NCBI GenBank assembly: GCA_019359695.1
Contig: JAHHGV010000042.1
Span: 1 to 64,000 of the forward strand
Length of the DNA stretch: 64,000 bases
Source of the DNA: Brasilonema angustatum HA4187-MV1
GTDB lineage: Bacteria; Cyanobacteriota; Cyanobacteriia; Cyanobacteriales; Nostocaceae
Direction of reading: 5' to 3'
Within the stretch, counting starts at the first letter, position 1, and each line of letters opens with the position of its first letter. The translations under genes were made by a program, and so were the position numbers. Positions 1 to 64,000 of this stretch are shown piece after piece. The notes below the pieces were generated by a model. The model ran no database searches. It saw only the letters and a list, made by a program, of their open reading frames with translations, and was not told the origin of the DNA.

Positions 1-29
1 TAAATAGCAATTGTTTCATTTAACATAGA

Positions 30-61
30 CCCCTCCAATTTTTTACCTGGAGGGGATTTTA
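30..61 (+). terminator. Probable intrinsic terminator
   Basis: An 8-bp perfect stem (cccctcca / tggagggg) with a 10-nt loop is followed by attttatt on the plus strand. It would end a plus-strand gene lying left of the window. There is no T tract in the other direction. Confidence 0.5.
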
Positions 62-108
62 TTGCTTAAGTGACCATACGCGATACCCCTGCGCGCAGCG
101 CAGGGAGG

Positions 109-125
109 TAACTAGCAACTTGGGT
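109..125. repeat. Dispersed 17-bp repeat, copy 1
   Basis: The 17-mer taactagcaacttgggt occurs here and again at 28453-28469, each time just after a GC-rich REP-like patch. Its role is unknown; it could be the conserved edge of a small repeat element. Confidence 0.5.
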
Positions 126-152
126 TACTACTTGCCCCACGAGACTCATCTG

Positions 153-740
153 TTAATTGTGCAGCACTCTTTCTTTTCTTTTCCTCTGTCTTTTAGGTGC
201 ATAAACCCAAAAATCAATGTATTCTTTAGAGATTGACCTATTGTTAAGACGATTGAGACTTTCACTAATAATTTGACTTTGAATATCTTCGGCTGACTTC
301 GGAAGAAATCTTCCTGTAATCATCGCAGAGTAACCTATTTGCTGAATAGCCCAAGCCGCCGATAAACGAATCAAATCGCTACCCGATTTAGCTTCCTGAC
401 ACAACTTTTCAAGTATCCTGACACTATGCCGCTTGTAGTCTTCTGGATCAGGTAGCAGAGAGATTTCCTCAAGAGGTTCATCAAGTCCCTCGATATAGTC
501 GAGAGTTGCAAGTTGCGCTTTGATTTGCGGGTTAGTAATATAGCCAAAGCTCTGAAGTCCCATAGCCAAGATGAATTCATCTTGGTAGTTCAACAACTCT
601 TCGATCGCCCTTAGCGGTACATCTTGTCTTTGGGCTGTTTCCAAAAATAGCTGGATTTTCTCCCCATCGTCACGACATTGGGCGAGGTTGTCAAAAAAGT
701 CTTTGCCAAATTCGACGGGGGTGAACTTACTTACACTAGC
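153..740 (-). pseudogene. Hypothetical protein, 5' end lost at the IS630 junction
   Basis: The ORF track begins at an internal TTG (644), but the frame stays open upstream, through residues such as SVSKFTPVEFGKDFFDNL, until it meets the stop codon of the IS630 transposase at 762. This is seen directly and suggests that the real gene was longer and lost its 5' part at the IS boundary. The protein is largely alpha-helical by eye, with a HEAT-like stretch (LIRLSAAWAIQQIGY), and ends in a basic tail (APKRQRKRKER). I do not recognise the family. Either a shortened product is made from the TTG, or the locus is dead. The precise 5' limit is uncertain. Confidence 0.55.
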
Positions 741-962
741 GCCTTGTCCCCCTAGTAGTCTTTAATCATCAATAACCGGATACAAGCGTTTTAGTTTGAT
801 TCTTGCCTCAGTAGTGGTGAAGTGCCAATTGATGGTAGAGTGAAGATTATTGCGTTGTGTATTCCATGCGTTAAGTTCAGCTTGGAGGGTAGGAAGGTCG
901 GGAATACGGCGCTCAAGGCACTGGCGTGTAAGAGTGGCTAGTTCAATTTCGGCGATATTGAG

Positions 963-1018
963 CCCTTCGGGTTCGCCAGTTGCTTCAAGTCGGCAAAGCC
1001 GCCCAACGCACTGGCTCA
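963..1018. repeat. 56-bp REP-like insert inside the transposase
   Basis: Removing exactly these 56 bases rejoins TCTTGG to CTCAATATC and restores the conserved HGSWLNIAEIEL of IS630 transposases. The insert contains gggttcgccag and gcccaacgcactggctc, the same vocabulary as GC-rich repeats at 4628-4728, 11600-11761, 21150-21196 and 62070-62136 in this window. It is therefore a clean example of a small mobile repeat caught in a protein gene. Confidence 0.8.
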
Positions 1019-1493
1019 CCAAGAGCCATGTTTTGGAGTGTAATGGATTTCGAGACGATTGAGGAGGCGTCTTGCTTGTTCTGGTGGGAAAGTTTTGTAA
1101 AGAGCGGCGGGTTTGTGGGTATTCAGGTTATCACATACCAGCACGACCTTTTTGGCGTTTGGGTATTGGACATCAAGGAGATGTTTTATCTGCTGAGCCC
1201 AGTCGGTCATGGTACGTCGTTCATGGGCAGAAACATTGCGAATTCCTGCTTTTGGCTCACAAAACATGAAGATACTAGCGGTGCCATTGCGTTCGTATTC
1301 AGGATCGTATCGTTCGGGTTTTCCAGGTTCCATCGGCAGTGGCGTGCGTGTTTCCTTGAGCAGCTGTACTGGTTGTTCATCCATGCAGACTACGGGAAAA
1401 TCGACCTCGTAAGGACGGTGATATACCTCCAACACGTCTTCCATTGCGGCTACGAATTCCGCATCCTGCTCTGGCGGAATAACCCAGCATTCC

Positions 1494-1537
1494 CGTAAAG
1501 CTCGCCGGACGGAAGCTTCCGCCCGGCAGACTTTACG
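1494..1537. repeat. 44-bp palindrome inserted in frame in the transposase
   Basis: The sequence cgtaaag...ctttacg folds into a near-perfect hairpin centred on ggaagcttcc. It lies between KPHLRK and WVIPPEQ, residues that are practically adjacent in IS630 relatives, and adds about 15 codons without a frame change. It differs in sequence from the 56-bp insert, so it belongs to a second small repeat family. Confidence 0.65.
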
Positions 1538-1556
1538 CAAATGAGGTTTAAGTTCG

Positions 1557-1564
1557 TTTTTTTT
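1557..1564 (-). other. A8 slippery tract, possible -1 frameshift site
   Basis: Read on the minus strand, CTAAAAAAAACGAAC allows a -1 slip that changes KKTNLNL to KKNELKPHLRK, the sequence expected in the family. Homopolymer frameshifting is known for some IS630-family elements, but a simple indel or sequencing error in a homopolymer would look the same. Confidence 0.5.
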
Positions 1565-2313
1565 AGAACCTCATGTACCGTATTGGCTGTACAATGTGGC
1601 ACAATATTTAGTTCCACTACGCGGTCCAGCCAGCATCTGTAATGTCCATCTGCCACGACCCTCTGGCGCAGTACTGCACGCCACCGCAATCAGCCGAGCC
1701 TCCGCTTCACCATCAAACAGTCGTGGTATCGCCGGATTTTCACGCTTCTTGCGTTCAAGTGCCGCCGGAAAACCACGCTCAACCAGGCGTTTACGTGCCT
1801 CACAAACCGTATCTTTATTGCAATGCAGTAGTTTGGCGATCACTTCCACCGTCAGACGCTCACCATTTTCATCGCTGTGTAAAAGTATCTGTGCATTACG
1901 AATTTTATGGGCACCTCCTTTCCCCTTCTTGACGATCGCTTCTAATTCCTGCCGCTCCTCCTCACTTAACCGCACAATATACCTTTGCTGTTCCATTACG
2001 CTCCCCCTTCCCAGTGTTGTGACAACACTTTGTCATTTTATACGGTTTTTAGCGATTATATTCTACTAGTTGGATTTCTGAGAGATTGTCCATAACTCTG
2101 GATTAGGAAGATTACATCCGTGACATTGTTTATTTTTTTACTTTTATATTGTAAGCGTTTTAATATGTAAAGTATAAATAGTAACTTAAATATTCTTTAT
2201 TTTTCTTCAGGTTACAGCTAGATTCAGTTAATTTAACCAGAGATTTTCGTAGGGACAAAGGTTAGCCCATACGTGTTAACTTAATGTTCAAGCCTCTATT
2301 CCACGTTGGTTTG

Positions 2314-2424
2314 ACCTCACCCCCGTAAAGCTACGCTATGGCTAACGCCACGCTCCGCTATCACGTCCCCTCTCCTTACTAAGGAGAGGGGCGGTTTTGG
2401 CGCAAGACAAAACCGGGGTGAGGT
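2314..2424. repeat. Nested inverted repeat in the 2.0-2.7 kb intergenic region
   Basis: Outer arms acctcacccc / ggggtgaggt enclose a perfect 11-bp stem (cccctctcctt / aaggagagggg) with a 3-nt loop. A short GC-rich insert (aagctacgctatggctaacg) sits in the left arm. The remainder of 2041-2708 is AT-rich and shows no convincing gene; the 77-aa minus ORF here mostly translates this repeat. Confidence 0.65.
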
Positions 2425-2708
2425 AAGCGCGACAATTGTGGACGAGTGTAATCAGGCTTGATATGACGTAATGACAAGGGTTTTGGCTTAAGTTGACACA
2501 TATAAGTATTGCCGTGCCCCTAACCCGTGGTTTATTTACTTGAAAAGCGCTGTAATATAACCTCTGCTCAATCACTTACTGGTTTTTACTATGCTGCGTA
2601 GAAGTGCTGAGGCTTGTCGCTAGATATTGCCCAAGATTTGAGAAAAAAATAGGCGATGCGGAAGTTGCTTTTAAGGCGATCGCCATTCAATACGGTTCGG
2701 ATAAAAGC

Positions 2709-3068
2709 TCACTGCTGACTGAGTTCAACAATATTCCCATCAGGATCTTTGGTGAAGAGGGCTGGGCGTCCGGAGGCACTGGGTTGAATGAAGCAGTTGT
2801 TATCTTGGAGTTGTTGTTTGGCTGCGTCTAAGTCAGCAACTGAGAATGCAACGTGGGGATTGCGCCCCCATTTTTCATTTTGGTCCTCAGTGGGGACTCC
2901 CTGGGCAGCTATCAAGTGAATTTGATGATTCCCAACTTGATACCAAGCGCCAGCATATTTGAGAGAGCGCTCTATTTTGGGCAATCCTAGCACCTTTGTA
3001 TAGAAATGTTCGGCTCGTTCTAGATCCGTGACAAGAATGGCTGTGTGAAGACACTGAGTAATCTGCAT
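2709..3068 (-). CDS. VOC/glyoxalase-fold protein
   Basis: The ORF track starts at 3194, but the upstream codons lie in a repeat element, and family homology begins at MQITQCLHTAILVTDLERA, so I start at 3068 (119 aa). It is one vicinal-oxygen-chelate domain with two beta-alpha-beta halves. Candidate metal ligands are the His of CLHTAILV, the His of PHVAFSV and the Glu of GNIVELSQQ, the usual H/H/E pattern. Members include glyoxalase I, dioxygenases and resistance proteins; the substrate cannot be told from the sequence. It is transcribed alone, with a MITE-like element directly upstream that may contribute promoter sequence. Confidence 0.8.
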   Translation of the reverse strand: MQITQCLHTAILVTDLERAEHFYTKVLGLPKIERSLKYAGAWYQVGNHQIHLIAAQGVPTEDQNEKWGRNPHVAFSVADLDAAKQQLQDNNCFIQPSASGRPALFTKDPDGNIVELSQQ

Positions 3069-3140
3069 TGATCTTGGTAGGTTGAGAGTTTTATTATGGA
3101 GCGATCTGAGTTGAGACAAGTAAGGGACAGGGAGGATAAG

Positions 3141-3309
3141 CTCAGATCTTGCACCATAACTTTCGTCCGCCAAGAAATAAATTTCTTGGCTCAAAGTTCA
3201 AGTCCGTTAAAACGGACTGGGTAAGTTTTTCAGTCCGTTTTAACGGACTTGGGTTATTAGCCTTGAACTTGAGTTCAAGGCATACTATCGCTGAGGTGCA
3301 AGATCTCAG
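3141..3309. repeat. 169-bp MITE-like palindromic element
   Basis: Terminal arms ctcagatcttgcacc and ggtgcaagatctcag are inverted repeats with one mismatch. Inside are two copies of an 18-bp palindrome, agtccgttaaaacggact (3201-3218) and agtccgttttaacggact (3232-3249), and a further palindrome around cttgaacttgagttcaag. No ORF is carried. The structure is that of a non-autonomous element or a large structured RNA. Confidence 0.7.
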
Positions 3310-3327
3310 TAAGGGGAATTTTACTAT

Positions 3328-3374
3328 CCCTCACTCCCTCACTCCCTCACTCCCTCACTTGCTCACTCCCTCAT
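3328..3374. repeat. Short tandem repeat (ctcactcc units)
   Basis: Consecutive 8-bp units of ctcactcc fill this stretch between the MITE-like element and the end of speY. This is the STRR type common in filamentous cyanobacteria; no function is evident. Confidence 0.8.
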
Positions 3375-3388
3375 CTTCCCATCTTCTC

Positions 3389-4579
3389 CTACGACTCTGG
3401 GCCTCCTGTATTAGGAATAAGCCTGCCTAGAGGAGACGTTGCGACTTCTTGAGAAGATGTGCTTTGAGCCACAGCAACAGGTATTTCATCTACTGGTTGA
3501 GTTTTCGCTGCTAAATAATCTGTCCGCAGCTTGTCTAGCATTTGTTCTCGTTTGTCATACAACCGCTTCAGAGAACAAGGCTGACACTGCTTGAGGGTGT
3601 AAGCTGTGACTAACGGCAATGCAATTGTGCTGTCGGTATAACAAACTATTGTGCTAGGTAATTCATTTGGATCAATTTTACCCCAACTGACAGCTTCCGA
3701 GGGTGTGGCTCCGGATAACCCACCAGTATCTGGACGGGCATCGGTAAATTGGACAAAGTAATCGTGTCCTCGTTCTTCTAGCCCTAAGACTTCGTGAATC
3801 TGCGGTTGTGTTTGTAGCAAAAAGTTTTTAGGACTGCCACCACCAATAATCACAGCTGCACTTTTGCCTCCTGTTTCTCTTGCACTGTAGGCAATGGCTG
3901 CTGTCTCGTTTACATCAATAGAAGGATCTAAGATCAGCGGAGATCCTTCCAGTGACAATGCGGCAACGTTCATACCAATAGAACTATCACCAGGGGAAGA
4001 TGTGTAAATCGGGACTCCACACTCATAAGCTGTCGCTAGTAGACAGGAATGCTTAACCCCCAATTGCTTTTCTACCTCTCGGACATACTTGCCAAGTAAA
4101 TTATGAAATTCAGCAGTTCCCATCCGTTTTTGGAATGGTTCTGCTTGCAAAATTTTACGGATGAAAGCATCTGTTTCCAGCAGCACATCGTAGCCAAAGA
4201 TGATGTCATAAATGCGGATAGTACCTTCCTGGCGCAGCTTAACATCATTCAAAAATGGATTACCAGCAAAGATTTCAAAACCTAGTCCGTAGTGCATATC
4301 ATGATAAAGATTAGCACCAGTACTAATGATCCAATCAATAAATCCGTTGCGGATAAGCGGTGCTAGCAGAGAAACTCCGAATCCTGCTGGTGTCATCGCA
4401 CCAGAAAGGCTAACTGCTACCGTCACGTTTTCTTTGAATACATCTCGACTCAGGAGATGACATATTTCCCGCAATCGTGCTGAATTGTATGCTGTGAAGT
4501 AATTATCAATCAAATCGACAACCCCGATATCAGTTGACATCGGTACAGGTGCGATTTTTTTACCCCGCTTTTTTGACAT
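3389..4579 (-). CDS. speY: Deoxyhypusine synthase family protein, probable homospermidine synthase
   Basis: This 396-aa protein is collinear with deoxyhypusine synthase. The NAD-binding region carries [18 protein letters not shown] and [12 protein letters not shown], and the active-site block reads [19 protein letters not shown]. The Lys of SWGKI corresponds to the catalytic Lys that forms the enzyme-butylimine intermediate. Bacteria lack eIF5A; in Anabaena a homologue named SpeY was shown to make homospermidine from putrescine/spermidine and is needed for normal diazotrophic growth, so that role is inferred here. The last ~35 residues are a Ser/Thr-rich tail beyond the core fold. It is a single gene facing away from the macrodomain and CobO genes. 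Confidence 0.78.
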
Positions 4580-4627
4580 TTGTGGTAGTTCCCGAATAAA
4601 GAACTAATAATTGTACCTATTTATGGT

Positions 4628-4728
4628 GAGTCCAGCGCTGCGGGAGGGGAGCCACTGCGTTGGACGGGTTTCCCGGCTTGAAGCATGTGGCGTTCTCCCT
4701 CCGCAGGCGACTGGCGAACCCAAAGGGT
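4628..4728. repeat. GC-rich REP-like repeat in the speY upstream region
   Basis: It contains gccactgcgttggacgggtt and ggcgactggcgaacccaaag, matching in style the inserts at 963-1018 and 62070-62136. It occupies much of the 293-bp gap between speY and the macrodomain gene; the rest of the gap is AT-rich and shows nothing else. Confidence 0.6.
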
Positions 4729-4872
4729 CAAAATCTGAATCAACAAACAGCATACAATAGGACTCTTATTTGATTTTTGACAAAGCTAGGTACACCTTTA
4801 TTGCTTCTTGCCTGTTCCCTGTTAAGCGTCTCTACTTTGTGATTCACACTCATCAAATCGGATTGCTAAATC

Positions 4873-5394
4873 TTAGGTTTGAATTATTTCTTGCACCACC
4901 TGCAAGTAGTAATTGTAGGCATTTTGCCCAAAACACACGAATATAATTTGTTCGAGAGAGTTATTGCTGTGTAAAAATTTATTAACTTCATTGACGGCTA
5001 TTTTAGTAGCACGTTCTAATGGAAAACGATATGCGCCTATGCTAATGGCTGGAAAAGCAATAGTTTTTATTCCGTTTTGTACTGCTAAGGCTAGACTATT
5101 GCGATAACATTGTGCCAACAACTCATCTTCTCCAGAATTTCCACCTTCCCACACTGGACCAACAGTGTGAATCACCCACTTGGCTGGAAGATGATAACCT
5201 TTAGTTATCTTTGCTTGACCAGTATCACATCCGTGTAACTTGCGACACTCTTCCAAAAGTTCTGGCCCGGCTACACGATGTATTGCGCCATCAACACCAC
5301 CGCCTCCAAGTAAGGAATTATTGGCAGCATTCACAATAGCATCTACTTGTAGCTGGGTAATATCCCCTTGGATCACGGAAACTCTATTTTCCAT
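4873..5394 (-). CDS. Macrodomain protein (O-acetyl-ADP-ribose deacetylase type)
   Basis: I start at [13 protein letters not shown] (173 aa) because the 26 codons upstream in the ORF track do not resemble the family. The single Macro domain has the ligand loop [19 protein letters not shown], the phosphate-binding region [18 protein letters not shown] and [13 protein letters not shown], as in the YmdB/MacroD group. That group hydrolyses O-acetyl-ADP-ribose and mono-ADP-ribosyl-protein bonds, so a role in ADP-ribose metabolism or reversal of protein ADP-ribosylation is inferred. It is divergent from cobO. Confidence 0.85.
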
Positions 5395-5610
5395 AATTGA
5401 GCCGCAGTTGCTGTAAACGAAGTGTTCTGGTTCATCATTTCCCCGCTTAGCAGAGGTAGTAAGGGTTCTCACTCTCCTACTTATAGCCTGTTAGAGGAAT
5501 ATCCTGTATTTTTTACCAATTTATGATACTTTTATAATTTATTTAACATTTTAATAAACGAATTTTTGATAAAGCCTTGTAATAATTACACTAAACTGAA
5601 CGCCAGCACT

Positions 5611-6273
5611 ATGCAAACCGATGAAACTTGGACAACTACTAATATAAGTGCGGTTGGGGAAAATTCCTCCCTCAACTCAGAACAGTACCGTAAAAAGATG
5701 CAGCGACGCCAAGAAGTCCAGGAGATGCGAATCAAGAATGCATCTAACGAAAAAGGGTTAATTGTTGTTCATACTGGTAATGGTAAGGGAAAAACCACAG
5801 CGGCATTAGGTATGGTGTTGCGGGCGCTAGGTCACGGGTATAAAGTTGCTATAATCCAATTTATCAAAGGAGCCTGGGAACCTGCGGAAAAAAGAGTTTT
5901 CAGTATATGGCAAGATGATTTATTAGAATTTCATGCTATGGGGGAAGGCTTCACTTGGGATACTCAGGATCGCGATCGCGATATTGAAAAAGCCATAGCC
6001 GCTTGGCAAAAAGCATTAGAATATATCCGCAATCCACAGTTCAAACTGGTGCTGTTGGATGAAATTAATATTGCTCTTAAACTTGGTTACTTACAAGTTG
6101 ATGAAGTTTTAGCTGGGCTAGCTCAAAAGCCACCTAACAATCATGTTATTCTCACAGGCAGAGGTGCACCTGCGGCATTGATTTCACGCGCTGACTTAGT
6201 AACGGAAATGACTTTAGTCAAACATCCCTTCCGAGATCAGGGTATTAAGGCGCAACCAGGAATTGAGTATTAA
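5611..6273 (+). CDS. cobO: Cob(I)yrinic acid a,c-diamide adenosyltransferase
   Basis: This CobO/BtuR-type ATP:corrinoid adenosyltransferase attaches the 5'-deoxyadenosyl group to cob(I)alamin precursors in coenzyme B12 synthesis or salvage. The P-loop GNGKGKTTAALG lies near residue 57, followed by VAIIQFIKGAW and the Walker-B-like LVLLDEINIALKLGYL. The ORF track begins at a TTG (5566); ATG 5611 (220 aa) is preferred. The ~45 residues before the P-loop are polar, consistent with the N-terminal extension of CobO proteins. No cobalamin riboswitch was evident upstream. Confidence 0.9.
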   Translation: MQTDETWTTTNISAVGENSSLNSEQYRKKMQRRQEVQEMRIKNASNEKGLIVVHTGNGKGKTTAALGMVLRALGHGYKVAIIQFIKGAWEPAEKRVFSIWQDDLLEFHAMGEGFTWDTQDRDRDIEKAIAAWQKALEYIRNPQFKLVLLDEINIALKLGYLQVDEVLAGLAQKPPNNHVILTGRGAPAALISRADLVTEMTLVKHPFRDQGIKAQPGIEY

Positions 6274-6282
6274 CAAGTGCTA

Positions 6283-6326
6283 AGTGAGGAGTTAGGAGTT
6301 GTATTCTCACCTCCTGACTCCTCACT
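6283..6326. terminator. Bidirectional hairpin between convergent genes
   Basis: A 16-bp stem, agtgaggagttaggag against ctcctgactcctcact with one mismatch, sits between the ends of cobO (plus) and the 6322 gene (minus) and overlaps the latter's stop codon. It lacks a strong T tract, so it may be a repeat recruited as a terminator. Confidence 0.5.
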
Positions 6327-7083
6327 GTTGAACATTTGCCTGACAGGCTTGTAAAACTTGGCGATCGCTACTACTAATATTATTTATCTGATTATAATCT
6401 TGCAACGTCACAGAGTGAGCATAAGTGCTTGACTCACCATCTTTGACCTGAGGTAATGTATTGTTTGCTGCCACTTGAGTTGGGCTTTCGTCACCTGGGT
6501 AACCATTCACTGTCATTGCCAACTCTCCAGAGGGACGGAGTGTGCCATTAAAACAACTAAACTCAGAACTGGGCATGTATAACGCACCTATCACCTTGCT
6601 CTGGTGCTTTTCAAATATGATATATCCTTGCCCCAGTTGACCAGACTTGGGTGACTGACCGTAGAGGTAAACGCCATCTTGTTGAGGAAAGCCGGCTGCT
6701 GTAGGCGAAATACTGGCAGTTTTGATGGGTGTTTGGGGTTGTGCAATTGTTACTGTGTTTGTAGAAACTCGTTCCAAATCATTTGATTTGCTGACATGAG
6801 TTGGAGTAGTAACCGATTTGGCGAGTGCTTTACGCAGCCGGGTTTCTTTCTGTGCAGTTAATTCAGACGCAGCAGAAGAGGCACCAGAAGAATCCTGGTG
6901 CAACCAAGTGTAAGTTGGTAACCCAGAATCGTAAGCCGACTCAGCGGATTGGTCAATATATGCAAGCTGATTACTCATTACTGGTTTAGGGCGATTGACA
7001 ACTAAGCCAATCAACACAAGTGCGCCAATGATGGGAACTCCTAATAAACCTGGGGAAACAAATTTTCTTATGTTGTTTTGCAT
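6322..7083 (-). CDS. Membrane-anchored hypothetical protein
   Basis: The 253-aa protein starts MQNNIRKFVSPGLLG and has one hydrophobic segment (VPIIGALVLIGLVV, about residues 16-30) that would act as an uncleaved signal anchor. A polar Ser/Thr/Ala-rich spacer follows to about residue 125, then a C-terminal domain with QDGVYLYGQSPKSGQLGQGY and MPSSEFSCFNGTLRPSGEL. The topology suggests a periplasmic C-terminal domain. I do not recognise a named family, although the composition is typical of conserved cyanobacterial hypotheticals. It converges with cobO. Confidence 0.7.
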   Translation of the reverse strand: MQNNIRKFVSPGLLGVPIIGALVLIGLVVNRPKPVMSNQLAYIDQSAESAYDSGLPTYTWLHQDSSGASSAASELTAQKETRLRKALAKSVTTPTHVSKSNDLERVSTNTVTIAQPQTPIKTASISPTAAGFPQQDGVYLYGQSPKSGQLGQGYIIFEKHQSKVIGALYMPSSEFSCFNGTLRPSGELAMTVNGYPGDESPTQVAANNTLPQVKDGESSTYAHSVTLQDYNQINNISSSDRQVLQACQANVQQ

Positions 7084-7644
7084 CTGATTCCTCCTATTAA
7101 AAAAATCTCTTGGTTTTCTGGAACTTACCTACAAACGTACCGAAGTATTCGTCTGTATAGGCTCCCTCAATGGTTTGATTTATCTGGCTTAGAAAAAACC
7201 TTTACTACAAAATAATTTTTTCTTGTATTTTTAGGGAGTCATTTTGAGTGATGATCTTAACTTACCATTGTTCGGGCTATTGTTACCTCATTCATAAGAT
7301 TTACTCAATTGGATGATTTTTTGAAATGAAAACTCAAAATTAAAAGCTAATTTTTCATATTTTTATTTTTTAGTAGTTTAAATTAAAAAACGATTGACAC
7401 CTTCTTGGTATAGTCATCTCTCTAATGTCTGAACTATTTGAACAAGGAAAACTACACAAGCAATTCTCTTGATTCCGGATGTGATTCAAAGATTTTGGCG
7501 AAAATGACGACGAGAGTAGAGGAAAGCGGCACTCAGGTAGTCAAAGGGGTGTAGGAGTGCTTACAAAGGTAGTGGTGTTGACTGGAAATAATCCGGGGCG
7601 TCTTATTAACCCTTCGAGTCGCCGTGTTCATTGACTAATCAACC
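7084..7644. other. Intergenic region with no clear gene
   Basis: About 560 bp of AT-rich sequence turns GC-richer after 7480. It would hold the promoter of the minus-strand gene ending at 7083, but I found no convincing -35/-10 pair. No RNA gene was recognised. Confidence 0.4.
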
Positions 7645-7734
7645 ATGTTCGCCAAAGCCCGTGCCGCAGGTTTTGGCTGGCGGATTATTTTTGTCGTGAT
7701 TGTAGTAGGTATTTTGTATTTGGTCATTTTTTGA
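7645..7734 (+). CDS. Possible 29-aa single-span membrane peptide
   Basis: ATG to TGA encodes 29 residues: a short basic N-terminus (MFAKARAAGFGWR) followed by a continuous hydrophobic helix (IIFVVIVVGILYLVIF) that ends at the stop. The positive-inside pattern and exact helix length resemble small membrane proteins of photosynthetic or stress complexes, but it matches none I know (not PetG, L, M or N). There is no obvious Shine-Dalgarno. It could be chance in a non-coding region. Confidence 0.3.
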   Translation: MFAKARAAGFGWRIIFVVIVVGILYLVIF

Positions 7735-7765
7735 CTATTTCCGCCGATGTCTAAATCCTGGAGTT

Positions 7766-7899
7766 TAGACTAGTTCCCGGTGCAAAACTAAATTTCCAAA
7801 AAATAAGGGTACGAATTTAAGATGTTTCCAGGAACCAAAACCTTGGTTTTTATGCTTGATAGAATCAGCCTTCTGAGTTTCGCACCGGGAACTAGACTA
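7766..7899. repeat. 134-bp MITE-like element with 24-bp terminal inverted repeats
   Basis: The arms (tagactagttcccggtgc... and ...gcaccgggaactagacta) match over 24 bp with about two mismatches. The interior is AT-rich and non-coding. The sequence at its left edge (tggagtttagacta) is shared with the element at 19760-19907, suggesting related families. Confidence 0.7.
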
Positions 7900-8102
7900 A
7901 GTACAGCATTTCAGAAATCCGTGACGAATTGAATCACCTACTGGTAAAGCTTCAAGAGGCTCAATAACGCTACTAACTTGTGAAATCTTGTACTAAGTAA
8001 GTCGGCGAAAAAATTTATAAGTGTGTAACAAAAAACTAACCAGAGTGATTGCAGTCAAACAGGACTTACGCACGGACAACGTAGCCAACGTAGCCATAGT
8101 CA

Positions 8103-8339
8103 TTGCAACCTGAGGGAAGCAATCGCACTCTCACTGGTCTTTGTGATGGTAATCCCAAACAAGCAACTACTCACCCTTCCAGAAAGCAACTGCTCAAGGC
8201 TTTTTGTGATATTAATTTTTATTATCTTTGCAATGATACCATTTTTCTTACATCTGTGTCCCATCTCCGACGACAGATCCTCTCAGTTATGAAACTGCCA
8301 GAATCTATCAGCTACATCAAAGCGAGTGATAAGACATAA
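8103..8339 (+). pseudogene. Transposase C-terminal remnant (IS4/IS1634-like)
   Basis: From about 8136 the frame reads GNPKQATTHPSRKQLLKAF, then an ILSVMKLPESI ending, which resembles the C-terminal tail of cyanobacterial DDE transposases of the IS4/IS1634 type. No catalytic domain precedes it, and the nominal start is a TTG in repeat DNA. I infer a decayed fragment; the family assignment is from memory of similar tails and is tentative. Confidence 0.4.
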
Positions 8340-8416
8340 TTGCCGAACACTCCCTGAAAATGAGCGAACGAATAGTTTATGGGTAAGCCAGTTGTACAAA
8401 AGTCCTTTTGCATCTC

Positions 8417-8995
8417 CTAGGGAGACGCAAGGTGTTCGTGTATACCTTTCCGACGAATGCCTGTCTCAAAGGGACTTACGCGCAGCGTGTCCGTAGGGGA
8501 TTTTCTCAATTCTGACTCTGTGGTTTTTTCTTGGTGAGAAATTTCCTCTAGCAATCTTTCCTCAGGATAGAAATCTAACGAAACTTTTATCTCAAAATCT
8601 TTTGAAGTCTTACTATCTGTGATTGATAGAGAAAGAGATAGGCTTCCACCATCATTTACAGATGAGAATTGTTTGTTTAATGAAGAAAATTCTAAAGTAA
8701 CCCTAATTTCAAGTTTCCCTTTTTGTCTACGATTTTTCTTAGGAATAAGCAGTTCACATTGTATTTCTGATCTCAGGTAAAATTCCCACTCAACTCGATT
8801 AAATATGCCTGTAACATTTCTCTTTTTAAAATATTTTTTAACAAACTTGTCTTGACAAGAAAAATTTAAATCATTTCCCTTTGGCTCAAAATATTCAAGG
8901 AATTTCTTAACTATTTGAACTGCATTAAAAATTTGATCTCCTAAAAAAAGAATATCATCCTCTTGTTCCAATCGTTGAAATTGGTTACTCAACAT
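8417..8995 (-). CDS. Hypothetical protein with a repeat-derived C-terminus
   Basis: This 192-aa AT-rich gene is of unknown family. The N-terminal half is charged (LEQEDDILFLGDQIF, QIVKKFLEYFEPKG) and the middle looks like beta strands (KLEIRVTLEFSSL, SLSLSLSITDS, FEIKVSLDFYPEE). The last ~25 residues (SPTDTLRVSPFETGIRRKG) are encoded by a REP-like repeat on the plus strand (gacttacgcgcagcgtgtcc), so the original stop was probably replaced when the repeat inserted. No signal peptide or membrane span is seen. It stands alone between repeat-rich regions. Confidence 0.5.
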   Translation of the reverse strand: MLSNQFQRLEQEDDILFLGDQIFNAVQIVKKFLEYFEPKGNDLNFSCQDKFVKKYFKKRNVTGIFNRVEWEFYLRSEIQCELLIPKKNRRQKGKLEIRVTLEFSSLNKQFSSVNDGGSLSLSLSITDSKTSKDFEIKVSLDFYPEERLLEEISHQEKTTESELRKSPTDTLRVSPFETGIRRKGIHEHLASP

Positions 8996-10225
8996 GTTAA
9001 AATAACCCCCTTAATAATCCCGAATTCTTGAGATTCTCTTACAATCCTTGCCACAAAATTGATTTTTGTCAAATCAAATACATATATATACTTAGAAGGC
9101 GATGAGACAGCCTTCCTTGACGGGTTTTCCACCTCTTGGTGACTAAGACAACAGTCATAGGGCTGTAGCATGAGAAGCGCAGCTTCTCGCAAGCCAAGTA
9201 AAGTAGCGTAAGATAGACAGACAAAGATAGACAATTAACTTACTTTATTTCTCTGCGTAAATTGCGTGTTGAAAACTACATTTTTTTAAATACTACTACA
9301 CTATTTAACTCAATTCAGGTCTTGTTATAGATAGATATTATAACACAAAAAGTAAAATAATACACTTATTTAGTATTATTGGAATATCATGACCGTTCAT
9401 CTTGTAAAAGTTGTCAAATATACTCAAAAAATTATTGAAAAGCTAGATACTGAAGTAGTAATGATTGTGGATTCAACATTTACAAAAACTTATGATACCC
9501 ATTATTTGTATTTATTATTACTATTTCATAATAAATTCCATGTATTTACTAGCTAACAATGAAATGCCTAGTTTCAACAAAAAATGACACAAGTATAAAT
9601 CAAGCTAATTACTATCTTATTATTTAATATTTAATATTAATTTAATATATAATTCTTTGATAACTGATGAAAATATAGCGCTTCTCATTTGAATTACATA
9701 ATGTGAAAGTGCATGTACTTTCACTACAGCACGTGTTACCGCACTCAACACCGCAAGCGCTATATTCACTCTCACAAGATGTTTTAGAAGTATAGTTTTC
9801 ATACCTGGCTGTTCAATATTGCCTTAAATCAACAAAGGCTGTGCTATGACGGGACGCCACATGCACAGACTGAGGCGTTGTTGACGCCAGTCGCACTCAA
9901 CCAGGGAACCTCCAACGGCGTTTACGCTCCCCTTTTGAGGAGATCTAGGGTGGATATACGACAATTTGTCTACTCCATAAGACTTTTCAAACATCCTCTG
10001 AGCATATTTTAAATTATGTTAATTTTGCTATCTCCACACACTGCTAACATGGTGCGTTACACTACATTAACGAACCCCACGTATGGAATATTTACTTTTA
10101 TATCAGTTATTCATCTCAACGGGTGGAAATGATTCAAACAGGACACATATTAAAAATGTATATTTTACTTTATAAAATTAAAAATTTAAATATAATATCA
10201 AATCTAAAATTTCTACTTATTATTT
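8996..10225. other. AT-rich gene-poor region upstream of dnaB
   Basis: This 1.2-kb stretch holds no gene I can support with confidence. It contains an inverted repeat (atatagcgct 9673-9682 / agcgctatat 9756-9765) enclosing a second stem (gtgaaagt / actttcac), a REP-like patch at 9850-9960, and low-complexity AT runs. The dnaB promoter should lie near its right end. Confidence 0.4.
9389..9556 (+). CDS. Possible small ORF (55 aa)
   Basis: ATG to TAA with a plausible N-terminus (MTVHLVKVVKYTQKIIEKLD) followed by a hydrophobic, AT-driven part (YLYLLLLFHNKF). It has no recognised family and lies in AT-rich DNA where such ORFs arise by chance. Confidence 0.2.
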   Translation: MTVHLVKVVKYTQKIIEKLDTEVVMIVDSTFTKTYDTHYLYLLLLFHNKFHVFTS

Positions 10226-11581
10226 ATGTCTGAAGAACTTAACTTTCAAGGTAATGGTATGGATCGCCTCCCTCCCCAAAACATTGAGGCGGAAGAAGCA
10301 ATATTGGGGGGGATTTTGCTAGATCCGGAAGCGATTAGTAGAGTCAGCGATCGCCTGATTCCAGAAGCCTTTTATCTGAACGCTCATAAAGATATCTATC
10401 ACGCCGCTGTCAGGTTACACACTCAAGGTAAACCTACAGACTTGCTTGCAGTGATAAATTGGCTAAACGACCACGATATGCTAAGCCGTGTTGGCGGTAG
10501 AAATAAATTAGTTTCATTAGTAGATCGTACAGTGTCAGCCGTTAATATCGATGCCTTAGCAGATTTAATTATGGAAAAATACCTGCGGCGTCGATTAATT
10601 AAAGCTGGAAATGAAATTGTGCATCTGGGTTATCAGACAGAAACTGAGTTACCAACTGTTTTAGATCAAGCAGAACAAAAAGTCTTTGGTATCACTCAAG
10701 AACGTCCCCAAGTCGGTCTGGTTCACATTTCTAACACCCTGATTAATACTTTCCAAGATATTGAAACTCGCCATCAAGGTATCGCCCTACCGGGAATTCC
10801 TTGCGGGTTTTATGATTTAGACGGTATGACTAGCGGTTTTCAACGTTCTGATTTGATTATTGTTGCGGGTCGTCCATCAATGGGAAAAACCGCGTTCTGT
10901 CTCAATCTTGCTCATAATATTGCTGCTTCATATAAATTACCAGTTGCTATCTTCAGCTTAGAAATGTCAAAAGAACAACTGGCGCAGCGATTGTTAGCAA
11001 GTGAGGCGGGAATTGAAACGAGTTATTTACGGAGTGGACGGATCAGCCAAACTCAATGGGAACCTTTAAGCCGTGCGATTGGTATGCTCTCTGATATGCC
11101 AATTCATATTGATGATACGCCAAATATTACAGTTACAGAAATGCGAAGTCAAGCGCGGCGTTTGCAAACAGAATTAAATACAGAACTAGGATTAATTATT
11201 ATAGATTACTTGCAATTAATGGAAGGAGGGGGCGATAACCGCGTCCAAGAACTATCAAAAATTACCCGAAGTCTTAAAGGTTTAGCGCGTGAATTAAGTG
11301 TCCCAGTGATTGCTTTATCTCAGTTGAGTCGAGGAGTAGAAGCACGTACGAACAAACGTCCCATGTTATCTGATTTGAGAGAAAGTGGAAGTATTGAGCA
11401 AGATGCCGATTTAGTTATTATGTTGTACAGAGACGATTACTATATCAGCGATAGCCCAGATAGAGGAGTTGCTGAGGTGATCATAGCTAAGCACCGTAAT
11501 GGTCCAACAGGTACTGTTAAACTCTTGTTTGATCCACAATTAACGAAGTTTAAAAATTTAGCCAGACCGAATAATTATTAA
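10226..11581 (+). CDS. dnaB: Replicative DNA helicase DnaB
   Basis: The 451-aa protein has the two DnaB domains: an N-terminal helical domain (PPQNIEAEEAILGGILLDP) and a RecA-like motor. Walker A is GRPSMGKTAF near residue 217. Further motifs are FSLEMSKEQLAQRLLASEAGI, the Walker B LGLIIIDYLQLM, the sensor VIALSQLSRGVE and RESGSIEQDADLVIMLYR. It unwinds the parental duplex as a hexameric ring and recruits primase. Length is normal and no intein interrupts the P-loop, although inteins occur in other cyanobacterial DnaB proteins. It is followed by a tandem repeat rather than an operon partner. Confidence 0.97.
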   Translation: MSEELNFQGNGMDRLPPQNIEAEEAILGGILLDPEAISRVSDRLIPEAFYLNAHKDIYHAAVRLHTQGKPTDLLAVINWLNDHDMLSRVGGRNKLVSLVDRTVSAVNIDALADLIMEKYLRRRLIKAGNEIVHLGYQTETELPTVLDQAEQKVFGITQERPQVGLVHISNTLINTFQDIETRHQGIALPGIPCGFYDLDGMTSGFQRSDLIIVAGRPSMGKTAFCLNLAHNIAASYKLPVAIFSLEMSKEQLAQRLLASEAGIETSYLRSGRISQTQWEPLSRAIGMLSDMPIHIDDTPNITVTEMRSQARRLQTELNTELGLIIIDYLQLMEGGGDNRVQELSKITRSLKGLARELSVPVIALSQLSRGVEARTNKRPMLSDLRESGSIEQDADLVIMLYRDDYYISDSPDRGVAEVIIAKHRNGPTGTVKLLFDPQLTKFKNLARPNNY

Positions 11582-11599
11582 ATCAGTGAACAGTAAACA

Positions 11600-11761
11600 G
11601 GGAATAGGGAACAGGGAACAGGTGAGACCAGCCCCCGTCTTGGCGGTCTCCGTCACGATGGGGGACTGGCGAACCCGAAGGGGAATAGGGAACAGGGAAC
11701 AGGTGAGACCAGCCCCCGTCTTGGCGGTCTCCGTCACGATGGGGGACTGGCGAACCCGAAG
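11600..11761. repeat. 81-bp tandem duplication of a REP-like unit
   Basis: Two essentially identical 81-bp units lie head to tail (11600-11680, 11681-11761). Each pairs an STRR tract (gggaacagggaacagg) with a GC-rich hairpin (cggtctccgtcacgatgggg, then ggcgaacccgaagg). An STRR of ctgataactgataac follows to 11811. They fill the 316-bp gap between dnaB and the FKBP gene. Confidence 0.9.
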
Positions 11762-11897
11762 GGGAACAGGGAACAGTAACAACTGATAGCTGGTAACTGA
11801 TAACTGATAACTTATTATTGAAAATAAATTAGTAGTTCGTGGCAAGTTATTAATAGTTATGATTAATAACTAACAACAAACTACTAACGATTAGTCA

Positions 11898-12422
11898 TTA
11901 CTGAATTTTCAGCAATTCCACATCAAAAATCAAAGTAGCGTTCGGTGGAATAACACCACCAGCACCACGAGCGCCGTAACCTAACTCGGGAGGTATAATG
12001 AATTTACGACGCTCACCTACTTTCATAGTACTTAATCCTTCATCCCAGCCTTTGATCACTTGTCCAATACCTACTTTAAAACTAAAGGGTTGACCGCGAT
12101 CGCGTGAACTATCGAACTTGGTACCATCTTCTAAAGTCCCGGTGTAGTGAACGACAACCGTTTGTCCTTTTTTAGGAGTCGCGCCAGTCCCCTCTTTTAA
12201 CTCAGTGTACTTAAGTCCAGAGGGCGTGGTGACGACATTAGCATCAGACATATTTTTACTCGCAATAAGGGTATTGTTTTCTTGTACCTGGATGGGTGCT
12301 GGAGTTGTTTCGGTCAACTGGCTAGCAACAGCAGTATCTTGTTTGTTACCGCTTATTTGCGCAAATACCAGAGCCAAAACACAAACCAGCATGAAACCCA
12401 CGCTGAGTAAAATCGCTTTCAA
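11898..12422 (-). CDS. FKBP-type peptidyl-prolyl cis-trans isomerase
   Basis: The 174-aa protein begins with a signal peptide or anchor ([19 protein letters not shown]) and a polar linker to about residue 65, then one FKBP domain: [85 protein letters not shown]. The active-site Tyr, Asp, Val-Ile and Trp residues are retained. It should catalyse X-Pro isomerisation on proteins in the periplasm or thylakoid lumen. It converges on dnaB across a repeat. Confidence 0.93.
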
Positions 12423-12503
12423 AATAAATCCTCCTTACTCAGTATTCTGGGTACTTTAGGATAACCAGTAGAACAAAATTTAGTGTAAACCACAAAGCGA
12501 CCT

Positions 12504-12830
12504 TTAACGCCAAAGCTTATTTTCTAAATCACGCACTTGACGCTCTAAACGGTCAATTCTACCACGCAGTTCGTCCATTTCCGACTGACGAGGCACCCCC
12601 AATTCCTGTAGCATATTTCGCAGTTGTCGTTGCATATTTCCCTCCCAATTTCCCTGCTCCGACTTCAACTGCTGTACCATGTCATCCATAACTGCTTTTG
12701 CTTGCTCAGGATCAAGCTTACCATCCTTAACAAGTTGGTCACTCGCTTCCCGCAGTTTGTCTGCTACCAAGGACGTTGTCCCAAGACCTATGGTTAATAA
12801 CTGCTTCATCCAGTTGTTGTTGTTGTCCAT
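12504..12830 (-). CDS. Phasin-like coiled-coil protein
   Basis: The 108-aa protein MDNNNNWMKQLLTIGLGTTS is helical throughout. A conserved glycine-containing N-terminal stretch is followed by a charged region (KDGKLDPEQAKAVMDDMVQQL) and a C-terminal heptad coil (MDELRGRIDRLERQVRDLENKLWR). This matches cyanobacterial proteins annotated as phasin family or PHA-granule-associated, though similar short proteins are annotated only as hypothetical. No membrane span or signal peptide is present. A granule-surface or scaffold role is inferred. It is read in the same direction as the FKBP gene, 82 bp upstream of it. Confidence 0.65.
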   Translation of the reverse strand: MDNNNNWMKQLLTIGLGTTSLVADKLREASDQLVKDGKLDPEQAKAVMDDMVQQLKSEQGNWEGNMQRQLRNMLQELGVPRQSEMDELRGRIDRLERQVRDLENKLWR

Positions 12831-12961
12831 AATTCCTTTCTATCACTTTTTTCAAATCAAACGCCCCTTTCTCATAAATCTACCCTATAGACCTATGGTG
12901 CAAGGATAATTAATATAGACTACACCTCTATTCTGACAAACATACACAAAGGATCAAAAGT

Positions 12962-13015
12962 GTGATAATCGAACAACTGAAGGTGAAAGTTCCGCCCCAA
13001 CAAACACTCAAGTAA
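12962..13015 (+). pseudogene. Possible N-terminal remnant of a TIGR03792-type gene
   Basis: A GTG-initiated 17-codon ORF preceded by aaagga reads MIIEQLKVKVPPQQTLK then stop. This resembles the N-terminus of the small cyanobacterial TIGR03792 family, whose remainder is absent. It is either a relic or coincidence; the call rests on 17 residues. Confidence 0.25.
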
Positions 13016-13127
13016 GTTTCAAGTGCGAAAATTTCCGCAGAAATAACCAGGCGAGAATTACCCTATTTCTTAAATTTGAATTAAATTTGAAATCGCTATT
13101 TTAGTCAGTTTTGGGGGAAAACCAGTC

Positions 13128-13811
13128 ATGTTAGAGTTTAACCTGCCGAAGTACTTGCCCTCCGCCGAAGAATTACCCGACTCTGACGATACCCCTGTGG
13201 ATAACGAATTGCAAGAATTGATACCAGGCTTGCTCAAAGCGATACTGCTGATACTATGGGCAGAACGCATGGACTGGTTTTTTGGGATAGACATGGGTAT
13301 TTATTCTCACCCAGATAAACCGCCGATTGTACCAGATGGATTTTTGAGCTTGGGAGTAGAGCGAGTTTATGATGAGGAGTTACGACCAAGTTATGTCCTA
13401 TGGGACGAAAACGTTGTCCCTACTTTGGTGCTAGAAGTTGTTTCTCAAAATTATCGCAAAGAATATAGCACTAAAAAAGAAGAATATGCAGCACTGGGTG
13501 TTTTGTATTATATTATTTACTCTTCCCGGCGTCGCCGCAAACCGCGTTTGGAAGTGCATCGGTTGGTGGATGATAAGTATGAATTGCAAGAGGGAAATCC
13601 TGTTTGGCTACCGGAAGTTGGTTTGGGAATTGGTTGCGATCTGCTGAAAGCAGCAGCGCTTCGCTATCGCGGGACTTATGGAGGCGTAACGCGAGAGTGG
13701 CTTTATTGGTATGATGAGGAAGGAAAACGTTATCCCACGCCAGAAGAACGGATTAAAAGATTAGCAGATAAATTGCGTGAGTTAGGAGTAGATCCGGAGA
13801 CTCTTGGTTAA
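13128..13811 (+). CDS. Uma2 family (DUF820) PD-(D/E)XK nuclease-fold protein
   Basis: The 227-aa protein has the Uma2 signature: MGIYSHPDKPPIVPDGFLSL, VPTLVLEVVSQNYRKEY and YAALGVLYYIIYS. The acidic residues of IVPDG and LVLEVVS and the following Lys-rich turn form the presumed metal site of the restriction-endonuclease-like fold. A charged helical tail (EERIKRLADKLRELGVDPET) is usual. Uma2 genes are greatly expanded in cyanobacteria and their biological role is unsettled; a nuclease activity is only inferred. It opens the accessory block that includes the NACHT and HicAB genes, 280 bp before the former. Confidence 0.88.
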   Translation: MLEFNLPKYLPSAEELPDSDDTPVDNELQELIPGLLKAILLILWAERMDWFFGIDMGIYSHPDKPPIVPDGFLSLGVERVYDEELRPSYVLWDENVVPTLVLEVVSQNYRKEYSTKKEEYAALGVLYYIIYSSRRRRKPRLEVHRLVDDKYELQEGNPVWLPEVGLGIGCDLLKAAALRYRGTYGGVTREWLYWYDEEGKRYPTPEERIKRLADKLRELGVDPETLG

Positions 13812-13868
13812 GGCTAGTTAAGGCGATAGCTTCGCTGCTGCCTTCGGCAGATCGCCCTTAATTTGTAG

Positions 13869-13926
13869 GGTGGGCACTGCCAACCTTCTTATGTCACTGA
13901 TATGCTGTGAGTGGACAGTGCCCACC
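13869..13926. repeat. Hairpin repeat after the Uma2 gene
   Basis: Arms ggtgggcactg and cagtgcccacc are a perfect 11-bp inverted repeat around a 36-nt loop. It resembles the inner arms of the palindrome at 19501-19615 (gtgggcattgctca), so both belong to one dispersed family. It may also attenuate readthrough from the Uma2 gene. The rest of 13812-14091 shows no gene. Confidence 0.6.
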
Positions 13927-14091
13927 TTAGGTTGGATTTGTCAACAGTATCCACACAATTGTTGCACAAAGTGCCCTCACGCGTATCGCATTTCTTGAGT
14001 TGTCATATTGCTAAGGTTACCCTGAAATCAGGAAATATGACTAAGGCTAGTGTATATACTCATAATCAAGAGCTGAGCAAACACGAGTATT

Positions 14092-14970
14092 ATGCCTATA
14101 GACTTTTTAACCGCTTGGGGAGTTAGTACTGCTGTTGGGTTCCTCTTCCAACCAGTGATGAAACAATTTGCCCAAGATGTAGGCAAAGATTTATTAAAAG
14201 ATATACTCAAAGATGTATTGAAAGCTATCCCCAGCCAGATTTTACAGAAACTAAAAAAGGAAGAAATAGATATTGCTGCTGGAAAAGCAGTTAAAGAGTT
14301 TTTGTCACTCGTGCAGCAAGAGTTACAAGATGCTGACATTCCTGATAATGAAGTTAAGGAGTATAACAAACCGCTACAAAAATTTCTGAATGAGAAAAAA
14401 GTTCAAGAAATACTGGGAACTCCTTTTCATGATGAGTGTCATGCTCTAGATACAATAAAGTTAAAAAAGATTTGGAACGAACAGAATTTGTCAGCTTTGC
14501 CAAACGAATTTGATTGGACAAAGCTTGGTAAGCGTTACGTCAAAAAAGTCAAAGCGATTATTCAGGACTCATCTGAACTGAGAGCTATTCTGGATTCCCA
14601 AAATATTGAAAAAATCGCAGAAAACACAACAGAGACTGCCGGAATTATCCCCGAATTTCATTTAAAACAATATCAAGAAGCAATTCGCGAGTGCTACGCC
14701 AATCTAAAACTAGATAGTATAGATACCAGCGGTTACGCCTATAACGAATTGCGATTATGGCGAATCTTTATTCCGCAAAATGTGCGAGAAGTTCACCAAG
14801 TCTTACCACAAGTTCACGAACTCCCTAAAGAACATCTCCGACGACTGCGAGAAAAGAACGAACTCGAAGCAGAAGAAATTGCATTAGAAGAATTAGAACG
14901 TCACAAGCGAGTTTATTTAGAACAGCCAGTAGGTTCAGTTCAAAAAATTGTTGAAAACAAACAAAACTAG
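14092..14970 (+). CDS. NACHT NTPase gene, N-terminal portion (ends at in-frame TAG)
   Basis: The 292-aa ORF starts MPIDFLTAWGVSTAVGFLFQP, with a hydrophobic N-terminal stretch and then charged helices (KDLLKDILKDVLKAIPSQIL, LEAEEIALEELERHKR). It is in the same frame as the next ORF and is separated from it only by TAG (14968-14970), six codons before the P-loop GDPGSGKST. I therefore read 14092-17934 as one gene of 1280 codons broken by a nonsense codon. This part would be the effector or adaptor region of a STAND protein; similar helical N-termini precede NACHT domains in cyanobacteria, but I do not recognise an enzymatic domain. It may still be made as a separate protein. Confidence 0.75.
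   Translation: MPIDFLTAWGVSTAVGFLFQPVMKQFAQDVGKDLLKDILKDVLKAIPSQILQKLKKEEIDIAAGKAVKEFLSLVQQELQDADIPDNEVKEYNKPLQKFLNEKKVQEILGTPFHDECHALDTIKLKKIWNEQNLSALPNEFDWTKLGKRYVKKVKAIIQDSSELRAILDSQNIEKIAENTTETAGIIPEFHLKQYQEAIRECYANLKLDSIDTSGYAYNELRLWRIFIPQNVREVHQVLPQVHELPKEHLRRLREKNELEAEEIALEELERHKRVYLEQPVGSVQKIVENKQN
14968..14970 (+). other. In-frame amber codon just upstream of the NACHT P-loop
   Basis: The frame reads Gln-Asn-stop-Lys-Tyr-Ile-Val-Ile-Leu, then GDPGSGKSTLLQYL. Coding character is continuous on both sides and no frameshift is needed. A point mutation, a sequencing error, or readthrough could explain it. Confidence 0.85.
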
Positions 14971-15018
14971 AAATATATTGTTATATTAGGTGATCCAGGT
15001 TCAGGAAAATCTACATTA

Positions 15019-17934
15019 TTGCAATACCTGGCGTTAGATTGGGTAGAACAAACACTGGATCGGCTTGATAAGATAAAAAATCCTCCGCCGATTCCCTTGC
15101 TGATTGAGTTACGCACTTATATGCGGCAACGGGAAGATAAAGAATGCAGTAATTTTCTTGAGTTCTTTCATAAATCTAGTGGTGCGATCGCTCACCTCAA
15201 TCAACATAAATTGCAAGAACAACTCAAGGCTGGTAACGCCTTATTCATGTTTGATGGTTTGGATGAAGTTTTTGATCCTGGTAGGCGAGAAGATGTCATA
15301 GCAGATATTCACCGCTTCACAAATGAATATCCCAATGTACAAGTCATTGTGACTTCTCGCGTTATTGGATATAAAGCGCAACGGCTGCGAGATGCTGAGT
15401 TTAAGCATTTCATGCTGCAAGATTTGGAACCAGAACAAATTCAAGATTTTATCAACCGTTGGCATTCTGACACATTTACTGACAAGATTGATGGAGATAG
15501 AAAAAAAGAGCGACTGCAAAGAGCAATTGACACATCAAACTCGATAGCAGAACTTGCTGGAAATCCTTTATTGTTGACGATGATGGCAATTTTGAATCGT
15601 AACCAAGAATTGCCAAGAGATAGAGCAGAACTTTACAACCAAGCATCGCGGGTGCTGCTGCATCAATGGGATGTGGAACGTGCTTTGACGGAAGATAAGA
15701 GATTAGATCCAAAAACGATAGATTATAAAGATAAGCAAGCAATGTTACGTCAAGTTGCTTACCATATGCAAACCAGTGAAAAAGGTTTGGCAGGTAATTT
15801 GATAAGTGCGAGTGATTTAGAAAGGATTTTGACCGATTATCTAAAAACTATCGAAGTTGACAAAGCAAGAGAAGCTGCCAGAGTGATGATAAATCAACTG
15901 CGGACTCGCAACTTTATGTTATGTTTCCTGGGTGCAGATTACTATGCGTTTGTTCATCGGACATTTTTGGAATATTTCTGTGCTTGGGAATTTGTCTGGC
16001 AGTTTAAAGAGACGCGATCGCTAGAACTTGAAGAACTTAAGACGCAAGTTTTTGGCAAACATTGGCATGATGAAACTTGGCATGAAGTCTTGCGGCTGAT
16101 TACAGGAATGATTGAACCAAAATTTGTTGGTGAAATTTTGGAATACTTAATTGGGCAGAATGGTGAGGCGGAGAAATTTAGCAACTTTTTTTTGGCGGCT
16201 AAGTGTCTTTCTGAGGTGAGGAATAGGACAGTAATTGTAAACACTGTTCAGAAATTACTAAAGCGCTTTAAAGACTTAACCAAATATGACTTAAATTATT
16301 ATTACGACTTATTTGATGAACAAACAAAACTAGTTCAGAAAATTCGCACCCAAGCAGTCGAAGCATTAGCCAGCAACTACAAAGATGACGCTGATGCTTT
16401 AGCCTTCCTCAAACAACGGGCTACTGCTGATGATGATTCGTTTGTACGATATGCAGCAGTCGAAGCATTAGCCAGCAACTACAAAGATGACGCTGATGCT
16501 TTAGCCTTCCTCAAACAACGGGCTACTGCTGATGATGATTCGTTTGTGCGATATGCAGCAGTCGAAGCATTAGCCAGCAACTACAAAGATAAGGCTGATA
16601 CCTTAGGCTGGCTTAAAGAACGCGCTACTGCTGATGATTATGCGTTTGTGCGACGTGCAGCAGCTGAAGCATTAGTCAGCAACTACAAAGATGACACTGA
16701 GACTTTAGCCATCCTCAAACAACGGGCTACTGCTGATGATAATTGGGATGTGCGACGTGCAGCAGTCCAAGCATTAGTCAGCAACTACCAAGATGACACT
16801 GAGACTTTAGCCATCCTCAAACAAAGCACTACTGCTGATGATAATTCGTTTGTGCGAGGTGCAGCAGTCCAAGCATTCGCCAGCAACTACAAAGATGACC
16901 CTGATACCAAAGCCTTCCTCAAACAACGCGCTACTGCTGATGATGATTCGTCTGTGCGACGCGCAGCAATCGAAGCATTAGCCAGTAACTATAAAGATGA
17001 TGCTGATACCTTAGACTTCCTCAAACAACGCGCTACTGCTGATGATGATTCGTCTGTGCGAGGTGCAGCAGTCCAAGCATTCGCCAGCAACTACAAAGAT
17101 GACCCTGAGACTAAAGCCTTCCTCAAAACTCGCGCTACTGATGATAGTTGGAATGTGCGATATGCAGCAGTCCAAGCATTCGCCAGCAACTACAAAGATG
17201 ACCCTGATACAAAAGCCATCCTCAAACAACGGGCTACTGCTGATGATAATTGGGATGTGCGAGGTGCAGCAGTCCAAGCATTCGCCAGCAACTACAAAGA
17301 TGACCCTGAGACTAAAGCCTTCCTCGAAACTCGCGCTACTGCTGATGATGATTGGGATGTGCGAGGTGCAGCAGTCCAAGCATTCGCCAGCAACTACAAA
17401 GATGACCCTGATACAAAAGCCTTCCTCAAAACTCGCGCTACTGATGATGATGATTTGAATGTGCGAGGTGCAGCAGTCCAAGCATTCGCCAGCAACTACA
17501 AAGATGACCCTGATACAAAAGCCTTCCTCATAACTCGCGCTACTGATGATGATGATTCGTCTGTGCGACGTGCAGCAGTCCAAGCATTCGCCAGCAACTA
17601 CAAAGATGACCCTGATACAAAAGCCTTCCTCATAACTCGCGCTACTGATGATGATGATTCGTCTGTGCGACGTGCAGCAGTCCAAGCTTTAGGTAAAAAT
17701 TTTCCCTATCAGCCTGAGTTGTTTGATATTTACCACAACTGCGCTGTCAATGATCCCTTTGAGCGCAAGGAAAACAATGAAACTAATCCTCGGCGAGTAG
17801 CACTTGAGATAATTATCAAACAACATCCTCACCATCCCCAAACTTTACCACTTTTGCGCGACAGAGCAGAGAATGATCCCGATGAGCAAGTGCGGGAGTA
17901 TGCTCAGAAGAAGTTGGCAGAATTAGAGAAGTAG
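15019..17934 (+). CDS. NACHT NTPase with C-terminal HEAT-type repeats
   Basis: The track start is a TTG inside the P-loop; the true domain begins upstream at KYIVILGDPGSGKST (14971). NACHT features are the Walker B block ALFMFDGLDEVFDPGRRED, the sensor VQVIVTSRVIGY, and the winged-helix-side motif ELAGNPLLLTMMAILNRN with YNQASRVLLHQWD. After a helical linker to about residue 445 come 13 nearly identical 33-34-aa repeats (VEALASNYKDDADALAFLKQRATADDDSFVR type) and two degenerate ones. STAND NTPases of this architecture are signal-triggered switches, and several bacterial NACHT proteins are antiphage effectors, so a defence role is inferred from family and context. Without the upstream TAG being bypassed, this ORF lacks an intact P-loop start. 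Confidence 0.85.
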   Translation: MQYLALDWVEQTLDRLDKIKNPPPIPLLIELRTYMRQREDKECSNFLEFFHKSSGAIAHLNQHKLQEQLKAGNALFMFDGLDEVFDPGRREDVIADIHRFTNEYPNVQVIVTSRVIGYKAQRLRDAEFKHFMLQDLEPEQIQDFINRWHSDTFTDKIDGDRKKERLQRAIDTSNSIAELAGNPLLLTMMAILNRNQELPRDRAELYNQASRVLLHQWDVERALTEDKRLDPKTIDYKDKQAMLRQVAYHMQTSEKGLAGNLISASDLERILTDYLKTIEVDKAREAARVMINQLRTRNFMLCFLGADYYAFVHRTFLEYFCAWEFVWQFKETRSLELEELKTQVFGKHWHDETWHEVLRLITGMIEPKFVGEILEYLIGQNGEAEKFSNFFLAAKCLSEVRNRTVIVNTVQKLLKRFKDLTKYDLNYYYDLFDEQTKLVQKIRTQAVEALASNYKDDADALAFLKQRATADDDSFVRYAAVEALASNYKDDADALAFLKQRATADDDSFVRYAAVEALASNYKDKADTLGWLKERATADDYAFVRRAAAEALVSNYKDDTETLAILKQRATADDNWDVRRAAVQALVSNYQDDTETLAILKQSTTADDNSFVRGAAVQAFASNYKDDPDTKAFLKQRATADDDSSVRRAAIEALASNYKDDADTLDFLKQRATADDDSSVRGAAVQAFASNYKDDPETKAFLKTRATDDSWNVRYAAVQAFASNYKDDPDTKAILKQRATADDNWDVRGAAVQAFASNYKDDPETKAFLETRATADDDWDVRGAAVQAFASNYKDDPDTKAFLKTRATDDDDLNVRGAAVQAFASNYKDDPDTKAFLITRATDDDDSSVRRAAVQAFASNYKDDPDTKAFLITRATDDDDSSVRRAAVQALGKNFPYQPELFDIYHNCAVNDPFERKENNETNPRRVALEIIIKQHPHHPQTLPLLRDRAENDPDEQVREYAQKKLAELEK
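16354..17688 (+). repeat. Coding tandem array of 13 HEAT-type repeats (about 102 bp each)
   Basis: Successive units start gcagtcgaagcattagcc or gcagtccaagcattcgcc and are near-identical in DNA, not just protein. The first two differ at about one base, and the last two are also practically identical. One unit (about 17101-17199) is one codon shorter. Such homogeneity means recent unit duplication or gene conversion. Confidence 0.95.
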
Positions 17935-17949
17935 AAGAGCTATAAAAAT

Positions 17950-18222
17950 ATGAACAACACTACAATTCGTGAGAAGATCAACCAATATCTTGATGCATTA
18001 TCTTCAGAACGCTTAGAACTGGTTGCTGATTTTCTAGCTTACCTAGCAGACAAAAAGACTGAAGATGCAACCCAAGAATTACTCGATATTCCAGGTTTTA
18101 TAGAATCTTTTGAGAGGGGTAAAAAAGATGTTGCTGAAAGTCGTGTAAAAAATTGGAGAACAATTCGCTCAGAACTATTGCTCATCGACGAGAGGCGTAT
18201 GAATAGAGAGATGGGGAAGTAA
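17950..18222 (+). CDS. Small antitoxin-like protein
   Basis: The 90-aa ORF starts 15 bases after the NACHT stop and is probably cotranscribed with it. It opens with a helix typical of DUF2281/VapB-like small proteins (IREKINQYLDALSSERLELVADFLAYLADKK), followed by a conserved IPGFIESFERGKKDVAE segment and a basic tail (NWRTIRSELLLIDERRMNREM). Such proteins are often encoded beside toxins and are assumed to be antitoxins, but no toxin of the matching type is adjacent. The final ~12 residues may be an extension past the usual end of the family. Assignment is by resemblance only. Confidence 0.6.
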   Translation: MNNTTIREKINQYLDALSSERLELVADFLAYLADKKTEDATQELLDIPGFIESFERGKKDVAESRVKNWRTIRSELLLIDERRMNREMGK

Positions 18223-18239
18223 AAATGTAAGCTGAGTAT

Positions 18240-18470
18240 ATGCCCAAAAAAATTAGATAACTCAAAAGCTTATTGTTGCAAGCAGGATTTACTTACAAAC
18301 CTGCCAAAGGTAGTCATAGTAAATGGATACATCCAAAATTACCCAAAGCTATTATCATTGCTGGCAAAGATGGTAGTGATGCCAAACTGTATTTAGAAAA
18401 GCAAGTAAATGAAGCACTTGTAGAACTAAATAAAATGGAAGAAGAGCAGACAGAGGAGACAGAAGAATGA
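18240..18470 (+). pseudogene. hicA: HicA-type mRNA interferase with a stop at codon 7
   Basis: From ATG 18240 the frame reads Met-Pro-Lys-Lys-Ile-Arg-stop-Leu-Lys-Ser-LLLQAGF, which apart from the TAA (18258-18260) is the standard HicA N-terminus (MPKKIRELK...). The ORF track starts later at a TTG (18273). The dsRBD-like fold and catalytic His (GSHSKWIHP) are intact, as is VNEALVELNK; an acidic tail follows. HicA toxins cleave mRNA and are neutralised by HicB. A TTG restart would lose only the first strand and helix turn, so weak activity is not excluded, but loss of toxin is the simplest reading. The stop overlaps the hicB start (atga). Confidence 0.8.
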
Positions 18471-18691
18471 AATATACAATCATCATTCAATGGTCAGAAG
18501 AAGACCAATGTTATGTTGTTTTCTTACCTGAGTTTACTGATGTCATGCAGCCTTGCACTCACGGAGAGACTTACGAAGAAGCTCTCAAAAACGCTCAAGA
18601 AGTGATAGAGATGTTAATTGAGACATCCTTAGAAATCGGTGAACCTCTGCCAAAACCTCAAACGCTAGCAAAATCCTGGAAAGTAGCATAG
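18467..18691 (+). CDS. hicB: HicB family antitoxin
   Basis: The 74-aa protein has the partially degraded RNase-H-like fold of HicB: MKYTIIIQWSEEDQCYVVFLPEF, then THGETYEEALKNAQEVIEMLIETSLEIGEPLPKP. It lacks the extra DNA-binding domain found in longer HicB proteins. The ATG overlaps the hicA TGA, indicating translational coupling. It should bind HicA. Because hicA carries a nonsense codon, hicB may now be an orphan. Confidence 0.88.
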   Translation: MKYTIIIQWSEEDQCYVVFLPEFTDVMQPCTHGETYEEALKNAQEVIEMLIETSLEIGEPLPKPQTLAKSWKVA

Positions 18692-18724
18692 AAGTATAAT
18701 TAGCAAAAAGAAGAGACACGCGCT

Positions 18725-18979
18725 ATGAATACGCCTACCCAAACAACAAAAGTTTACGACGAAATTATAGACTTCATTGCTGCTGGAACCACTCCCCAAA
18801 CTGTCGTCAATTTTCAACTTTCAGATTCAGCAAAAGACCATTTGGAAGACTTGGTGTATAAACACAAAATGGGGGAACTAACACCAGAGGAAAAAAGAGA
18901 ATTAGATCATTTCCTAACGCTAGAGTATGTGATGATATTAGCAAAAGCGCGAGCTTATAAGTATATTGATGCTGAGTAA
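18725..18979 (+). CDS. Small protein of a type usually paired with an HNH nuclease
   Basis: The 84-aa protein MNTPTQTTKVYDEIIDFIAAG contains SPEE-like LTPEEKRELDHFLTLEYVMILAKARA. Proteins of this form are common in cyanobacteria and often sit directly upstream of a small HNH endonuclease, suggesting an antitoxin or partner function; that is recalled context, not shown here. No HNH gene follows in this window, so it appears to be an orphan. It lies 33 bp after hicB in the same direction. Confidence 0.6.
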   Translation: MNTPTQTTKVYDEIIDFIAAGTTPQTVVNFQLSDSAKDHLEDLVYKHKMGELTPEEKRELDHFLTLEYVMILAKARAYKYIDAE

Positions 18980-19102
18980 GTATGAAAAGTGTCTCGTTCT
19001 TACGTCATTACGACGGATGACAAAGTAGAGAATAAATTTTGAAAACAAATCGATCAGTATTTTGTACCCATGCATATGAGGAAATAGCTAGAATCAGAAT
19101 GT

Positions 19103-19495
19103 TTGCTCTTTAACGCTACGCTTGTGGACACTGCAACTTGCCCTCGCTGTCATCAACCCGTGAATTCCCAAGCTGTCACCTGTCCTCATTGTGGCACTCA
19201 GTTGAAAGCTTATGGACATCCCGGCATTCCTCTACATCGCGCCACAGGGAAGGAGTATCTCTGCGACAGCTGCACTTACCATGCTGACGATACTTGCAAT
19301 TTTCCTCAGCGTCCTTTTGCCAAAGAATGCATTCTCTACGAAAATATTGAGGAGAGTAAGCAATACTTGCAGCAGCAGCGTGACGCCAACAGCTTTGGTG
19401 CAACTGTAAAAAATTGGATCAAACGCAATCAAGCTTTAGTTTTGCTGCTGGCTCTGTTATTCGTCTGTTTAATTATTGTTCTGTCTAGATCTTAA
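19103..19495 (+). CDS. Zinc-ribbon protein with C-terminal membrane anchor
   Basis: The frame has an N-terminal zinc ribbon (CPRCHQPVNSQAVTCPHCG), a second Cys cluster (YLCDSCTYHADDTCNFPQRPFAKEC) and a C-terminal transmembrane helix (ALVLLLALLFVCLIIVLS). Topology is that of a tail-anchored protein with its metal site in the cytoplasm. The start is unclear: the track uses TTG 19103, GTG 19124 is also possible, and the ATG at 19099 is in a frame that stops after four codons. It is conserved-looking in cyanobacteria, with unknown function, and closes the accessory block. Confidence 0.7.
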   Translation: MLFNATLVDTATCPRCHQPVNSQAVTCPHCGTQLKAYGHPGIPLHRATGKEYLCDSCTYHADDTCNFPQRPFAKECILYENIEESKQYLQQQRDANSFGATVKNWIKRNQALVLLLALLFVCLIIVLSRS

Positions 19496-19500
19496 CCATA

Positions 19501-19615
19501 CAGCGGTTTTCTGTAAGGTGGGCATTGCTCATAAAAGCCTATGTGATAGACATTTAAGATATTGGTGAGCAATGCCCACCCTACAATTTGTGGTCTATTC
19601 ATATGAAAACCGCTG
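19501..19615. repeat. 115-bp nested palindromic repeat
   Basis: Outer arms cagcggttttc / gaaaaccgctg and inner arms ggtgggcattgctca / tgagcaatgcccacc are both perfect inverted repeats. It is non-coding and follows the zinc-ribbon gene, so it could also serve as its terminator. The inner arm family recurs at 13869-13926. Confidence 0.75.
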
Positions 19616-19759
19616 CAAAGCAAGGCGGTATTTCAGCTTGCCTACTTTGTCTATGCGTAAGTTTTAACAACATTCATAAGTGCATAAGTCAAAGAAAACT
19701 CAATTTATAACATATAGTAAACATTGGACTTTACCATTCCCAGAAGCAACATTTTTTAC

Positions 19760-19907
19760 TGGAGTTTAGACTAAATTCTATTTCTTAGGCTATAACCCTT
19801 GTATAGCAAGGATTTGAGATTTCGGAATTCTAAAGCTGTTATAAATTGGGAAAGCTACTCTGGATAAGGGTTTGGCGGTTTGAGAGCAAAAATTAGTCTA
19901 AACTCCA
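19760..19907. repeat. 148-bp MITE-like element
   Basis: Terminal arms tggagtttagactaa and ttagtctaaactcca are perfect 15-bp inverted repeats, with a weaker inner pair (aaccctt / aagggtt). The left terminus matches DNA at the edge of the 7766-7899 element. It ends 66 bp before the aminotransferase start and may supply or disturb its promoter. Confidence 0.75.
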
Positions 19908-19973
19908 ATTTTTTAGCAGCCAAACGATTATTCTAATGTTTTAGATAATACTTTAGTTTTCACAGGAGAATAA

Positions 19974-21149
19974 ATGTATCCATCTGCTAAGCGATTACAA
20001 GAATTTCGTACCTCTGTTATTCGTGAAATGACAAGGCTTGCAATCAAGCATAAAGCCATCAACATGGCTCAAGGATTGCCTGATTTTCCCTCCCCTCCTG
20101 AACTCATTCGGGCTGCATCTGTGGCGATGGAAGAAGGTCATAATCAATACACAAACACCTGGGGAATTCCAGAGCTTCGCCAAGCAATTTCAAATAATTT
20201 GCAAAACTTGTACGATTTATACTATGACCCAGAGGAGCAAATTACGGTTACTTGCGGCGTCACAGAAGGTATTGTCTTGGCGATGCTCAGCTTAGTTAAT
20301 CCGGGTGATGAAGTTATTGTCATAGAACCATTTCATGATAACTATCTCCCAGCCATTAATTTCGCACAAGCTAAACCAGTTTTTGTGAGATTAGAGCCGC
20401 CTTTTTTTCAACTCGATCCAGAACGTCTACGAGCTGCTTTTTCACACAAAACCAAGGCGATCATTGTTAACACACCTCATAATCCTACTGGACGTGTTTT
20501 TACAAGGGAAGAATTAAATTCTATAGCCAGTCTTTGCCGAGAGTTTAATGTTGTTGCTGTTACGGATGAAATTTACGATCGCATCACCTTCGACGAACAC
20601 CAACACATTCCTCTAGCAACTCTTGATGGAATGTTTGAGCAAACTCTAACTATTAGTGGTTTGAGTAAAACCTTCTCCATCACAGGATGGCGGATTGGCT
20701 ATGTCTGTGCTCCCGCTAACTTAAGTGCAGCAATTCGGACGCTACATGACTTTACAACAATTTGTGCACCAGCCCCTTTCCAGTACGCTGCAGTCGCTGG
20801 ATTGAAATTGCCAGAGTCGTTCTTCGAGACTCAAAAACAAGCATACACTACCCGACGCGATCGCATAGTCAAAATTCTGGAAGAATATCAATTTATCGTA
20901 CAACCACCCCAAGGTGCTTATTACATAATGAGTGATTTTAGTCAATACAGCGCTCATGCAGATGATTATGAATTTGCCAAATACCTGGTTGAAGAAGTCG
21001 GAATAGCCGTTGTACCAGGTTCTAGTTTTTACTCGACACCAGAACTTGGGCGAAATACAGTCCGCTGGTCTTTTGCAAAAAAAACGGAGACCTTTGATGC
21101 AGTTGAACAAAGGTTGCATCTGAAGAAACACAGGGGTGTAGGGGTGTAG
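19974..21149 (+). CDS. PLP-dependent class I/II aminotransferase
   Basis: The 391-aa fold-type I enzyme resembles aspartate/kynurenine/methionine aminotransferases. Motifs are NMAQGLPDFPSPPELI, NQYTNTWGIPELRQAI, the cofactor-binding ITVTCGVTEGIVLAM, NTPHNPTGRVF, TDEIYDRITFD, and the PLP-Lys motif SGLSKTFSITGWRIGY. It transfers an amino group between an amino acid and a 2-oxo acid; substrate choice cannot be read from the sequence. The gene starts at ATG 19974 after caggaga. The last ~8 residues (KKHRGVGV) come from the STRR that begins at the 3' end, so the native C-terminus has been replaced. Confidence 0.9.
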   Translation: MYPSAKRLQEFRTSVIREMTRLAIKHKAINMAQGLPDFPSPPELIRAASVAMEEGHNQYTNTWGIPELRQAISNNLQNLYDLYYDPEEQITVTCGVTEGIVLAMLSLVNPGDEVIVIEPFHDNYLPAINFAQAKPVFVRLEPPFFQLDPERLRAAFSHKTKAIIVNTPHNPTGRVFTREELNSIASLCREFNVVAVTDEIYDRITFDEHQHIPLATLDGMFEQTLTISGLSKTFSITGWRIGYVCAPANLSAAIRTLHDFTTICAPAPFQYAAVAGLKLPESFFETQKQAYTTRRDRIVKILEEYQFIVQPPQGAYYIMSDFSQYSAHADDYEFAKYLVEEVGIAVVPGSSFYSTPELGRNTVRWSFAKKTETFDAVEQRLHLKKHRGVGV

Positions 21150-21356
21150 GGGAGCCAGTACTGAAGGAGGGTTTCCCTCCGTAGGTATCTGGCGTGTGTA
21201 AGGGTGTAAGGGTGTAGGGGGGTGTAGAGGGGAAGAAGTAGGGAGCACGCTAGCCCCTAAGAGGGGCGCTGCGCAAACGCTTGGGTGCAGGGTGCAGGGT
21301 GCACCCTACTCCCTGCTCCCTACTCCCTGCCCCCTGCTCCCTGTTCCCTCCTATAC
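21124..21356. repeat. STRR and REP cluster between aminotransferase and nblS
   Basis: It consists of ggtgtagggg units, a GC-rich hairpin (gccagtactgaaggagggtt...), more gtgtaaggg units, then a palindromic ggtgcagggtgcagggtgca / ctccctgctccctactccct tract. It separates two convergent genes and extends into the coding end of the first. Confidence 0.85.
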
Positions 21357-21361
21357 CTGGC

Positions 21362-23281
21362 TTAATATAACTTCGGAACATGAGGCGCTTGTTCATCAAA
21401 CACCACCAAGTCAAACCAAAAAGTAGTACCAACGCCAATTTCACTCACCAAATGAACTTTCGTGTGATGCTTTTCTATGATATTCCTGACAATAGATAGC
21501 CCTAAACCTGTGCCTTCTAGGGTGTGAACTCGGTTTTCTACCCGGACAAAACGGTCAAAAATGGCTTCTTGGTCTTCTGGACCGATGCCAATTCCAGTAT
21601 CGGAAATTTCCACTCGTACTTTGGGTACTTGATGATGAAAACTGGACTTTGGTTCAAGTTGGTGGGCGCGGAGGGCAACTTTTCCACCCGCCTTAGTAAA
21701 CTTAAGGGCATTACCAATCAAATTAGCCAACACCTGCAGCAATAAATCATAGTGACCGACAACGAGGGGCAATTGAGGCGCTACTTCCTGAATTAATTCA
21801 ATGCCTTTGTCCCTAGCATTGAGTTGGTAAGTACGCAGTGTCTGCTCGATCGCCTGCGCCAAATCCACCCCGTTCAAGTGATAGTTGCGACCAGATTCTA
21901 GCTTTGACAAATCCAAAACATCGTTAACTAAGCGGGTTAGTCTATCGGTTTCATGATTGACAGTGACCAAAAACTCTTTCTTTTGTTCAGTACTCAAGTC
22001 TTCCCCATAGTCGTGCAAAGTCTCGATAAATGATTTGATGTTAAATAGAGGCGTTCGCAATTCGTGGGAGATGTTACTGATAAACTGACTTTTTGCCTCG
22101 TTAAGTTCTACCTCGCGGGTGATATCTTGCACGGTAATAGCAATACCTTTAACACTCTCTCTTTGCTGGTTAAGAACTGTTGTCATCAGAATGCGGATAG
22201 TGCGCTTGATAGGTTCAATCAGTGGTATACGGAATTCAGCACTTTCGCATTCCCCGGTTGCTATTTCATATAAGGGACGGGTAATTTGCATTCCTACCGC
22301 TGCAGGCAAGTGATGTAAAACATTTTCGCCTACGAGTTTAGCCTCTTCCCAGCCGAAAATTCTCTGGGCTGTGGGGTTCGCTAAAATCACCTGCATACTA
22401 TTATCAATCAGGACAGCTCCGTCAGCAATTGTGGAAACCAGCGTTTCTAGCTTAGCTTTTTCCGCTGTCAGTTCCTCAATATTTTGTTCTTCATAGCGCT
22501 CCAAGCGCTCTGCCATCTCATTAAAATTGAGAATTAACTCCCCAAGTTCGCCCCCTAGTGGTAAATCAATTTGCTGTTTGAAATTCCCCGCAGCAATTTG
22601 TTTTACTCCCACCAGCAACTCTTTTATCGGCTTGGTGATTGTCAAAGCATTAATCACCCCTCCCAAAATCACCATCACCCAAATTGAGATAAAAACAGCA
22701 ATGGTGACATCACGAGTGAAATTTGATGAGATGACTGCAGCTGAGTTAGGATTAATCCCAACTGCCAACACACCCAAGTATTTGCCATCCGCAGTCAGTG
22801 GAACAAACACATCGGTGACTTCCCCATCTGGCGATTGATGTTGTCGCACCATCGGCTTTTCTGCATCAGCAGCATAATTATCGGGCAGTTCTATCCGCCG
22901 TTCAATGGTAAGGGATGTTCCCACCTCCGGTTGCCAAAAGGGAATACCGAAATAAATATTCCCTGTGTCATCAGCATAGAGCATATAACGCACGCTAGAG
23001 GTGCTGCTATAAAAGCGTTGGGAAAATTCTGCCACCTCGGTGAGATTATCATTAGCAATGAGCGGAGCAACGTTAGCCGCCAGCAGCAGCCCGAGATCAC
23101 GACCAAAGCGAGTGTCATTCAAACGTGCATCCAGCTGAATTGTATTCACTGCCCAGAAGGTCAAACCACTCATCACCAGAGAGACTACCAAAGTAGCGGC
23201 TGCTAAAAGTTTAGTCTGGAGAGTGAATTCCAACCACCAATTGACAATTGCTTCTTTGATTATTTTAAAAACAGTTAGCAT
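21362..23281 (-). CDS. nblS: Sensor histidine kinase NblS (Hik33/DspA type)
   Basis: The 639-aa kinase has the NblS layout: a transmembrane helix near residues 27-47, an extracytoplasmic sensor, a second helix (VTIAVFISIWVMVILGGVI, about 190-210), HAMP, a PAS domain (ADGAVLIDNSMQVILANPTAQRIFGW), HisKA with FISNISHELRTPLFNI, and HATPase motifs NLIGNALKFT, DTGIGIGPED and GTGLGLSIV. NblS/Hik33 is the broadly conserved cyanobacterial kinase for high light, nutrient and cold stress, phosphorylating RpaB-type regulators. The neighbour purD fits the known nblS-purD pairing in cyanobacteria. Gene order and domain order both support the call. Confidence 0.88.
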   Translation of the reverse strand: MLTVFKIIKEAIVNWWLEFTLQTKLLAAATLVVSLVMSGLTFWAVNTIQLDARLNDTRFGRDLGLLLAANVAPLIANDNLTEVAEFSQRFYSSTSSVRYMLYADDTGNIYFGIPFWQPEVGTSLTIERRIELPDNYAADAEKPMVRQHQSPDGEVTDVFVPLTADGKYLGVLAVGINPNSAAVISSNFTRDVTIAVFISIWVMVILGGVINALTITKPIKELLVGVKQIAAGNFKQQIDLPLGGELGELILNFNEMAERLERYEEQNIEELTAEKAKLETLVSTIADGAVLIDNSMQVILANPTAQRIFGWEEAKLVGENVLHHLPAAVGMQITRPLYEIATGECESAEFRIPLIEPIKRTIRILMTTVLNQQRESVKGIAITVQDITREVELNEAKSQFISNISHELRTPLFNIKSFIETLHDYGEDLSTEQKKEFLVTVNHETDRLTRLVNDVLDLSKLESGRNYHLNGVDLAQAIEQTLRTYQLNARDKGIELIQEVAPQLPLVVGHYDLLLQVLANLIGNALKFTKAGGKVALRAHQLEPKSSFHHQVPKVRVEISDTGIGIGPEDQEAIFDRFVRVENRVHTLEGTGLGLSIVRNIIEKHHTKVHLVSEIGVGTTFWFDLVVFDEQAPHVPKLY

Positions 23282-23507
23282 CTTAAAAAATCTTTATTAT
23301 AGTGCTGACAATGAGGGTTATAAGAAGGTGTATGGTTTACCTAAGACCTATCAAGGTTTGACTTGTTAGGCTAGGGATAGTTATTTGTTCATCCCTGTTA
23401 GGAATTCAAACTAGCCCAATAAATAAAAATTAACAGTTTATAGACAAACACGTAAGAAGGAGCAAAGAAGCAGGGAGAGAAAATATTTTCCTCTCATCCC
23501 CTTTTAG

Positions 23508-24797
23508 TTACCTGACTCGGTGACCAATATCTGGTCGGTAATACATTCCCTCAAAGTGAATGCACTGCGTCCCAGCATACGCTTGGGCGAGCGCCTGCTC
23601 AAAATTTTCTCCAACTGCAGTAATGTTTAACACCCGACCTCCGTCTGTCACCACTTGTCTGGTTTTCTGGCTCCCGCCTGGGAATGCCTTTGTCCCAGCA
23701 TGAAAAACAGTGGTTCCCAGTGCTTGTGCTTCCGGAATACCAGTAATAACTTTTCCTTTCTGATATGCTCCAGGATAACCACCAGAAGCAGCAACAACTG
23801 TGACAGCTGCACCTTGCTTCCAAGCGATGGGTGGCATTTGAGCCAAACGTTGCTCAACACAAGCTAGAATTAATTCTTCTAGGGGTGTTTCCAACAGAGG
23901 TAACACAACTTGCGTTTCTGGATCGCCAAAGCGACAGTTAAACTCCAAAACCTTAAAATCGCCATTAGGAGTTATCATTAAGCCAGCGTAAAGCACACCT
24001 CGGTAGTCAATGCCTTTTTTCCTGAGTATGGCGATCGCTTTTTCCAAAACTTGCTTTTGAATTTTTGCCATCAACTCTGGTGTGGCGATCGGCGCTGGAG
24101 CATAGGCTCCCATACCACCAGTATTTTCTCCTGTATCGCCCTCACCAATCCGCTTATGATCTTGAGCACTTAATAACGGACGAATCGTTAACCCATCCGT
24201 CAACGCTAAAACAGAAACCTCTTGCCCTGTCAAACACTCTTCAATAACAACAAATTTCCCTGCACTGCCAAATTCTCCGCCAAACATGGCATCAATCCCC
24301 GCATGTGCCTGTTCCACTGTTTGGGCAACGATGACACCTTTACCAGCCGCTAAACCATCGGCTTTGACAACAATTGGTGCTCCTTGCCATTTCACATAAG
24401 ATTTCGCTGCGGCTGCTTCCGTAAATACCGCAGCCCGTGCTGTCGGAATTCCTGCTTCCTGCATCAAAGCTTTTGCCCAAGCCTTACTTGCCTCAATTTG
24501 CGCACCTGCTTTGGTTGGACCAAAAACCATTAGACCAAGAGATTTGAGATAATCCGTAATGCCTTTTGCTAAAGGCACTTCTGGTCCGACCACAACAAGA
24601 GTTATGTTCTGGTCTTTGGCAAATTGAGCGATCGCCTCAAAGTCGTCTACTGCCAAAGAAAGGTTTTGGCAACCTTCCATACTTGCTGTACCCCCGTTTC
24701 CTGGCACACATACAACTTGCTCAATTTGTTTTGATTGTAACAGTTTCCAAGCTAAGGCGTGTTCCCGCCCTCCATTACCTATAACTAAAACTTTCAC
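23508..24797 (-). CDS. purD: Phosphoribosylamine-glycine ligase
   Basis: GAR synthetase, the second step of de novo purine synthesis: 5-phosphoribosylamine + glycine + ATP to GAR. The 429-aa ATP-grasp enzyme has the N-terminal MKVLVIGNGGREHALAWKL, VVVGPEVPLAKGI, the ATP-binding PIVVKADGLAAGKGV, the glycine-rich GENTGGMGAYAPAP and the metal-binding KVLEFNCRFGDPETQ. Length and motifs are complete. It is upstream of nblS in the same direction with a 226-bp gap, so cotranscription is possible. Confidence 0.96.
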   Translation of the reverse strand: MKVLVIGNGGREHALAWKLLQSKQIEQVVCVPGNGGTASMEGCQNLSLAVDDFEAIAQFAKDQNITLVVVGPEVPLAKGITDYLKSLGLMVFGPTKAGAQIEASKAWAKALMQEAGIPTARAAVFTEAAAAKSYVKWQGAPIVVKADGLAAGKGVIVAQTVEQAHAGIDAMFGGEFGSAGKFVVIEECLTGQEVSVLALTDGLTIRPLLSAQDHKRIGEGDTGENTGGMGAYAPAPIATPELMAKIQKQVLEKAIAILRKKGIDYRGVLYAGLMITPNGDFKVLEFNCRFGDPETQVVLPLLETPLEELILACVEQRLAQMPPIAWKQGAAVTVVAASGGYPGAYQKGKVITGIPEAQALGTTVFHAGTKAFPGGSQKTRQVVTDGGRVLNITAVGENFEQALAQAYAGTQCIHFEGMYYRPDIGHRVR

Positions 24798-25217
24798 TGG
24801 TATCCTCTAAGGTTTCTTGCAAGGGAGAATGCGATCTACGCGACTCGCCGTACAATTTTTTCACCAATTCCGATAATTGTGCAAGTCCTAGTACATTGGG
24901 CGCACCAAATAAAGCTACCATTAAACATAAGCGAAAAGCTTGTGATGTCAGCTTTTTGTAAAGCGCAGAGCGCACGCAGGGCATATTTGGAATCATCGAA
25001 TTCCGCCTAAGCGCAAAGTGTGCCGCAAAGTGACGAAAGCGGTACTAGGGTCTTCTACCTGAAGGTATAAAATTTAGTGGCGCAGTCAAGTTAGTAAGCA
25101 CAGAATCTGATTATTGCGAGTGATATCAATCATTGATTTTGCAATTACTGATTATTTTTAATACAATAAAATCAGGCTGCCTTTGAATGATAAAATTTAG
25201 TTAACAAGAGGACAAAC
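24798..25217. other. Divergent intergenic region purD / Tat-type protein
   Basis: The 420 bp contain a REP-like patch (gatctacgcgactcgccgta) and promoters expected for both flanking genes. A 73-aa minus ORF overlapping the purD start (MVALFGAPNVLGLAQL...) was considered but is not convincing. The sequence near the right gene contains the start signal aacaagaggacaaacatg. Confidence 0.4.
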
Positions 25218-26078
25218 ATGTTGAAGCTAACACGACGACGGTTTGGTCAGATGGTGATTGCAACCACAACAGTTGCTGGGTTTGGGTATCTCGGCAAAAG
25301 AACTGTTGCACAAACATCCTCGATTATCTATGGTGTACGCGTTCCTAAAACCGGACAACTTGTCATACAGTCCTTAGACTTAGCAACTAAACAAATTCAG
25401 GATCTGACTACTGTTTCTATACAGCCTAGCGAACAATTGAATAGTATCAGTTATTTAGGTTATAATAAATTTGTACTAAGCATTAGCCCGCTCAAAACTG
25501 CTACAAAAGGAAATAATTCCCCTCGCTTATTGACTGTCACTGTAGGTCAGTCTACAACAAGCATCCCTATTTCTGGACTCGCAAACGACCAGAACCTCGC
25601 AAATATCTTGGTTACTAATGATGGCTCGCTTATCGGTCTAACCCACAAAAGTGACAAAACGTCATCCACACTAGTTAATATCGACGCTAATACAGGAGCG
25701 ATTAATACTATTAATAACATCACACTGCCTGTTACCGAGCGATTCGATAATCTAGCCCAGTCGAGGTTGGATAATGTTGCTGAGTCAAATGGAATAATTT
25801 ATACGACCAATCTTACGCAACAAGGTAATACAAGTTTGGTGCAGTTGGATTTGACAAAAGGACAAGTAAGCCCAGGAGCGCAATTGACAATTGATGGTAA
25901 AGTTTGGAATAGTGGCTTTAGCAGCTTAGCCAGCGCTTCAGGAGAGCAAATATATGCCCTTGGTGCACCTCGGTATGTGACACCTAATAATCTCTACACC
26001 ATAAATGTCAGCACTGGGGTTATGACTTTGATACAACAGTGGGATGTTGTAAAGACTACGACTAGTGTTAGCGCCTGA
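25218..26078 (+). CDS. Secreted protein with Tat-like signal, beta-propeller-like
   Basis: The 286-aa protein begins MLKLTRRRFGQMVIATTTVAG, a twin-arginine signal (TRRRFGQ) with Ala-Gln cleavage near VAQTSS. The mature part has short repeated beta segments (VIQSLDLATKQIQDLT, LVNIDANTGAINTINNI, LVQLDLTKGQVSPG, LYTINVSTGVMTLIQQW), each a strand-turn-strand ending in Gly-x-hydrophobic. That spacing suggests a beta-propeller with blades of about 45-50 residues. No catalytic residues are evident. Export in a folded state to the periplasm is inferred; I do not recognise a named family. Confidence 0.75.
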   Translation: MLKLTRRRFGQMVIATTTVAGFGYLGKRTVAQTSSIIYGVRVPKTGQLVIQSLDLATKQIQDLTTVSIQPSEQLNSISYLGYNKFVLSISPLKTATKGNNSPRLLTVTVGQSTTSIPISGLANDQNLANILVTNDGSLIGLTHKSDKTSSTLVNIDANTGAINTINNITLPVTERFDNLAQSRLDNVAESNGIIYTTNLTQQGNTSLVQLDLTKGQVSPGAQLTIDGKVWNSGFSSLASASGEQIYALGAPRYVTPNNLYTINVSTGVMTLIQQWDVVKTTTSVSA

Positions 26079-26092
26079 TAGATAATTCTACG

Positions 26093-26123
26093 CTATCAAC
26101 CATTTGTTGTTGATAGGTGTTTT
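26093..26123 (+). terminator. Likely terminator of the Tat-type protein gene
   Basis: Stem ctatcaac / gttgatag (8 bp) with an 8-nt loop, followed by gtgttttgc, begins 15 bases after the stop codon. Confidence 0.5.
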
Positions 26124-26216
26124 GCATCAAGTAATAGTACCAAATTATCGAAATTTGAGGTCAATCCCCGAATAATGTGTTCCAAGCACTTGCTAGAACA
26201 CCGATTCATTAATGCC

Positions 26217-26284
26217 AAAAACCCGGTTTCTGTTACTGGGAAGACCGAAATTTGGTTGACTCAACAAGAAGAAACCGGGTTTTT
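26217..26284. repeat. Inverted repeat of the aaacccggtttct family
   Basis: Arms aaaaacccggtttct and agaaaccgggttttt are perfect inverted repeats flanking 38 nt. The same core forms the inner stem of the element at 32551-32654, so this is a dispersed family. The T-rich right end might also terminate transcription. Confidence 0.7.
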
Positions 26285-26388
26285 TAGTCACAATTATGAA
26301 TACTGAATCGGGTTTAAAAATCGGCTTGTTTGCAGTTTCATGTCCCGATATTTGCAGCTCGCTACAGATATAGATTGAAAATAATGAT

Positions 26389-26643
26389 TTATCTATCTTG
26401 ATGCGTGTTGTGCCAATCGTCCAAAGCAGCGATAACAAAGCTGACAGCAGGATGATTGAGAAATTGTGCTAAAGTCTGAGCACCACCAGCTTTTAATGAG
26501 TCAACAACAGAATCCTCAGCCATCTCAGCCAGTTCCGCAGCTGCTCGGGCGTGCTGTAGGGTTGGGTGAAACCATGACAAAACCGGACAACCTTCCCCCA
26601 CGAGTACTCTTGAAGCACTCACAGATATCTGTGGTGGGGGCAA
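26389..26643 (-). pseudogene. ORF fragment truncated by a palindromic element
   Basis: The 84-aa ORF has two parts. Residues from about 28 on (LQHARAAAELAEMAEDSVVDSL, FLNHPAVSFVIAALDDWHNTH) look like authentic helical protein. The first ~23 residues are translated from the 26576-26747 repeat. I infer the C-terminal end of an unrecognised gene cut by the repeat insertion. Confidence 0.4.
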
Positions 26644-26747
26644 AAAAGGCGGTGATTCTCAATTACTAGTGCTTATTGACCAAAAAACCCGCCTTTTTTG
26701 CCCTTAGCGTAGCGTTGCCGTTAGGCAATAGGTTGTCCGGTTTTGTC
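26576..26747. repeat. 172-bp MITE-like element with perfect 18-bp terminal repeats
   Basis: Ends gacaaaaccggacaacct and aggttgtccggttttgtc are exact inverted repeats. Inside is a second 15-bp perfect stem (gggcaaaaaaggcgg / ccgccttttttgccc, 26638-26652 / 26689-26703) and a REP-like snippet (agcgtagcgttgccg). It borders the foreign-looking hydrolase gene that ends at 26807. Confidence 0.8.
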
Positions 26748-26806
26748 TAGGAAAAATGTAGCGGCAACCGCTCCGCGTGTGGGATGTCACTTTCCCACTG
26801 CCGCAA

Positions 26807-27847
26807 TCAAAGACTTTTACTCTGGAGCCAGGTGCGGATGACCTGGATGAGTTCTGCCTTGCGTTCCAGCGGCAGCCAATGCCCGGCGGGCATACTCGTC
26901 ACGGTAAGGTCTGGGCAGGCCGCGCGCATCGGGTCGCCTTGGCGATTTCCGATGATGGTGCAGATCTGGTCAAAGTCGCCGTTAACGAACAGCACCGGCT
27001 GCAACAGGCGGCCGCCATTGGGCGCCTTGCGCGCGTAGGCGATGTTGGCGTCGTCGTTCAGATACCACGCGCAGGATGGACGGAAGCCATGAGCCTTGAA
27101 CGACTGTACCAGCACGTCGAAGTCCGCCGGTGGCCAGAGAGCCGGGTCAGGTTGCGTCGGCGGGGCGCGGTGTGCAGCGCCGAAGCGCCCTCCGTTGCGC
27201 GTGACCACCGCAAGCGGCGCAACCTTGCCGACGGCGGCGGGGCTGCCTGGTCGAAAGATCGACGCCAGCGAAGCTGCCTTGTCTGCATCGAGGTCGGCGA
27301 CTGCCGTCTTGAAGTGCTTCGTGTAGTAGCGGTAGTAGTCCCATTGGCCATCCGGATACTGGTCAGCCGGATAAATCGTTCGGTCGGCCAGCGGGACGAT
27401 TATGCGCAGGGCGTGCCCGTCGGGTTGATACGCCAGCGAAGTCAGCACGACGCCACGGCTGCGCTTGGGCTGCAGCGCGACCAACTCACCGACCACAACA
27501 CAGCCCCAGTCGTGGCCGACCCATATCGCAGGCTTGCCGCCAAGGTGGTCATGGAGCTCCGCCATGTCCGCCACGACTTCCTTGATGGTATAGGCGTCGT
27601 TGGCTGCGGGCGCGGACGAGCCGCCGAAGCCACGCAGATCAGGAGCGACGCAGTGCCAACCGTCGGCGGCGAACGCGTCCATCTGGGCGCGCCACATCAA
27701 ACTGATGCTCGGCCAGCCGTGGAGGAAGATCATCAACGGTCCGTCGGCCGGTCCGCACTCGATGTAGTGCGTTGTCTGACGAGGCGTGCTGAAAGTGCGC
27801 GACACCAGCGTGGAGGAGGGCATTCCCAAGTAAGCGGAAATATTCAT
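26807..27847 (-). CDS. Epoxide-hydrolase-type alpha/beta hydrolase, probably acquired
   Basis: I start at MNISAYLGMPSSTLVSRTFST (346 aa); the track start lies upstream in AT-rich flanking sequence. The enzyme has the oxyanion HGWP motif, nucleophile elbow WVGHDWG (Asp nucleophile, epoxide hydrolase/dehalogenase type), a cap domain with paired Tyr (YYRYYTKHF), acid FVNGDFDQIC and His AGHWLPLE. Such enzymes hydrolyse epoxides to diols or act on related substrates. The gene is strikingly GC-rich with G/C-ending codons, unlike every neighbour, which points to transfer from a high-GC bacterium. It is flanked by a palindromic element, a duplicated start region and gene fragments. Confidence 0.85.
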   Translation of the reverse strand: MNISAYLGMPSSTLVSRTFSTPRQTTHYIECGPADGPLMIFLHGWPSISLMWRAQMDAFAADGWHCVAPDLRGFGGSSAPAANDAYTIKEVVADMAELHDHLGGKPAIWVGHDWGCVVVGELVALQPKRSRGVVLTSLAYQPDGHALRIIVPLADRTIYPADQYPDGQWDYYRYYTKHFKTAVADLDADKAASLASIFRPGSPAAVGKVAPLAVVTRNGGRFGAAHRAPPTQPDPALWPPADFDVLVQSFKAHGFRPSCAWYLNDDANIAYARKAPNGGRLLQPVLFVNGDFDQICTIIGNRQGDPMRAACPDLTVTSMPAGHWLPLERKAELIQVIRTWLQSKSL

Positions 27848-27888
27848 TGTGCGATTTACTTTTTCGCGGAAATATTCATTGTGCGATT
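27834..27888. repeat. Direct repeat duplicating the start region of the hydrolase gene
   Basis: The 23-mer gcggaaatattcattgtgcgatt occurs at 27834-27856 and 27866-27888 (period 32). On the minus strand each copy holds an ATG. The proximal one starts the hydrolase; the distal one opens a 7-codon ORF (Met-Asn-Ile-Ser-Ala-Lys-Lys-stop) that ends just upstream. Confidence 0.9.
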
Positions 27889-27899
27889 GTAACCGTTCA

Positions 27900-28098
27900 G
27901 GGGGGGGTAAAAGAGCGATCGCAACACTACGACCACAAGACCTCTTACAGCCTGTCACCAATTCAGCCACAGCCAGGTGATGAAGATTCGGTGCTATTCT
28001 GTCGTGTTTGGTTAGGGGTAGAGCAGGTGAGAGCGCAATATAACGAAGAAACGGATTGGCGCGAAGTCGCGAAGCAGGCGATCACTGTTGTTAAATGA
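27900..28098 (+). pseudogene. C-terminal fragment of an unidentified protein
   Basis: After a run of eight G the plus frame reads VKERSQHYDHKTSYSLSP, then GDEDSVLFCRVWLGVEQVR and YNEETDWREVAKQAITVVK before stop. Composition is that of real protein, but no start is present and the family is not recognised. It is probably the tail of a gene broken near the insertion of the hydrolase. Confidence 0.35.
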
Positions 28099-28214
28099 AT
28101 GAGCTTGCCAATCTCAGGTGGTAAAGCCGTAAGGTTATGACCAGATAAATCCAGTTCTGTACTCTGTTCTTGTGCGGCTTGTTCAATTACCTGTAGCAAC
28201 TGTTCTGGAGACAT
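27963..28214 (-). pseudogene. Leucine-rich-repeat protein, N-terminal fragment
   Basis: Residues 1-42 (MSPEQLLQVIEQAAQEQST, ELDLSGHNLTALPPEIGKL) are the start of a cyanobacterial LRR protein of the COG4886/Roc-COR kind, with one complete LRR. After IHLT the frame runs into unrelated sequence antisense to the neighbouring fragment, so LRR coding ends at about 28088. The rest of the gene is missing; this is a truncated relic. Confidence 0.7.
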
Positions 28215-28499
28215 AATTGTTATTACAGCGTTTTTGATCTATTTGAACCACAATCTTTCGTAGGAGCGCAAGGCATTGCGCCCCGGAGAGTGTGGTCTAT
28301 TTACCCTAAAATTGCTGTAAACCGTAAATCTTGTTGTGGGCGATAAGCCGGAGGACTTCGGCGTGAGCGCGATCCCGGTGGCTGAGCTTGTCGAAGTCGA
28401 GCTTGCCGAAGGGCAGTCGAACGCTTTAGCTTGTGCGTATCGCCAGAATCAATAACTAGCAACTTGGGTGAATAGCCTTAATAATTATATTTCAACAAA
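28215..28499. repeat. Repeat-rich gap upstream of fragments and giant membrane gene end
   Basis: The gap contains GC-rich direct repeats (gagcttgtcgaagtcgagcttgccgaa) around 28380-28420 and the second copy of taactagcaacttgggt at 28453-28469. No gene is seen. Confidence 0.5.
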
Positions 28500-31400
28500 C
28501 TATTCCCATTCCTGCAATTGCTCACTGGAGTTGCGAAGTAAGGAATTAATTTGTTCGCGACGGGTTTCAAAGTTAGCAGCAATCGAGATGAGTACGATAC
28601 CAACAAGCAAGCCAACTACCCATTTCAAAAATGGGTAATGCAAGCTAAAAATCACCAGTTGATAGAAACTCGTGATAAAAAAGGTAGTTGTACCAACATA
28701 CAGAAAAGCCCGCACTCGCAAAGCTAATCCTGCAAAAATGGCGATAAGACTCAAAAATCCGGGTATAAATGCCGTATCTTGATGAAAAACAATAGCCCAT
28801 CCACAAATTAAACCACAGCCCAGTAGCCGCACCGAGTGGCGACTTGCTTTCATTGGAAATTCTCTCAGGCTAGGATCGAATTGAGCAACATACAGCAGTG
28901 ATAAGCCAATCGGTATTACATACCACAAAGTATCACTCAGATGTAAGTCCCAAAACCAACGAAACAACGCCCAATCAATCAGCACTACACTGACATAGGT
29001 GAAACGGAATTGTTTTGAAACCTTGGCAATAAAAGCATAAAACCCTGCTGTGATCAGCAAGCCGACTGGATAAATTTCCCCTCGACTTTCCCACAGATAT
29101 ATCAATGGCAAAATATATGCAGCGTTTTGCCAAGGTCTTTTAGACCAGCCCCAACGCTCCCAAGGTAAAATGTAGAGAAAGTAGGCAACAACAGAGGCTA
29201 TAGGCGCTTTCCAAGGAAGTAACGATTCAGCAAATAAGCGTCCTACTGGTGTAGAAATCCAAAAAATTCTGAACCCTGCTATCTCTAACAAACCTAAATA
29301 AACCCACATTTGCGCCATCGCAGACTGTGGATGGTAACGTCCTTGAAAAATGGCATAACGAATCAAAAATACCCCGGTTCCCAAGCCTACAAGATGGTTT
29401 ATTGCAATGGGGGTGAAGGTGGCAGAAAGTAATAAACAGCTACTAAGAACCCAGTGAATATGAGCAACGACTTTCAGTTCTTTAGTGGTTAGGCGTAAGT
29501 AGTCTGCAAACCAAGGCGAGAGAATACGATATGCATACATAATGCCAGTGCCAAGAACAGACATAGCAATTAAGCGATCGCCATATACTCCTCCTGGTGC
29601 TTGCAAGAGTTGATAGAATAAAAGCTCATATGCTGAAATTGATATCCCAATCAGCCCCAGATACAGTAGGGGTTTCAATTCTTGACGCCGTCGCCCAACT
29701 CCAATAACAATGAAAGCCACAGCTAAGGAAGATAAACCTGTCCAGTTGGCAAAGGTTGAAGAACGCAACGCGACACCAAAGACAGCATATACCAAAGGCA
29801 GAATGTGCCAGCGGTTGGGAAGTTGTTCGAGTCGGTGTTTCCAGCGCCACCACTCCCCTAAAAGTTGAGTAAGCAAACCTAAGGCGATGTTAGCAATTGC
29901 AATTTTGATAATAGAGCGATCGCCAAAACCCAAGACTTCAGCAATCAATAATTCCAGACACCACCCAATACCATAAAAACTCCAATTACTCGGTTGCTGC
30001 CAACTGCGATAAACAATTGCCCCTAAAATTATTATTGAAGAAGTTAAGTAGAGAAAATCAGATTTCGTCAGTCCTTGGTAAACAAGCGTTGAGTGAACAC
30101 TCAGCAGCAACAGCTCAACACAGCAGAGTGCGATCGCCCACTTGTCACTGGCTTCTGCATAAATAGCTACTAATTCGTTCTCTCTGGTGCTTAACAATTT
30201 ACGAATTAGCCATAAACCAACAGTACAAACTCCTCCTACGACAAACCAGCCCTGTAAAGATAATCTTGCTAAACCAGGCACACCTTCCCATAACAGGGCA
30301 GCAATGAAACCCAGTCCAAATCCAACAGTAATTAACGCAGATACTTTGTGTCGTAAATAGCGCGTATTAACAAACATCAAAGCGCTAGCGACAGCCAAAC
30401 CGATTAATCTTCCTCCAGATAGTGGTAAAATTAGTGACTGCGCAAGTCCCAAAGCGGCGACACTCAACCAAGCATTGAGAGTCGGACGTGCTACTGTGCT
30501 GGCTGGAGATTTAAAACCAAGAATAGCTATACCTGTGAAAGTTATAGGAGTGATTAACCAAACCAAACCCCAACTCTCACTGTTATTACCAGAACCAAAC
30601 CAAGCTGGTTCAGCATTCATCCATAATAGAGTGTAGCTCAGTGCCGCCAGTCCCAAACCCATATACCATGCACTCTTGTGCCAGACTCCGTTACCCAAAC
30701 AACAAAACAACCACTCTGCAACCGCCACAGCCAACACAATGCTTGCCCAAACTTGTGTATTAAGATAAGGAAAAAAGCGGTCAATAATTGAGTAAAGCGT
30801 TAGCACCCCTGCAATTTGAGTCATGTACACCAAATTTATTCTGGTGGGAAGTCGTCGCTGGCTGACACTTCCTAAAGTGATTGCAGATAAAAGTAAATTC
30901 AAGGAACGTAACGTGGGATTGACCAAACTCACCGCAGTGAGTGAGATTCCCAACACCAGCGTTAATTTTTCCCCAAAATCAGCCAATTGCACCTTTTGAG
31001 CGCGATAAAGTCCATCTGTCAACGCCACCATCAAAACAAGATAGGGAAATAACAGCACACTCAGCAACGCCCAAGGTGTATTCTGAGAATGAGTTAGTTG
31101 AGTAATAGTAGCGATCGCCCATTCTTGCAACCCAAAAGGCACTAACAACCATAACAGCCAAATCGTCTCCAACCCAATAGCGAAAAACGCTCCCACATCG
31201 ACGCGCGTACCACCCAACTGCAAGCGCCGACTGAAAAACCACAAACCCAAACCACTAACAGCCGTTGCTTGCCAAGGAAAAGCAGCACTTACCGACACCA
31301 ACCAACCAAAGAATATTAGAATACCGCCAAGTAATTCCCAGGGAAGTGAAGGAGTCACCCAAGATGAGGAACTAATAGCTCCCCTGCTCCCCTGCTCCCC

Positions 31401-32438
31401 TGCTCCCCTGCTCCCCTGCTCCCCTGCTTCCCCTGCTCTGTTGTCTGGCTGTGCCAACCAAGTCACCAGAGCGCCGCAAATACCAACAGCTAAGCCCAAT
31501 TCTTGGATCTCTACTTGGACAACAAAAATCGCTCGTACCAACAGCACAAATAAAGCATAAACAGTGACGAGCGAAGACAGACTGATACCTAATCCAGTTT
31601 TCCTGTCTTCAACTGTTACAACCGTTTGCCTTTGCTGGTGACGAGTGTGATAAATAGTAGCGAGAGTTGTTCCTACCGTTGCTAAATAAACTGCAATTAA
31701 GGGAAATCCTGGGAATTGCCAACCCCAGTGTACATACGACAGTCCTAAAATATTAACTAAAGGCAATTTTCTAGCTGGCTGATGAGTAGAAAACAGCCGA
31801 TTGTTGCAAAATAAAAAAGTAATTGCTGAAAGCGTAATAGAAGCTATTGCAACGACAACCCAATTCAAAGGATTTTGCCAAAGATTGAAACTGTCCATTG
31901 CCCAAAAGTTGACTGGCACTAACAACAGTGTGACAATCAGCAGCGTCCGAGTTGTTAAACTTAAATGAGACTGTCTACCAGCCCAAAAACTTATCCCCCA
32001 AAAACTCAGAGTATAAGCAAGCAAAACTCCATATTGTCCAGAAGGCGGAAACCTTTGCCATTGACTCGCGGCGAGAACCCCAGAGGATACCACCACTAAA
32101 AACATTCCTAAAAATAGCAGCCAGCGGACACTTAATTCTTCGCCCAGCGACTGCAACATCCGAGCAAGAACATTAGGTTTCTTAGCTGTCGGTAATGCAT
32201 CATCCTGATGTAGAGACGTTGGATGTAACATCTCCACTTGCGGTTCAGGTAAAGTCTGTGGTTGCAACTCCACACGACAAACCAAAAACTCTCGACAGAT
32301 TTGCTTAACTTGGGTATCCGATATCAAACCCAAGCGCAACCATATATCAAGTCCATGCAATAACTCAGGATTGTTAGATGCAAGCTTGATTTCAATTTTG
32401 AGAGAAGAATCAAAGTTTGGTGACATAAGCCCACGCAC
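28500..32438 (-). CDS. Giant multi-pass membrane protein, unknown function
   Basis: The 1312-aa protein has a soluble N-terminus of about 95 residues (SSLKIEIKLASNNPELLHGLDIWLRLGLIS... VELQPQTLPEPQVEM), then near-continuous transmembrane helices to the end, at least thirty by eye. It contains no recognisable enzyme motif. Similar very large hydrophobic proteins are widespread in cyanobacteria as hypotheticals (DUF2157-like regions). The start may be codon 1 or Met5. Around residue 345 an in-frame STRR encodes GEAGEQGSRGAGEQGSRGA in a loop between helices (31379-31437). It is a single gene reading toward the fragments on its left. Confidence 0.85.
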   Translation of the reverse strand: MRGLMSPNFDSSLKIEIKLASNNPELLHGLDIWLRLGLISDTQVKQICREFLVCRVELQPQTLPEPQVEMLHPTSLHQDDALPTAKKPNVLARMLQSLGEELSVRWLLFLGMFLVVVSSGVLAASQWQRFPPSGQYGVLLAYTLSFWGISFWAGRQSHLSLTTRTLLIVTLLLVPVNFWAMDSFNLWQNPLNWVVVAIASITLSAITFLFCNNRLFSTHQPARKLPLVNILGLSYVHWGWQFPGFPLIAVYLATVGTTLATIYHTRHQQRQTVVTVEDRKTGLGISLSSLVTVYALFVLLVRAIFVVQVEIQELGLAVGICGALVTWLAQPDNRAGEAGEQGSRGAGEQGSRGAISSSSWVTPSLPWELLGGILIFFGWLVSVSAAFPWQATAVSGLGLWFFSRRLQLGGTRVDVGAFFAIGLETIWLLWLLVPFGLQEWAIATITQLTHSQNTPWALLSVLLFPYLVLMVALTDGLYRAQKVQLADFGEKLTLVLGISLTAVSLVNPTLRSLNLLLSAITLGSVSQRRLPTRINLVYMTQIAGVLTLYSIIDRFFPYLNTQVWASIVLAVAVAEWLFCCLGNGVWHKSAWYMGLGLAALSYTLLWMNAEPAWFGSGNNSESWGLVWLITPITFTGIAILGFKSPASTVARPTLNAWLSVAALGLAQSLILPLSGGRLIGLAVASALMFVNTRYLRHKVSALITVGFGLGFIAALLWEGVPGLARLSLQGWFVVGGVCTVGLWLIRKLLSTRENELVAIYAEASDKWAIALCCVELLLLSVHSTLVYQGLTKSDFLYLTSSIIILGAIVYRSWQQPSNWSFYGIGWCLELLIAEVLGFGDRSIIKIAIANIALGLLTQLLGEWWRWKHRLEQLPNRWHILPLVYAVFGVALRSSTFANWTGLSSLAVAFIVIGVGRRRQELKPLLYLGLIGISISAYELLFYQLLQAPGGVYGDRLIAMSVLGTGIMYAYRILSPWFADYLRLTTKELKVVAHIHWVLSSCLLLSATFTPIAINHLVGLGTGVFLIRYAIFQGRYHPQSAMAQMWVYLGLLEIAGFRIFWISTPVGRLFAESLLPWKAPIASVVAYFLYILPWERWGWSKRPWQNAAYILPLIYLWESRGEIYPVGLLITAGFYAFIAKVSKQFRFTYVSVVLIDWALFRWFWDLHLSDTLWYVIPIGLSLLYVAQFDPSLREFPMKASRHSVRLLGCGLICGWAIVFHQDTAFIPGFLSLIAIFAGLALRVRAFLYVGTTTFFITSFYQLVIFSLHYPFLKWVVGLLVGIVLISIAANFETRREQINSLLRNSSEQLQEWE
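31379..31437. repeat. STRR inside a coding sequence
   Basis: Ten-base units ctcccctgct are repeated about five times and then degenerate, in frame within the giant membrane protein. Because 10 is not a multiple of 3, the tract length matters for the frame; the present total keeps it open. Confidence 0.85.
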
Positions 32439-32550
32439 ATAGCGCGATACTTTATCATTATCCTGATAAAAGTTATTTTCGCATCATCTGTGACACTTGC
32501 TCGGCTGACTGTTATCAGTTAACAGTTAACAGTTATCAGTTATCAGTTGT

Positions 32551-32654
32551 TATAGCAGTCCTAAATCATTTGTGAAAAATTAGAAACCCGGTTTCTGCCA
32601 GAAACCGGGTTTCTGGACTCCAGCAATTTTCACAACTCAAATAGGATTGCTATA
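32551..32654. repeat. 104-bp MITE-like element with a strong inner hairpin
   Basis: Ends tatagcagtccta and taggattgctata are inverted repeats with one mismatch. The interior has a perfect 15-bp stem (agaaacccggtttct / agaaaccgggtttct) with a 3-nt loop. The right end overlaps the 3' end of the DsbA-like gene. STRRs of cagttaacagttatcag precede it. Confidence 0.75.
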
Positions 32655-33509
32655 GTGTTCACTGTTAAGCGTTCCCTGTTCCCTGTTCACTGTTGACTGT
32701 TCACTGTTTACTGTTCGAGCTAGTATCCTCTCGATGTCAGATAGCTCAACAGCACCATCAAATGTCTCCTCATTCATGACAAAGAAAGGAGTACCCTGAA
32801 TTCCCAGTCTCATCGCCGTCTCTATGTCCTTTTGAATCACAGCATCGGCTGCATTTCCACTGCGCTGTTGGTTAAACTGTTCGAGATCGAGATTCAGTTT
32901 TTTGGCGAACGCAACATACAATTTCTCCCCTAATTTACCTTGGCTTGAAAACAAAGCATCTTGGTACTGCCAAAACTTTCCTTGCTGTTGAGCCGCCCAA
33001 GCGGCTTTAGCAGCGGGCATTGCTTCAGAATGAATTGAGATTAGGGGAAAATGTTTGTACACCAACGTAACTTCATCTTGATGACGAGCCATAAACTGCT
33101 TCAACGTCTTGTGAGCTTTGGCACAATAAGGACATTGAAAGTCCGAGAACTCTATCAGCAGAATCTTTGGTTCAGTTGCGCCAGTAGTCGGAGATTCACC
33201 AATGATTTTGTTGGGATTTGTCTTTATCTCTTGCAAAACTAACTGCTTGGCTTGTTGTTGCTGCTTTTGTTGTTGTTGCTGGTACGCTTGCAAAGCTTCT
33301 ACAACCACCTCTGGGTGATTGTGGATAATCTGCAAAACCTCGGCTTCCAATTTTGGATTAATAAGATTATTGCTGTCTGCTTGAGTGGTGTTTGTGGCTG
33401 CTTGCACAGGGGTTGACAAACTAAACCATACTATGCTGATCGCCAAAAATCCGGCTCGTACAGCTTGGCGCAGAAAGCGCGAATGACAGAAATTAGACCA
33501 TATATTCAT
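32637..33509 (-). CDS. DsbA-family thiol-disulfide oxidoreductase, exported
   Basis: I start at MNIWSNFCHSRF (290 aa), which gives a good signal peptide (AGFLAISIVWFSLSTPVQA). A Gln-rich helical stretch (EALQAYQQQQQKQQQQAK) precedes a DsbA/thioredoxin domain with the redox motif FSDFQCPYCAKAH, and later the cis-Pro region GIQGTPFFVMNEETFDGA. It should form or shuffle disulfides in periplasmic proteins. The C-terminal ~25 residues (VNSEQSTVNREQGTLNSEH) are encoded by STRR units and a MITE end, so the natural C-terminus is altered. The gene stands between the giant membrane gene and phr. Confidence 0.87.
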   Translation of the reverse strand: MNIWSNFCHSRFLRQAVRAGFLAISIVWFSLSTPVQAATNTTQADSNNLINPKLEAEVLQIIHNHPEVVVEALQAYQQQQQKQQQQAKQLVLQEIKTNPNKIIGESPTTGATEPKILLIEFSDFQCPYCAKAHKTLKQFMARHQDEVTLVYKHFPLISIHSEAMPAAKAAWAAQQQGKFWQYQDALFSSQGKLGEKLYVAFAKKLNLDLEQFNQQRSGNAADAVIQKDIETAMRLGIQGTPFFVMNEETFDGAVELSDIERILARTVNSEQSTVNREQGTLNSEHYSNPI

Positions 33510-33686
33510 AAAGCAGCGGTATTTTGATTTATGAAGAAAGCGGTACTTCATAAATATAAGACTTACGCACGAGTTACTAATGAACTTGACTGTGAGATTG
33601 CTTCCTTACGTCGCAATGACACAACTACGTTATTTTTGCCTAAGTCCTGAAATATAATGTTGTTGCTCATCGTCAAAATGTCAAAC

Positions 33687-35123
33687 TTATGTCTGATTTT
33701 TTTGCTGTTGATAACGCTCTTTAAACTCTCGTTGCTGTTTATTATGATCGACAATTGGATCTGGATAACCAACAGCTTGGCGTTCCAAAGGAGAAATTTT
33801 CCCAGTTACTAAATACTCTGTATCCATAGATCGCAATTCAGGAACCCATTGCCTAATGTACTCGCCCTCAAAGTCAAACTTTTGCGCTTGACTGCCAGGA
33901 TTAAAAATTCGCAAAGGTTTAGGATCCATTCCGCTAGAAGCACTCCATTGCCAACCCCCATTATTGGCAGATAAGTCACCATCAATCAGCTTCTGCATAA
34001 AATATTTTTCTCCCCACTGGAAATTAATCAGCAAGTCTTTGGTTAGGAAACTGGCGACAATCATCCGACAGCGGTTATGCATCCATCCAAGTTCATTCAA
34101 CTGGCGCATAGCTGCATCCACGATAGGATAGCCAGTTCTACCCTCGCACCAAGCTTGAAAATATTCTTCGTTATTTTCCCAAGGAAAGTTTTTGAAAGGA
34201 TCGCGGAAAGCACCCTTTGCTAATTCCGGGAAATTATACATTGCGTGTTGATAAAATTCCCGCCATGCTAGTTCCTGTTGCCATGTACGGATGTTGGTTG
34301 CTGTTTCGTCACTGCGACTATTTTCTAGCGCTTCTAAAGTGGCTTGCCAAACAGTGCGAATACCAATGACACCAAATTTTAAAGCAGCACTCAATCTAGA
34401 TGTACCTTCAACTGCTGGAAAATTGCGCTGTTCTTGATATTCATTAACCGCACTGGCGCAAAACTCCTCTAACCGTTCTTGCGCCGCCGCCTCTCCTGGC
34501 GTAATCACCAATTCTCCATCCCAATGAAAACCTAAATCTTTGGCTGAGGGTAATTCTATCACCCCTGAAGCGTTGGCAATTTCTTTTTCAGCTTCTGTCA
34601 ATCCTTCAGCATTTTCCAAAGTTTCTGTTGGGTTAGCCTTTGGTTTACCAATCCAATTTTTCCAAAAGGGAGTGTAAACGGTGTAAGGTTGCTGGGAACC
34701 AGTACGAATATCTTCTGGTGAGTGTAAGATTTGATCCCAGTTTTTTTCCAGAAACTGGATACCTTTTTCTTTGAGTACTTCGATAATCGTGCGATCGCGT
34801 TCTTGAGAATACGGTTCTACATCCCAATTCCAAAATACAGCCTTTGCCTTCAGAGCGATCGCCAGTTTTGGAATAGCTTGAGTCGGTTCAGCGTGAAGAA
34901 TCAATAACTGGCTACCTGCTTGAGCATATCGCTGTTGTAGTGACTGTAAACTACCAATCATGTAAGTCACTCTTGCCGGGGCAATATCATCTCGTTCCAA
35001 AATATTTGGATCGAGGCAAAACACACCTACTACCTTTGGACTTTGCTTTCTCGCAGCAGCAAGTCCTGTGTTGTCAGAAATACGTAAATCGCGGCGATGC
35101 CAAAATAAAATTAAGTCAGACAT
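33687..35123 (-). CDS. phr: Deoxyribodipyrimidine photolyase
   Basis: The class I CPD photolyase starts at [14 protein letters not shown] (478 aa), because the 17 codons upstream are not family-like. It has the N-terminal antenna-binding Rossmann domain and the C-terminal FAD domain with [20 protein letters not shown]-like [46 protein letters not shown] and [13 protein letters not shown]. The Trp chain for FAD photoreduction is represented. It repairs UV-induced cyclobutane pyrimidine dimers using blue light; the antenna chromophore is likely 8-HDF as in other cyanobacteria (inference). Confidence 0.93.
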
Positions 35124-35273
35124 TCCATCCTTTGGATAGTTCTTCTGTACTAGCTTAAAGTCAACAAAGGTCAAAAGTCAAAAAATAAGGGGAATTCAAA
35201 ATTCAAAAACAAAATTCTTAATGCGTGAATTTTGAACTTTGAATTTTGAATTTTAAGTAAGCGGGTGGTTCTG

Positions 35274-35567
35274 TTATCTGTCCCAGGGTGACGGAATTGC
35301 CGTTGTTGAAACTATTTCACTCGTCATCAGATAGATAGCAGTTTTGCCGCAAGTAGGACAAGTCACCTTAAACTCTTGCACCGCAGACTCTCCCTTGCAT
35401 TCAGTCAATAAACCCTGACGACAGTGATAACATTCAAAGAAGACGCGGCTGATTGGCCTGTTACAGTCCAAGATTTTTATGTGCTGACACGATTGTGGTC
35501 TTGGTTCTTGTGTTTTTGGCTTGTAAGGTTTTGGATAAGATGGCTTTTGTTCTTGCGAATCAATCAT
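35274..35567 (-). CDS. Small zinc-finger-like hypothetical protein
   Basis: The 97-aa protein has a Pro/Lys-rich N-terminus (KPSYPKPYKPKTQEPRP) and a zinc-ribbon arrangement, CYHC near residue 46 and CPTCGKTA near residue 70. No enzyme motif or membrane span is present. Family unknown; it is perhaps a nucleic-acid or protein-binding ribbon. It is upstream of phr in the same direction, with an inverted AT-rich repeat (gaattcaaaattc... ) in the gap. Confidence 0.65.
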   Translation of the reverse strand: MIDSQEQKPSYPKPYKPKTQEPRPQSCQHIKILDCNRPISRVFFECYHCRQGLLTECKGESAVQEFKVTCPTCGKTAIYLMTSEIVSTTAIPSPWDR

Positions 35568-35623
35568 TTTTCCTCTAAAATAGGATAACTCTCATCAGAC
35601 GACATCTGCATACAGTCCTAATA

Positions 35624-35731
35624 TTACTTGTTTCTTTGTGCTTCGTCTTCGATAGTTTGGTCAAGGCGCTCATTTGCATCCTTAAGCTGTTTCGCCAATT
35701 CTACAGTGGATACCATTCCAGCTTCAGCCAT
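35624..35731 (-). CDS. Possible 35-aa peptide downstream of the VWA gene
   Basis: ATG to TAA encodes MAEAGMVSTVELAKQLKDAN, DQTIEDEAQRNK: a compact amphipathic helix. The frame is also open upstream of the ATG for about 25 codons without a good start. It lies 80 bp after the VWA-DUF2235 gene on the same strand and could be cotranscribed. It is too short for family assignment. Confidence 0.35.
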   Translation of the reverse strand: MAEAGMVSTVELAKQLKDANERLDQTIEDEAQRNK

Positions 35732-35811
35732 TTGTAATCCCTCTTGAATATGACCAGAGTCTGCAAGGTATACACCGACAGGGTGACAATTACACTGAGT
35801 ACTGTATTGGC

Positions 35812-37809
35812 TTATTCTTCTGTGAGCAGTAAATCCTTAAGCATCGGTTCTAGATTCTGGGGACGATAATCAGGACAAGCTTTTAATCGTTTAACTAAAC
35901 TGCGATGAATAGAAACGATCGAAGAGTTAATAGACCGCAATTCTTCACCCCCCAAACGATACAAGCCCGTTACACTATTATCAAATTTAGTCGTGTAATC
36001 TACTTTAATTTGAAGCTCCTCACTATCATTTTCAGTGGAACAAAACTCTAATCCAAGTTTTTTCGCTTGATTGACCATCCATTGCAAAGAATAATCCGAT
36101 AGCCCTTGATATTCTTTAGTTCCGCCGCCAACACAACCATGTTCGCCAATAAAGAAAACCTCTTTAATCACCTGATCCTGATTCAGATTTTTTGGGTTTC
36201 TTTCCATTGGCGTGGAGGGAAAACTTTTACGTTTCTCATCAGTAGCCACCGCATGAAAGGCATTTTCGATAATGGGGCTGAGTTTGGCATCGAAAAATTC
36301 ATCCTTTTTGTTCCAAATTGTGCTAATTGATAGCCAAGGGATAATATCAGGTATCCCTAAAGCTCCTACCGTATCCCAACAACCTAACATTTTGATCGGC
36401 ACACGATACTGTAAATAATTCTCTTTTGCATCAATTTGATTCGCATTATCCTTACGAAATTGTTGTGCCTTGGGATCACTCGGCCGAATGTTAGGATCTC
36501 GATATAGATGATAGGCTTTAGCAATTTCTCGGATCTTAGAACGCTTTAATAAACCACATTTGTAGATCATTCCCGCTAGACAACGAACGGCATAAGCACC
36601 ACGACTGAAACCCACTAGATAAATTTCATCTTGAGAATCTACATTGTAATTCATACATAAAAAGCGATAGGCATCACTGATAATTCGCTGAATTCCCCAG
36701 CCAAAGGCACCACCGCCTAATTTGTTAATTAAATCATCATCATCTTCTACCGTGCCAGGTTCCGATAAATAGTAAACCATCTGCGGTGTTTGATCGTCCG
36801 CCGTATATTTAATTGACCGGGCAAACTTGACCACATTTGTCGGATAGAAACTGTCCAATCGCTCCCAAGTTCCATCACAACAAACCACTAATCGTTTCTT
36901 TTTATTTGTTGGCGAAGGTTCGGTCAGTTCGGGTTTAACAGACTCTTCGTTTCGTTTCTTTTTATTTGTTGGCGAAGGTTCGGTCAGTTCGGGTTTAACA
37001 GACTCTTGGTTAACAGATTCTTGATCGTCAGGGATAGATAATGGTTTAGAGTTAGTTATGACTATTGGGGATTCTAGGATGCCAATACTAGATGGAATTT
37101 CTGTCACTAATTGAGTTTCTTCTACAAGATCTTTGCTATCAACTGCTCCTGGTTTCAGCTTTGGCCTTTTCGCAGTGCGACTACCACAAATGACTTTTTC
37201 TAATACTGAACTAAAGCCTTTAATAGTATCTTTTTCAGTGAAAGCTTGTCCCCCTGTTTCGGTGGCAACCCTGTCATATTCTGTGGCAATACTTTGTCGA
37301 TATCTACTTTTGGAAGTGCCAAAGTAGGTATGAACAGTAACTCCTGCTCCTTTAGCTTTTTGGATAGCTAAATTAGCAGCTTCTATATCTTTTTGCTGCG
37401 TTCTTCCCCCACCTTCATCTAAAGCTTCATCCCCAAGGTAAAAGATTGCTCTGGCTGCACCCTCACGCCAATCAAAATAATTGCAGACATCTTCAATGGC
37501 ACGAGCTGCATCTTCTTGCGCTCCTGCTGACTTTAATTCTCCTCTTTTTCTCCCCCGGAGTTTGGATTCAGATATTTTACAATTTTGTGTCAGATAAGCT
37601 CTGATGGTTTGGTCAAAATTTGTCCCTTTCCAAGTACCTTCGATACCAAACCAAGCTACTCTTAAATCTGAAGGACAACTAGAATTAGCGGCTGTAATTG
37701 CAGCAGAAGCCGCATCACTAAGAGCCTGTGCTTCATCTTTCATCGAAGGACTAGTATCGATGACGATTACTAAATCAACAGGAGGTATATTGTTTATTTG
37801 ATTGCTCAT
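35812..37809 (-). CDS. VWA domain fused to a DUF2235 (Tle1-like) hydrolase
   Basis: The 665-aa protein has two modules. Residues ~10-215 form a von Willebrand A domain with the MIDAS motif VIDTSPSMKDE and FYLGDEALDEGGG. Residues ~305-655 form a DUF2235 alpha/beta hydrolase: RLVVCCDGTWERL, the nucleophile elbow VGFSRGAYAVRCLAGM, WDTVGALGIPDIIP, FHAVATDEKRKSF and FFIGEHGCVGGG. DUF2235 includes the type VI secretion phospholipases Tle1. The ~90-residue linker has a 20-aa direct duplication. No signal peptide is present, so it is cytoplasmic or needs a partner for delivery. Function is inferred as ligand- or Mg-adhesion-gated lipid/ester hydrolysis; the pairing is unusual. Confidence 0.82.
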   Translation of the reverse strand: MSNQINNIPPVDLVIVIDTSPSMKDEAQALSDAASAAITAANSSCPSDLRVAWFGIEGTWKGTNFDQTIRAYLTQNCKISESKLRGRKRGELKSAGAQEDAARAIEDVCNYFDWREGAARAIFYLGDEALDEGGGRTQQKDIEAANLAIQKAKGAGVTVHTYFGTSKSRYRQSIATEYDRVATETGGQAFTEKDTIKGFSSVLEKVICGSRTAKRPKLKPGAVDSKDLVEETQLVTEIPSSIGILESPIVITNSKPLSIPDDQESVNQESVKPELTEPSPTNKKKRNEESVKPELTEPSPTNKKKRLVVCCDGTWERLDSFYPTNVVKFARSIKYTADDQTPQMVYYLSEPGTVEDDDDLINKLGGGAFGWGIQRIISDAYRFLCMNYNVDSQDEIYLVGFSRGAYAVRCLAGMIYKCGLLKRSKIREIAKAYHLYRDPNIRPSDPKAQQFRKDNANQIDAKENYLQYRVPIKMLGCWDTVGALGIPDIIPWLSISTIWNKKDEFFDAKLSPIIENAFHAVATDEKRKSFPSTPMERNPKNLNQDQVIKEVFFIGEHGCVGGGTKEYQGLSDYSLQWMVNQAKKLGLEFCSTENDSEELQIKVDYTTKFDNSVTGLYRLGGEELRSINSSIVSIHRSLVKRLKACPDYRPQNLEPMLKDLLLTEE
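36893..37012. repeat. 60-bp tandem duplication in the VWA-DUF2235 linker
   Basis: Two 60-bp units (36893-36952, 36953-37012) encode EESVKPELTEPSPTNKKKR twice with at most a few base changes. Twenty codons per unit keep the frame. This is a young duplication that lengthens the interdomain linker. Confidence 0.92.
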
Positions 37810-38151
37810 ATTGTTCTGCCTTTTTTCCCTTTAGCTGAAATCAAATAATTTCATACTTGAAGAGGTGTATGAGTGTAAAGAAAAAAAAACTAAACAACAG
37901 ACATGAATTTCCGATAGTCACTTTTGCAAACGGATTGCTGAAATTTTTGTCCGTGATTATTTGGTAAAGCAAAACTGCTTCTTATAAAAATTGAAATCAA
38001 AAATATATAAGTGTCATATATTTAACGCTGGCTTTAGAAAAAATTTATATTTAAAAAAGTTATCTTAAATCATATATCATAAATTTTGTCAATAAATCAA
38101 TATTACATCTTTGAGAGTATACTGTCATAAATATTAGCTGTCTAGATTTAT
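37810..38151. other. AT-rich intergenic region, promoter of the VWA gene
   Basis: The 342 bp are strongly AT-rich with A/T runs. No ORF, RNA or repeat element was recognised. The promoter for the minus-strand VWA gene should be here. Confidence 0.4.
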
Positions 38152-38367
38152 TTACATTACTTTATCATAATGCACTGGAATTTGACGACTTGCTAGTAAG
38201 TGTTGAAATGCAATGCGGTTCATCAGAGCAAACCGACTCGCTTGAGCAAGGGTAAGCTTTTCCTTGTGAAATAACATGACTGCAATTTCCTGCCTCATTT
38301 CAGCGTCAGTCATGCGGGTTGTAGTTAAAATCTCATCAGGGATAATGATGCTCATGAGTACATTCAT
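38152..38367 (-). CDS. UPF0175 family small protein, C-terminally shortened
   Basis: I start at MNVLMSIIIPDEIL; MSIIIPDE (38355) is an alternative. The protein has the UPF0175 pattern TDAEMRQEIAVMLFHKEKLTLAQASRFALMNR, FQHLLASRQIPVHYD. These are HTH-like small proteins often found as antitoxins with PIN-type toxins (family knowledge). The usual acidic tail after IPVHYD is missing; instead KVM-stop follows, so the last ~15 residues appear lost. No toxin gene is adjacent. Confidence 0.72.
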   Translation of the reverse strand: MNVLMSIIIPDEILTTTRMTDAEMRQEIAVMLFHKEKLTLAQASRFALMNRIAFQHLLASRQIPVHYDKVM

Positions 38368-38424
38368 CTCTATCACCCCCATTGTAAGCGTACAGGGCGA
38401 TCGCAATTCTAAATGCCATCAAAC

Positions 38425-38463
38425 GAAACCCAACATCTATAATCATGCTTAGTGTTGGGTTTC
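38425..38463. repeat. Inverted repeat (gaaacccaaca / tgttgggtttc)
   Basis: Perfect 11-bp arms around 17 nt, followed by ttcaacccaacctac and a run of ctgataa heptamers (about 38500-38527). This is a dispersed repeat directly upstream of the GTPase gene. Confidence 0.65.
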
Positions 38464-38532
38464 ACTCCGTTCAACCCAACCTACAACTACAACTACTGAT
38501 AACTGATAACTGATAACTGATAACTGAATAAC

Positions 38533-40458
38533 ATGATACGGTTAAAAGTATGGCAGTGGATCGTCTTAGCACTACCGCTGGTAACAATTATCAGCTTCTT
38601 GCTGATATCCGCAGGGTTGCAAATCCACGAGTGGCGCATTAATTGGATTTGGGGCGTGTTTATCCTCGTCTTCGTTGGCTGGCGTTGGCTACTGGTTCGA
38701 TGGACTCAACCTGTCGTAGGGCAAATGGAAGCCGTTGTCGCACAAGTCAGTAAAGAACTGGACTTTTCAGACAATACATCAGACGAGACAACAGTATTAC
38801 CAACAGGAAGTGACGCCACCAGTCAAGCAGATGCAGCACTGCAAGACATCCTTAAAAAATCACAGAACGATCGCCCAATTTGGGAAGACTGGCTAACTTT
38901 TTGGCAGCGGTGTCAGGAACTTGTGACTGCGATCGCCCAAATCTACTATCCCGAAGTCAAGTATCCCCTGCTCAACATTTACATTCCCCAAGCTTACGCG
39001 TTGATTCGGGGAACAGTGGATGACCTCGACCAGTGGATGCAAAAGTTATCACCCGTCCTAAATCAGGTGAGTGTTAGGCAAGCATACGAAGCATACGAAG
39101 TATACCAGAAACTGGAGCCATCTGCTCGTAAACTTTTGCAAGCTTTGAACTGGGCACAGTGGCTGTTAAATCCTGTGGCGGCAGTGGCGAAACTTGCGAG
39201 TAAGCGTTCTAGTAACCGAGCAACTGAACAACTGCTGGTGAATTTTAGCCAGTTACTACGGCAAGCTGCTTTGAGGAACTTATCAGGACAGGCGATCGCC
39301 CTCTACAGTGGCACCAAACTCCCAATTTCAGAATCCCCCGTTTCCACACCAACTCCATCTCAGGCAAAAACCCAAACACTCCGAGACATCCTTGCCCAAG
39401 CAGAACCCGCCGTTGCTGTTGAGCAAAAACCTGTCAATATTCTGCTGGTAGGGCGAACAGGTTCTGGAAAAAGCAGCCTGATTAACACCTTATTTCAGGC
39501 AGAGCGAGCGGCCGTTGATGTGTTACCCAGTACTGATAAAATCCAGAATTATCACTGGCAAGTTCAAACGGGAGAAGCGCTGACGCTTTGGGATACACCA
39601 GGTTTTGAACAAGTCAACCGTGGAGATTTCCGCAAGATAGTGCTAGATTATGCGAAAAATGCCGACTTGCTACTGTTAGTTACTCCTGCTCTTGATCCTG
39701 CCCTACAAATGGATGTGGACTTCCTCACAGATATGAAGGCGGAGATTACAGACTTACCGACAATTTCGATTGTGACTCAAGTGGATCGTCTGCGCCCTAT
39801 ACGTGAGTGGAATCCTCCTTATGATTGGGAATCGGGCGATCGCCCCAAGGAAATTGCGATTCGCCAAGCGATCGAGTATCGTGCTGAAACTCTCAGAGAG
39901 TTTTGCAATCTAGTTTTACCTGTGGTGACAAGTGATATAAAAACGAGTCGAGCTGCTTGGGGAGTAGAGGCGCTATCGTTAGGATTGATGGAGGCGATCG
40001 CACCAGCCAAGCAACTGCGTCTTGCCCGTTTTTTGCGCGATCAAGAAAGCCGTACCGTCGCTGCAGCCAAAATCATCGAACATTACACCTTCCAAATGAC
40101 AACAACTCAAGGACTGGCTGCACTGCTCAAAAGTCCTGTGCTTCTGTTTCTTTCCACTTTCTCAACCGGAGCGCCTAGTTTGGCATATGTGCTTGGAGAT
40201 AAAATTCCAGTGGAACAAACGCCCATTGTCATTGGTAAGCTACAGATGGCATATGACCTTTTCTCGCTCTTGAATCCTGGTAATTCTAACACACTCAAGT
40301 TTGACCTGGTCTCCCTGTGGCCACTGTTGCTAGAAAACTCCGCTACACCAGATCGCAACGCTTGGGCTTTTGGTCATGCTTTGGTAGAGTATTGGACGAG
40401 GAATTTGACAGTTGAACAACTGCGCGATCAGTTTGAGTACTATAAAAATCCGGTTTGA
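38533..40458 (+). CDS. Membrane-associated Era-like GTPase
   Basis: The 641-aa protein starts with two transmembrane helices (WIVLALPLVTIISFLLISAG and WIWGVFILVFVGWRWLLV), a helical middle of about 250 residues, then a GTPase: P-loop ILLVGRTGSGKSSLINTLF near residue 305, switch II LWDTPGFEQVN (DxxG), LLLLVTPALDPALQ, and SIVTQVDRLRP in place of NKxD (T-Q-V-D). The C-terminal part is helical with hydrophobic patches (VLLFLSTFSTGAPSLAYVL), reminiscent of DUF697/dynamin-like membrane GTPases. Role unknown; membrane remodelling or transport regulation is possible. Confidence 0.8.
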   Translation: MIRLKVWQWIVLALPLVTIISFLLISAGLQIHEWRINWIWGVFILVFVGWRWLLVRWTQPVVGQMEAVVAQVSKELDFSDNTSDETTVLPTGSDATSQADAALQDILKKSQNDRPIWEDWLTFWQRCQELVTAIAQIYYPEVKYPLLNIYIPQAYALIRGTVDDLDQWMQKLSPVLNQVSVRQAYEAYEVYQKLEPSARKLLQALNWAQWLLNPVAAVAKLASKRSSNRATEQLLVNFSQLLRQAALRNLSGQAIALYSGTKLPISESPVSTPTPSQAKTQTLRDILAQAEPAVAVEQKPVNILLVGRTGSGKSSLINTLFQAERAAVDVLPSTDKIQNYHWQVQTGEALTLWDTPGFEQVNRGDFRKIVLDYAKNADLLLLVTPALDPALQMDVDFLTDMKAEITDLPTISIVTQVDRLRPIREWNPPYDWESGDRPKEIAIRQAIEYRAETLREFCNLVLPVVTSDIKTSRAAWGVEALSLGLMEAIAPAKQLRLARFLRDQESRTVAAAKIIEHYTFQMTTTQGLAALLKSPVLLFLSTFSTGAPSLAYVLGDKIPVEQTPIVIGKLQMAYDLFSLLNPGNSNTLKFDLVSLWPLLLENSATPDRNAWAFGHALVEYWTRNLTVEQLRDQFEYYKNPV

Positions 40459-40715
40459 TTTGGTGAAATTGTTTGCGTAGGGAGGGAACGCTTAACGCTT
40501 AACGCTTAACAGGGCAATATCAAATGTACCTCGTTGAGAAAAAGTCAAATATGAGTCCTATAAATGTTGAACGAAAATTTCAACTTAGCAGTTCAATTAA
40601 CTGAACTCTCATAGCAGTCGCCAGGTAGATTAGGACACGAACTAATGAGAAAACACGTTCACCAAGAGACTTGAAAGTCTGTTCCCTATTCCCTGTTAAG
40701 CGTTCCCTGCTATAA
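40459..40715. other. STRR-bearing gap between convergent genes
   Basis: It contains the heptamer cgcttaa three times (40488-40512) and a tail of gttccctattccctgttaag. The rest has no gene or clear terminator. Confidence 0.5.
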
Positions 40716-41474
40716 TTACAGCATCTTTTCCAAGAACTGCTGAGCGCGCTCGTTCTTCGGGTGGGTAAAGAACTCTTTAGGTGGGGCATCTTCGACTAAG
40801 TATCCCTCATTTAAAAATAAAATTCTGTCAGCCACTTCCCGCGCAAAACCCATTTCATGGGTGACAATAGCCATCGTAATCCCTGTTTGGGTAAGAGCTT
40901 TGATGACTTCCAACACCTCTTTCACCATTTCTGGATCAAGGGCGGAGGTGGGTTCATCAAACAACATTATTTCTGGCTTCATTGCTAAGGCTCGTGCGAT
41001 CGCCACCCGTTGTTTTTGTCCTCCCGATAACTTAGAGGGATAAACATCCGCCTTATCCTTTAAACCAACCTTCTCTAACAGTTTTAACCCCTCTTCTTGC
41101 GCCTTGACTCCAGGAACTTGCTTTACTTTTTTTGGCGCATACGTAACATTTTTCAGCGTCGTCATGTGAGGAAACAGATGGAAGTGTTGAAACACCATGC
41201 CGATATTCTCACGAATCTTCATGATGTTAGTTTTTGGACCAGTAATGTCAACTCCATTGATGTAAATCTTCCCAGCAGTCGGAACTTCAAGTAAGTTCAT
41301 GCAACGCAAAAAAGTTGACTTACCCGAGCCAGAAGGACCAATAATAGCTACAACTTGCCCTTGTCTTATCTCAGTAGAGATTCCTTTCAAAATCTTGAGG
41401 TTTCCAAAGGATTTATGCAGTTGTTCGACTTTAACTGCAACATTGGAATTTTTGTTCAATCTCATGGCTGTCAT
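40716..41474 (-). CDS. glnQ: Amino-acid ABC transporter ATP-binding protein (GlnQ type)
   Basis: The 252-aa polar-amino-acid-class ABC ATPase has Walker A GPSGSGKSTFLRCMNLLE, the Q-loop MVFQHFHLFPHMT, signature [17 protein letters not shown], Walker B EIMLFDEPTSALDPE and the switch VTHEMGFA. It energises uptake of glutamine, glutamate or another amino acid with a HisM-type permease and a binding protein. Neither is encoded nearby; instead a truncated SDR lies 31 bp upstream, so the gene seems separated from its operon. Partner subunits could be encoded elsewhere. Confidence 0.9.
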   Translation of the reverse strand: MTAMRLNKNSNVAVKVEQLHKSFGNLKILKGISTEIRQGQVVAIIGPSGSGKSTFLRCMNLLEVPTAGKIYINGVDITGPKTNIMKIRENIGMVFQHFHLFPHMTTLKNVTYAPKKVKQVPGVKAQEEGLKLLEKVGLKDKADVYPSKLSGGQKQRVAIARALAMKPEIMLFDEPTSALDPEMVKEVLEVIKALTQTGITMAIVTHEMGFAREVADRILFLNEGYLVEDAPPKEFFTHPKNERAQQFLEKML

Positions 41475-41505
41475 ATGGCAAAGTTCAGCTTTTTTGTCAC
41501 TCTAG

Positions 41506-41922
41506 CAAGGTTGTTTCAATTGTTCTGGGCTTGCTGCAATCCAAATGATGGAACAAAATCATGGTGGTTCAATTATCAACATTTCCTCAATAGCATCTGT
41601 TATCGGTATTAAAGGACTTATTGCCTACAGTGCAGCAAAAGCAGGAATCAACCAACTCACTCGTGTCATGGCAGTGGAATGGGCATCGAAGAATATTCGT
41701 GTTAATGCGATTCCTCCTGGTTATTTTGAAAATATCATGAGTGGGGCTAATGTAAAACAAACCCAACCAGAAAAACAGCAGCAGATTGTTACATTTACAC
41801 CAATGGCTCGTCGTGGTAAGCCAGAAGAACTCATTGATCCGGTTGTGTTTTTAGCATCAGACGCATCTTCATACTTAACAGAAACTGTACTTTTTGTAGA
41901 TAGTGGGTATACTGCTATATAA
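41506..41922 (+). pseudogene. Short-chain dehydrogenase/reductase, 5'-truncated
   Basis: The frame opens directly after a TAG (41503-41505) and reads QGCFNCSGLAAIQMMEQNHG, GSIINISSIAS, the catalytic YSAAKAG (Tyr-x-x-x-Lys), RVNAIPPGYF, MARRGKPEELIDPVVFLASDASSYLTE and VDSGYTAI. It is the C-terminal ~55 percent of a classical SDR. The Rossmann N-terminus with TGxxxGxG is missing, so it cannot bind NAD(P). The track ATG at 41545 is internal. The break lies next to the start of glnQ, marking a deletion or rearrangement joint. Confidence 0.85.
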
Positions 41923-42001
41923 TTATAACATATCGTGAGGTGGAAGCCATGAGCGTGCATTTGTACTATATTTGTCTTTAGATGAGCGCAAAGCATGAAA
42001 C

Positions 42002-42646
42002 ATGACTCAAACCCTAACCCCAACCACACCACCAATTGAAGGTTCTCATCTGGTTCTATATAACGTCAATTGGGAGATGTACGAGCAGCTATTGGAAATT
42101 TTTGCCCAACGTCCAATACCCCGCATGACTTACTATCAAGGAACTCTAGAACTGATGACGTCTTTACCAGAACATGAAAGATATGGTTGGACTTTCGGAC
42201 GGCTAATAATTATTCTGTGTGAAGAACTTGGACTAGAAATTTTGGGGTTGAAATCAACAACTTGGCGTTCCAAACCAAAGGCTGCTGGTAAAGAAGCAGA
42301 TGAATGTTTTTATATTCAAAATGAAGCTGTCATGCGAGGAAGAATAAAAATTGACCTCACAGTTGATCCACCGCCTGACTTGGCGCTTGAGATTGATATA
42401 ACTCATTCAGCAATTGATAAGATGGCTGTTTATGCTGAACTGAAAGTGCCGGAAGTTTGGCGTTTCGCTAATGGTCAACTAACAATTCATATTTTGACAG
42501 AGGTTGGTTACATCGAATCTGAAACAAGTTTGGCTTTTGGCTCATTTCCTGTCAAAAAATTAGTGCAATTTATACAGCTAGATTCTCAAAAAGGTGAAAA
42601 CGCTAGAATGAAAGAATTCAGAACATGGGTGCATTCTCACATCTAA
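42002..42646 (+). CDS. Uma2 family (DUF820) nuclease-fold protein
   Basis: The 214-aa protein contains the family core: PRMTYYQGTLELMTSLPEHER, KAAGKEADECFYIQNE, PPPDLALEIDITHSAIDK and YAELKVPEVWRFANGQL. The E-A-D-E and L-E-I-D acids and the downstream Lys form the expected PD-(D/E)XK site. It is distinct from the 13128 Uma2 protein (little similarity outside the fold) and belongs to the shorter single-domain group. Biological role unsettled, as for the family. It starts 79 bp after the truncated SDR. Confidence 0.88.
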   Translation: MTQTLTPTTPPIEGSHLVLYNVNWEMYEQLLEIFAQRPIPRMTYYQGTLELMTSLPEHERYGWTFGRLIIILCEELGLEILGLKSTTWRSKPKAAGKEADECFYIQNEAVMRGRIKIDLTVDPPPDLALEIDITHSAIDKMAVYAELKVPEVWRFANGQLTIHILTEVGYIESETSLAFGSFPVKKLVQFIQLDSQKGENARMKEFRTWVHSHI

Positions 42647-42697
42647 GCTTTCGCAAATGTATACATCGTACTCAAATTTTCATGGTGGTGTATTTTT

Positions 42698-43480
42698 ATG
42701 GACAGCACAGCAGCTGATTTTAAAAATCAGTGGAATGCAGAACTCTACGATAGTAAGCATTCTTTTATATCTGAACTTGTTGCGAATTTAGTAGAATTAC
42801 TATCTCCAAAACCAGGAGAATGTATTCTCGACTTAGGTTGTGGAACAGGTCATTTAACTCATAAAATTGCCAGCCTAGGAGCAGAAGTGATAGGTATCGA
42901 TAGCGCTCCTACAATGATTGAACAAGCTCGCAAGAATTATCCTCCGCTAGATTTTGAGGTGGTAGATGCCAAAAATTTACCATATACAGAGAAATTCGAT
43001 AGTATTTTCTCTAATGCCGTACTTCATTGGATTAAAGAACCAGAAGAAGTTGTTGTTGGTATAAATAGGGCATTGAAATCTGGTGGGCGATTTGTAGCTG
43101 AATTTGGTGGCAAGGGGAATGTAAACGCCATTATTAGTGCTCTTTTTAACGCCTTACAAAAAGCTGGTTCTTCTACTGATACAGCATTAAATCCTTGGTA
43201 CTTTCCTAGCATTGGTGAATATGGAAGCTTGCTAGAAAAACATGGTTTTGAGTTAACTTATGCAACTCTTTTTGAACGTCCCACACCTTTGGAAGATGGA
43301 GAACAGGGTCTGAAAAACTGGCTCAAAATGTTTGCAGATAGCTTATTTAGTGGATTATCTACTGATGCTCAAAGAAATATCTTAGTCGATATAGAAAATC
43401 AGTTGCGTCCAAGTTTATACAAAAATAATACTTGGTTTGCAGATTATAAACGTATTCGAGTTATTGCAGTTAAATTATGA
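42698..43480 (+). CDS. Class I SAM-dependent methyltransferase
   Basis: The 260-aa protein has motif I ILDLGCGTGHLTHKIASLGA, the acidic post-I VIGIDSAPTMIEQARKNYP, FEVVDAKNLPYTEKFDSIFSNAVLHWI and LKSGGRFVAEFGGKGN. The latter two blocks resemble trans-aconitate 2-methyltransferase and other Methyltransf_11/25 enzymes. The substrate is probably a small molecule, but this cannot be fixed. It lies 51 bp after the Uma2 gene in the same direction. Confidence 0.88.
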   Translation: MDSTAADFKNQWNAELYDSKHSFISELVANLVELLSPKPGECILDLGCGTGHLTHKIASLGAEVIGIDSAPTMIEQARKNYPPLDFEVVDAKNLPYTEKFDSIFSNAVLHWIKEPEEVVVGINRALKSGGRFVAEFGGKGNVNAIISALFNALQKAGSSTDTALNPWYFPSIGEYGSLLEKHGFELTYATLFERPTPLEDGEQGLKNWLKMFADSLFSGLSTDAQRNILVDIENQLRPSLYKNNTWFADYKRIRVIAVKL

Positions 43481-43836
43481 TGTAGCTTGAATAGACTTGT
43501 CTGATTAAAGACGAAAGTATAAATCGATTAAAGATGACTTTTATAGTATCCCTGGAAACAAAAATTTAATCTTCATTAAATTCAGACAAAATATCAGTGT
43601 TAAGATTTGCAACTTAAGGGAAATATAAGTTATATTAACTTTTAAGAACCTATAAACAACGCCAAAGTTATACCATTTTAAAAAATGTTTGCGACAGATG
43701 CCCCACCCGCGAAGAAAGCGCACTCTTCGCAACTATTGGATAGGGTTAGGGAGGAGTTTTGGGTTCATTTGTTACATTCTTTTTTTAACTGGTATTATCT
43801 CTCTCTATGTAGTGAATTATCAGTTTTATAAATCCT
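43481..43836. other. Intergenic region, no gene seen
   Basis: The 356 bp are AT-rich except for a short GC patch with a hairpin (gcgaaga / tcttcgc, about 43709-43730). The promoter of the following gene probably lies at the right end. Confidence 0.4.
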
Positions 43837-44790
43837 ATGTCTGTTAATATTGTTCCAGATAACGGTAGTAATACCAAGAAAAACCATAATTCCATACAAA
43901 TAGATGTTGCCTTCTTTATATTAAGGCTAAAAAATGGGATTTGGTTCTTTGGGATACCTTCTTTTCTTTTTGGGATTAGTGATAGAAGTATCACTGCCCT
44001 GGCTGATGGATATTTATCTGTAGTAGAAATCATACAAATATTCACAGCTTCATTCTTTTTCTTGAGTTGGCTGTTTTTAAAACCAGAGCAGAGCTTTGAT
44101 CTTAATGATGTAGATAGTGTTCAAAATTATATAGAGCAGTTTTATCTACATCCGACTAAAGTCAACAATTTTGACTTAAAAAAGCGACATATCATTAGCC
44201 AGGAATATATTTTACCGTTTCCCTATGTCTGCCAAATTTACCATCTATTGAATCTGAAACATTTGGAAACTATTCATAAATTCAGTCTGAATAACTTGAG
44301 AATCCTTCAAGTTAGTAGTATCCAATCCACATCTCTTGGTGGGATAATCGCATTTCAAACTCTCTTAGAGTCTCCAATTAATATTTTAAGAATTTGGAGA
44401 CAGCCAATCGTTGAGGTGGATTTAATACTGCATACTCCATACACTGTAGAACTGAGTATTCCAGTTTACAGAAACAAAAGAATAACTGTTATGTTTTATG
44501 CCTACCCATCAACAGAAAATTCTCATCATTTCTTGATTGATATCTACAGCGATTTAGAGTGGCCAAAACCTATATTGCAAATTATATTGCACATTGCTTC
44601 TTGTTTGACATTGATTGAAGATTTGCCTTATTTACAAAAATTAGCTCAGAGAAACATAGGCAGTTTAATCAAGAAAGATAGGCAGTCTAATCACGAAACC
44701 ATGTGGCTTTTTAATAGATTTGTTGAGCTACATGGTTCGAGTGTAGAAATGCCCAAATTGAAGAACTCAGAATACAGCTTGGGCAATTAG
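43837..44790 (+). CDS. Hypothetical protein with two hydrophobic segments
   Basis: The 317-aa AT-rich gene is not recognised. After a polar N-terminus come two hydrophobic stretches (GIWFFGIPSFLFGIS and IFTASFFFLSWLFL), probably membrane helices, then a soluble C-terminal part of about 230 residues (VDSVQNYIEQFYLHPTKV, YPSTENSHHFLIDIYSDLEWP). No catalytic motif is evident. The following hairpin at 44845-44873 probably ends the transcript. The base composition is lower in GC than its neighbours, hinting at an accessory gene. Confidence 0.6.
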   Translation: MSVNIVPDNGSNTKKNHNSIQIDVAFFILRLKNGIWFFGIPSFLFGISDRSITALADGYLSVVEIIQIFTASFFFLSWLFLKPEQSFDLNDVDSVQNYIEQFYLHPTKVNNFDLKKRHIISQEYILPFPYVCQIYHLLNLKHLETIHKFSLNNLRILQVSSIQSTSLGGIIAFQTLLESPINILRIWRQPIVEVDLILHTPYTVELSIPVYRNKRITVMFYAYPSTENSHHFLIDIYSDLEWPKPILQIILHIASCLTLIEDLPYLQKLAQRNIGSLIKKDRQSNHETMWLFNRFVELHGSSVEMPKLKNSEYSLGN

Positions 44791-44844
44791 TGGAGAATTC
44801 CAAGGCGTGATGTAAACCACCAAAATATCAATTTTACTGTTCTT

Positions 44845-44873
44845 GACTGCTGAGTGTTAATAGCTCAGCAGTC
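44845..44873. terminator. Hairpin between convergent genes
   Basis: Perfect 10-bp stem gactgctgag / ctcagcagtc with a 9-nt loop, 55 bp after the hypothetical gene and 23 bp beyond the stop of the ABC gene on the other strand. Confidence 0.6.
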
Positions 44874-44895
44874 TTGCTTATAAATTAGTACTGGA

Positions 44896-46569
44896 TTATG
44901 CTCGCCCTAACAGAGGGGCTGCTGCAAGCAGTGTTTTCGTGTAAGGATGTTGGGGATTGGTAAAAATCTGTTTGGTGGGACCAATTTCTACTATTTTCCC
45001 ACTATTCATGACTGCAATCCGATCGCACAAAAACCGCGCTAACCACAAGTCATGAGTAATAAACAAATACGTTAACTCAAATTCCTCTTTCAACTCCAGC
45101 ATCAAATCTAAAACTTGCGACTGCACGCTAGCATCTAACATACTTACTGGTTCATCACAAATGAGCAGTTTAGGACGAGTAATTAAAGCACGCGCGATCG
45201 CCACTCTTTGCTGCTGTCCCCCAGATAAATCCGACGGATAACGCTCATAATAAACTTGGGGTGGTTTTAACCCTACTTTTTCCAGCATCGACAGCACCTG
45301 TTGTTTTGCGTTCGCTGGATCGGCTAGCTTGTGAATTAGCAAGGGGTCAGCTATACTTTGTCCTACCGTCATCGCTGGATTTAAGCAAGCATGGGGATCT
45401 TGAAAGACCATTTGCATTTGCCGCCTAGACGCACGAACTTGTTGGCGCGATAAATTTGTTAAATTTTTTCCCAAAAACTCGACTTTACCTGCTGTGGGAC
45501 GAATAAGTTGCAATATTGTCCGTGATAGTGTACTCTTTCCGCAACCTGACTCCCCAACTAATCCCAGAATTTCTCCTGGATAGAGTTCTAGGTTGATTCC
45601 ATCCACTGCTTTAATCGTCTGATTTTGCCGTTTTAACAATCGCTCTACAAAGTTGGGTTCTAAGGTGTAATGCTGTTGTAATTCTAGGACGCGCAAAATC
45701 GGTGATTGAGCTTGTGATGGGGAAAATCTTGCTCCCTGCTCCCTGCTTTCTACTCCCTGCTCCCATACTTCATCAACTGTCTGAATATGCAAAGCTGCTT
45801 TGAGGAGAGACTGTGTATATTCGTGTTGAGGATTCTGGAACACAGCCTGGGAAGAACCCGTTTCAACCATTTTGCCGTTGTACATAACGCCAATGCGATC
45901 GCAATACTCGGCAACAAGAGCCAAATCGTGAGAAATTAACAGCAGCGCCATGTTTTCTTCACCACACAGCCGTGTGAGTTCCTGCAAGATTTGGGCGGAA
46001 ACTGTGACATCCAAACTTGTAGTGGGTTCATCGGCGACAATTAACTTGGGGGACAGAAGCAAGGCTAGGGCGATCGCTACCCTCTGACGCATTCCACCGC
46101 TAAACTCGTGGGGATACTGACTCCAACGACTGGCAGGAATTTTAACCTTTTCTAAAGTGGCAATAGCTTTTTCTTTGGCTTGTTTGCTGGACAATTGCGG
46201 TGAGTGAGCTTTTAATGTTTCTAAACAGTGATTGCCAATGCTCATCAATGGATCAAGGCGCGTCATGGGATCTTGGAATATCAGCGCAACTGCTTCTCCT
46301 CGGAATTTACGCAACTGTTCTGGCGTCATCTCAAATACCGAACGCCCTTGAAATGTCACTCGTCCCTCAATTTGACTTGAGGCTGGTAGTAACCGCATTG
46401 CTGCGCGTCCTAGAGTTGACTTACCGCAGCCTGATTCTCCAACCAATCCCATTCTTTCCCCTGGTTGCAGGATGAAAGACACACCATCTACTGCCCACTG
46501 GGCTTCTTCGTCGCTGCGATGAGGATAAGCAACTCGCAAATTTTCAATACAAAATAAGGCTTCACTCAT
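44896..46569 (-). CDS. Fused dipeptide/oligopeptide-type ABC ATPase (two NBDs)
   Basis: The 557-aa protein contains two complete ABC domains, equivalent to DppD-DppF. NBD1: [52 protein letters not shown]2: [48 protein letters not shown]. Both have D-loops and switch histidines (ISHDLAL, ITHDLWL). It powers a nickel/peptide/opine-class importer; permease and binding protein genes are not in this window. The linker between domains ([16 protein letters not shown]) is encoded by an STRR (about 45728-45766), tolerated because it lies outside the fold. Confidence 0.92.
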
Positions 46570-46990
46570 AATTACGCTATCAGATATCAGCTATCAGCTT
46601 TTGTGATGACATGACATATGTCAGGATTATTACCAGAGTAACTTTTAAAAACAACAATATAACTGAGAACGCACCAATAATTGCAATGAGTATACGGATA
46701 AATCACGAGGTTTATCACTTTTCTTTATTGCTCGGATAGAAATATTTGATACTTAATTTTGCTTCAGTAAGTTTTAAGTTTTTTATCAGTCGAATTTTCA
46801 AATTTTAAGGATTCTTGACTTTTGACGCTATTTACAACGAATTGTGCCAAGGAAATATGTAAAGATGACTACAAAACCTCAACAAATTTCCATGAGAAGA
46901 GTTTAAAAAAAGTTCAATATTTTTAAGTTTCAATTTTTAATTTTAATTTGTCATTTTTTCATAGGTTACGGCTCGTCCTTCTGGTACTAT
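46570..46990. other. Intergenic region with short repeats
   Basis: About 420 bp, AT-rich. A small direct repeat (tatcagatatcagctatcagc) sits at the left end; the rest holds no gene or structure I could identify. Confidence 0.4.
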
Positions 46991-47341
46991 TTATTGCAAT
47001 ATGGCATTACAGTATTTGATGAGAGTAGTCAGGCGATCGCCTATGGCATCAAGCCTACTCTTGGCAGTGGAAGCTTGCCGCGCTCCTTGGAAAAACATGA
47101 CATCTATTTCCAACAGCCGTAGCTGCTTACTCATTTCCGTCTGATTTGACTGTAACTGACCCTCATCGTTGCTGTTTGTGTCCAGATTAACTAAAGGGAC
47201 AATCTGTTGCTGAAAAAATTGTTGCAAGGATCTGACACGCTGCGCTACTTCGGATGTATCTACTTTGGTAGTCATGACATCCGAATGCAATTGTTTCAGC
47301 AATTCCTTTAATGCGTGATATTTATCGCGAGTTAGAGACAT
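46991..47341 (-). CDS. patD: PatD-like heterocyst-frequency protein
   Basis: The 116-aa all-helical protein reads LKQLHSDVMTTKVDTSEVAQRVRSLQQFFQQQI, KQLRLLEIDVMFFQGARQ and RLDAIGDRLTTLIKYCNAIL. This matches in length and pattern the PatD family of filamentous cyanobacteria, which tunes heterocyst frequency and in Anabaena is NtcA-regulated. I did not find a clear GTA-N8-TAC NtcA box upstream. The name rests on recalled pattern, not on an alignment. If right, it supports a heterocystous host. Confidence 0.6.
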   Translation of the reverse strand: MSLTRDKYHALKELLKQLHSDVMTTKVDTSEVAQRVRSLQQFFQQQIVPLVNLDTNSNDEGQLQSNQTEMSKQLRLLEIDVMFFQGARQASTAKSRLDAIGDRLTTLIKYCNAILQ

Positions 47342-47640
47342 CTAAGTTCTTCTTGAGATACTATTAAAGTCAAGGTAATGTCAAGAAACTTTTCAAATAG
47401 ACCAAACTTTGTTAATTTTTATTTCCGAATCTGTTGTCTCATCTGAAAATTGGGGCTGGATTTGGCATTTCATCGATTTTACCGACTTTATGATGTTAGA
47501 CACTCGTACTGGATAATTTGCACTCTTTGCCTTGGGGAATCAACTCCGCACAGAAGGACGAAAGCGCAAGTGTCAGTAAGAGTTTGTTCATCCAATTTCT
47601 CACTTTACTATCAACTACCTAGCCACCCCCGATTCTTTCT

Positions 47641-49917
47641 ATGAGCAGCACTGTACTAACTTCCAGAATTGATGTTACTCTCCCAGAATGGCTACAGACT
47701 TGCCTAAATGGGTCATATACAGTAGTAGGCACAGAAACTGAAGATGGCCGAAGGCAAAGCGACATGGCTTTAATTCGTCAAGCATTTGAATTTGCTTATC
47801 AGTTGCATGAGGGTCAGTACCGTAAGTCAGGAGAACCATACATTTGTCATCCTGTGGCTGTTGCTGGAATCTTGAGAGACTTAGGGGGCAGTGCTGACAT
47901 GATAGCAGCTGGCTTCCTCCATGATATAGTGGAAGATACAGATGTCACAATTGAAGAGATAGAGCAGCGCTTCGGTAAAGAAGTGGGTCTGTTAGTAGAA
48001 GGTGTGACAAAGCTTTCTAAAATTAATTTCAAAAGTAAAACCGAAAGCCAAGCAGAGAACTTTCGCAGAATGTTTCTGGCTATGGCGCAAGATATCCGAG
48101 TGATTGTGGTGAAGTTAGCAGATCGTCTCCACAATATGCGGACTTTGGAATTCCTTCGTGATGAAAAACGCCGCGCAATTGCTTTGGAAACACGAGAAAT
48201 TTTTGCTCCCCTGGCTAATCGCTTGGGGATTTGGCGCATAAAATGGGAACTGGAAGATTTAGCTTTTAAGTACTTAGAACCAGATGCTTATCGGCAAATG
48301 CAGGAGTATGTCGCTGAAAAACGAACAGCGCGGGAAGAGAGATTAACAAAAATTGCCGAAACTCTACGGAGTCGCGTAGAGGAAGCGGGGATCAAGTGTC
48401 TGGACATGAGTGGACGTCCGAAGCACCTCTACAGCATCTACCAGAAGATGCAGAGGCAAAACAAAGAGTTTCACGAAATTTACGATTTAGCAGCACTCAG
48501 GATTATTGTCAATAGCAATGAGGAATGTTACCGGGCTTTAGCGATAGTTCATGATGCTTGCCGTCCAATCCCTGGTAGATTCAAGGATTACATAGGCTTA
48601 CCTAAACCTAACCGCTACCAATCGTTGCATACTGGAGTTATAGGTCCGTGGGGTCGTCCTCTGGAAGTGCAAATCAGAACATTGGAAATGCACCATGTTG
48701 CCGAATATGGAATTGCAGCTCACTGGAAGTATAAAGAAACAGGAGGCTCCAACATTATCCACTGGGCACCATCAGATGAGAAGTTTACCTGGTTGCGGCA
48801 GCTGCTGGAATGGCAGAATGATCTTAAGGATGCTCAAGAATATTTGGAAAGCATCAAAGATAATTTATTTGAAGATGACGTTTATGTTTTCACGCCCAAG
48901 GGAGATTTGGTTGCTTTAAATCCTGGTTCCACAACCGTAGATTTTGCCTATCGCATTCACACAGAAGTTGGAAACCACTGTGCAGGTGCAAAGGTAAATG
49001 GGCGGATGGTGCCACTTTCAACACGACTGCAAAATGGTGATATTGTAGAGATTCTGACGCAAAAGAACGGTCATCCCAGTTTGGATTGGTTAAATTTTGT
49101 CAGAACTTCGGCGGCGAAAAATCGGATTAGGCAGTGGTACAAGCGATCGCGCCGGGAAGAAAATATTGCCCGTGGGCGGGAATTGTTGGAAAAAGAATTG
49201 GGGAGATCAGGTTTTGAAAACCTGATTAAGTCGCAACCCATGCAGATAGTAGCAGAGCGATGTAATTATCATTCTATGGAAGATTTACTCGCGGCTTTGG
49301 GTTATGGTGAAGTGACACTGAATTTAGTACTCAACCGTTGGCGAGAAGTCGTAAAAGCGCAACAACCAGTTGCAGATGCACCTCCAGTTCCCACGAAAGA
49401 ACTCACCTCAACAAACAAAGGTTTACGGGATCTAACTCCTGCAACCTCACGCACAACTGACTCACCGATAGTTGGGGTAGAAGGATTAGTGCATTATCTG
49501 GCTAAGTGTTGTACTCCTCTTCCAGGAGAACCGATTATTGGTGTTGTCACACGAGGTAGAGGCATTTCGATTCATCGCCAGGGATGTCAGAATTTAGAGA
49601 ATGTAGAGTGCGATCGCCTAGTACCAGTCCATTGGAACTCAGCAGGCGAAATCTACACTCGTCCTACGACTTATCCTGTGAATATTCAAATTGAGGCTCT
49701 CGACCGCGTAGGAATTCTAAAAGATATTCTCTCACGCTTAAGTGACCACGGGATCAACGTACGTCATGCTCAGGTAAAAACAGCTAATGGTCAACCAGCA
49801 TTGATGGACTTGGGTATTGAGATACGCGATCGACCACAACTCGAACAGATATTTACTCAAATCAAAAAACTGAGCGATATTATCAATATTCGTCGTGTCG
49901 GTCAAATTGAGGAATAG
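47641..49917 (+). CDS. spoT: Bifunctional (p)ppGpp synthetase/hydrolase
   Basis: The 758-aa Rel/SpoT enzyme has all domains. HD hydrolase: EPYICHPVAVAGILRDLG and AAGFLHDIVEDTDVT, with KLADRLHNMRTL. Synthetase: SGRPKHLYSIYQKMQR, YDLAALRIIVNS and FKDYIGLPKPNRYQSLHTGVI. TGS: DVYVFTPKGDLVALNPGSTTVDFAYRIHTEVG. Zinc-finger/helical region: YLAKCCTPLPGEPI. ACT: VNIQIEALDRVGILKDILSRL. The intact HD site implies both making and degrading the stringent-response alarmone. Cyanobacteria usually have one such enzyme. Confidence 0.95.
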   Translation: MSSTVLTSRIDVTLPEWLQTCLNGSYTVVGTETEDGRRQSDMALIRQAFEFAYQLHEGQYRKSGEPYICHPVAVAGILRDLGGSADMIAAGFLHDIVEDTDVTIEEIEQRFGKEVGLLVEGVTKLSKINFKSKTESQAENFRRMFLAMAQDIRVIVVKLADRLHNMRTLEFLRDEKRRAIALETREIFAPLANRLGIWRIKWELEDLAFKYLEPDAYRQMQEYVAEKRTAREERLTKIAETLRSRVEEAGIKCLDMSGRPKHLYSIYQKMQRQNKEFHEIYDLAALRIIVNSNEECYRALAIVHDACRPIPGRFKDYIGLPKPNRYQSLHTGVIGPWGRPLEVQIRTLEMHHVAEYGIAAHWKYKETGGSNIIHWAPSDEKFTWLRQLLEWQNDLKDAQEYLESIKDNLFEDDVYVFTPKGDLVALNPGSTTVDFAYRIHTEVGNHCAGAKVNGRMVPLSTRLQNGDIVEILTQKNGHPSLDWLNFVRTSAAKNRIRQWYKRSRREENIARGRELLEKELGRSGFENLIKSQPMQIVAERCNYHSMEDLLAALGYGEVTLNLVLNRWREVVKAQQPVADAPPVPTKELTSTNKGLRDLTPATSRTTDSPIVGVEGLVHYLAKCCTPLPGEPIIGVVTRGRGISIHRQGCQNLENVECDRLVPVHWNSAGEIYTRPTTYPVNIQIEALDRVGILKDILSRLSDHGINVRHAQVKTANGQPALMDLGIEIRDRPQLEQIFTQIKKLSDIINIRRVGQIEE

Positions 49918-49929
49918 TAAAACTAAATA

Positions 49930-49961
49930 GTAATTCGTAATTTATAATCATTACGAATTAC
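49930..49961. terminator. AT-rich hairpin after spoT
   Basis: Perfect 12-bp arms gtaattcgtaat / attacgaattac with an 8-nt loop begin 12 bases after the spoT stop. GC content is low, so as a terminator it would be weak. Confidence 0.4.
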
Positions 49962-50012
49962 GAGTTAATCGATACTCCCGTATTCACAACACAATCGGTG
50001 TTGTTTACCTAG

Positions 50013-50031
50013 CCCTCCTTTTTAAGGAGGG
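50013..50031. terminator. Hairpin between convergent spoT and serS
   Basis: Perfect stem ccctcctt / aaggaggg around three T, placed 17 bp from the serS stop. It can act in both directions but lacks long T tracts. Confidence 0.45.
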
Positions 50032-50047
50032 AACTAAGCCCCTCAAA

Positions 50048-51328
50048 TCACAATACTTCACGTCCCATGTAAGGTTGCAGCGCTTCTGGTATCCGCACCG
50101 TTCGATCCTCTTGTTGATAGTTTTCTAAAATCGCAGCCATTGTACGTCCCACAGCCAGTCCTGAACCATTGAGAGTGTGCACGAACTGAGTTCCTTTCTT
50201 TCCACTTTCTTTGAAGCGAATTTGCCCGCGTCGCGCTTGATAGTCCAAAAAATTGGAACAACTGGAAATTTCTCGGTACTTTCCAGAAGAAGGAAGCCAA
50301 ACCTCAATATCGTAGGTTTTCGCCGAGTGAAATCCTATATCCCCAGTACATAATTCTATGACTCGGTAAGGTAGCTGCAACGCCTGTAAAATTGCTTCTG
50401 CATTGCTTAGCAATTTTTCCAGTTCCTCACTAGAAGTGCTGGGATGGACAAATTTCACGAGTTCAACTTTGTTGAATTGATGCAGTCGAATCAGTCCCCG
50501 CATATCGCGTCCATAACTCCCAGCTTCTCGGCGAAAACAGGGAGTATAAGCACAGTGGTAAATAGGCAAATCTTCAAAATTTAGAGTTTCACCACGATAG
50601 AGGTTCGTTACAGGAACCTCCGCCGTAGGGGTAAGCCACAAATCATCCGCCGCACACTTAAAGCTTTCTTCAGCAAACTTGGGCAATTGACCCGTAGCTG
50701 TCATAGACTCCGTATTAATCAAAAATGGGGGAATGACTTCCACATACCCTGCAGCTATCTGGCGATCAAGCATAAATTGGATTAATGCTCTCTCCAACTT
50801 GGCACCAGCACCTATAAGGGTGATAAAGCGACTTTGTGCGACTTTTACAGCTCGCTCAACATTAAGAATACCCAACTTCTCGCCAATTTCCCAGTGAGGA
50901 ATAATGTTTGGGTTTTGGGGAAGATACTCATCACCCCAACGACGCACTTCTGGGTTATCTTCCTCACTTTTACCAACAGGTGTGGAGTCGCTTGGTAAAT
51001 TAGGAAGTGTGAGTAAAAGTTCTTCGATTTTGCCAGAGAGGTCTTTTTCTTCAGGTTCCAGTGTGCCAATCTCAGCTTTGACAGAACTACCTTCATCACG
51101 CAACGCTTGAATTTCTGGTCCTTTGGGGTTGCAACCAGATTTTATCTTTTCCGGAATTAATTTTGCAATTTCGTTACTGCGTGCTTGCAGTTGATTTCGC
51201 TTCGCTTCCAATTCACGTTGTTGTTTATCCAACTCCAAAAGCGGCTGAATATCGTAGTGACCACCACGAGTCTTCAACCGTTCCTGAACCAATTGTGGAT
51301 TTTCCCTTATTAACTTAATGTCCAGCAC
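50048..51328 (-). CDS. serS: Seryl-tRNA synthetase
   Basis: The 426-aa class II synthetase charges tRNA-Ser. The N-terminal coiled-coil arm ([21 protein letters not shown], about residues 30-110) recognises the long variable arm of tRNA-Ser. The catalytic core has motif 1 [28 protein letters not shown], motif 2 [27 protein letters not shown] and motif 3 [19 protein letters not shown]. Length is standard and no T-box-like leader is seen upstream. Confidence 0.97.
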
Positions 51329-51586
51329 AGATCTATCCTAGTTTTTAGCCTAGTATTTTCTTTACAGTTAACACTTCAAAATATAGTACTTCCGACTGGT
51401 GACAACTGCAAAAGCTAAATAGCAGCGAAAAGTCAGTGATCTATGAAGAGAAAGTGAAGTTGCCAACACCTCTTTAGTTCATAGCTTCTCTGAAGAAAAA
51501 CGCTTAACGCTTAACGCTTAACAGAGTGAATGATATTTCTTAAGGCTGTTGCTAACGGTTTTATAGCGAAGCGTGAGAGGTTGAGA
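51329..51586. other. Gap with cgcttaa heptamer repeats
   Basis: Tandem cgcttaa units (51501-51522), the same heptamer as at 40488-40512, lie in a 258-bp gap otherwise without features. Confidence 0.6.
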
Positions 51587-51883
51587 TCATTCATCTGTCT
51601 TAGTTATAGCAACAGCCTGATGACTTTTTTCTGACTGCTCAACTAGACCATTTTCGGTTGTCTTGTTGTAATTGTACTGACTCCTCAGCAAATATTGTTG
51701 CTCTTCATTTTTAGAATTTGTCGGTGCAGGTAACCAATACCCAAGTATGCCTGTTAACCCACCCCAGTAAAGCGCTTGGTTGTCCTGAGGTTTATTAGCA
51801 ATCAGCTTGAAAGTACACAACCCAAGCACTACAGTACTAAAGAAAACTTGTACGGCAAATGTCCATGTTTGATGATTTTTCAT
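51587..51883 (-). CDS. Small membrane hypothetical protein
   Basis: I start at MKNHQTWTFAVQVFF (98 aa); the 21 upstream codons of the track ORF are AT-rich and uncharacteristic. Two hydrophobic helices (TFAVQVFFSTVVLGLCTF and LYWGGLTGILGYWLPAP) form a hairpin, with a polar C-terminal tail (NSKNEEQQYLLRSQYNYNK). Resembles small conserved cyanobacterial membrane proteins; function unknown. Confidence 0.6.
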   Translation of the reverse strand: MKNHQTWTFAVQVFFSTVVLGLCTFKLIANKPQDNQALYWGGLTGILGYWLPAPTNSKNEEQQYLLRSQYNYNKTTENGLVEQSEKSHQAVAITKTDE

Positions 51884-52089
51884 AAGATTTGTATAGAAAA
51901 ACTTTAATTTAGTTTTTTTGTGTACTTTGATATCACCCAAAACCAAGATGGTTATCTAAGTCACTCTGTAGTAATATTCAACTTAAGCACTTTCACTTTC
52001 GCAAAATTCTGGTAAAAATTTTTGCGAAATTCTTCAAATAATTAGTAGTTGGTCATTCCAGCAATCCAAAGTAAACAACTAATGATCAA

Positions 52090-52671
52090 CTAGGAACTAC
52101 GCTCAGACTGAGGTTTGGAGATGCGGTAGAGTATCCAAATTGACGCGACAAGCCCCCCAAAATGGGCTGTAACCGTATTCGTGTTTGCCTGGACAACAAA
52201 CATGTCTAAGGGTTGGATACTCCGGCTAGGGTCGATCTGGGTGATTACTCCAGCACCTAATTGCGGTAAAGTCAATGACTTTGTGACTAGAGTCCCAACA
52301 ATTATTTGCGCCCCTAAGAGAGTCACCAGCATTCCCACTAAATGCACCACAATCGCAAAGCGTACAACTTGAACAGTTTCAGCTTTGCGCGGGCGGTTGT
52401 TAAGATTTGAGGATTCTAGTCGATTGCCAAGTCTAGTGTAACGGAACGCTATATATATACCTACTGCTAAGGCAACAAGCCCAGCAACGGCAAAAATAGC
52501 GCCAAACCCAGTTCCAGGGTTACTACTAGTATTGGCACCTCTCTGACTAAATACTGCGAACAGCAAAATAACCCCAGAAACAACACCTAGCACTAATTGA
52601 ATCCAGAAGCTAACCCATCCTGTAAGGCGAAATACTTGGGCAATTGCCCGGAGTGTAGACGAATCTGACAT
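52090..52671 (-). CDS. DUF3611 family membrane protein
   Basis: I start at MSDSSTLRAIAQVFRLTGW (193 aa). Four transmembrane helices are visible: FWIQLVLGVVSGVILLFAVF, FGAIFAVAGLVALAVGIYIAF, FAIVVHLVGMLVTLLGAQIIVG, and GGLVASIWILYRI near the end. The RLTGWVSFWIQLVL opening and the RYTRLGNRLE loop are typical of DUF3611, a family restricted to cyanobacteria and plastids with unknown function. It is divergent from the PadR gene. Confidence 0.85.
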   Translation of the reverse strand: MSDSSTLRAIAQVFRLTGWVSFWIQLVLGVVSGVILLFAVFSQRGANTSSNPGTGFGAIFAVAGLVALAVGIYIAFRYTRLGNRLESSNLNNRPRKAETVQVVRFAIVVHLVGMLVTLLGAQIIVGTLVTKSLTLPQLGAGVITQIDPSRSIQPLDMFVVQANTNTVTAHFGGLVASIWILYRISKPQSERSS

Positions 52672-52683
52672 ACTGATCACCAT

Positions 52684-53228
52684 TTGTGCTGAGGGCTTGA
52701 TAAATTTACTATCATACTTAGTAAGTGTGATAAAAATATTTTTAGTAAATAAATTCCGTACTTTAAACTTTTTTTAGTGTGTCCACTATTCACAATGCTT
52801 GAAAAAAATATGATATTTTGCCTAATTTTTTAGCAAAAATTCTAGGAAAATTACTGTCTAGCAAAGTTTTGATTAAGTTTTACATAAATACCGCATTTTC
52901 CCTTTAAAATTGCTTAGACGGTATTTTATGCTTAAGCAATCCTTATGCCCTTGGCATTACTTAACACTCTTCGATTGCAGCATAACCGTTGTTAAATCGC
53001 TCCTCAATACAATGTCAGAAGCTTGGGTAGAGATACAAAAATTTGTATCCCTATAGTTGGTGCATCGGTTCCACTATCAATAAGTGTGAAATCTGTCTCA
53101 TGTTATTTTTACCCTTTGGTGATCCGGCCTAAACAGTGCTATGTACTCATTGATGGAGTGTAGTATTATATACTGTTTTTTTCTGATTGTCAGCTTGACC
53201 CTTAGGCATTTTTCGTCATTCATTAACC
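52684..53228. other. Divergent intergenic region DUF3611 / PadR
   Basis: The 545 bp, AT-rich, should hold both promoters. No repeat element, RNA or gene was recognised; the 93-aa minus ORF overlapping the PadR gene is its shadow. Confidence 0.4.
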
Positions 53229-53576
53229 ATGAAACTTGAGGATATATATCACTTCTTTGAAAATCCTCCGCCAACTTACCTTTGTCAGGAACTCGCTGTT
53301 TGTTATATAGTGTACCTTTTGTCACAAAGCGAATCCTATGGAACGGAGTTGATCCAACGACTGGAAACTGAATATCCAACCTATCGGCTTTCAGATACTG
53401 TGCTTTACAGTGCGATTAAATTTCTTGAAGACCAGAAAGCAATTACTGGATATTGGAAAAAGCTAGAAGGACGGGGACGTCCAAGGCGAATGTACCAAGT
53501 CTCTCCAGAATGGCAATTTAAAGCACAGGATTTAGCTCGTTTGTGGCAACAGTACATAAGTGGGAGAATAAGTTAA
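53229..53576 (+). CDS. PadR family transcriptional regulator
   Basis: The 115-aa protein has a PadR winged helix: CQELAVCYIVYLLSQSESYGTELIQRLE, then YRLSDTVLYSAIKFLEDQKAITGYW and the wing KLEGRGRPRRMYQVSPEW. There is no C-terminal dimerisation domain beyond a short helix, so it is a short (subfamily 2-like) PadR. It is likely a repressor, but its ligand and targets are unknown; autoregulation or control of the divergent DUF3611 gene is plausible. Confidence 0.88.
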   Translation: MKLEDIYHFFENPPPTYLCQELAVCYIVYLLSQSESYGTELIQRLETEYPTYRLSDTVLYSAIKFLEDQKAITGYWKKLEGRGRPRRMYQVSPEWQFKAQDLARLWQQYISGRIS

Positions 53577-53630
53577 CGAATAATTCATAATGAATAAATC
53601 ACCTCCTGTGAAACACTCATAATTTAGTTT

Positions 53631-54161
53631 ATGGATACTGCTACTCTAGCATCCACGTTGCTGCTCACTTTTTTATTATCGGTTGGGCTATTTTTCTTTA
53701 TTCGTGCCTCTACCAAAGATCGTACAAAAACCACACAACTGGTTTGCGAGCAAGATGAAGCTACTTTAATGCCTCAATTAAGGGAGTATTTTCAAACACG
53801 GTCTTACCGAGTAGCAGCGGTCGACCCGATACAAAACCAGGTAACTTTTGAAGGCATTGTTAGACCAAGCTGGTTTTTAGCTGTGTTTTTAACAGTTTTA
53901 GCAGGTATTGGTCTTCTGTGTCTATCATTGGTTTTGTCACTAATTTTTCCCAACCTAAGTACAGTTTTTCTTGGGATGGTGCTGCTCTCACCTTTGAGTG
54001 GTGTTTTTTATTGGTACAAAGCTGGCAAACTTGAAAAGGTGTCGCTGAAGGTAGAAGCAGCCCAAAGCAACCAACACTCTCCAACTCAAGTAACACTAAC
54101 AGCCCATCGAGATGAAATCATTGAGTTACAAAGGACATTAGGATTAAAAAGTTCCCAATAG
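53631..54161 (+). CDS. Cofactor assembly of complex C subunit B (CCB1-like)
   Basis: The 176-aa protein has an N-terminal helix (LASTLLLTFLLSVGLFFFIRAS), a soluble segment (TTQLVCEQDEATLMPQLREYF, YRVAAVDPIQNQVTFEG), two more helices (WFLAVFLTVLAGIGLLCLSLVLSLI; VFLGMVLLSPLSGVFYW) and a polar C-terminus. This matches the cyanobacterial family annotated as cofactor assembly of complex C subunit B, related to plant/algal CCB1, which helps attach heme c-n to cytochrome b6. It is 54 bp after padR in the same direction. Confidence 0.72.
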   Translation: MDTATLASTLLLTFLLSVGLFFFIRASTKDRTKTTQLVCEQDEATLMPQLREYFQTRSYRVAAVDPIQNQVTFEGIVRPSWFLAVFLTVLAGIGLLCLSLVLSLIFPNLSTVFLGMVLLSPLSGVFYWYKAGKLEKVSLKVEAAQSNQHSPTQVTLTAHRDEIIELQRTLGLKSSQ

Positions 54162-54515
54162 CTGTTATGAGGACGGCTGGCTAAAAACTCTTCCCAAGTA
54201 AGCGATAGATAAAAGCCACCCCCCCTCAGCAACTACCCTGATGCTAGACTCTTGTCTTGCCATTATTTGTATAGCATCAGATAAACTATTGGCTTTAATA
54301 TTAATTCAATATAAGGCTACAGAAAACTGTAGAATGTTGCCAACAGAAGCACTCTGGCTCTATAAAGTTGTTTAATCTTTGAAGCGATTAACATCTCAAA
54401 TCTTGTAAAACAAGCTAGGGACGACTAGTCCCGAAGTCACGCGCTTAGGATCGGTGACTTATACTCATGCTGCTGCAAAGCTGCATGAGCAAGTTACGAG
54501 GTTTAGCCTAAAATT

Positions 54516-54587
54516 CCAAGGCTGAATCCAAATTTCGCTGTCGCCGCCTGCGGCGCGGCTACGCCTAACATTTGGATTCAGCCTTGG
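54516..54587. repeat. 72-bp palindrome carrying a REP-like core
   Basis: Perfect 18-bp arms ccaaggctgaatccaaat / atttggattcagccttgg enclose a 36-bp GC-rich core (cgccgcctgcggcgcggc). The AT-rich outer arms and GC-rich core look like one repeat inserted into another. Confidence 0.8.
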
Positions 54588-54770
54588 GAATGTCAAAACT
54601 TTTAAGAATAAGAAATGGAATAGAGAGAGGAGGTAAAACGACTGCAGATCTGTAGCTCTTCTCCACAAGTTGTTGAAAAAAGCTATCTCGCTTGAAGCTA
54701 CGTGCCAAAGCTTTGATCAGAACAGGTTCGCTGTATCCTCACTCCCACGTACGTTTTCACACCTAATACT

Positions 54771-54803
54771 CAACTTATACAAACACAAAGTTTGTATAAG
54801 TTG
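54771..54803. repeat. Perfect 14-bp inverted repeat
   Basis: Arms caacttatacaaac / gtttgtataagttg around acaaa. It stands 148 bp from the DUF3155 stop, and could be an operator, a terminator or a transposon end. Confidence 0.6.
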
Positions 54804-54950
54804 ATAGTCTTAAAGGCAAAACTGCTAGCTTAACACTGGCAAGTGAGCTACATTCTTAAAAAAAAATGAAACTTAAAAAAAAACTAGCAATTTCGGTTGT
54901 TAATGGTTGTCAGGAGCTAAATTCAAACTCTATGATCACCATATGTTAGT

Positions 54951-55268
54951 TCAACGACTAGCAACAGCCAGTGACTCCTGACCTGGAGCAGGTTCGAGTA
55001 CCCTCAGGCTAGGAAATAAGAAGTGATTTTCTTCAACATATTGAGCTCCAAACAGCCCCTTTTCAGCCCAGAAATAACGGTCTGTTGTGTGTTCGTTTCG
55101 CTTTACAAGTAGCAAAGCCGGTGGCAAGATCCCCTCAGCTTGAATGAATTTTCTAGCTGCTGTCACAGGCTTATCTTCACCGCTTTCAATGCTAAATTGA
55201 GGCACATGCTCTAAAATTCGCCGCCCTTCTTGGCGACGACGACTCTTCCTCTTGCGTCTCCTTGCCAA
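54951..55268 (-). CDS. DUF3155 domain protein
   Basis: The 105-aa protein starts with a very basic segment (MARRRKRKSRRRQEGRRILE) and continues VPQFSIESGEDKPVTAARKFI and LLLVKRNEHTTDRYFWAEKGLFGAQYVEENHFLFPSL, the conserved DUF3155 core. The family is confined to cyanobacteria; the Arg/Lys-rich N-terminus suggests nucleic-acid binding, but no function is established. Single gene, divergent from the histidine kinase. Confidence 0.87.
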   Translation of the reverse strand: MARRRKRKSRRRQEGRRILEHVPQFSIESGEDKPVTAARKFIQAEGILPPALLLVKRNEHTTDRYFWAEKGLFGAQYVEENHFLFPSLRVLEPAPGQESLAVASR

Positions 55269-55544
55269 CCTTCCTTACCTCCTCTAACAAGCGATCGATT
55301 GTAGTGATAGCTACAAAATCCGTCGTAATTATAAAAGTTCTAGTTCAAAAATTCAATAGTTTTTAACCTTTTGATACAATCCAGTTAATTTATTTTTTTG
55401 TATAAAAACCAGAAGCGTTGAACAATATAATTCGTTGGAACGAACTGTTAGTTGCAAGATTCAGTTAAGCTTTGTTAAATAGGAAAAGCCAACTTTTGTT
55501 TCTTTTCGTCCGTATAGTCTGTCATTTTAAACAAGGGCTGAGAA

Positions 55545-56975
55545 ATGTTAATGTCTGCCAGTTCTGAGTTTGTTGCTCTATGCCGAGAGCAATTGGCACT
55601 GTTAGCCCAAGGGCTGGAAGCATCTTTGAGCGTTGTTTATTTAACGCAAGAATTGATAGAGGCTTCGACAAGTGAAGCGAAGCTGATTCCTGTGGTAGTT
55701 TATCCAGAAACCGCAGTGGAACAGCACTTAGCTAGTGCTTTGGTATTGCCCACCTCAATACCTATCTCAAATCCTAATTGGGCTTCCTATCGTTCCGCCT
55801 CTGTCACCTTGGATAAAACACTGCATTCTCGTACCGGTGATGTGTTCAACGAGAAACACAATCGCAATAACCTCCGGTTATTGAAAGCAGCTGAGGACTT
55901 TCCCGCCCCATCACAAGAAACTGCGACAGGAGATACAGCACCACCGCATTCAACAGAGGAAGAAGAATATTTATTTAAAGCGGATCAAATTGTTTTACCT
56001 CTTGTTCATGAAGATGTGATGATGGGGTTGCTCGTCACAGTCAGAGAAGACCGAGTATGGAATGAACAAGAAAGGAGTCAAATAGAACGAGTTGCCCAAA
56101 CACTATCCCTTGCTTGTATTTTAGATCAGCGTCGAGCATGGTTGCACCAGCAATTGCAGCAACAACAAATTTTTCAAGAAAAACAGCAAGATTTACTAGA
56201 TAATTTATTGCATCAGCTTCGTAACCCGTTAACAGCATTGCGTACCTTTGGCAAACTGTTGCTGAAGCGACTGCGACCAGGCGATACTAACCGCGAGGTC
56301 GCAACTAGTATTGTGCGGGAAAGCGATCGCCTCAAAGAATTGTTGCAACAGTTGGATGAAGTTATTGACTTGAGTGCAGAAGATTTAGAACCATTAACTT
56401 TACCGCAAAAAGAAGTGCTTGTGGAAGCAAATCTACAAAAAGACTTCATAGCCCCGCTCTTGTTGCCCGGTGCAGGAGAAAAAGAAGTTAATTGTTCTGT
56501 ACTAGATGTATTGGAACCATTGTTAGTATCAGCCAGAGCCATTGCTCAAGAAAGAAATTTGCAACTCGTATCCGAAATTCCCCCTAACTTACCTCTGGTA
56601 CGCGCTAACACCAAAGCATTACGAGAAGTACTCAGCAATATACTTGACAATGCTTTGAAATACACTCCCACTGGCGGCAAGATTTTGATACAGACCAGAC
56701 AAGAAAAACTTCATTTTCAGGGAATTGCCATCAGTGACACTGGTCCTGGTATTCCACCACAAGATTTACAGCATCTTGGAGAGCGTCATTACCGAGGTGT
56801 TCAAGCTCAAACGGAAATTCCTGGCACGGGATTAGGATTATCAATTGCCAAACAGCTCATACAACAAATGCAGGGCGAAATACAAGTTTTTAGCCCTGCT
56901 GTGACTTTGCTTAGATCATCACCTGATGCACCAGGAACGACTTTTATTATTTGGTTACCTGTTGCTCATTGTTAG
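55545..56975 (+). CDS. GAF sensor histidine kinase, Hik2/CSK-like
   Basis: The 476-aa cytoplasmic kinase has an N-terminal GAF domain (about 10-205), a coiled linker (WLHQQLQQQQIFQEKQQD), the phosphoacceptor LLDNLLHQLRNPLTALRTFGKLL, and HATPase motifs NILDNALKYTPTGG, DTGPGIPPQDL and GTGLGLSIAKQL. The organisation and the HQLRNPL box resemble cyanobacterial Hik2 and chloroplast sensor kinase, which report the plastoquinone redox state. The Cys at residue 13 (FVALCREQLALL) is placed like the conserved iron-sulfur-linked Cys of that group (inference). No transmembrane span. Confidence 0.78.
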   Translation: MLMSASSEFVALCREQLALLAQGLEASLSVVYLTQELIEASTSEAKLIPVVVYPETAVEQHLASALVLPTSIPISNPNWASYRSASVTLDKTLHSRTGDVFNEKHNRNNLRLLKAAEDFPAPSQETATGDTAPPHSTEEEEYLFKADQIVLPLVHEDVMMGLLVTVREDRVWNEQERSQIERVAQTLSLACILDQRRAWLHQQLQQQQIFQEKQQDLLDNLLHQLRNPLTALRTFGKLLLKRLRPGDTNREVATSIVRESDRLKELLQQLDEVIDLSAEDLEPLTLPQKEVLVEANLQKDFIAPLLLPGAGEKEVNCSVLDVLEPLLVSARAIAQERNLQLVSEIPPNLPLVRANTKALREVLSNILDNALKYTPTGGKILIQTRQEKLHFQGIAISDTGPGIPPQDLQHLGERHYRGVQAQTEIPGTGLGLSIAKQLIQQMQGEIQVFSPAVTLLRSSPDAPGTTFIIWLPVAHC

Positions 56976-57094
56976 TATTGAGTTAAAAGTGATACTTTTA
57001 ACTTAGGCATTCCGGACAAGCCAGACTTTCCCTGTAATGAATGCGCAAGGATTCTAAACAGTCAGTTTGTTTCAGGGCAAGTCCTGACTACTAA

Positions 57095-58402
57095 CTATTT
57101 CAACGAAATCTGAAAGTTTTCACCAATAGTCATTTGTAGGTCAGTGTTTGGGTCAATGGCGATTAACTCAACACTCTTTTTACCAAAGAACAGACCAACC
57201 AATCCACCAATAGCAGCCCCCCCCAGAACTTCTCCAGCACTAATAGCCTTATCGCCAGTTACAAGCGAAACCGCCGCCGCTGCGCCTGCGCCAAGTGCAC
57301 TATTCCTAAGAATTGTTTGTGTATTGGTGCCTTTTTTGATAGTTTCAGTCTTGGTAATCACTTCAGAAGTCGCATTGATTGGATACTCTTGACCATTGTT
57401 GGTTAAAACGAGTTTTTGGGCAACGAATTGAGAACCACCCTTATTTTTGACGGGACGAAGCTCACCAACTACTTGACTACCTGCTGGAATGAGCAAATTT
57501 CCTTTATCAGTGACAACATTTTGCGCCACAGTCAGAGTTAAAGGAGCTGTTTCATCCTTAGTCACAAGAATTTTTTCTGCTTTTTCATACCTTATAGGAA
57601 TAACAGTTCCTTCAGGAATTGTCACCGCGACTGGTTTTGATGGAGTCGGTTCGCCTACTGGTTTTGATGGAGTCGGTTCGCCTACTGGTTTTGATAGAGT
57701 CGGTTCGGCAAAAGTTACAATGTAGGCTGAGTTGATTGTTGCGGCTTTATTGAAACTCACGAGTGCTTGGTAGAGAAAAGCTGCTACTTGTGCCCGAGTT
57801 GCAGTTGTATTGGGACTTAGGAATTTAGCATTAGGATAGTTGACAACAATTTGCTTCTCTGTAGCTGCAGCAATAGGGCTACGGGCATAGCTAGAAATGT
57901 TAGAAGCGTCGTTGTAATTTTGTAAGATGCTGTCGGTATTACCGCTAACGTTGTAATTTAAACCGTTAGAGAGAGAAACTAAAACCTGTTCGCGGAGAAT
58001 ATTTTGGTTAGGCTCGAAACGATTGCCAGGATATCCAGACAAAAAACCAGTGGTGTATGCATTCGCAATCGCACTCGATGCCCAGTAGTTGCTTGGCACA
58101 TCGTAAAATCCGACTGCCTGCCGTTCTGGTGTTTTTCGGAAAGCTTTGCCAATCATGGCAGCAAATTGAGCACGTGTGACTGGTTCCTCTGGGCGGAAAC
58201 TGCCATCTGGAAAGCCAGCAATAATACCTCGCTGTGCCAGTTGTCCAATAAATTCTGCTGCCCAATAGTTAGATTGAACGTCAGTAAAATTTGTTTGGGC
58301 AAAAGATGCTGTGGGTATCACTAGAGGTGCGATAGTTCCTGTAGTTATGCCCAAAACCATGAATGCAGCACATCCAGATTGCCAACGAAAGCGACCAAAC
58401 AT
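57095..58402 (-). CDS. SLH-domain secreted protein
   Basis: I start at MFGRFRWQSGCAAFM (435 aa), because it aligns with the start of the paralogue at 59984 and gives a clean signal peptide ending SFAQ. Three SLH repeats follow: FTDVQSNYWAAEFIGQLAQRG, FYDVPSNYWASSAIANAY and a third with YNDASNISSYARSPIAAATE. Next is a linker with three 9-residue units (EPTPSKPVG). The C-terminal domain (IPEGTVIPIRYEKAEKILVT, LLIPAGSQVVGEL) ends with a Gly/Ala-rich hydrophobic segment (LGGAAIGGLVGLFFG). Probably a cell-envelope protein bound to peptidoglycan or its polysaccharide. Confidence 0.85.
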   Translation of the reverse strand: MFGRFRWQSGCAAFMVLGITTGTIAPLVIPTASFAQTNFTDVQSNYWAAEFIGQLAQRGIIAGFPDGSFRPEEPVTRAQFAAMIGKAFRKTPERQAVGFYDVPSNYWASSAIANAYTTGFLSGYPGNRFEPNQNILREQVLVSLSNGLNYNVSGNTDSILQNYNDASNISSYARSPIAAATEKQIVVNYPNAKFLSPNTTATRAQVAAFLYQALVSFNKAATINSAYIVTFAEPTLSKPVGEPTPSKPVGEPTPSKPVAVTIPEGTVIPIRYEKAEKILVTKDETAPLTLTVAQNVVTDKGNLLIPAGSQVVGELRPVKNKGGSQFVAQKLVLTNNGQEYPINATSEVITKTETIKKGTNTQTILRNSALGAGAAAAVSLVTGDKAISAGEVLGGAAIGGLVGLFFGKKSVELIAIDPNTDLQMTIGENFQISLK

Positions 58403-58468
58403 TATATTTTTACTCCCCACACAACCTGCTATTTTCTGTTTGTAAAATGGACTACTTTTTGCTGACAT

Positions 58469-59294
58469 TATTCCAAAACAAAGTGTTTAGGTTAATACTT
58501 TTGTTCAGCTAAAAGAGTCATTAAAGGATAAAGAATGAAGTCTAAATAACTTCTTTCTTCTTTCACGTTTGAATTTTATTCAGTTCATAACCAGTCCCAT
58601 CTATGTCATTTGTAATAACAAATGACTCATGACTGTCTTAACAAATAAATACGCAACGGTAGATGCGCATTAGTTTATTTATTTTCCTAAATGTTTCGCC
58701 AATAAAAACGATTTATCCGAAGCATCCCAAATGTGTAAATTCACACAAAGGATGATTGCTTTGTTCTACCCTTTGGGTTCCCCCTTGGGGTATCTGCTCA
58801 GCCTGCACTTTGCACTCAGGCTCTTCGCCACCAGGAGGAAAACCCTCCTGGTGCTTACACTCACTACGTTACTTATGCCCTCTGGGCACCCTGCTTTGAA
58901 CGTGGCGGACGAAGACTTTTGGAAAATTGGGATGCTCCTGATTTCTATGTAATCGTAAGACGTGCGATCAATAAAATAGTTGCAGAAAAATGATAAAATT
59001 TACATAAATTAGAATAAGCAATATCGCGGTTTTGCCCAATCACGCGCAATATCCTTATCTGTCACGCATTGAAATTGCATACAGCTAGAAGCGAGACTAC
59101 TTACTAGCAGGTTGTTTTCTTCCGGATTTAACTTTAAAATTGCTGACTTGCTTTATCTTGTTTTCTGTGAAACAGGAGGGGTTGCTCTTTTGGCAGCCCC
59201 TTGGTAGTGTGAGGGCGGTTGGGTAAAGCACCCTGCCCCTTTGGAGCAGTTGTATTGCAAACAGATGGAACTCACGACCTAAATTAGGAGAAGC
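58469..59294. other. Intergenic region with REP-like hairpins
   Basis: The ~830-bp region contains hairpins such as ccaccaggaggaaaaccctc with a reverse partner (58829-58856) and a Leu-rich plus ORF (58731-58952) that only translates these repeats. Two kindred protein genes flank it in the same direction. Confidence 0.4.
58895..58993 (+). pseudogene. Possible C-terminal gene fragment
   Basis: A plus frame, different from the track ORF, reads FERGGRRLLENWDAPDFYV then IVRRAINKIVAEK-stop. It looks protein-like and has no start, with repeats immediately to its left. Family not identified. Confidence 0.25.
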
Positions 59295-59984
59295 CTAATA
59301 GTAACCACGGGATACAAACAAACTAGAGCGTAGAGTGAGATCCAAATCTCCTCTTTGGGGTTCAATAACGATAACTTCAGTGTTTTTACGTCTGAGTAGA
59401 ACACTTGCTGCTGCACCAGCACCTGCACCAAGTATAGGTTCAATCGCTTGAATTTTGCGATCGCCTGTTATCAATGAAATCACACTAGCAGCACCTGCAC
59501 CAATAGCAGCATCTTGCACTATTTTATCTGTTCTACCTCCTTTACTAATTGTTTCCTTTCTGGTAATAGCCCGAGAAGTTGCATTAATAGACTGTCGTTC
59601 ACCATTAGGAAGGATTAAGTCTTGAGCGACAAAATAAGTACCTTTTTGACCATTTCTGGTGGTTGGTTGCAATTGTCCTTCAATTTCACTTCCTTCAGGA
59701 ATCAACACATTTCGTGAACTGTCTACAAGGTTTTTTGCTACTCTCAGTTTTATACGTGTCGTTTCATCAGGAGTGACAACAATTTTATCTTTGTCATATG
59801 TCATTGGCACTGTAAATCCAGCAGGAATTGAAATTCTTCCTGATGGTGTTTGGCTTCCTTGACCACGAAAGATGCTTTGTGCAGAAGCAGGAGCAAACAT
59901 AAACATGGGTGCAATAGTACCTGTTGTTATTGCCATTGCCATGAGTCCGGCTGCTCCAGATTTCCAACGATGAAATTGACTCAT
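59295..59984 (-). CDS. Secreted paralogue of the SLH protein lacking SLH repeats
   Basis: The 229-aa protein shares its signal peptide (AITTGTIAP...SAQ) and C-terminal domain with the SLH protein upstream in the plus-coordinate sense: ISIPAGFTVPMTYDKDKIVV, NVLIPEGSEIEGQLQP, ETISKGGRTDKIVQDAAIGAGAASVISLITGDRKIQ, and an ending with a charged strand (TEVIVIEPQRGDLDLTLRSS). The SLH repeats are absent. The shared domain recalls beta-rich TrbI/VirB10-like modules (weak resemblance). Periplasmic or outer-membrane-associated location is inferred. The pair arose by duplication with gain or loss of the SLH region. Confidence 0.78.
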   Translation of the reverse strand: MSQFHRWKSGAAGLMAMAITTGTIAPMFMFAPASAQSIFRGQGSQTPSGRISIPAGFTVPMTYDKDKIVVTPDETTRIKLRVAKNLVDSSRNVLIPEGSEIEGQLQPTTRNGQKGTYFVAQDLILPNGERQSINATSRAITRKETISKGGRTDKIVQDAAIGAGAASVISLITGDRKIQAIEPILGAGAGAAASVLLRRKNTEVIVIEPQRGDLDLTLRSSLFVSRGYY

Positions 59985-60445
59985 AGTAAAGTCCTTTTGT
60001 TCTTTTTCTTAATGTATGAGTTCTTAATGTATGAGACGTGCTGTTACTGAGATTGTTTCTGGCTCTTTTTAAACCTGTCAGTAGGCATATTCCGAGTGAA
60101 AAGTGACTAGTGTGACGGTAAAAAGATGCAATTGTTCCTCTTTAATTCTTATACCGTTCATCTGCACTTATGAAAAGTAACGAAGGATATATATGACGCA
60201 AATCTTGTGAAATAGTTCCTAAATGTTTTTACATCCTATGTGTCCGACGATGTATATTCAGCAATAAGTAACGATAAGCTGAATCTAATCTCTTGTTTCT
60301 ATTGTATTCTTTTGTTATTGGAATGGTAAATTTTTAGACTAATACATCTTTGGTTGACGAAAAGAAAAGGAAAAAGCTTATTACTTTCCTAGAAAGCTAA
60401 GAACAAAGGTGAAGACAATTTTAGTCTCCACCTTTACTCTTCAAG
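59985..60445. other. Intergenic region
   Basis: About 460 bp, AT-rich, with a direct duplication of ttcttaatgtatgag near 60006-60035. It should contain the promoter of the paralogue gene. No other feature was seen. Confidence 0.4.
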
Positions 60446-61867
60446 TTAGAAAGTATAAACAGAAATTTTCTGGAAGCGCACTTCGGAAAGTGGCTTGTCT
60501 TGATAGGTCGTCACTAGGCTGATCCGGAATTGACCAGACCATTTACCTTGTTTTTGTAGCGCCTCCACAACCTTAGTTGCTTCCAAAACAACTGTCGGTT
60601 TTGGATGCTTCTCACCAGTGTCATGGTTGCCATGCTCGTGAGCCATGTGTTCGTCGTGTCCAGAGTGCTCTTCAGCATGTGAGTGATTATGAGGTTCCAT
60701 TGCGAACAACCCTATGGTTCCAACATAATTCTCTTGTTTCGGTGCTGAGTTATCATCCGGGAGATTGAGGTATACCTCATAATTCACGCCAGGCGGCTTT
60801 TCATATTCAATGCCTTCAAATACAAGCATAACTCTCTGGTTTTCCACCGGTAAGGCAGTGAATGCTGCTCTTTGGGCAACGGGAGAAATTGAAAACTCAG
60901 CTGCATTTGTTGTCAGCTGAATAACTTTTCCTTCTGGCGTAGATCCAAGAAACTCAGGCTGAGTTGAGCGTGGTGCAACAAATGACACGGTAGGTGGTGG
61001 GGGAGGTGGAGTCATCGGCTTATCGTCGTAAATATAATTTAACTGTGAAGCTGTGTCTAAGATATCTTTACCTGACATTTCCTGTTTTTGACCGTTTTCA
61101 TTAAAGAAGACGAACTTAGTATTTATCCATGTTGAATTATTGACTGGATTAGAACGACCTTGACCTTGGTTCAACCACTGCTCCCATAATCGATCAATGT
61201 TGGAGTGATGTAGCCAGAAAATTGGGTCACGAGCAGCTAACAAAGGATCGCTCATCCAACCTGCTCCTCCTATAACCGTATGAATGACATTGTGAGGCTG
61301 GTTTTCCAGTTGCCCTCTAACATTAGGATTAGCAAATTGCATTGGCCCAGGCACTACGCCTCCACCAAAGGAAGGAGCCAAAGAACCTATATCAGAAAAG
61401 AAATTTACGTAGCTTAATGCAGTTCTATACTCAACCGAGTTTGCTGGTAGTGGTTGCCCTTGATTGATTTGGTTTCTCCGCTGACTCACATACAACGTAT
61501 TTGAACTATCTGCAGGAATGCGAAACGGCTCTGGTAAAACACTCTGATTTCGCTCAGAATAATTCCAGTAGGGAAGTGAAAAGTTAGAATCTCCTGAAGC
61601 AGCTCGGACAATTCGCTCGAAAAAGTAAATATACATTCGATGCCAAGACAAGAAGAAAAAGCTTCCGTGCTGACATTGATTCCAAAATTGATTAAAGGTC
61701 GGATTTCTTAGTGAAGTCCCGTGCATGTTTGCCTGGAATATCCATCCAGTTGGATCGTTTTGATTGGCATTGGAGCGGGCTTTCATCACCTCCACACCCT
61801 TACGATACGCGGCAATTTCTGAGCCACCACTCTCTAATATCTTGTAAATATTGCGACGAGTCTGCAT
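60446..61867 (-). CDS. Tyrosinase-family copper oxidase with a His-rich insert
   Basis: The 473-aa type-3 copper protein has CuA ligands His49 (FQANMHGT), His67 (CQHGSFFFLSWHR) and His76, and CuB ligands His192/His196 (PHNVIHTVIGG) and one of His220/221 (DPIFWLHHSNIDRLWEQW). Cys65, two residues before His67, could form the Cys-His thioether known in some tyrosinases. A Pro-rich hinge (MTPPPPPPTV) leads to a C-terminal beta domain as in plant polyphenol oxidases, into which an unusual His/Glu-rich stretch (PHNHSHAEEHSGHDEHMAHE, about 392-425) is inserted. It should oxidise phenols to quinones. No signal peptide is evident. Confidence 0.9.
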   Translation of the reverse strand: MQTRRNIYKILESGGSEIAAYRKGVEVMKARSNANQNDPTGWIFQANMHGTSLRNPTFNQFWNQCQHGSFFFLSWHRMYIYFFERIVRAASGDSNFSLPYWNYSERNQSVLPEPFRIPADSSNTLYVSQRRNQINQGQPLPANSVEYRTALSYVNFFSDIGSLAPSFGGGVVPGPMQFANPNVRGQLENQPHNVIHTVIGGAGWMSDPLLAARDPIFWLHHSNIDRLWEQWLNQGQGRSNPVNNSTWINTKFVFFNENGQKQEMSGKDILDTASQLNYIYDDKPMTPPPPPPTVSFVAPRSTQPEFLGSTPEGKVIQLTTNAAEFSISPVAQRAAFTALPVENQRVMLVFEGIEYEKPPGVNYEVYLNLPDDNSAPKQENYVGTIGLFAMEPHNHSHAEEHSGHDEHMAHEHGNHDTGEKHPKPTVVLEATKVVEALQKQGKWSGQFRISLVTTYQDKPLSEVRFQKISVYTF

Positions 61868-62553
61868 ATGTTACTTGCTAAGTCCTGTTTACTAAGTGCA
61901 AAATCTCTAGTTTTGCGCTGTCAAATTAACAATCAAAATGAGTTTCTCGTTTTACTGAAAAGGTCAACTTTCTGTAACAATTCTTTACCTCTTCGCTGGA
62001 ATTTAGACTACTTCCTTCCCGCCAGAACAATATCTATTTTTGAACCGCACCAGGCGCAGAGGAGCCAGTGCATTGCGGTGAGGCAGCGCGGTCTTGGGGG
62101 TTTCCCCCAGGAGCGACTGCCGAACCCCGAAGGGGTGAATCCAGCCAATAAACCCGTAAAAGGCAAATAAGAGGTAAGGGAAAATGGGGAAGATGGGGTG
62201 AATTTGAGAAGGGGTATCAGAGAAATTTCCCTGCCTGTGTGACTCTATGTGTTTTGCTCGTCTTTCTCCTTATACCCATGTCTTCTTTTTTGCCTGACAT
62301 TATAAAGAGTTTAAAGCATCAAACAAACTTATTGTTTATCACAAGGAAAGAGGAAAGAACCTGATGAAAGATTAAATATTCCACGAAGACAGTAAAAGAA
62401 GTTTGCCTAATAAGAAAAATTTGCTCACTATATTGTTAACATTCGTAAAATTGGAGTGTTAAGGACTATAAACATGATAATAACCTAGCTAAACTAGCAA
62501 TAAGAGCATTTGTACTGTTACTTCTAAAAAAAAGGTGTGGTGCCTAATCCTCA
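61868..62553. other. Intergenic region between tyrosinase and sbcC
   Basis: The ~690-bp divergent gap holds the GC-rich repeat at 62070-62136 and AT-rich DNA either side. The 100-aa plus ORF starting at 61868 crosses the repeat and is not believed. Confidence 0.45.
62070..62136. repeat. GC-rich REP-like repeat
   Basis: It contains gaggagccagtgcattgcgg, a small hairpin (gggggtttcccccagg) and gcgactgccgaaccccgaag, the same vocabulary as the insert within the IS630 transposase (963-1018) and at 4628-4728. Confidence 0.7.
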
Positions 62554-64000
62554 ATGATTCCAATCCAACTCACCCTCAAAAACTTCCTCAGTTACTGTGA
62601 CACGACTTTAGATTTTCGTGGGTTACATACGGCTTGTATTTGTGGTTCCAATGGCGCGGGAAAATCTTCGCTACTCGAAGCTATTACCTGGGCAATTTGG
62701 GGTGAAAGCAGAGCTCCTTCAGAAGATGACGTTATCCATACAGGTGCAAAAGAAGTTAGAGTTGATTTCATCTTTGAAGCAAACCAGCAAACATATAAAG
62801 TGATTCGCACGCGATCGCGTGGTGGAAATGGTGCTCTAGAATTTCAAATACAAACGCCTACAGGTTTCCGCGCACTGACTGGTAAAGGCATAAGGGTAAC
62901 GCAAGATCTCATTTTAGAACATATTAAGTTAGATTACGACACTTTCATCAATTCAGCATACCTGCGTCAAGGTCGTGCTGATGAATTTATGCTCAAGCGA
63001 CCGAGTGAGCGTAAGGAAATATTAGCAGAGTTATTAAAACTTAATCAGTATGACGAATTAGAAGAACGGGCAAAAGAACTCTCACGTCAGTTTAAAGCAA
63101 GAGCGGAAGAGTTAGAGCGCCTTTTGGATTCGTTAAAATCTCAACTGCAACAGCGTGAAGCAACTGCCCAAAAACAAGCCGAGTTAGAAGGGCAAATCAA
63201 TCAACTGCAACAAGTACAAGCTTTTGAGAATATTCAATTACAAAGTTTGCAAGTTGTCCAGCACCAGCGACAAAACTGGGAGCAACAACTGAACTTTGTC
63301 AGGCAGCAGTATCAAAATCTGACTCAAGATTGCGATCGCCTTCAACAAGAACACTCAGCAATTGACAATCAACTATCTTCTTTAGAAGAATTTTTAACTC
63401 AAGAAGCTGAAATTAAAGCCGGGTACAATCAATACCAAATTCTCCAATCTCAAGAAGAAGCAATGGGCGCTAAATTTGAAGAGCACACTCGCGCCCAACA
63501 AGCACAGCAACAAAAGCAACAGCAGCTTACTAAACAAATTAACGAAATTGAACGGCAATTACAACACGCTGAAGCACAACTAGCGGCTTTACAGCAACAA
63601 CAGCAAGAACTCCAGCAAACTCTCAGCAAGTCAGATGAAGTCGAAGCTGCCCTAGCACAACTTGCGGCTGCACGCAACCGTCTTGCTCAAATGGATCAGT
63701 TGCAACTACAAGTAGCTCCTCTTTTGCAACAACGAGTCACATTACAAAGTCAACTGAATCGTGCTCATGCTGGTTTAATGGCTCGATTTGAACAACTCCA
63801 AGCAACAGAGAACCAACTCCAACGTCAGCACAGACGCCAACCGCAACTGCAACAAGCAGTGATCGAAGTGGCAATGCAGATTTCGGAACTGGAAAAGAAG
63901 CGAGTTTATCTGCAACGAGTGCAGGAAAAAGGACAGGAAAGACGTCACCTGATCGAACGTTTGCAAGCGCATCAACGGGACTTTGAAAAACTATTGGGAG
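62554..64000 (+). CDS. sbcC: Exonuclease SbcC / Rad50-like ATPase (5' part, runs off the window)
   Basis: This gene is absent from the ORF track because it has no stop within the window. ATG 62554 gives MIPIQLTLKNFLSYCDTTLDF, the Rad50-type N-terminal Walker A CICGSNGAGKSSLLEAITWAIWG, then DYDTFINSAYLRQGRADEFM with Q-loop character, and PSERKEILAELLKL. From about residue 185 a long Gln/Glu-rich coiled coil begins and continues to the end, 482 codons in. SbcC pairs with the nuclease SbcD to cut DNA hairpins and ends. That activity is notable here, since long palindromes abound in this genome. Confidence 0.92.
   Translation, partial: MIPIQLTLKNFLSYCDTTLDFRGLHTACICGSNGAGKSSLLEAITWAIWGESRAPSEDDVIHTGAKEVRVDFIFEANQQTYKVIRTRSRGGNGALEFQIQTPTGFRALTGKGIRVTQDLILEHIKLDYDTFINSAYLRQGRADEFMLKRPSERKEILAELLKLNQYDELEERAKELSRQFKARAEELERLLDSLKSQLQQREATAQKQAELEGQINQLQQVQAFENIQLQSLQVVQHQRQNWEQQLNFVRQQYQNLTQDCDRLQQEHSAIDNQLSSLEEFLTQEAEIKAGYNQYQILQSQEEAMGAKFEEHTRAQQAQQQKQQQLTKQINEIERQLQHAEAQLAALQQQQQELQQTLSKSDEVEAALAQLAAARNRLAQMDQLQLQVAPLLQQRVTLQSQLNRAHAGLMARFEQLQATENQLQRQHRRQPQLQQAVIEVAMQISELEKKRVYLQRVQEKGQERRHLIERLQAHQRDFEKLLG

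What the first reader, a model, noticed from the sequence alone, without database searches (positions are those of the whole stretch)
35812..37809. VWA domain fused to a DUF2235 (Tle1-like) hydrolase
DUF2235 proteins include secreted phospholipase effectors. A fusion with a MIDAS-bearing VWA domain, without secretion signal, suggests a self-contained, adhesion-gated lipase. Such a protein could act on the cell's own membranes, as in abortive infection, or be loaded to a secretion or contractile apparatus by the VWA part.
Basis: partly seen in the sequence, partly recalled or inferred. Interest (0 to 1): 0.65.

Follow-up and report, generated by a model that had tools for sequence, protein, structure and literature searches.

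The report
VWA-fused lipase of cyanobacterial oxylipin kin
A cyanobacterial gene joins a ligand-binding domain (VWA) to a fat-splitting enzyme of a family known mainly from bacterial weapons; its relatives sit beside, or are fused to, enzymes that oxidise fatty acids into signalling-type molecules, so it is more likely a targeted lipase of the cell's own lipid chemistry than an injected toxin.

Summary
One 665-codon gene (35812-37809, minus strand) encodes a VWA domain with MIDAS residues, a low-complexity linker with a 60-bp duplication, and a DUF2235 (Tle1-like, PF09994) hydrolase with Ser402-Asp479-His557 conserved. AlphaFold models match VWA/integrin I domains and Tle1 structures. Toxin-delivery and abortive-infection readings get no support: no T6SS, eCIS, immunity or defence genes among 19 window proteins scanned.
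Comparative evidence points elsewhere. In cyanobacteria, DUF2235 genes are repeatedly next to, or fused with, COX-like dioxygenases plus a catalase-like protein (31 of 110 loci), or next to lipoxygenases (9 of 110). 32 of 56 dioxygenase-bearing genomes have the pair adjacent. The same VWA family lies beside three unrelated lipase folds. The window's hydrolase belongs to a clade whose members mostly carry LamG (lectin-like) domains instead of VWA.
Best reading: an intracellular, VWA-targeted lipase releasing fatty acids from membrane lipids. That it feeds oxylipin formation in this strain is inferred: no oxygenase lies beside it, and the genome lacks the dioxygenase, with only an unlinked mini-lipoxygenase. 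The gene is an accessory insertion absent from congeners. New variant of a known kind.

The parts
35812..37809 (-). VWA-DUF2235 fusion gene, 665 aa
   Evidence: open frame with ATG and a purine-rich (AAAGGG/AAGG) stretch upstream; 98% identical full-length copy in Brasilonema sp. CT11
37123..37809 (-). VWA domain, residues 1-229, MIDAS D18xS20xS22, T63, D127
   Evidence: alignments A1/A6; AlphaFold + Foldseek to VWA/integrin I domains
36904..37122 (-). flexible linker, residues 230-302, Pro/Glu/Lys-rich
   Evidence: sequence; VWA homology to the giant relatives ends at about its start (KLKPGAV)
36892..37011 (-). tandem duplication of 60 bp (2 copies, 98%), encoding EESVKPELTEPSPTNKKKR twice
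   Evidence: Tandem Repeats Finder; both copies also in the CT11-type genome
35812..36903 (-). DUF2235 / Tle1-like alpha/beta hydrolase, residues 303-665
   Evidence: PF09994 E 5.7e-80; AlphaFold pLDDT 83.8, Foldseek top hit 4o5p (a Tle1 structure; entry titled uncharacterized P. aeruginosa protein) E 9.4e-11
36604..36606 (-). Ser402 of GFSRG (predicted nucleophile)
   Evidence: invariant in A5; aligned with Tle1/TleB GFSRG
36373..36375 (-). Asp479 of WDTVG (predicted acid)
   Evidence: at least 90% conserved in A5; aligned with DTV of Tle1/TleB
36139..36141 (-). His557 of GEHGCVGGG (predicted base)
   Evidence: invariant in A5; aligned with PGxHxxVGGG of Tle1/TleB
35585..38532 (.). extra block holding the fusion gene; at the same site congeners G003 and G005 have only about 235 and 165 bp between the 97-aa ORF and the GTPase gene
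   Evidence: blastn and ORF comparison with L176, L177, L178; inner edges approximate

Best explanation
A cytosolic or membrane-peripheral serine lipase. The DUF2235 domain (Ser402-Asp479-His557) hydrolyses acyl esters of membrane glycerolipids; in cyanobacteria these are mostly galactolipids, sulfolipid and phosphatidylglycerol (general knowledge). The N-terminal VWA domain, with its metal site, is a targeting or docking module that takes the place held by lectin-type LamG domains in sister proteins and that elsewhere lies beside lipases of unrelated folds. Released unsaturated fatty acids are substrates for fatty-acid oxygenases, so the enzyme family works as the lipase step of cyanobacterial oxylipin formation. 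Shown here by sequence: the fusion, the catalytic and MIDAS residues, the folds, the repeated physical linkage and gene fusion of DUF2235 relatives with dioxygenase + catalase-like or lipoxygenase + P450 genes, and the linkage of the VWA family to three lipase folds. Inferred: the lipid substrate, what VWA binds, and that this copy feeds an oxygenase (only an unlinked mini-lipoxygenase and a remote catalase-like protein were found in this genome).
For: DUF2235 next to or fused with COX-like dioxygenase: 25 neighbours + 6 fusions of 110 loci; 9 more with lipoxygenase, 7 of these also with a detected P450. The fusions are single 905-944 aa proteins, with the catalase-like gene next to five of the six. 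Reciprocal survey: dioxygenase in 56 of 391 genomes, DUF2235 in 103, both in 41 (Fisher p 1.3e-15, relatedness not corrected); 32 of 56 adjacent or fused. The dioxygenase's best solved relatives are cyclooxygenases, E 5e-63. [quoted passage not shown] 2014). Where DUF2235 is missing, another lipase fold can sit with the dioxygenase: Lipase_3 in L024, patatin in L191. VWA-lipase link: DUF2235 in L020, L025/L035, L028/L059, L029, L034, L039, L043, L044; Lipase_3 in L024, L025; patatin in L055, L056. The window hydrolase sits in the LamG-fusion clade, 100/100 support. The own genome has a mini-lipoxygenase.
Against: No oxygenase beside the window gene or beside its closest (LamG-fusion) relatives. 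The own genome has no dioxygenase of this family. About half of the surveyed DUF2235 loci have none of the tested partners, so the family need not have one role. The VWA family also neighbours PatG-like subtilases, so lipase partnership is not exclusive. The substrate of any cyanobacterial DUF2235 is untested as far as found; VWA presence and dioxygenase presence are not associated across genomes (p 0.49).
Confidence: 0.5

Rival explanations
1. Membrane-lipid remodelling or turnover lipase: VWA-targeted deacylation of membrane or storage lipids for recycling, with no oxylipin step in this strain.
For: No oxygenase linked to the window gene or its LamG-fusion clade; own genome lacks the dioxygenase; catalytic residues intact.
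Against: Other branches of the domain family are strongly tied to fatty-acid oxygenases; patchy, accessory distribution is unusual for housekeeping turnover.
Confidence: 0.22
2. Self-directed toxic effector (abortive infection or other conflict system): VWA senses or docks a signal and the lipase damages the cell's own membrane.
For: Accessory insertion; the VWA family is patchy and lies beside different hydrolases (lipases, PatG-like subtilases), a pattern also seen in conflict systems such as the VWA-MoxR systems (PMC7159879).
Against: No PADLOC match, no MoxR/VMAP, nuclease or sensor gene beside it; DUF2235 relatives sit with biosynthetic oxygenases, not defence genes; no phage-encoded relatives found.
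Confidence: 0.15
3. Secreted or injected effector (T6SS or eCIS cargo), as Tle1 phospholipases are.
For: Domain family and fold are those of Tle1/TleB.
Against: No T6SS/eCIS gene or immunity gene among the window proteins scanned; the hydrolase is about 365 aa, whereas the 4o5p chain has 742 residues in the model; stand-alone relatives lie in biosynthetic clusters. Genome-wide T6SS/eCIS search not done.
Confidence: 0.04
4. Recent, non-functional fusion: an accident of deletion or insertion that joined a VWA module to a hydrolase.
For: Found in only two closely related genomes; the linker carries a near-identical 60-bp duplication.
Against: Frame intact and 98% conserved between two genomes; catalytic and MIDAS residues kept; clade sisters are also N-terminal fusions, one shown with a similar repetitive linker.
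Confidence: 0.09

Closest known systems
Tle1 / TleB T6SS phospholipases (PF09994; PDB 4o5p, 6sjl, 9j3f)
   Same: alpha/beta hydrolase fold, GFSRG, DTV and PGxHxxVGGG motifs
   Different: no T6SS or immunity genes found nearby; shorter hydrolase; N-terminal VWA; cyanobacterial relatives in oxygenase clusters
LamG-DUF2235 proteins of other cyanobacteria (L071-L078, L175; L088 with tectonin and jacalin-like domains)
   Same: hydrolase 61-70% identical, same clade, N-terminal binding module
   Different: lectin-like LamG instead of VWA
Cyanobacterial VWA-propeller giant proteins with neighbouring DUF2235 (L020, L059 and others)
   Same: VWA 66-77% identical; DUF2235 as a separate gene nearby in several
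   Different: VWA there is followed by a beta-propeller-like, a beta-rich and a long repeat region; lipase not fused
Linoleate 10S-dioxygenase + catalase-related lyase pair of Nostoc punctiforme (Brash et al. 2014, via PMC9579011)
   Same: the gene pair beside DUF2235 in other cyanobacteria appears to be of this type
   Different: absent beside the window gene; dioxygenase absent from the genome
VWA-MoxR-VMAP ternary conflict systems (PMC7159879)
   Same: VWA coupled to varying effector enzymes
   Different: no MoxR or VMAP gene beside it

Membership tests
DUF2235 / Tle1-like catalytic domain (PF09994) | profile score above curated cut-off | tested here: met
   269 bits vs cut-off 27
DUF2235 / Tle1-like catalytic domain (PF09994) | GFSRG nucleophile, Asp and His of the triad | tested here: met
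   S402, D479, H557 conserved and aligned to Tle1/TleB; geometry not measured
T6SS Tle1 effector | T6SS genes, VgrG/PAAR or cognate immunity gene nearby | tested here: not met
   none among 19 window proteins scanned; genome-wide search not done
VWA domain | Rossmann-type VWA fold with MIDAS DxSxS...T...D | tested here: met
   no Pfam VWA match at E<=1e-3
VWA-MoxR ternary conflict system | MoxR AAA+ and third component encoded alongside | tested here: not met
   neighbours are photolyase, DsbA-like, GTPase, ABC ATPase
Cyanobacterial dioxygenase/catalase-like oxylipin cassette | dioxygenase and catalase-like genes beside the lipase | tested here: not met
   absent at the window locus; no dioxygenase in the genome; the dioxygenase is next to or fused with DUF2235 in 31 of 110 loci
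Cyanobacterial dioxygenase/catalase-like oxylipin cassette | lipase releases the fatty acid that the dioxygenase oxidises | not testable with these tools
   needs biochemistry
LamG-DUF2235 fusion clade | hydrolase domain inside this clade of the DUF2235 tree | tested here: met
   clade of 16, support 100/100
Defence (Abi) lipase | match to a known defence family or defence-gene context | tested here: not met
   no PADLOC match

The most novel reading that the evidence does not exclude
DUF2235, known as a T6SS toxin domain, is the lipase that opens an ancient cyanobacterial, cyclooxygenase-like oxylipin pathway, and its VWA, LamG or H-type-lectin partners aim it at galactolipid membranes: a bacterial counterpart of the phospholipase-cyclooxygenase cascade. 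The window protein is a one-chain version of the aimed lipase.
Probability: 0.3. Interest if true: 0.72.

Novelty: new variant of a known kind. Interest (0 to 1): 0.5.

Why it matters
In the held literature DUF2235 is tied almost only to T6SS and polymorphic-toxin effectors, and no paper linking it to fatty-acid oxygenases was found. The gene linkage and gene fusions found here give a testable role for a large cyanobacterial DUF2235 group as the missing lipase step upstream of a COX-like dioxygenase. It also warns against calling every DUF2235 protein a toxin. The VWA/LamG swap suggests a modular way of aiming such lipases.

Tried and rejected
Pfam, NCBIfam and PADLOC for a defence assignment: none. 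Phage and viral collections: no relatives. Plasmid records: only about half of the query, essentially the hydrolase, at most about 40% identity in the rows shown. The first combined alignment A4 misaligned hydrolase rows onto the VWA, so the domains were modelled apart. VWA-dioxygenase co-occurrence across genomes: not significant. AAA_35 and pentapeptide neighbours of VWA giants were judged incidental. The 641-aa GTPase gene (weak LeoA/dynamin-like matches) is present in 8 of 9 relatives regardless of the fusion gene, so it is not part of the system.

Full report
What is there. The gene at 35812-37809 (minus strand, 665 aa) is a true fusion. Residues 303-665 are a DUF2235/Tle1-like hydrolase (PF09994, E 5.7e-80). 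Residues 1-229 form a VWA domain that Pfam does not recognise, but whose family alignment keeps D18-x-S20-x-S22, T63 and D127 and whose AlphaFold model (pLDDT 82.7) matches TEM8, CMG2, VWF A1 and integrin I domains. The hydrolase model (pLDDT 83.8, pTM 0.87) matches Tle1 structures first (4o5p E 9.4e-11; 6ski, 6sjl, 9j3f). A profile of 40 relatives aligns GFSRG, DTV and PGxHxxVGGG with the same motifs in TleB and Tle1, giving S402, D479 and H557 as triad. Triad geometry was not measured. There is no membrane or signal segment by hydropathy. The linker contains a 60-bp tandem duplication.

Where it occurs. The full fusion was found only in this genome and in Brasilonema sp. CT11 (98% identity). 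At the same site, congeners G003 and G005 have only about 235 and 165 bp between the flanking 97-aa ORF and the GTPase gene, and G001 has a different stretch there, while the window has about 2.95 kb. The gene is therefore accessory; gain in this lineage is the simplest reading. No relatives were found in phage records (full protein) or viral contigs (VWA). The PADLOC search was negative.

Relatives of the VWA half. In other cyanobacteria the same VWA (66-77% identity among close members) heads giant proteins of about 1,080-1,980 aa with a beta-propeller-like region, a beta-rich region and long repeats, or stands in shorter proteins of about 240-670 aa. It was found in 25 of 391 genomes of the order and in 5 further genomes of a class-level sample. 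Its neighbours include DUF2235 (L020, L025/L035, L028/L059, L029, L034, L039, L043, L044), Lipase_3 (L024, L025), patatin (L055, L056) and, in other members, PatG-like subtilases (L048-L052, L063). Thus lipases of three unrelated folds lie beside it. Of 25 VWA genomes, 11 have DUF2235, and in 6 of those the two are fused or in one locus.

Relatives of the hydrolase half. 110 loci were examined (100 fetched from the survey of 391 genomes, 9 from VWA or earlier searches, plus the window; not every survey hit was fetched). Six have DUF2235 fused to a PF03098 haem dioxygenase, 25 have that dioxygenase within two ORFs, nearly always with a catalase-like gene next, and 9 have a lipoxygenase neighbour, seven of them with a detected P450 too. 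The dioxygenase's closest solved relatives are cyclooxygenases (E 5e-63). Reciprocally, 56 of 391 genomes have the dioxygenase; 41 of them have DUF2235 (expected about 15; Fisher p 1.3e-15, not corrected for relatedness) and in 32 the genes are adjacent or fused. Where DUF2235 is absent, other lipases can take its place: Lipase_3 in L024, patatin in L191. A Nostoc punctiforme enzyme pair of this type makes linoleate 10S-hydroperoxide and cleaves it to 1-octen-3-ol (PMC9579011 citing Brash et al. 2014; the original paper is not held). That the genes here are orthologues of that pair was not tested by sequence.

Position of the window hydrolase. In the DUF2235 tree the lipoxygenase-linked genes form one clade (100/96) inside the larger oxygenase-linked group, and the window domain lies in a separate, well-supported clade of 16 (100/100) whose members mostly carry N-terminal LamG domains, one with tectonin and jacalin-like domains too. 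No member of this clade has a tested oxygenase next door. The own genome lacks the dioxygenase but has an unlinked 464-aa lipoxygenase and a remote catalase-like protein. So the oxylipin role is well supported for the oxygenase-linked group, and only inferred for this protein.

Mechanism. Most likely a cytosolic or peripheral lipase with a VWA docking module in place of LamG. The VWA ligand, the lipid substrate and the fate of the fatty acid are unproven. Confidence 0.5. Lipid turnover without oxylipins is the main rival (0.22); a self-directed toxic effector comes next (0.15); T6SS or eCIS cargo is unlikely (0.04), though the genome was not searched for those machines.

Novelty. Domain families and folds are known; the VWA-DUF2235 architecture and the linkage of DUF2235 to fatty-acid oxygenases were not found in the held papers, a limited library. 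Hence a new variant of a known kind.

Noticed in passing
L080:5070-7868, L081:5278-8076, L082:5081-7915, L083:523-3282, L084:7751-10513, L172:3465-6182: Natural one-chain fusions of DUF2235 with a COX-like haem dioxygenase (905-944 aa), the catalase-like gene next to five of the six.
   Followed up: partly
L034:2691-7121: A 1476-aa globin/nitric-oxide-synthase/reductase protein lies 0.9 kb upstream of a VWA, H-lectin, DUF2235, dioxygenase, catalase-like gene row.
   Followed up: no
L048, L049, L050, L051, L052, L063: Single or double VWA proteins of the same family sit next to PatG-like subtilases (S8 with PatG_D and PatG_C; Pfam-confirmed for L048, L050, L052, L063, similar-sized neighbours in L049 and L051).
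   Followed up: partly
L055:6301-9371, L056:6596-9673: Patatin-like phospholipase gene directly upstream (about 40 bp) of a divergent VWA gene.
   Followed up: partly
L180:4839-12166: Dioxygenase and catalase-like genes next to lipoxygenase and P450 genes in one cluster (G256).
   Followed up: no
L086:6995-15444: DUF2235-clade protein (588 aa, unknown N-terminal part) followed by a 2207-aa non-ribosomal peptide synthetase.
   Followed up: no
window 15019-17934: 971-aa protein with a weak NACHT match and HEAT repeats, a possible conflict-system protein, about 18 kb from the fusion gene.
   Followed up: no
window 38152-38406: UPF0175 ORF upstream of the fusion gene, inside the extra block.
   Followed up: no
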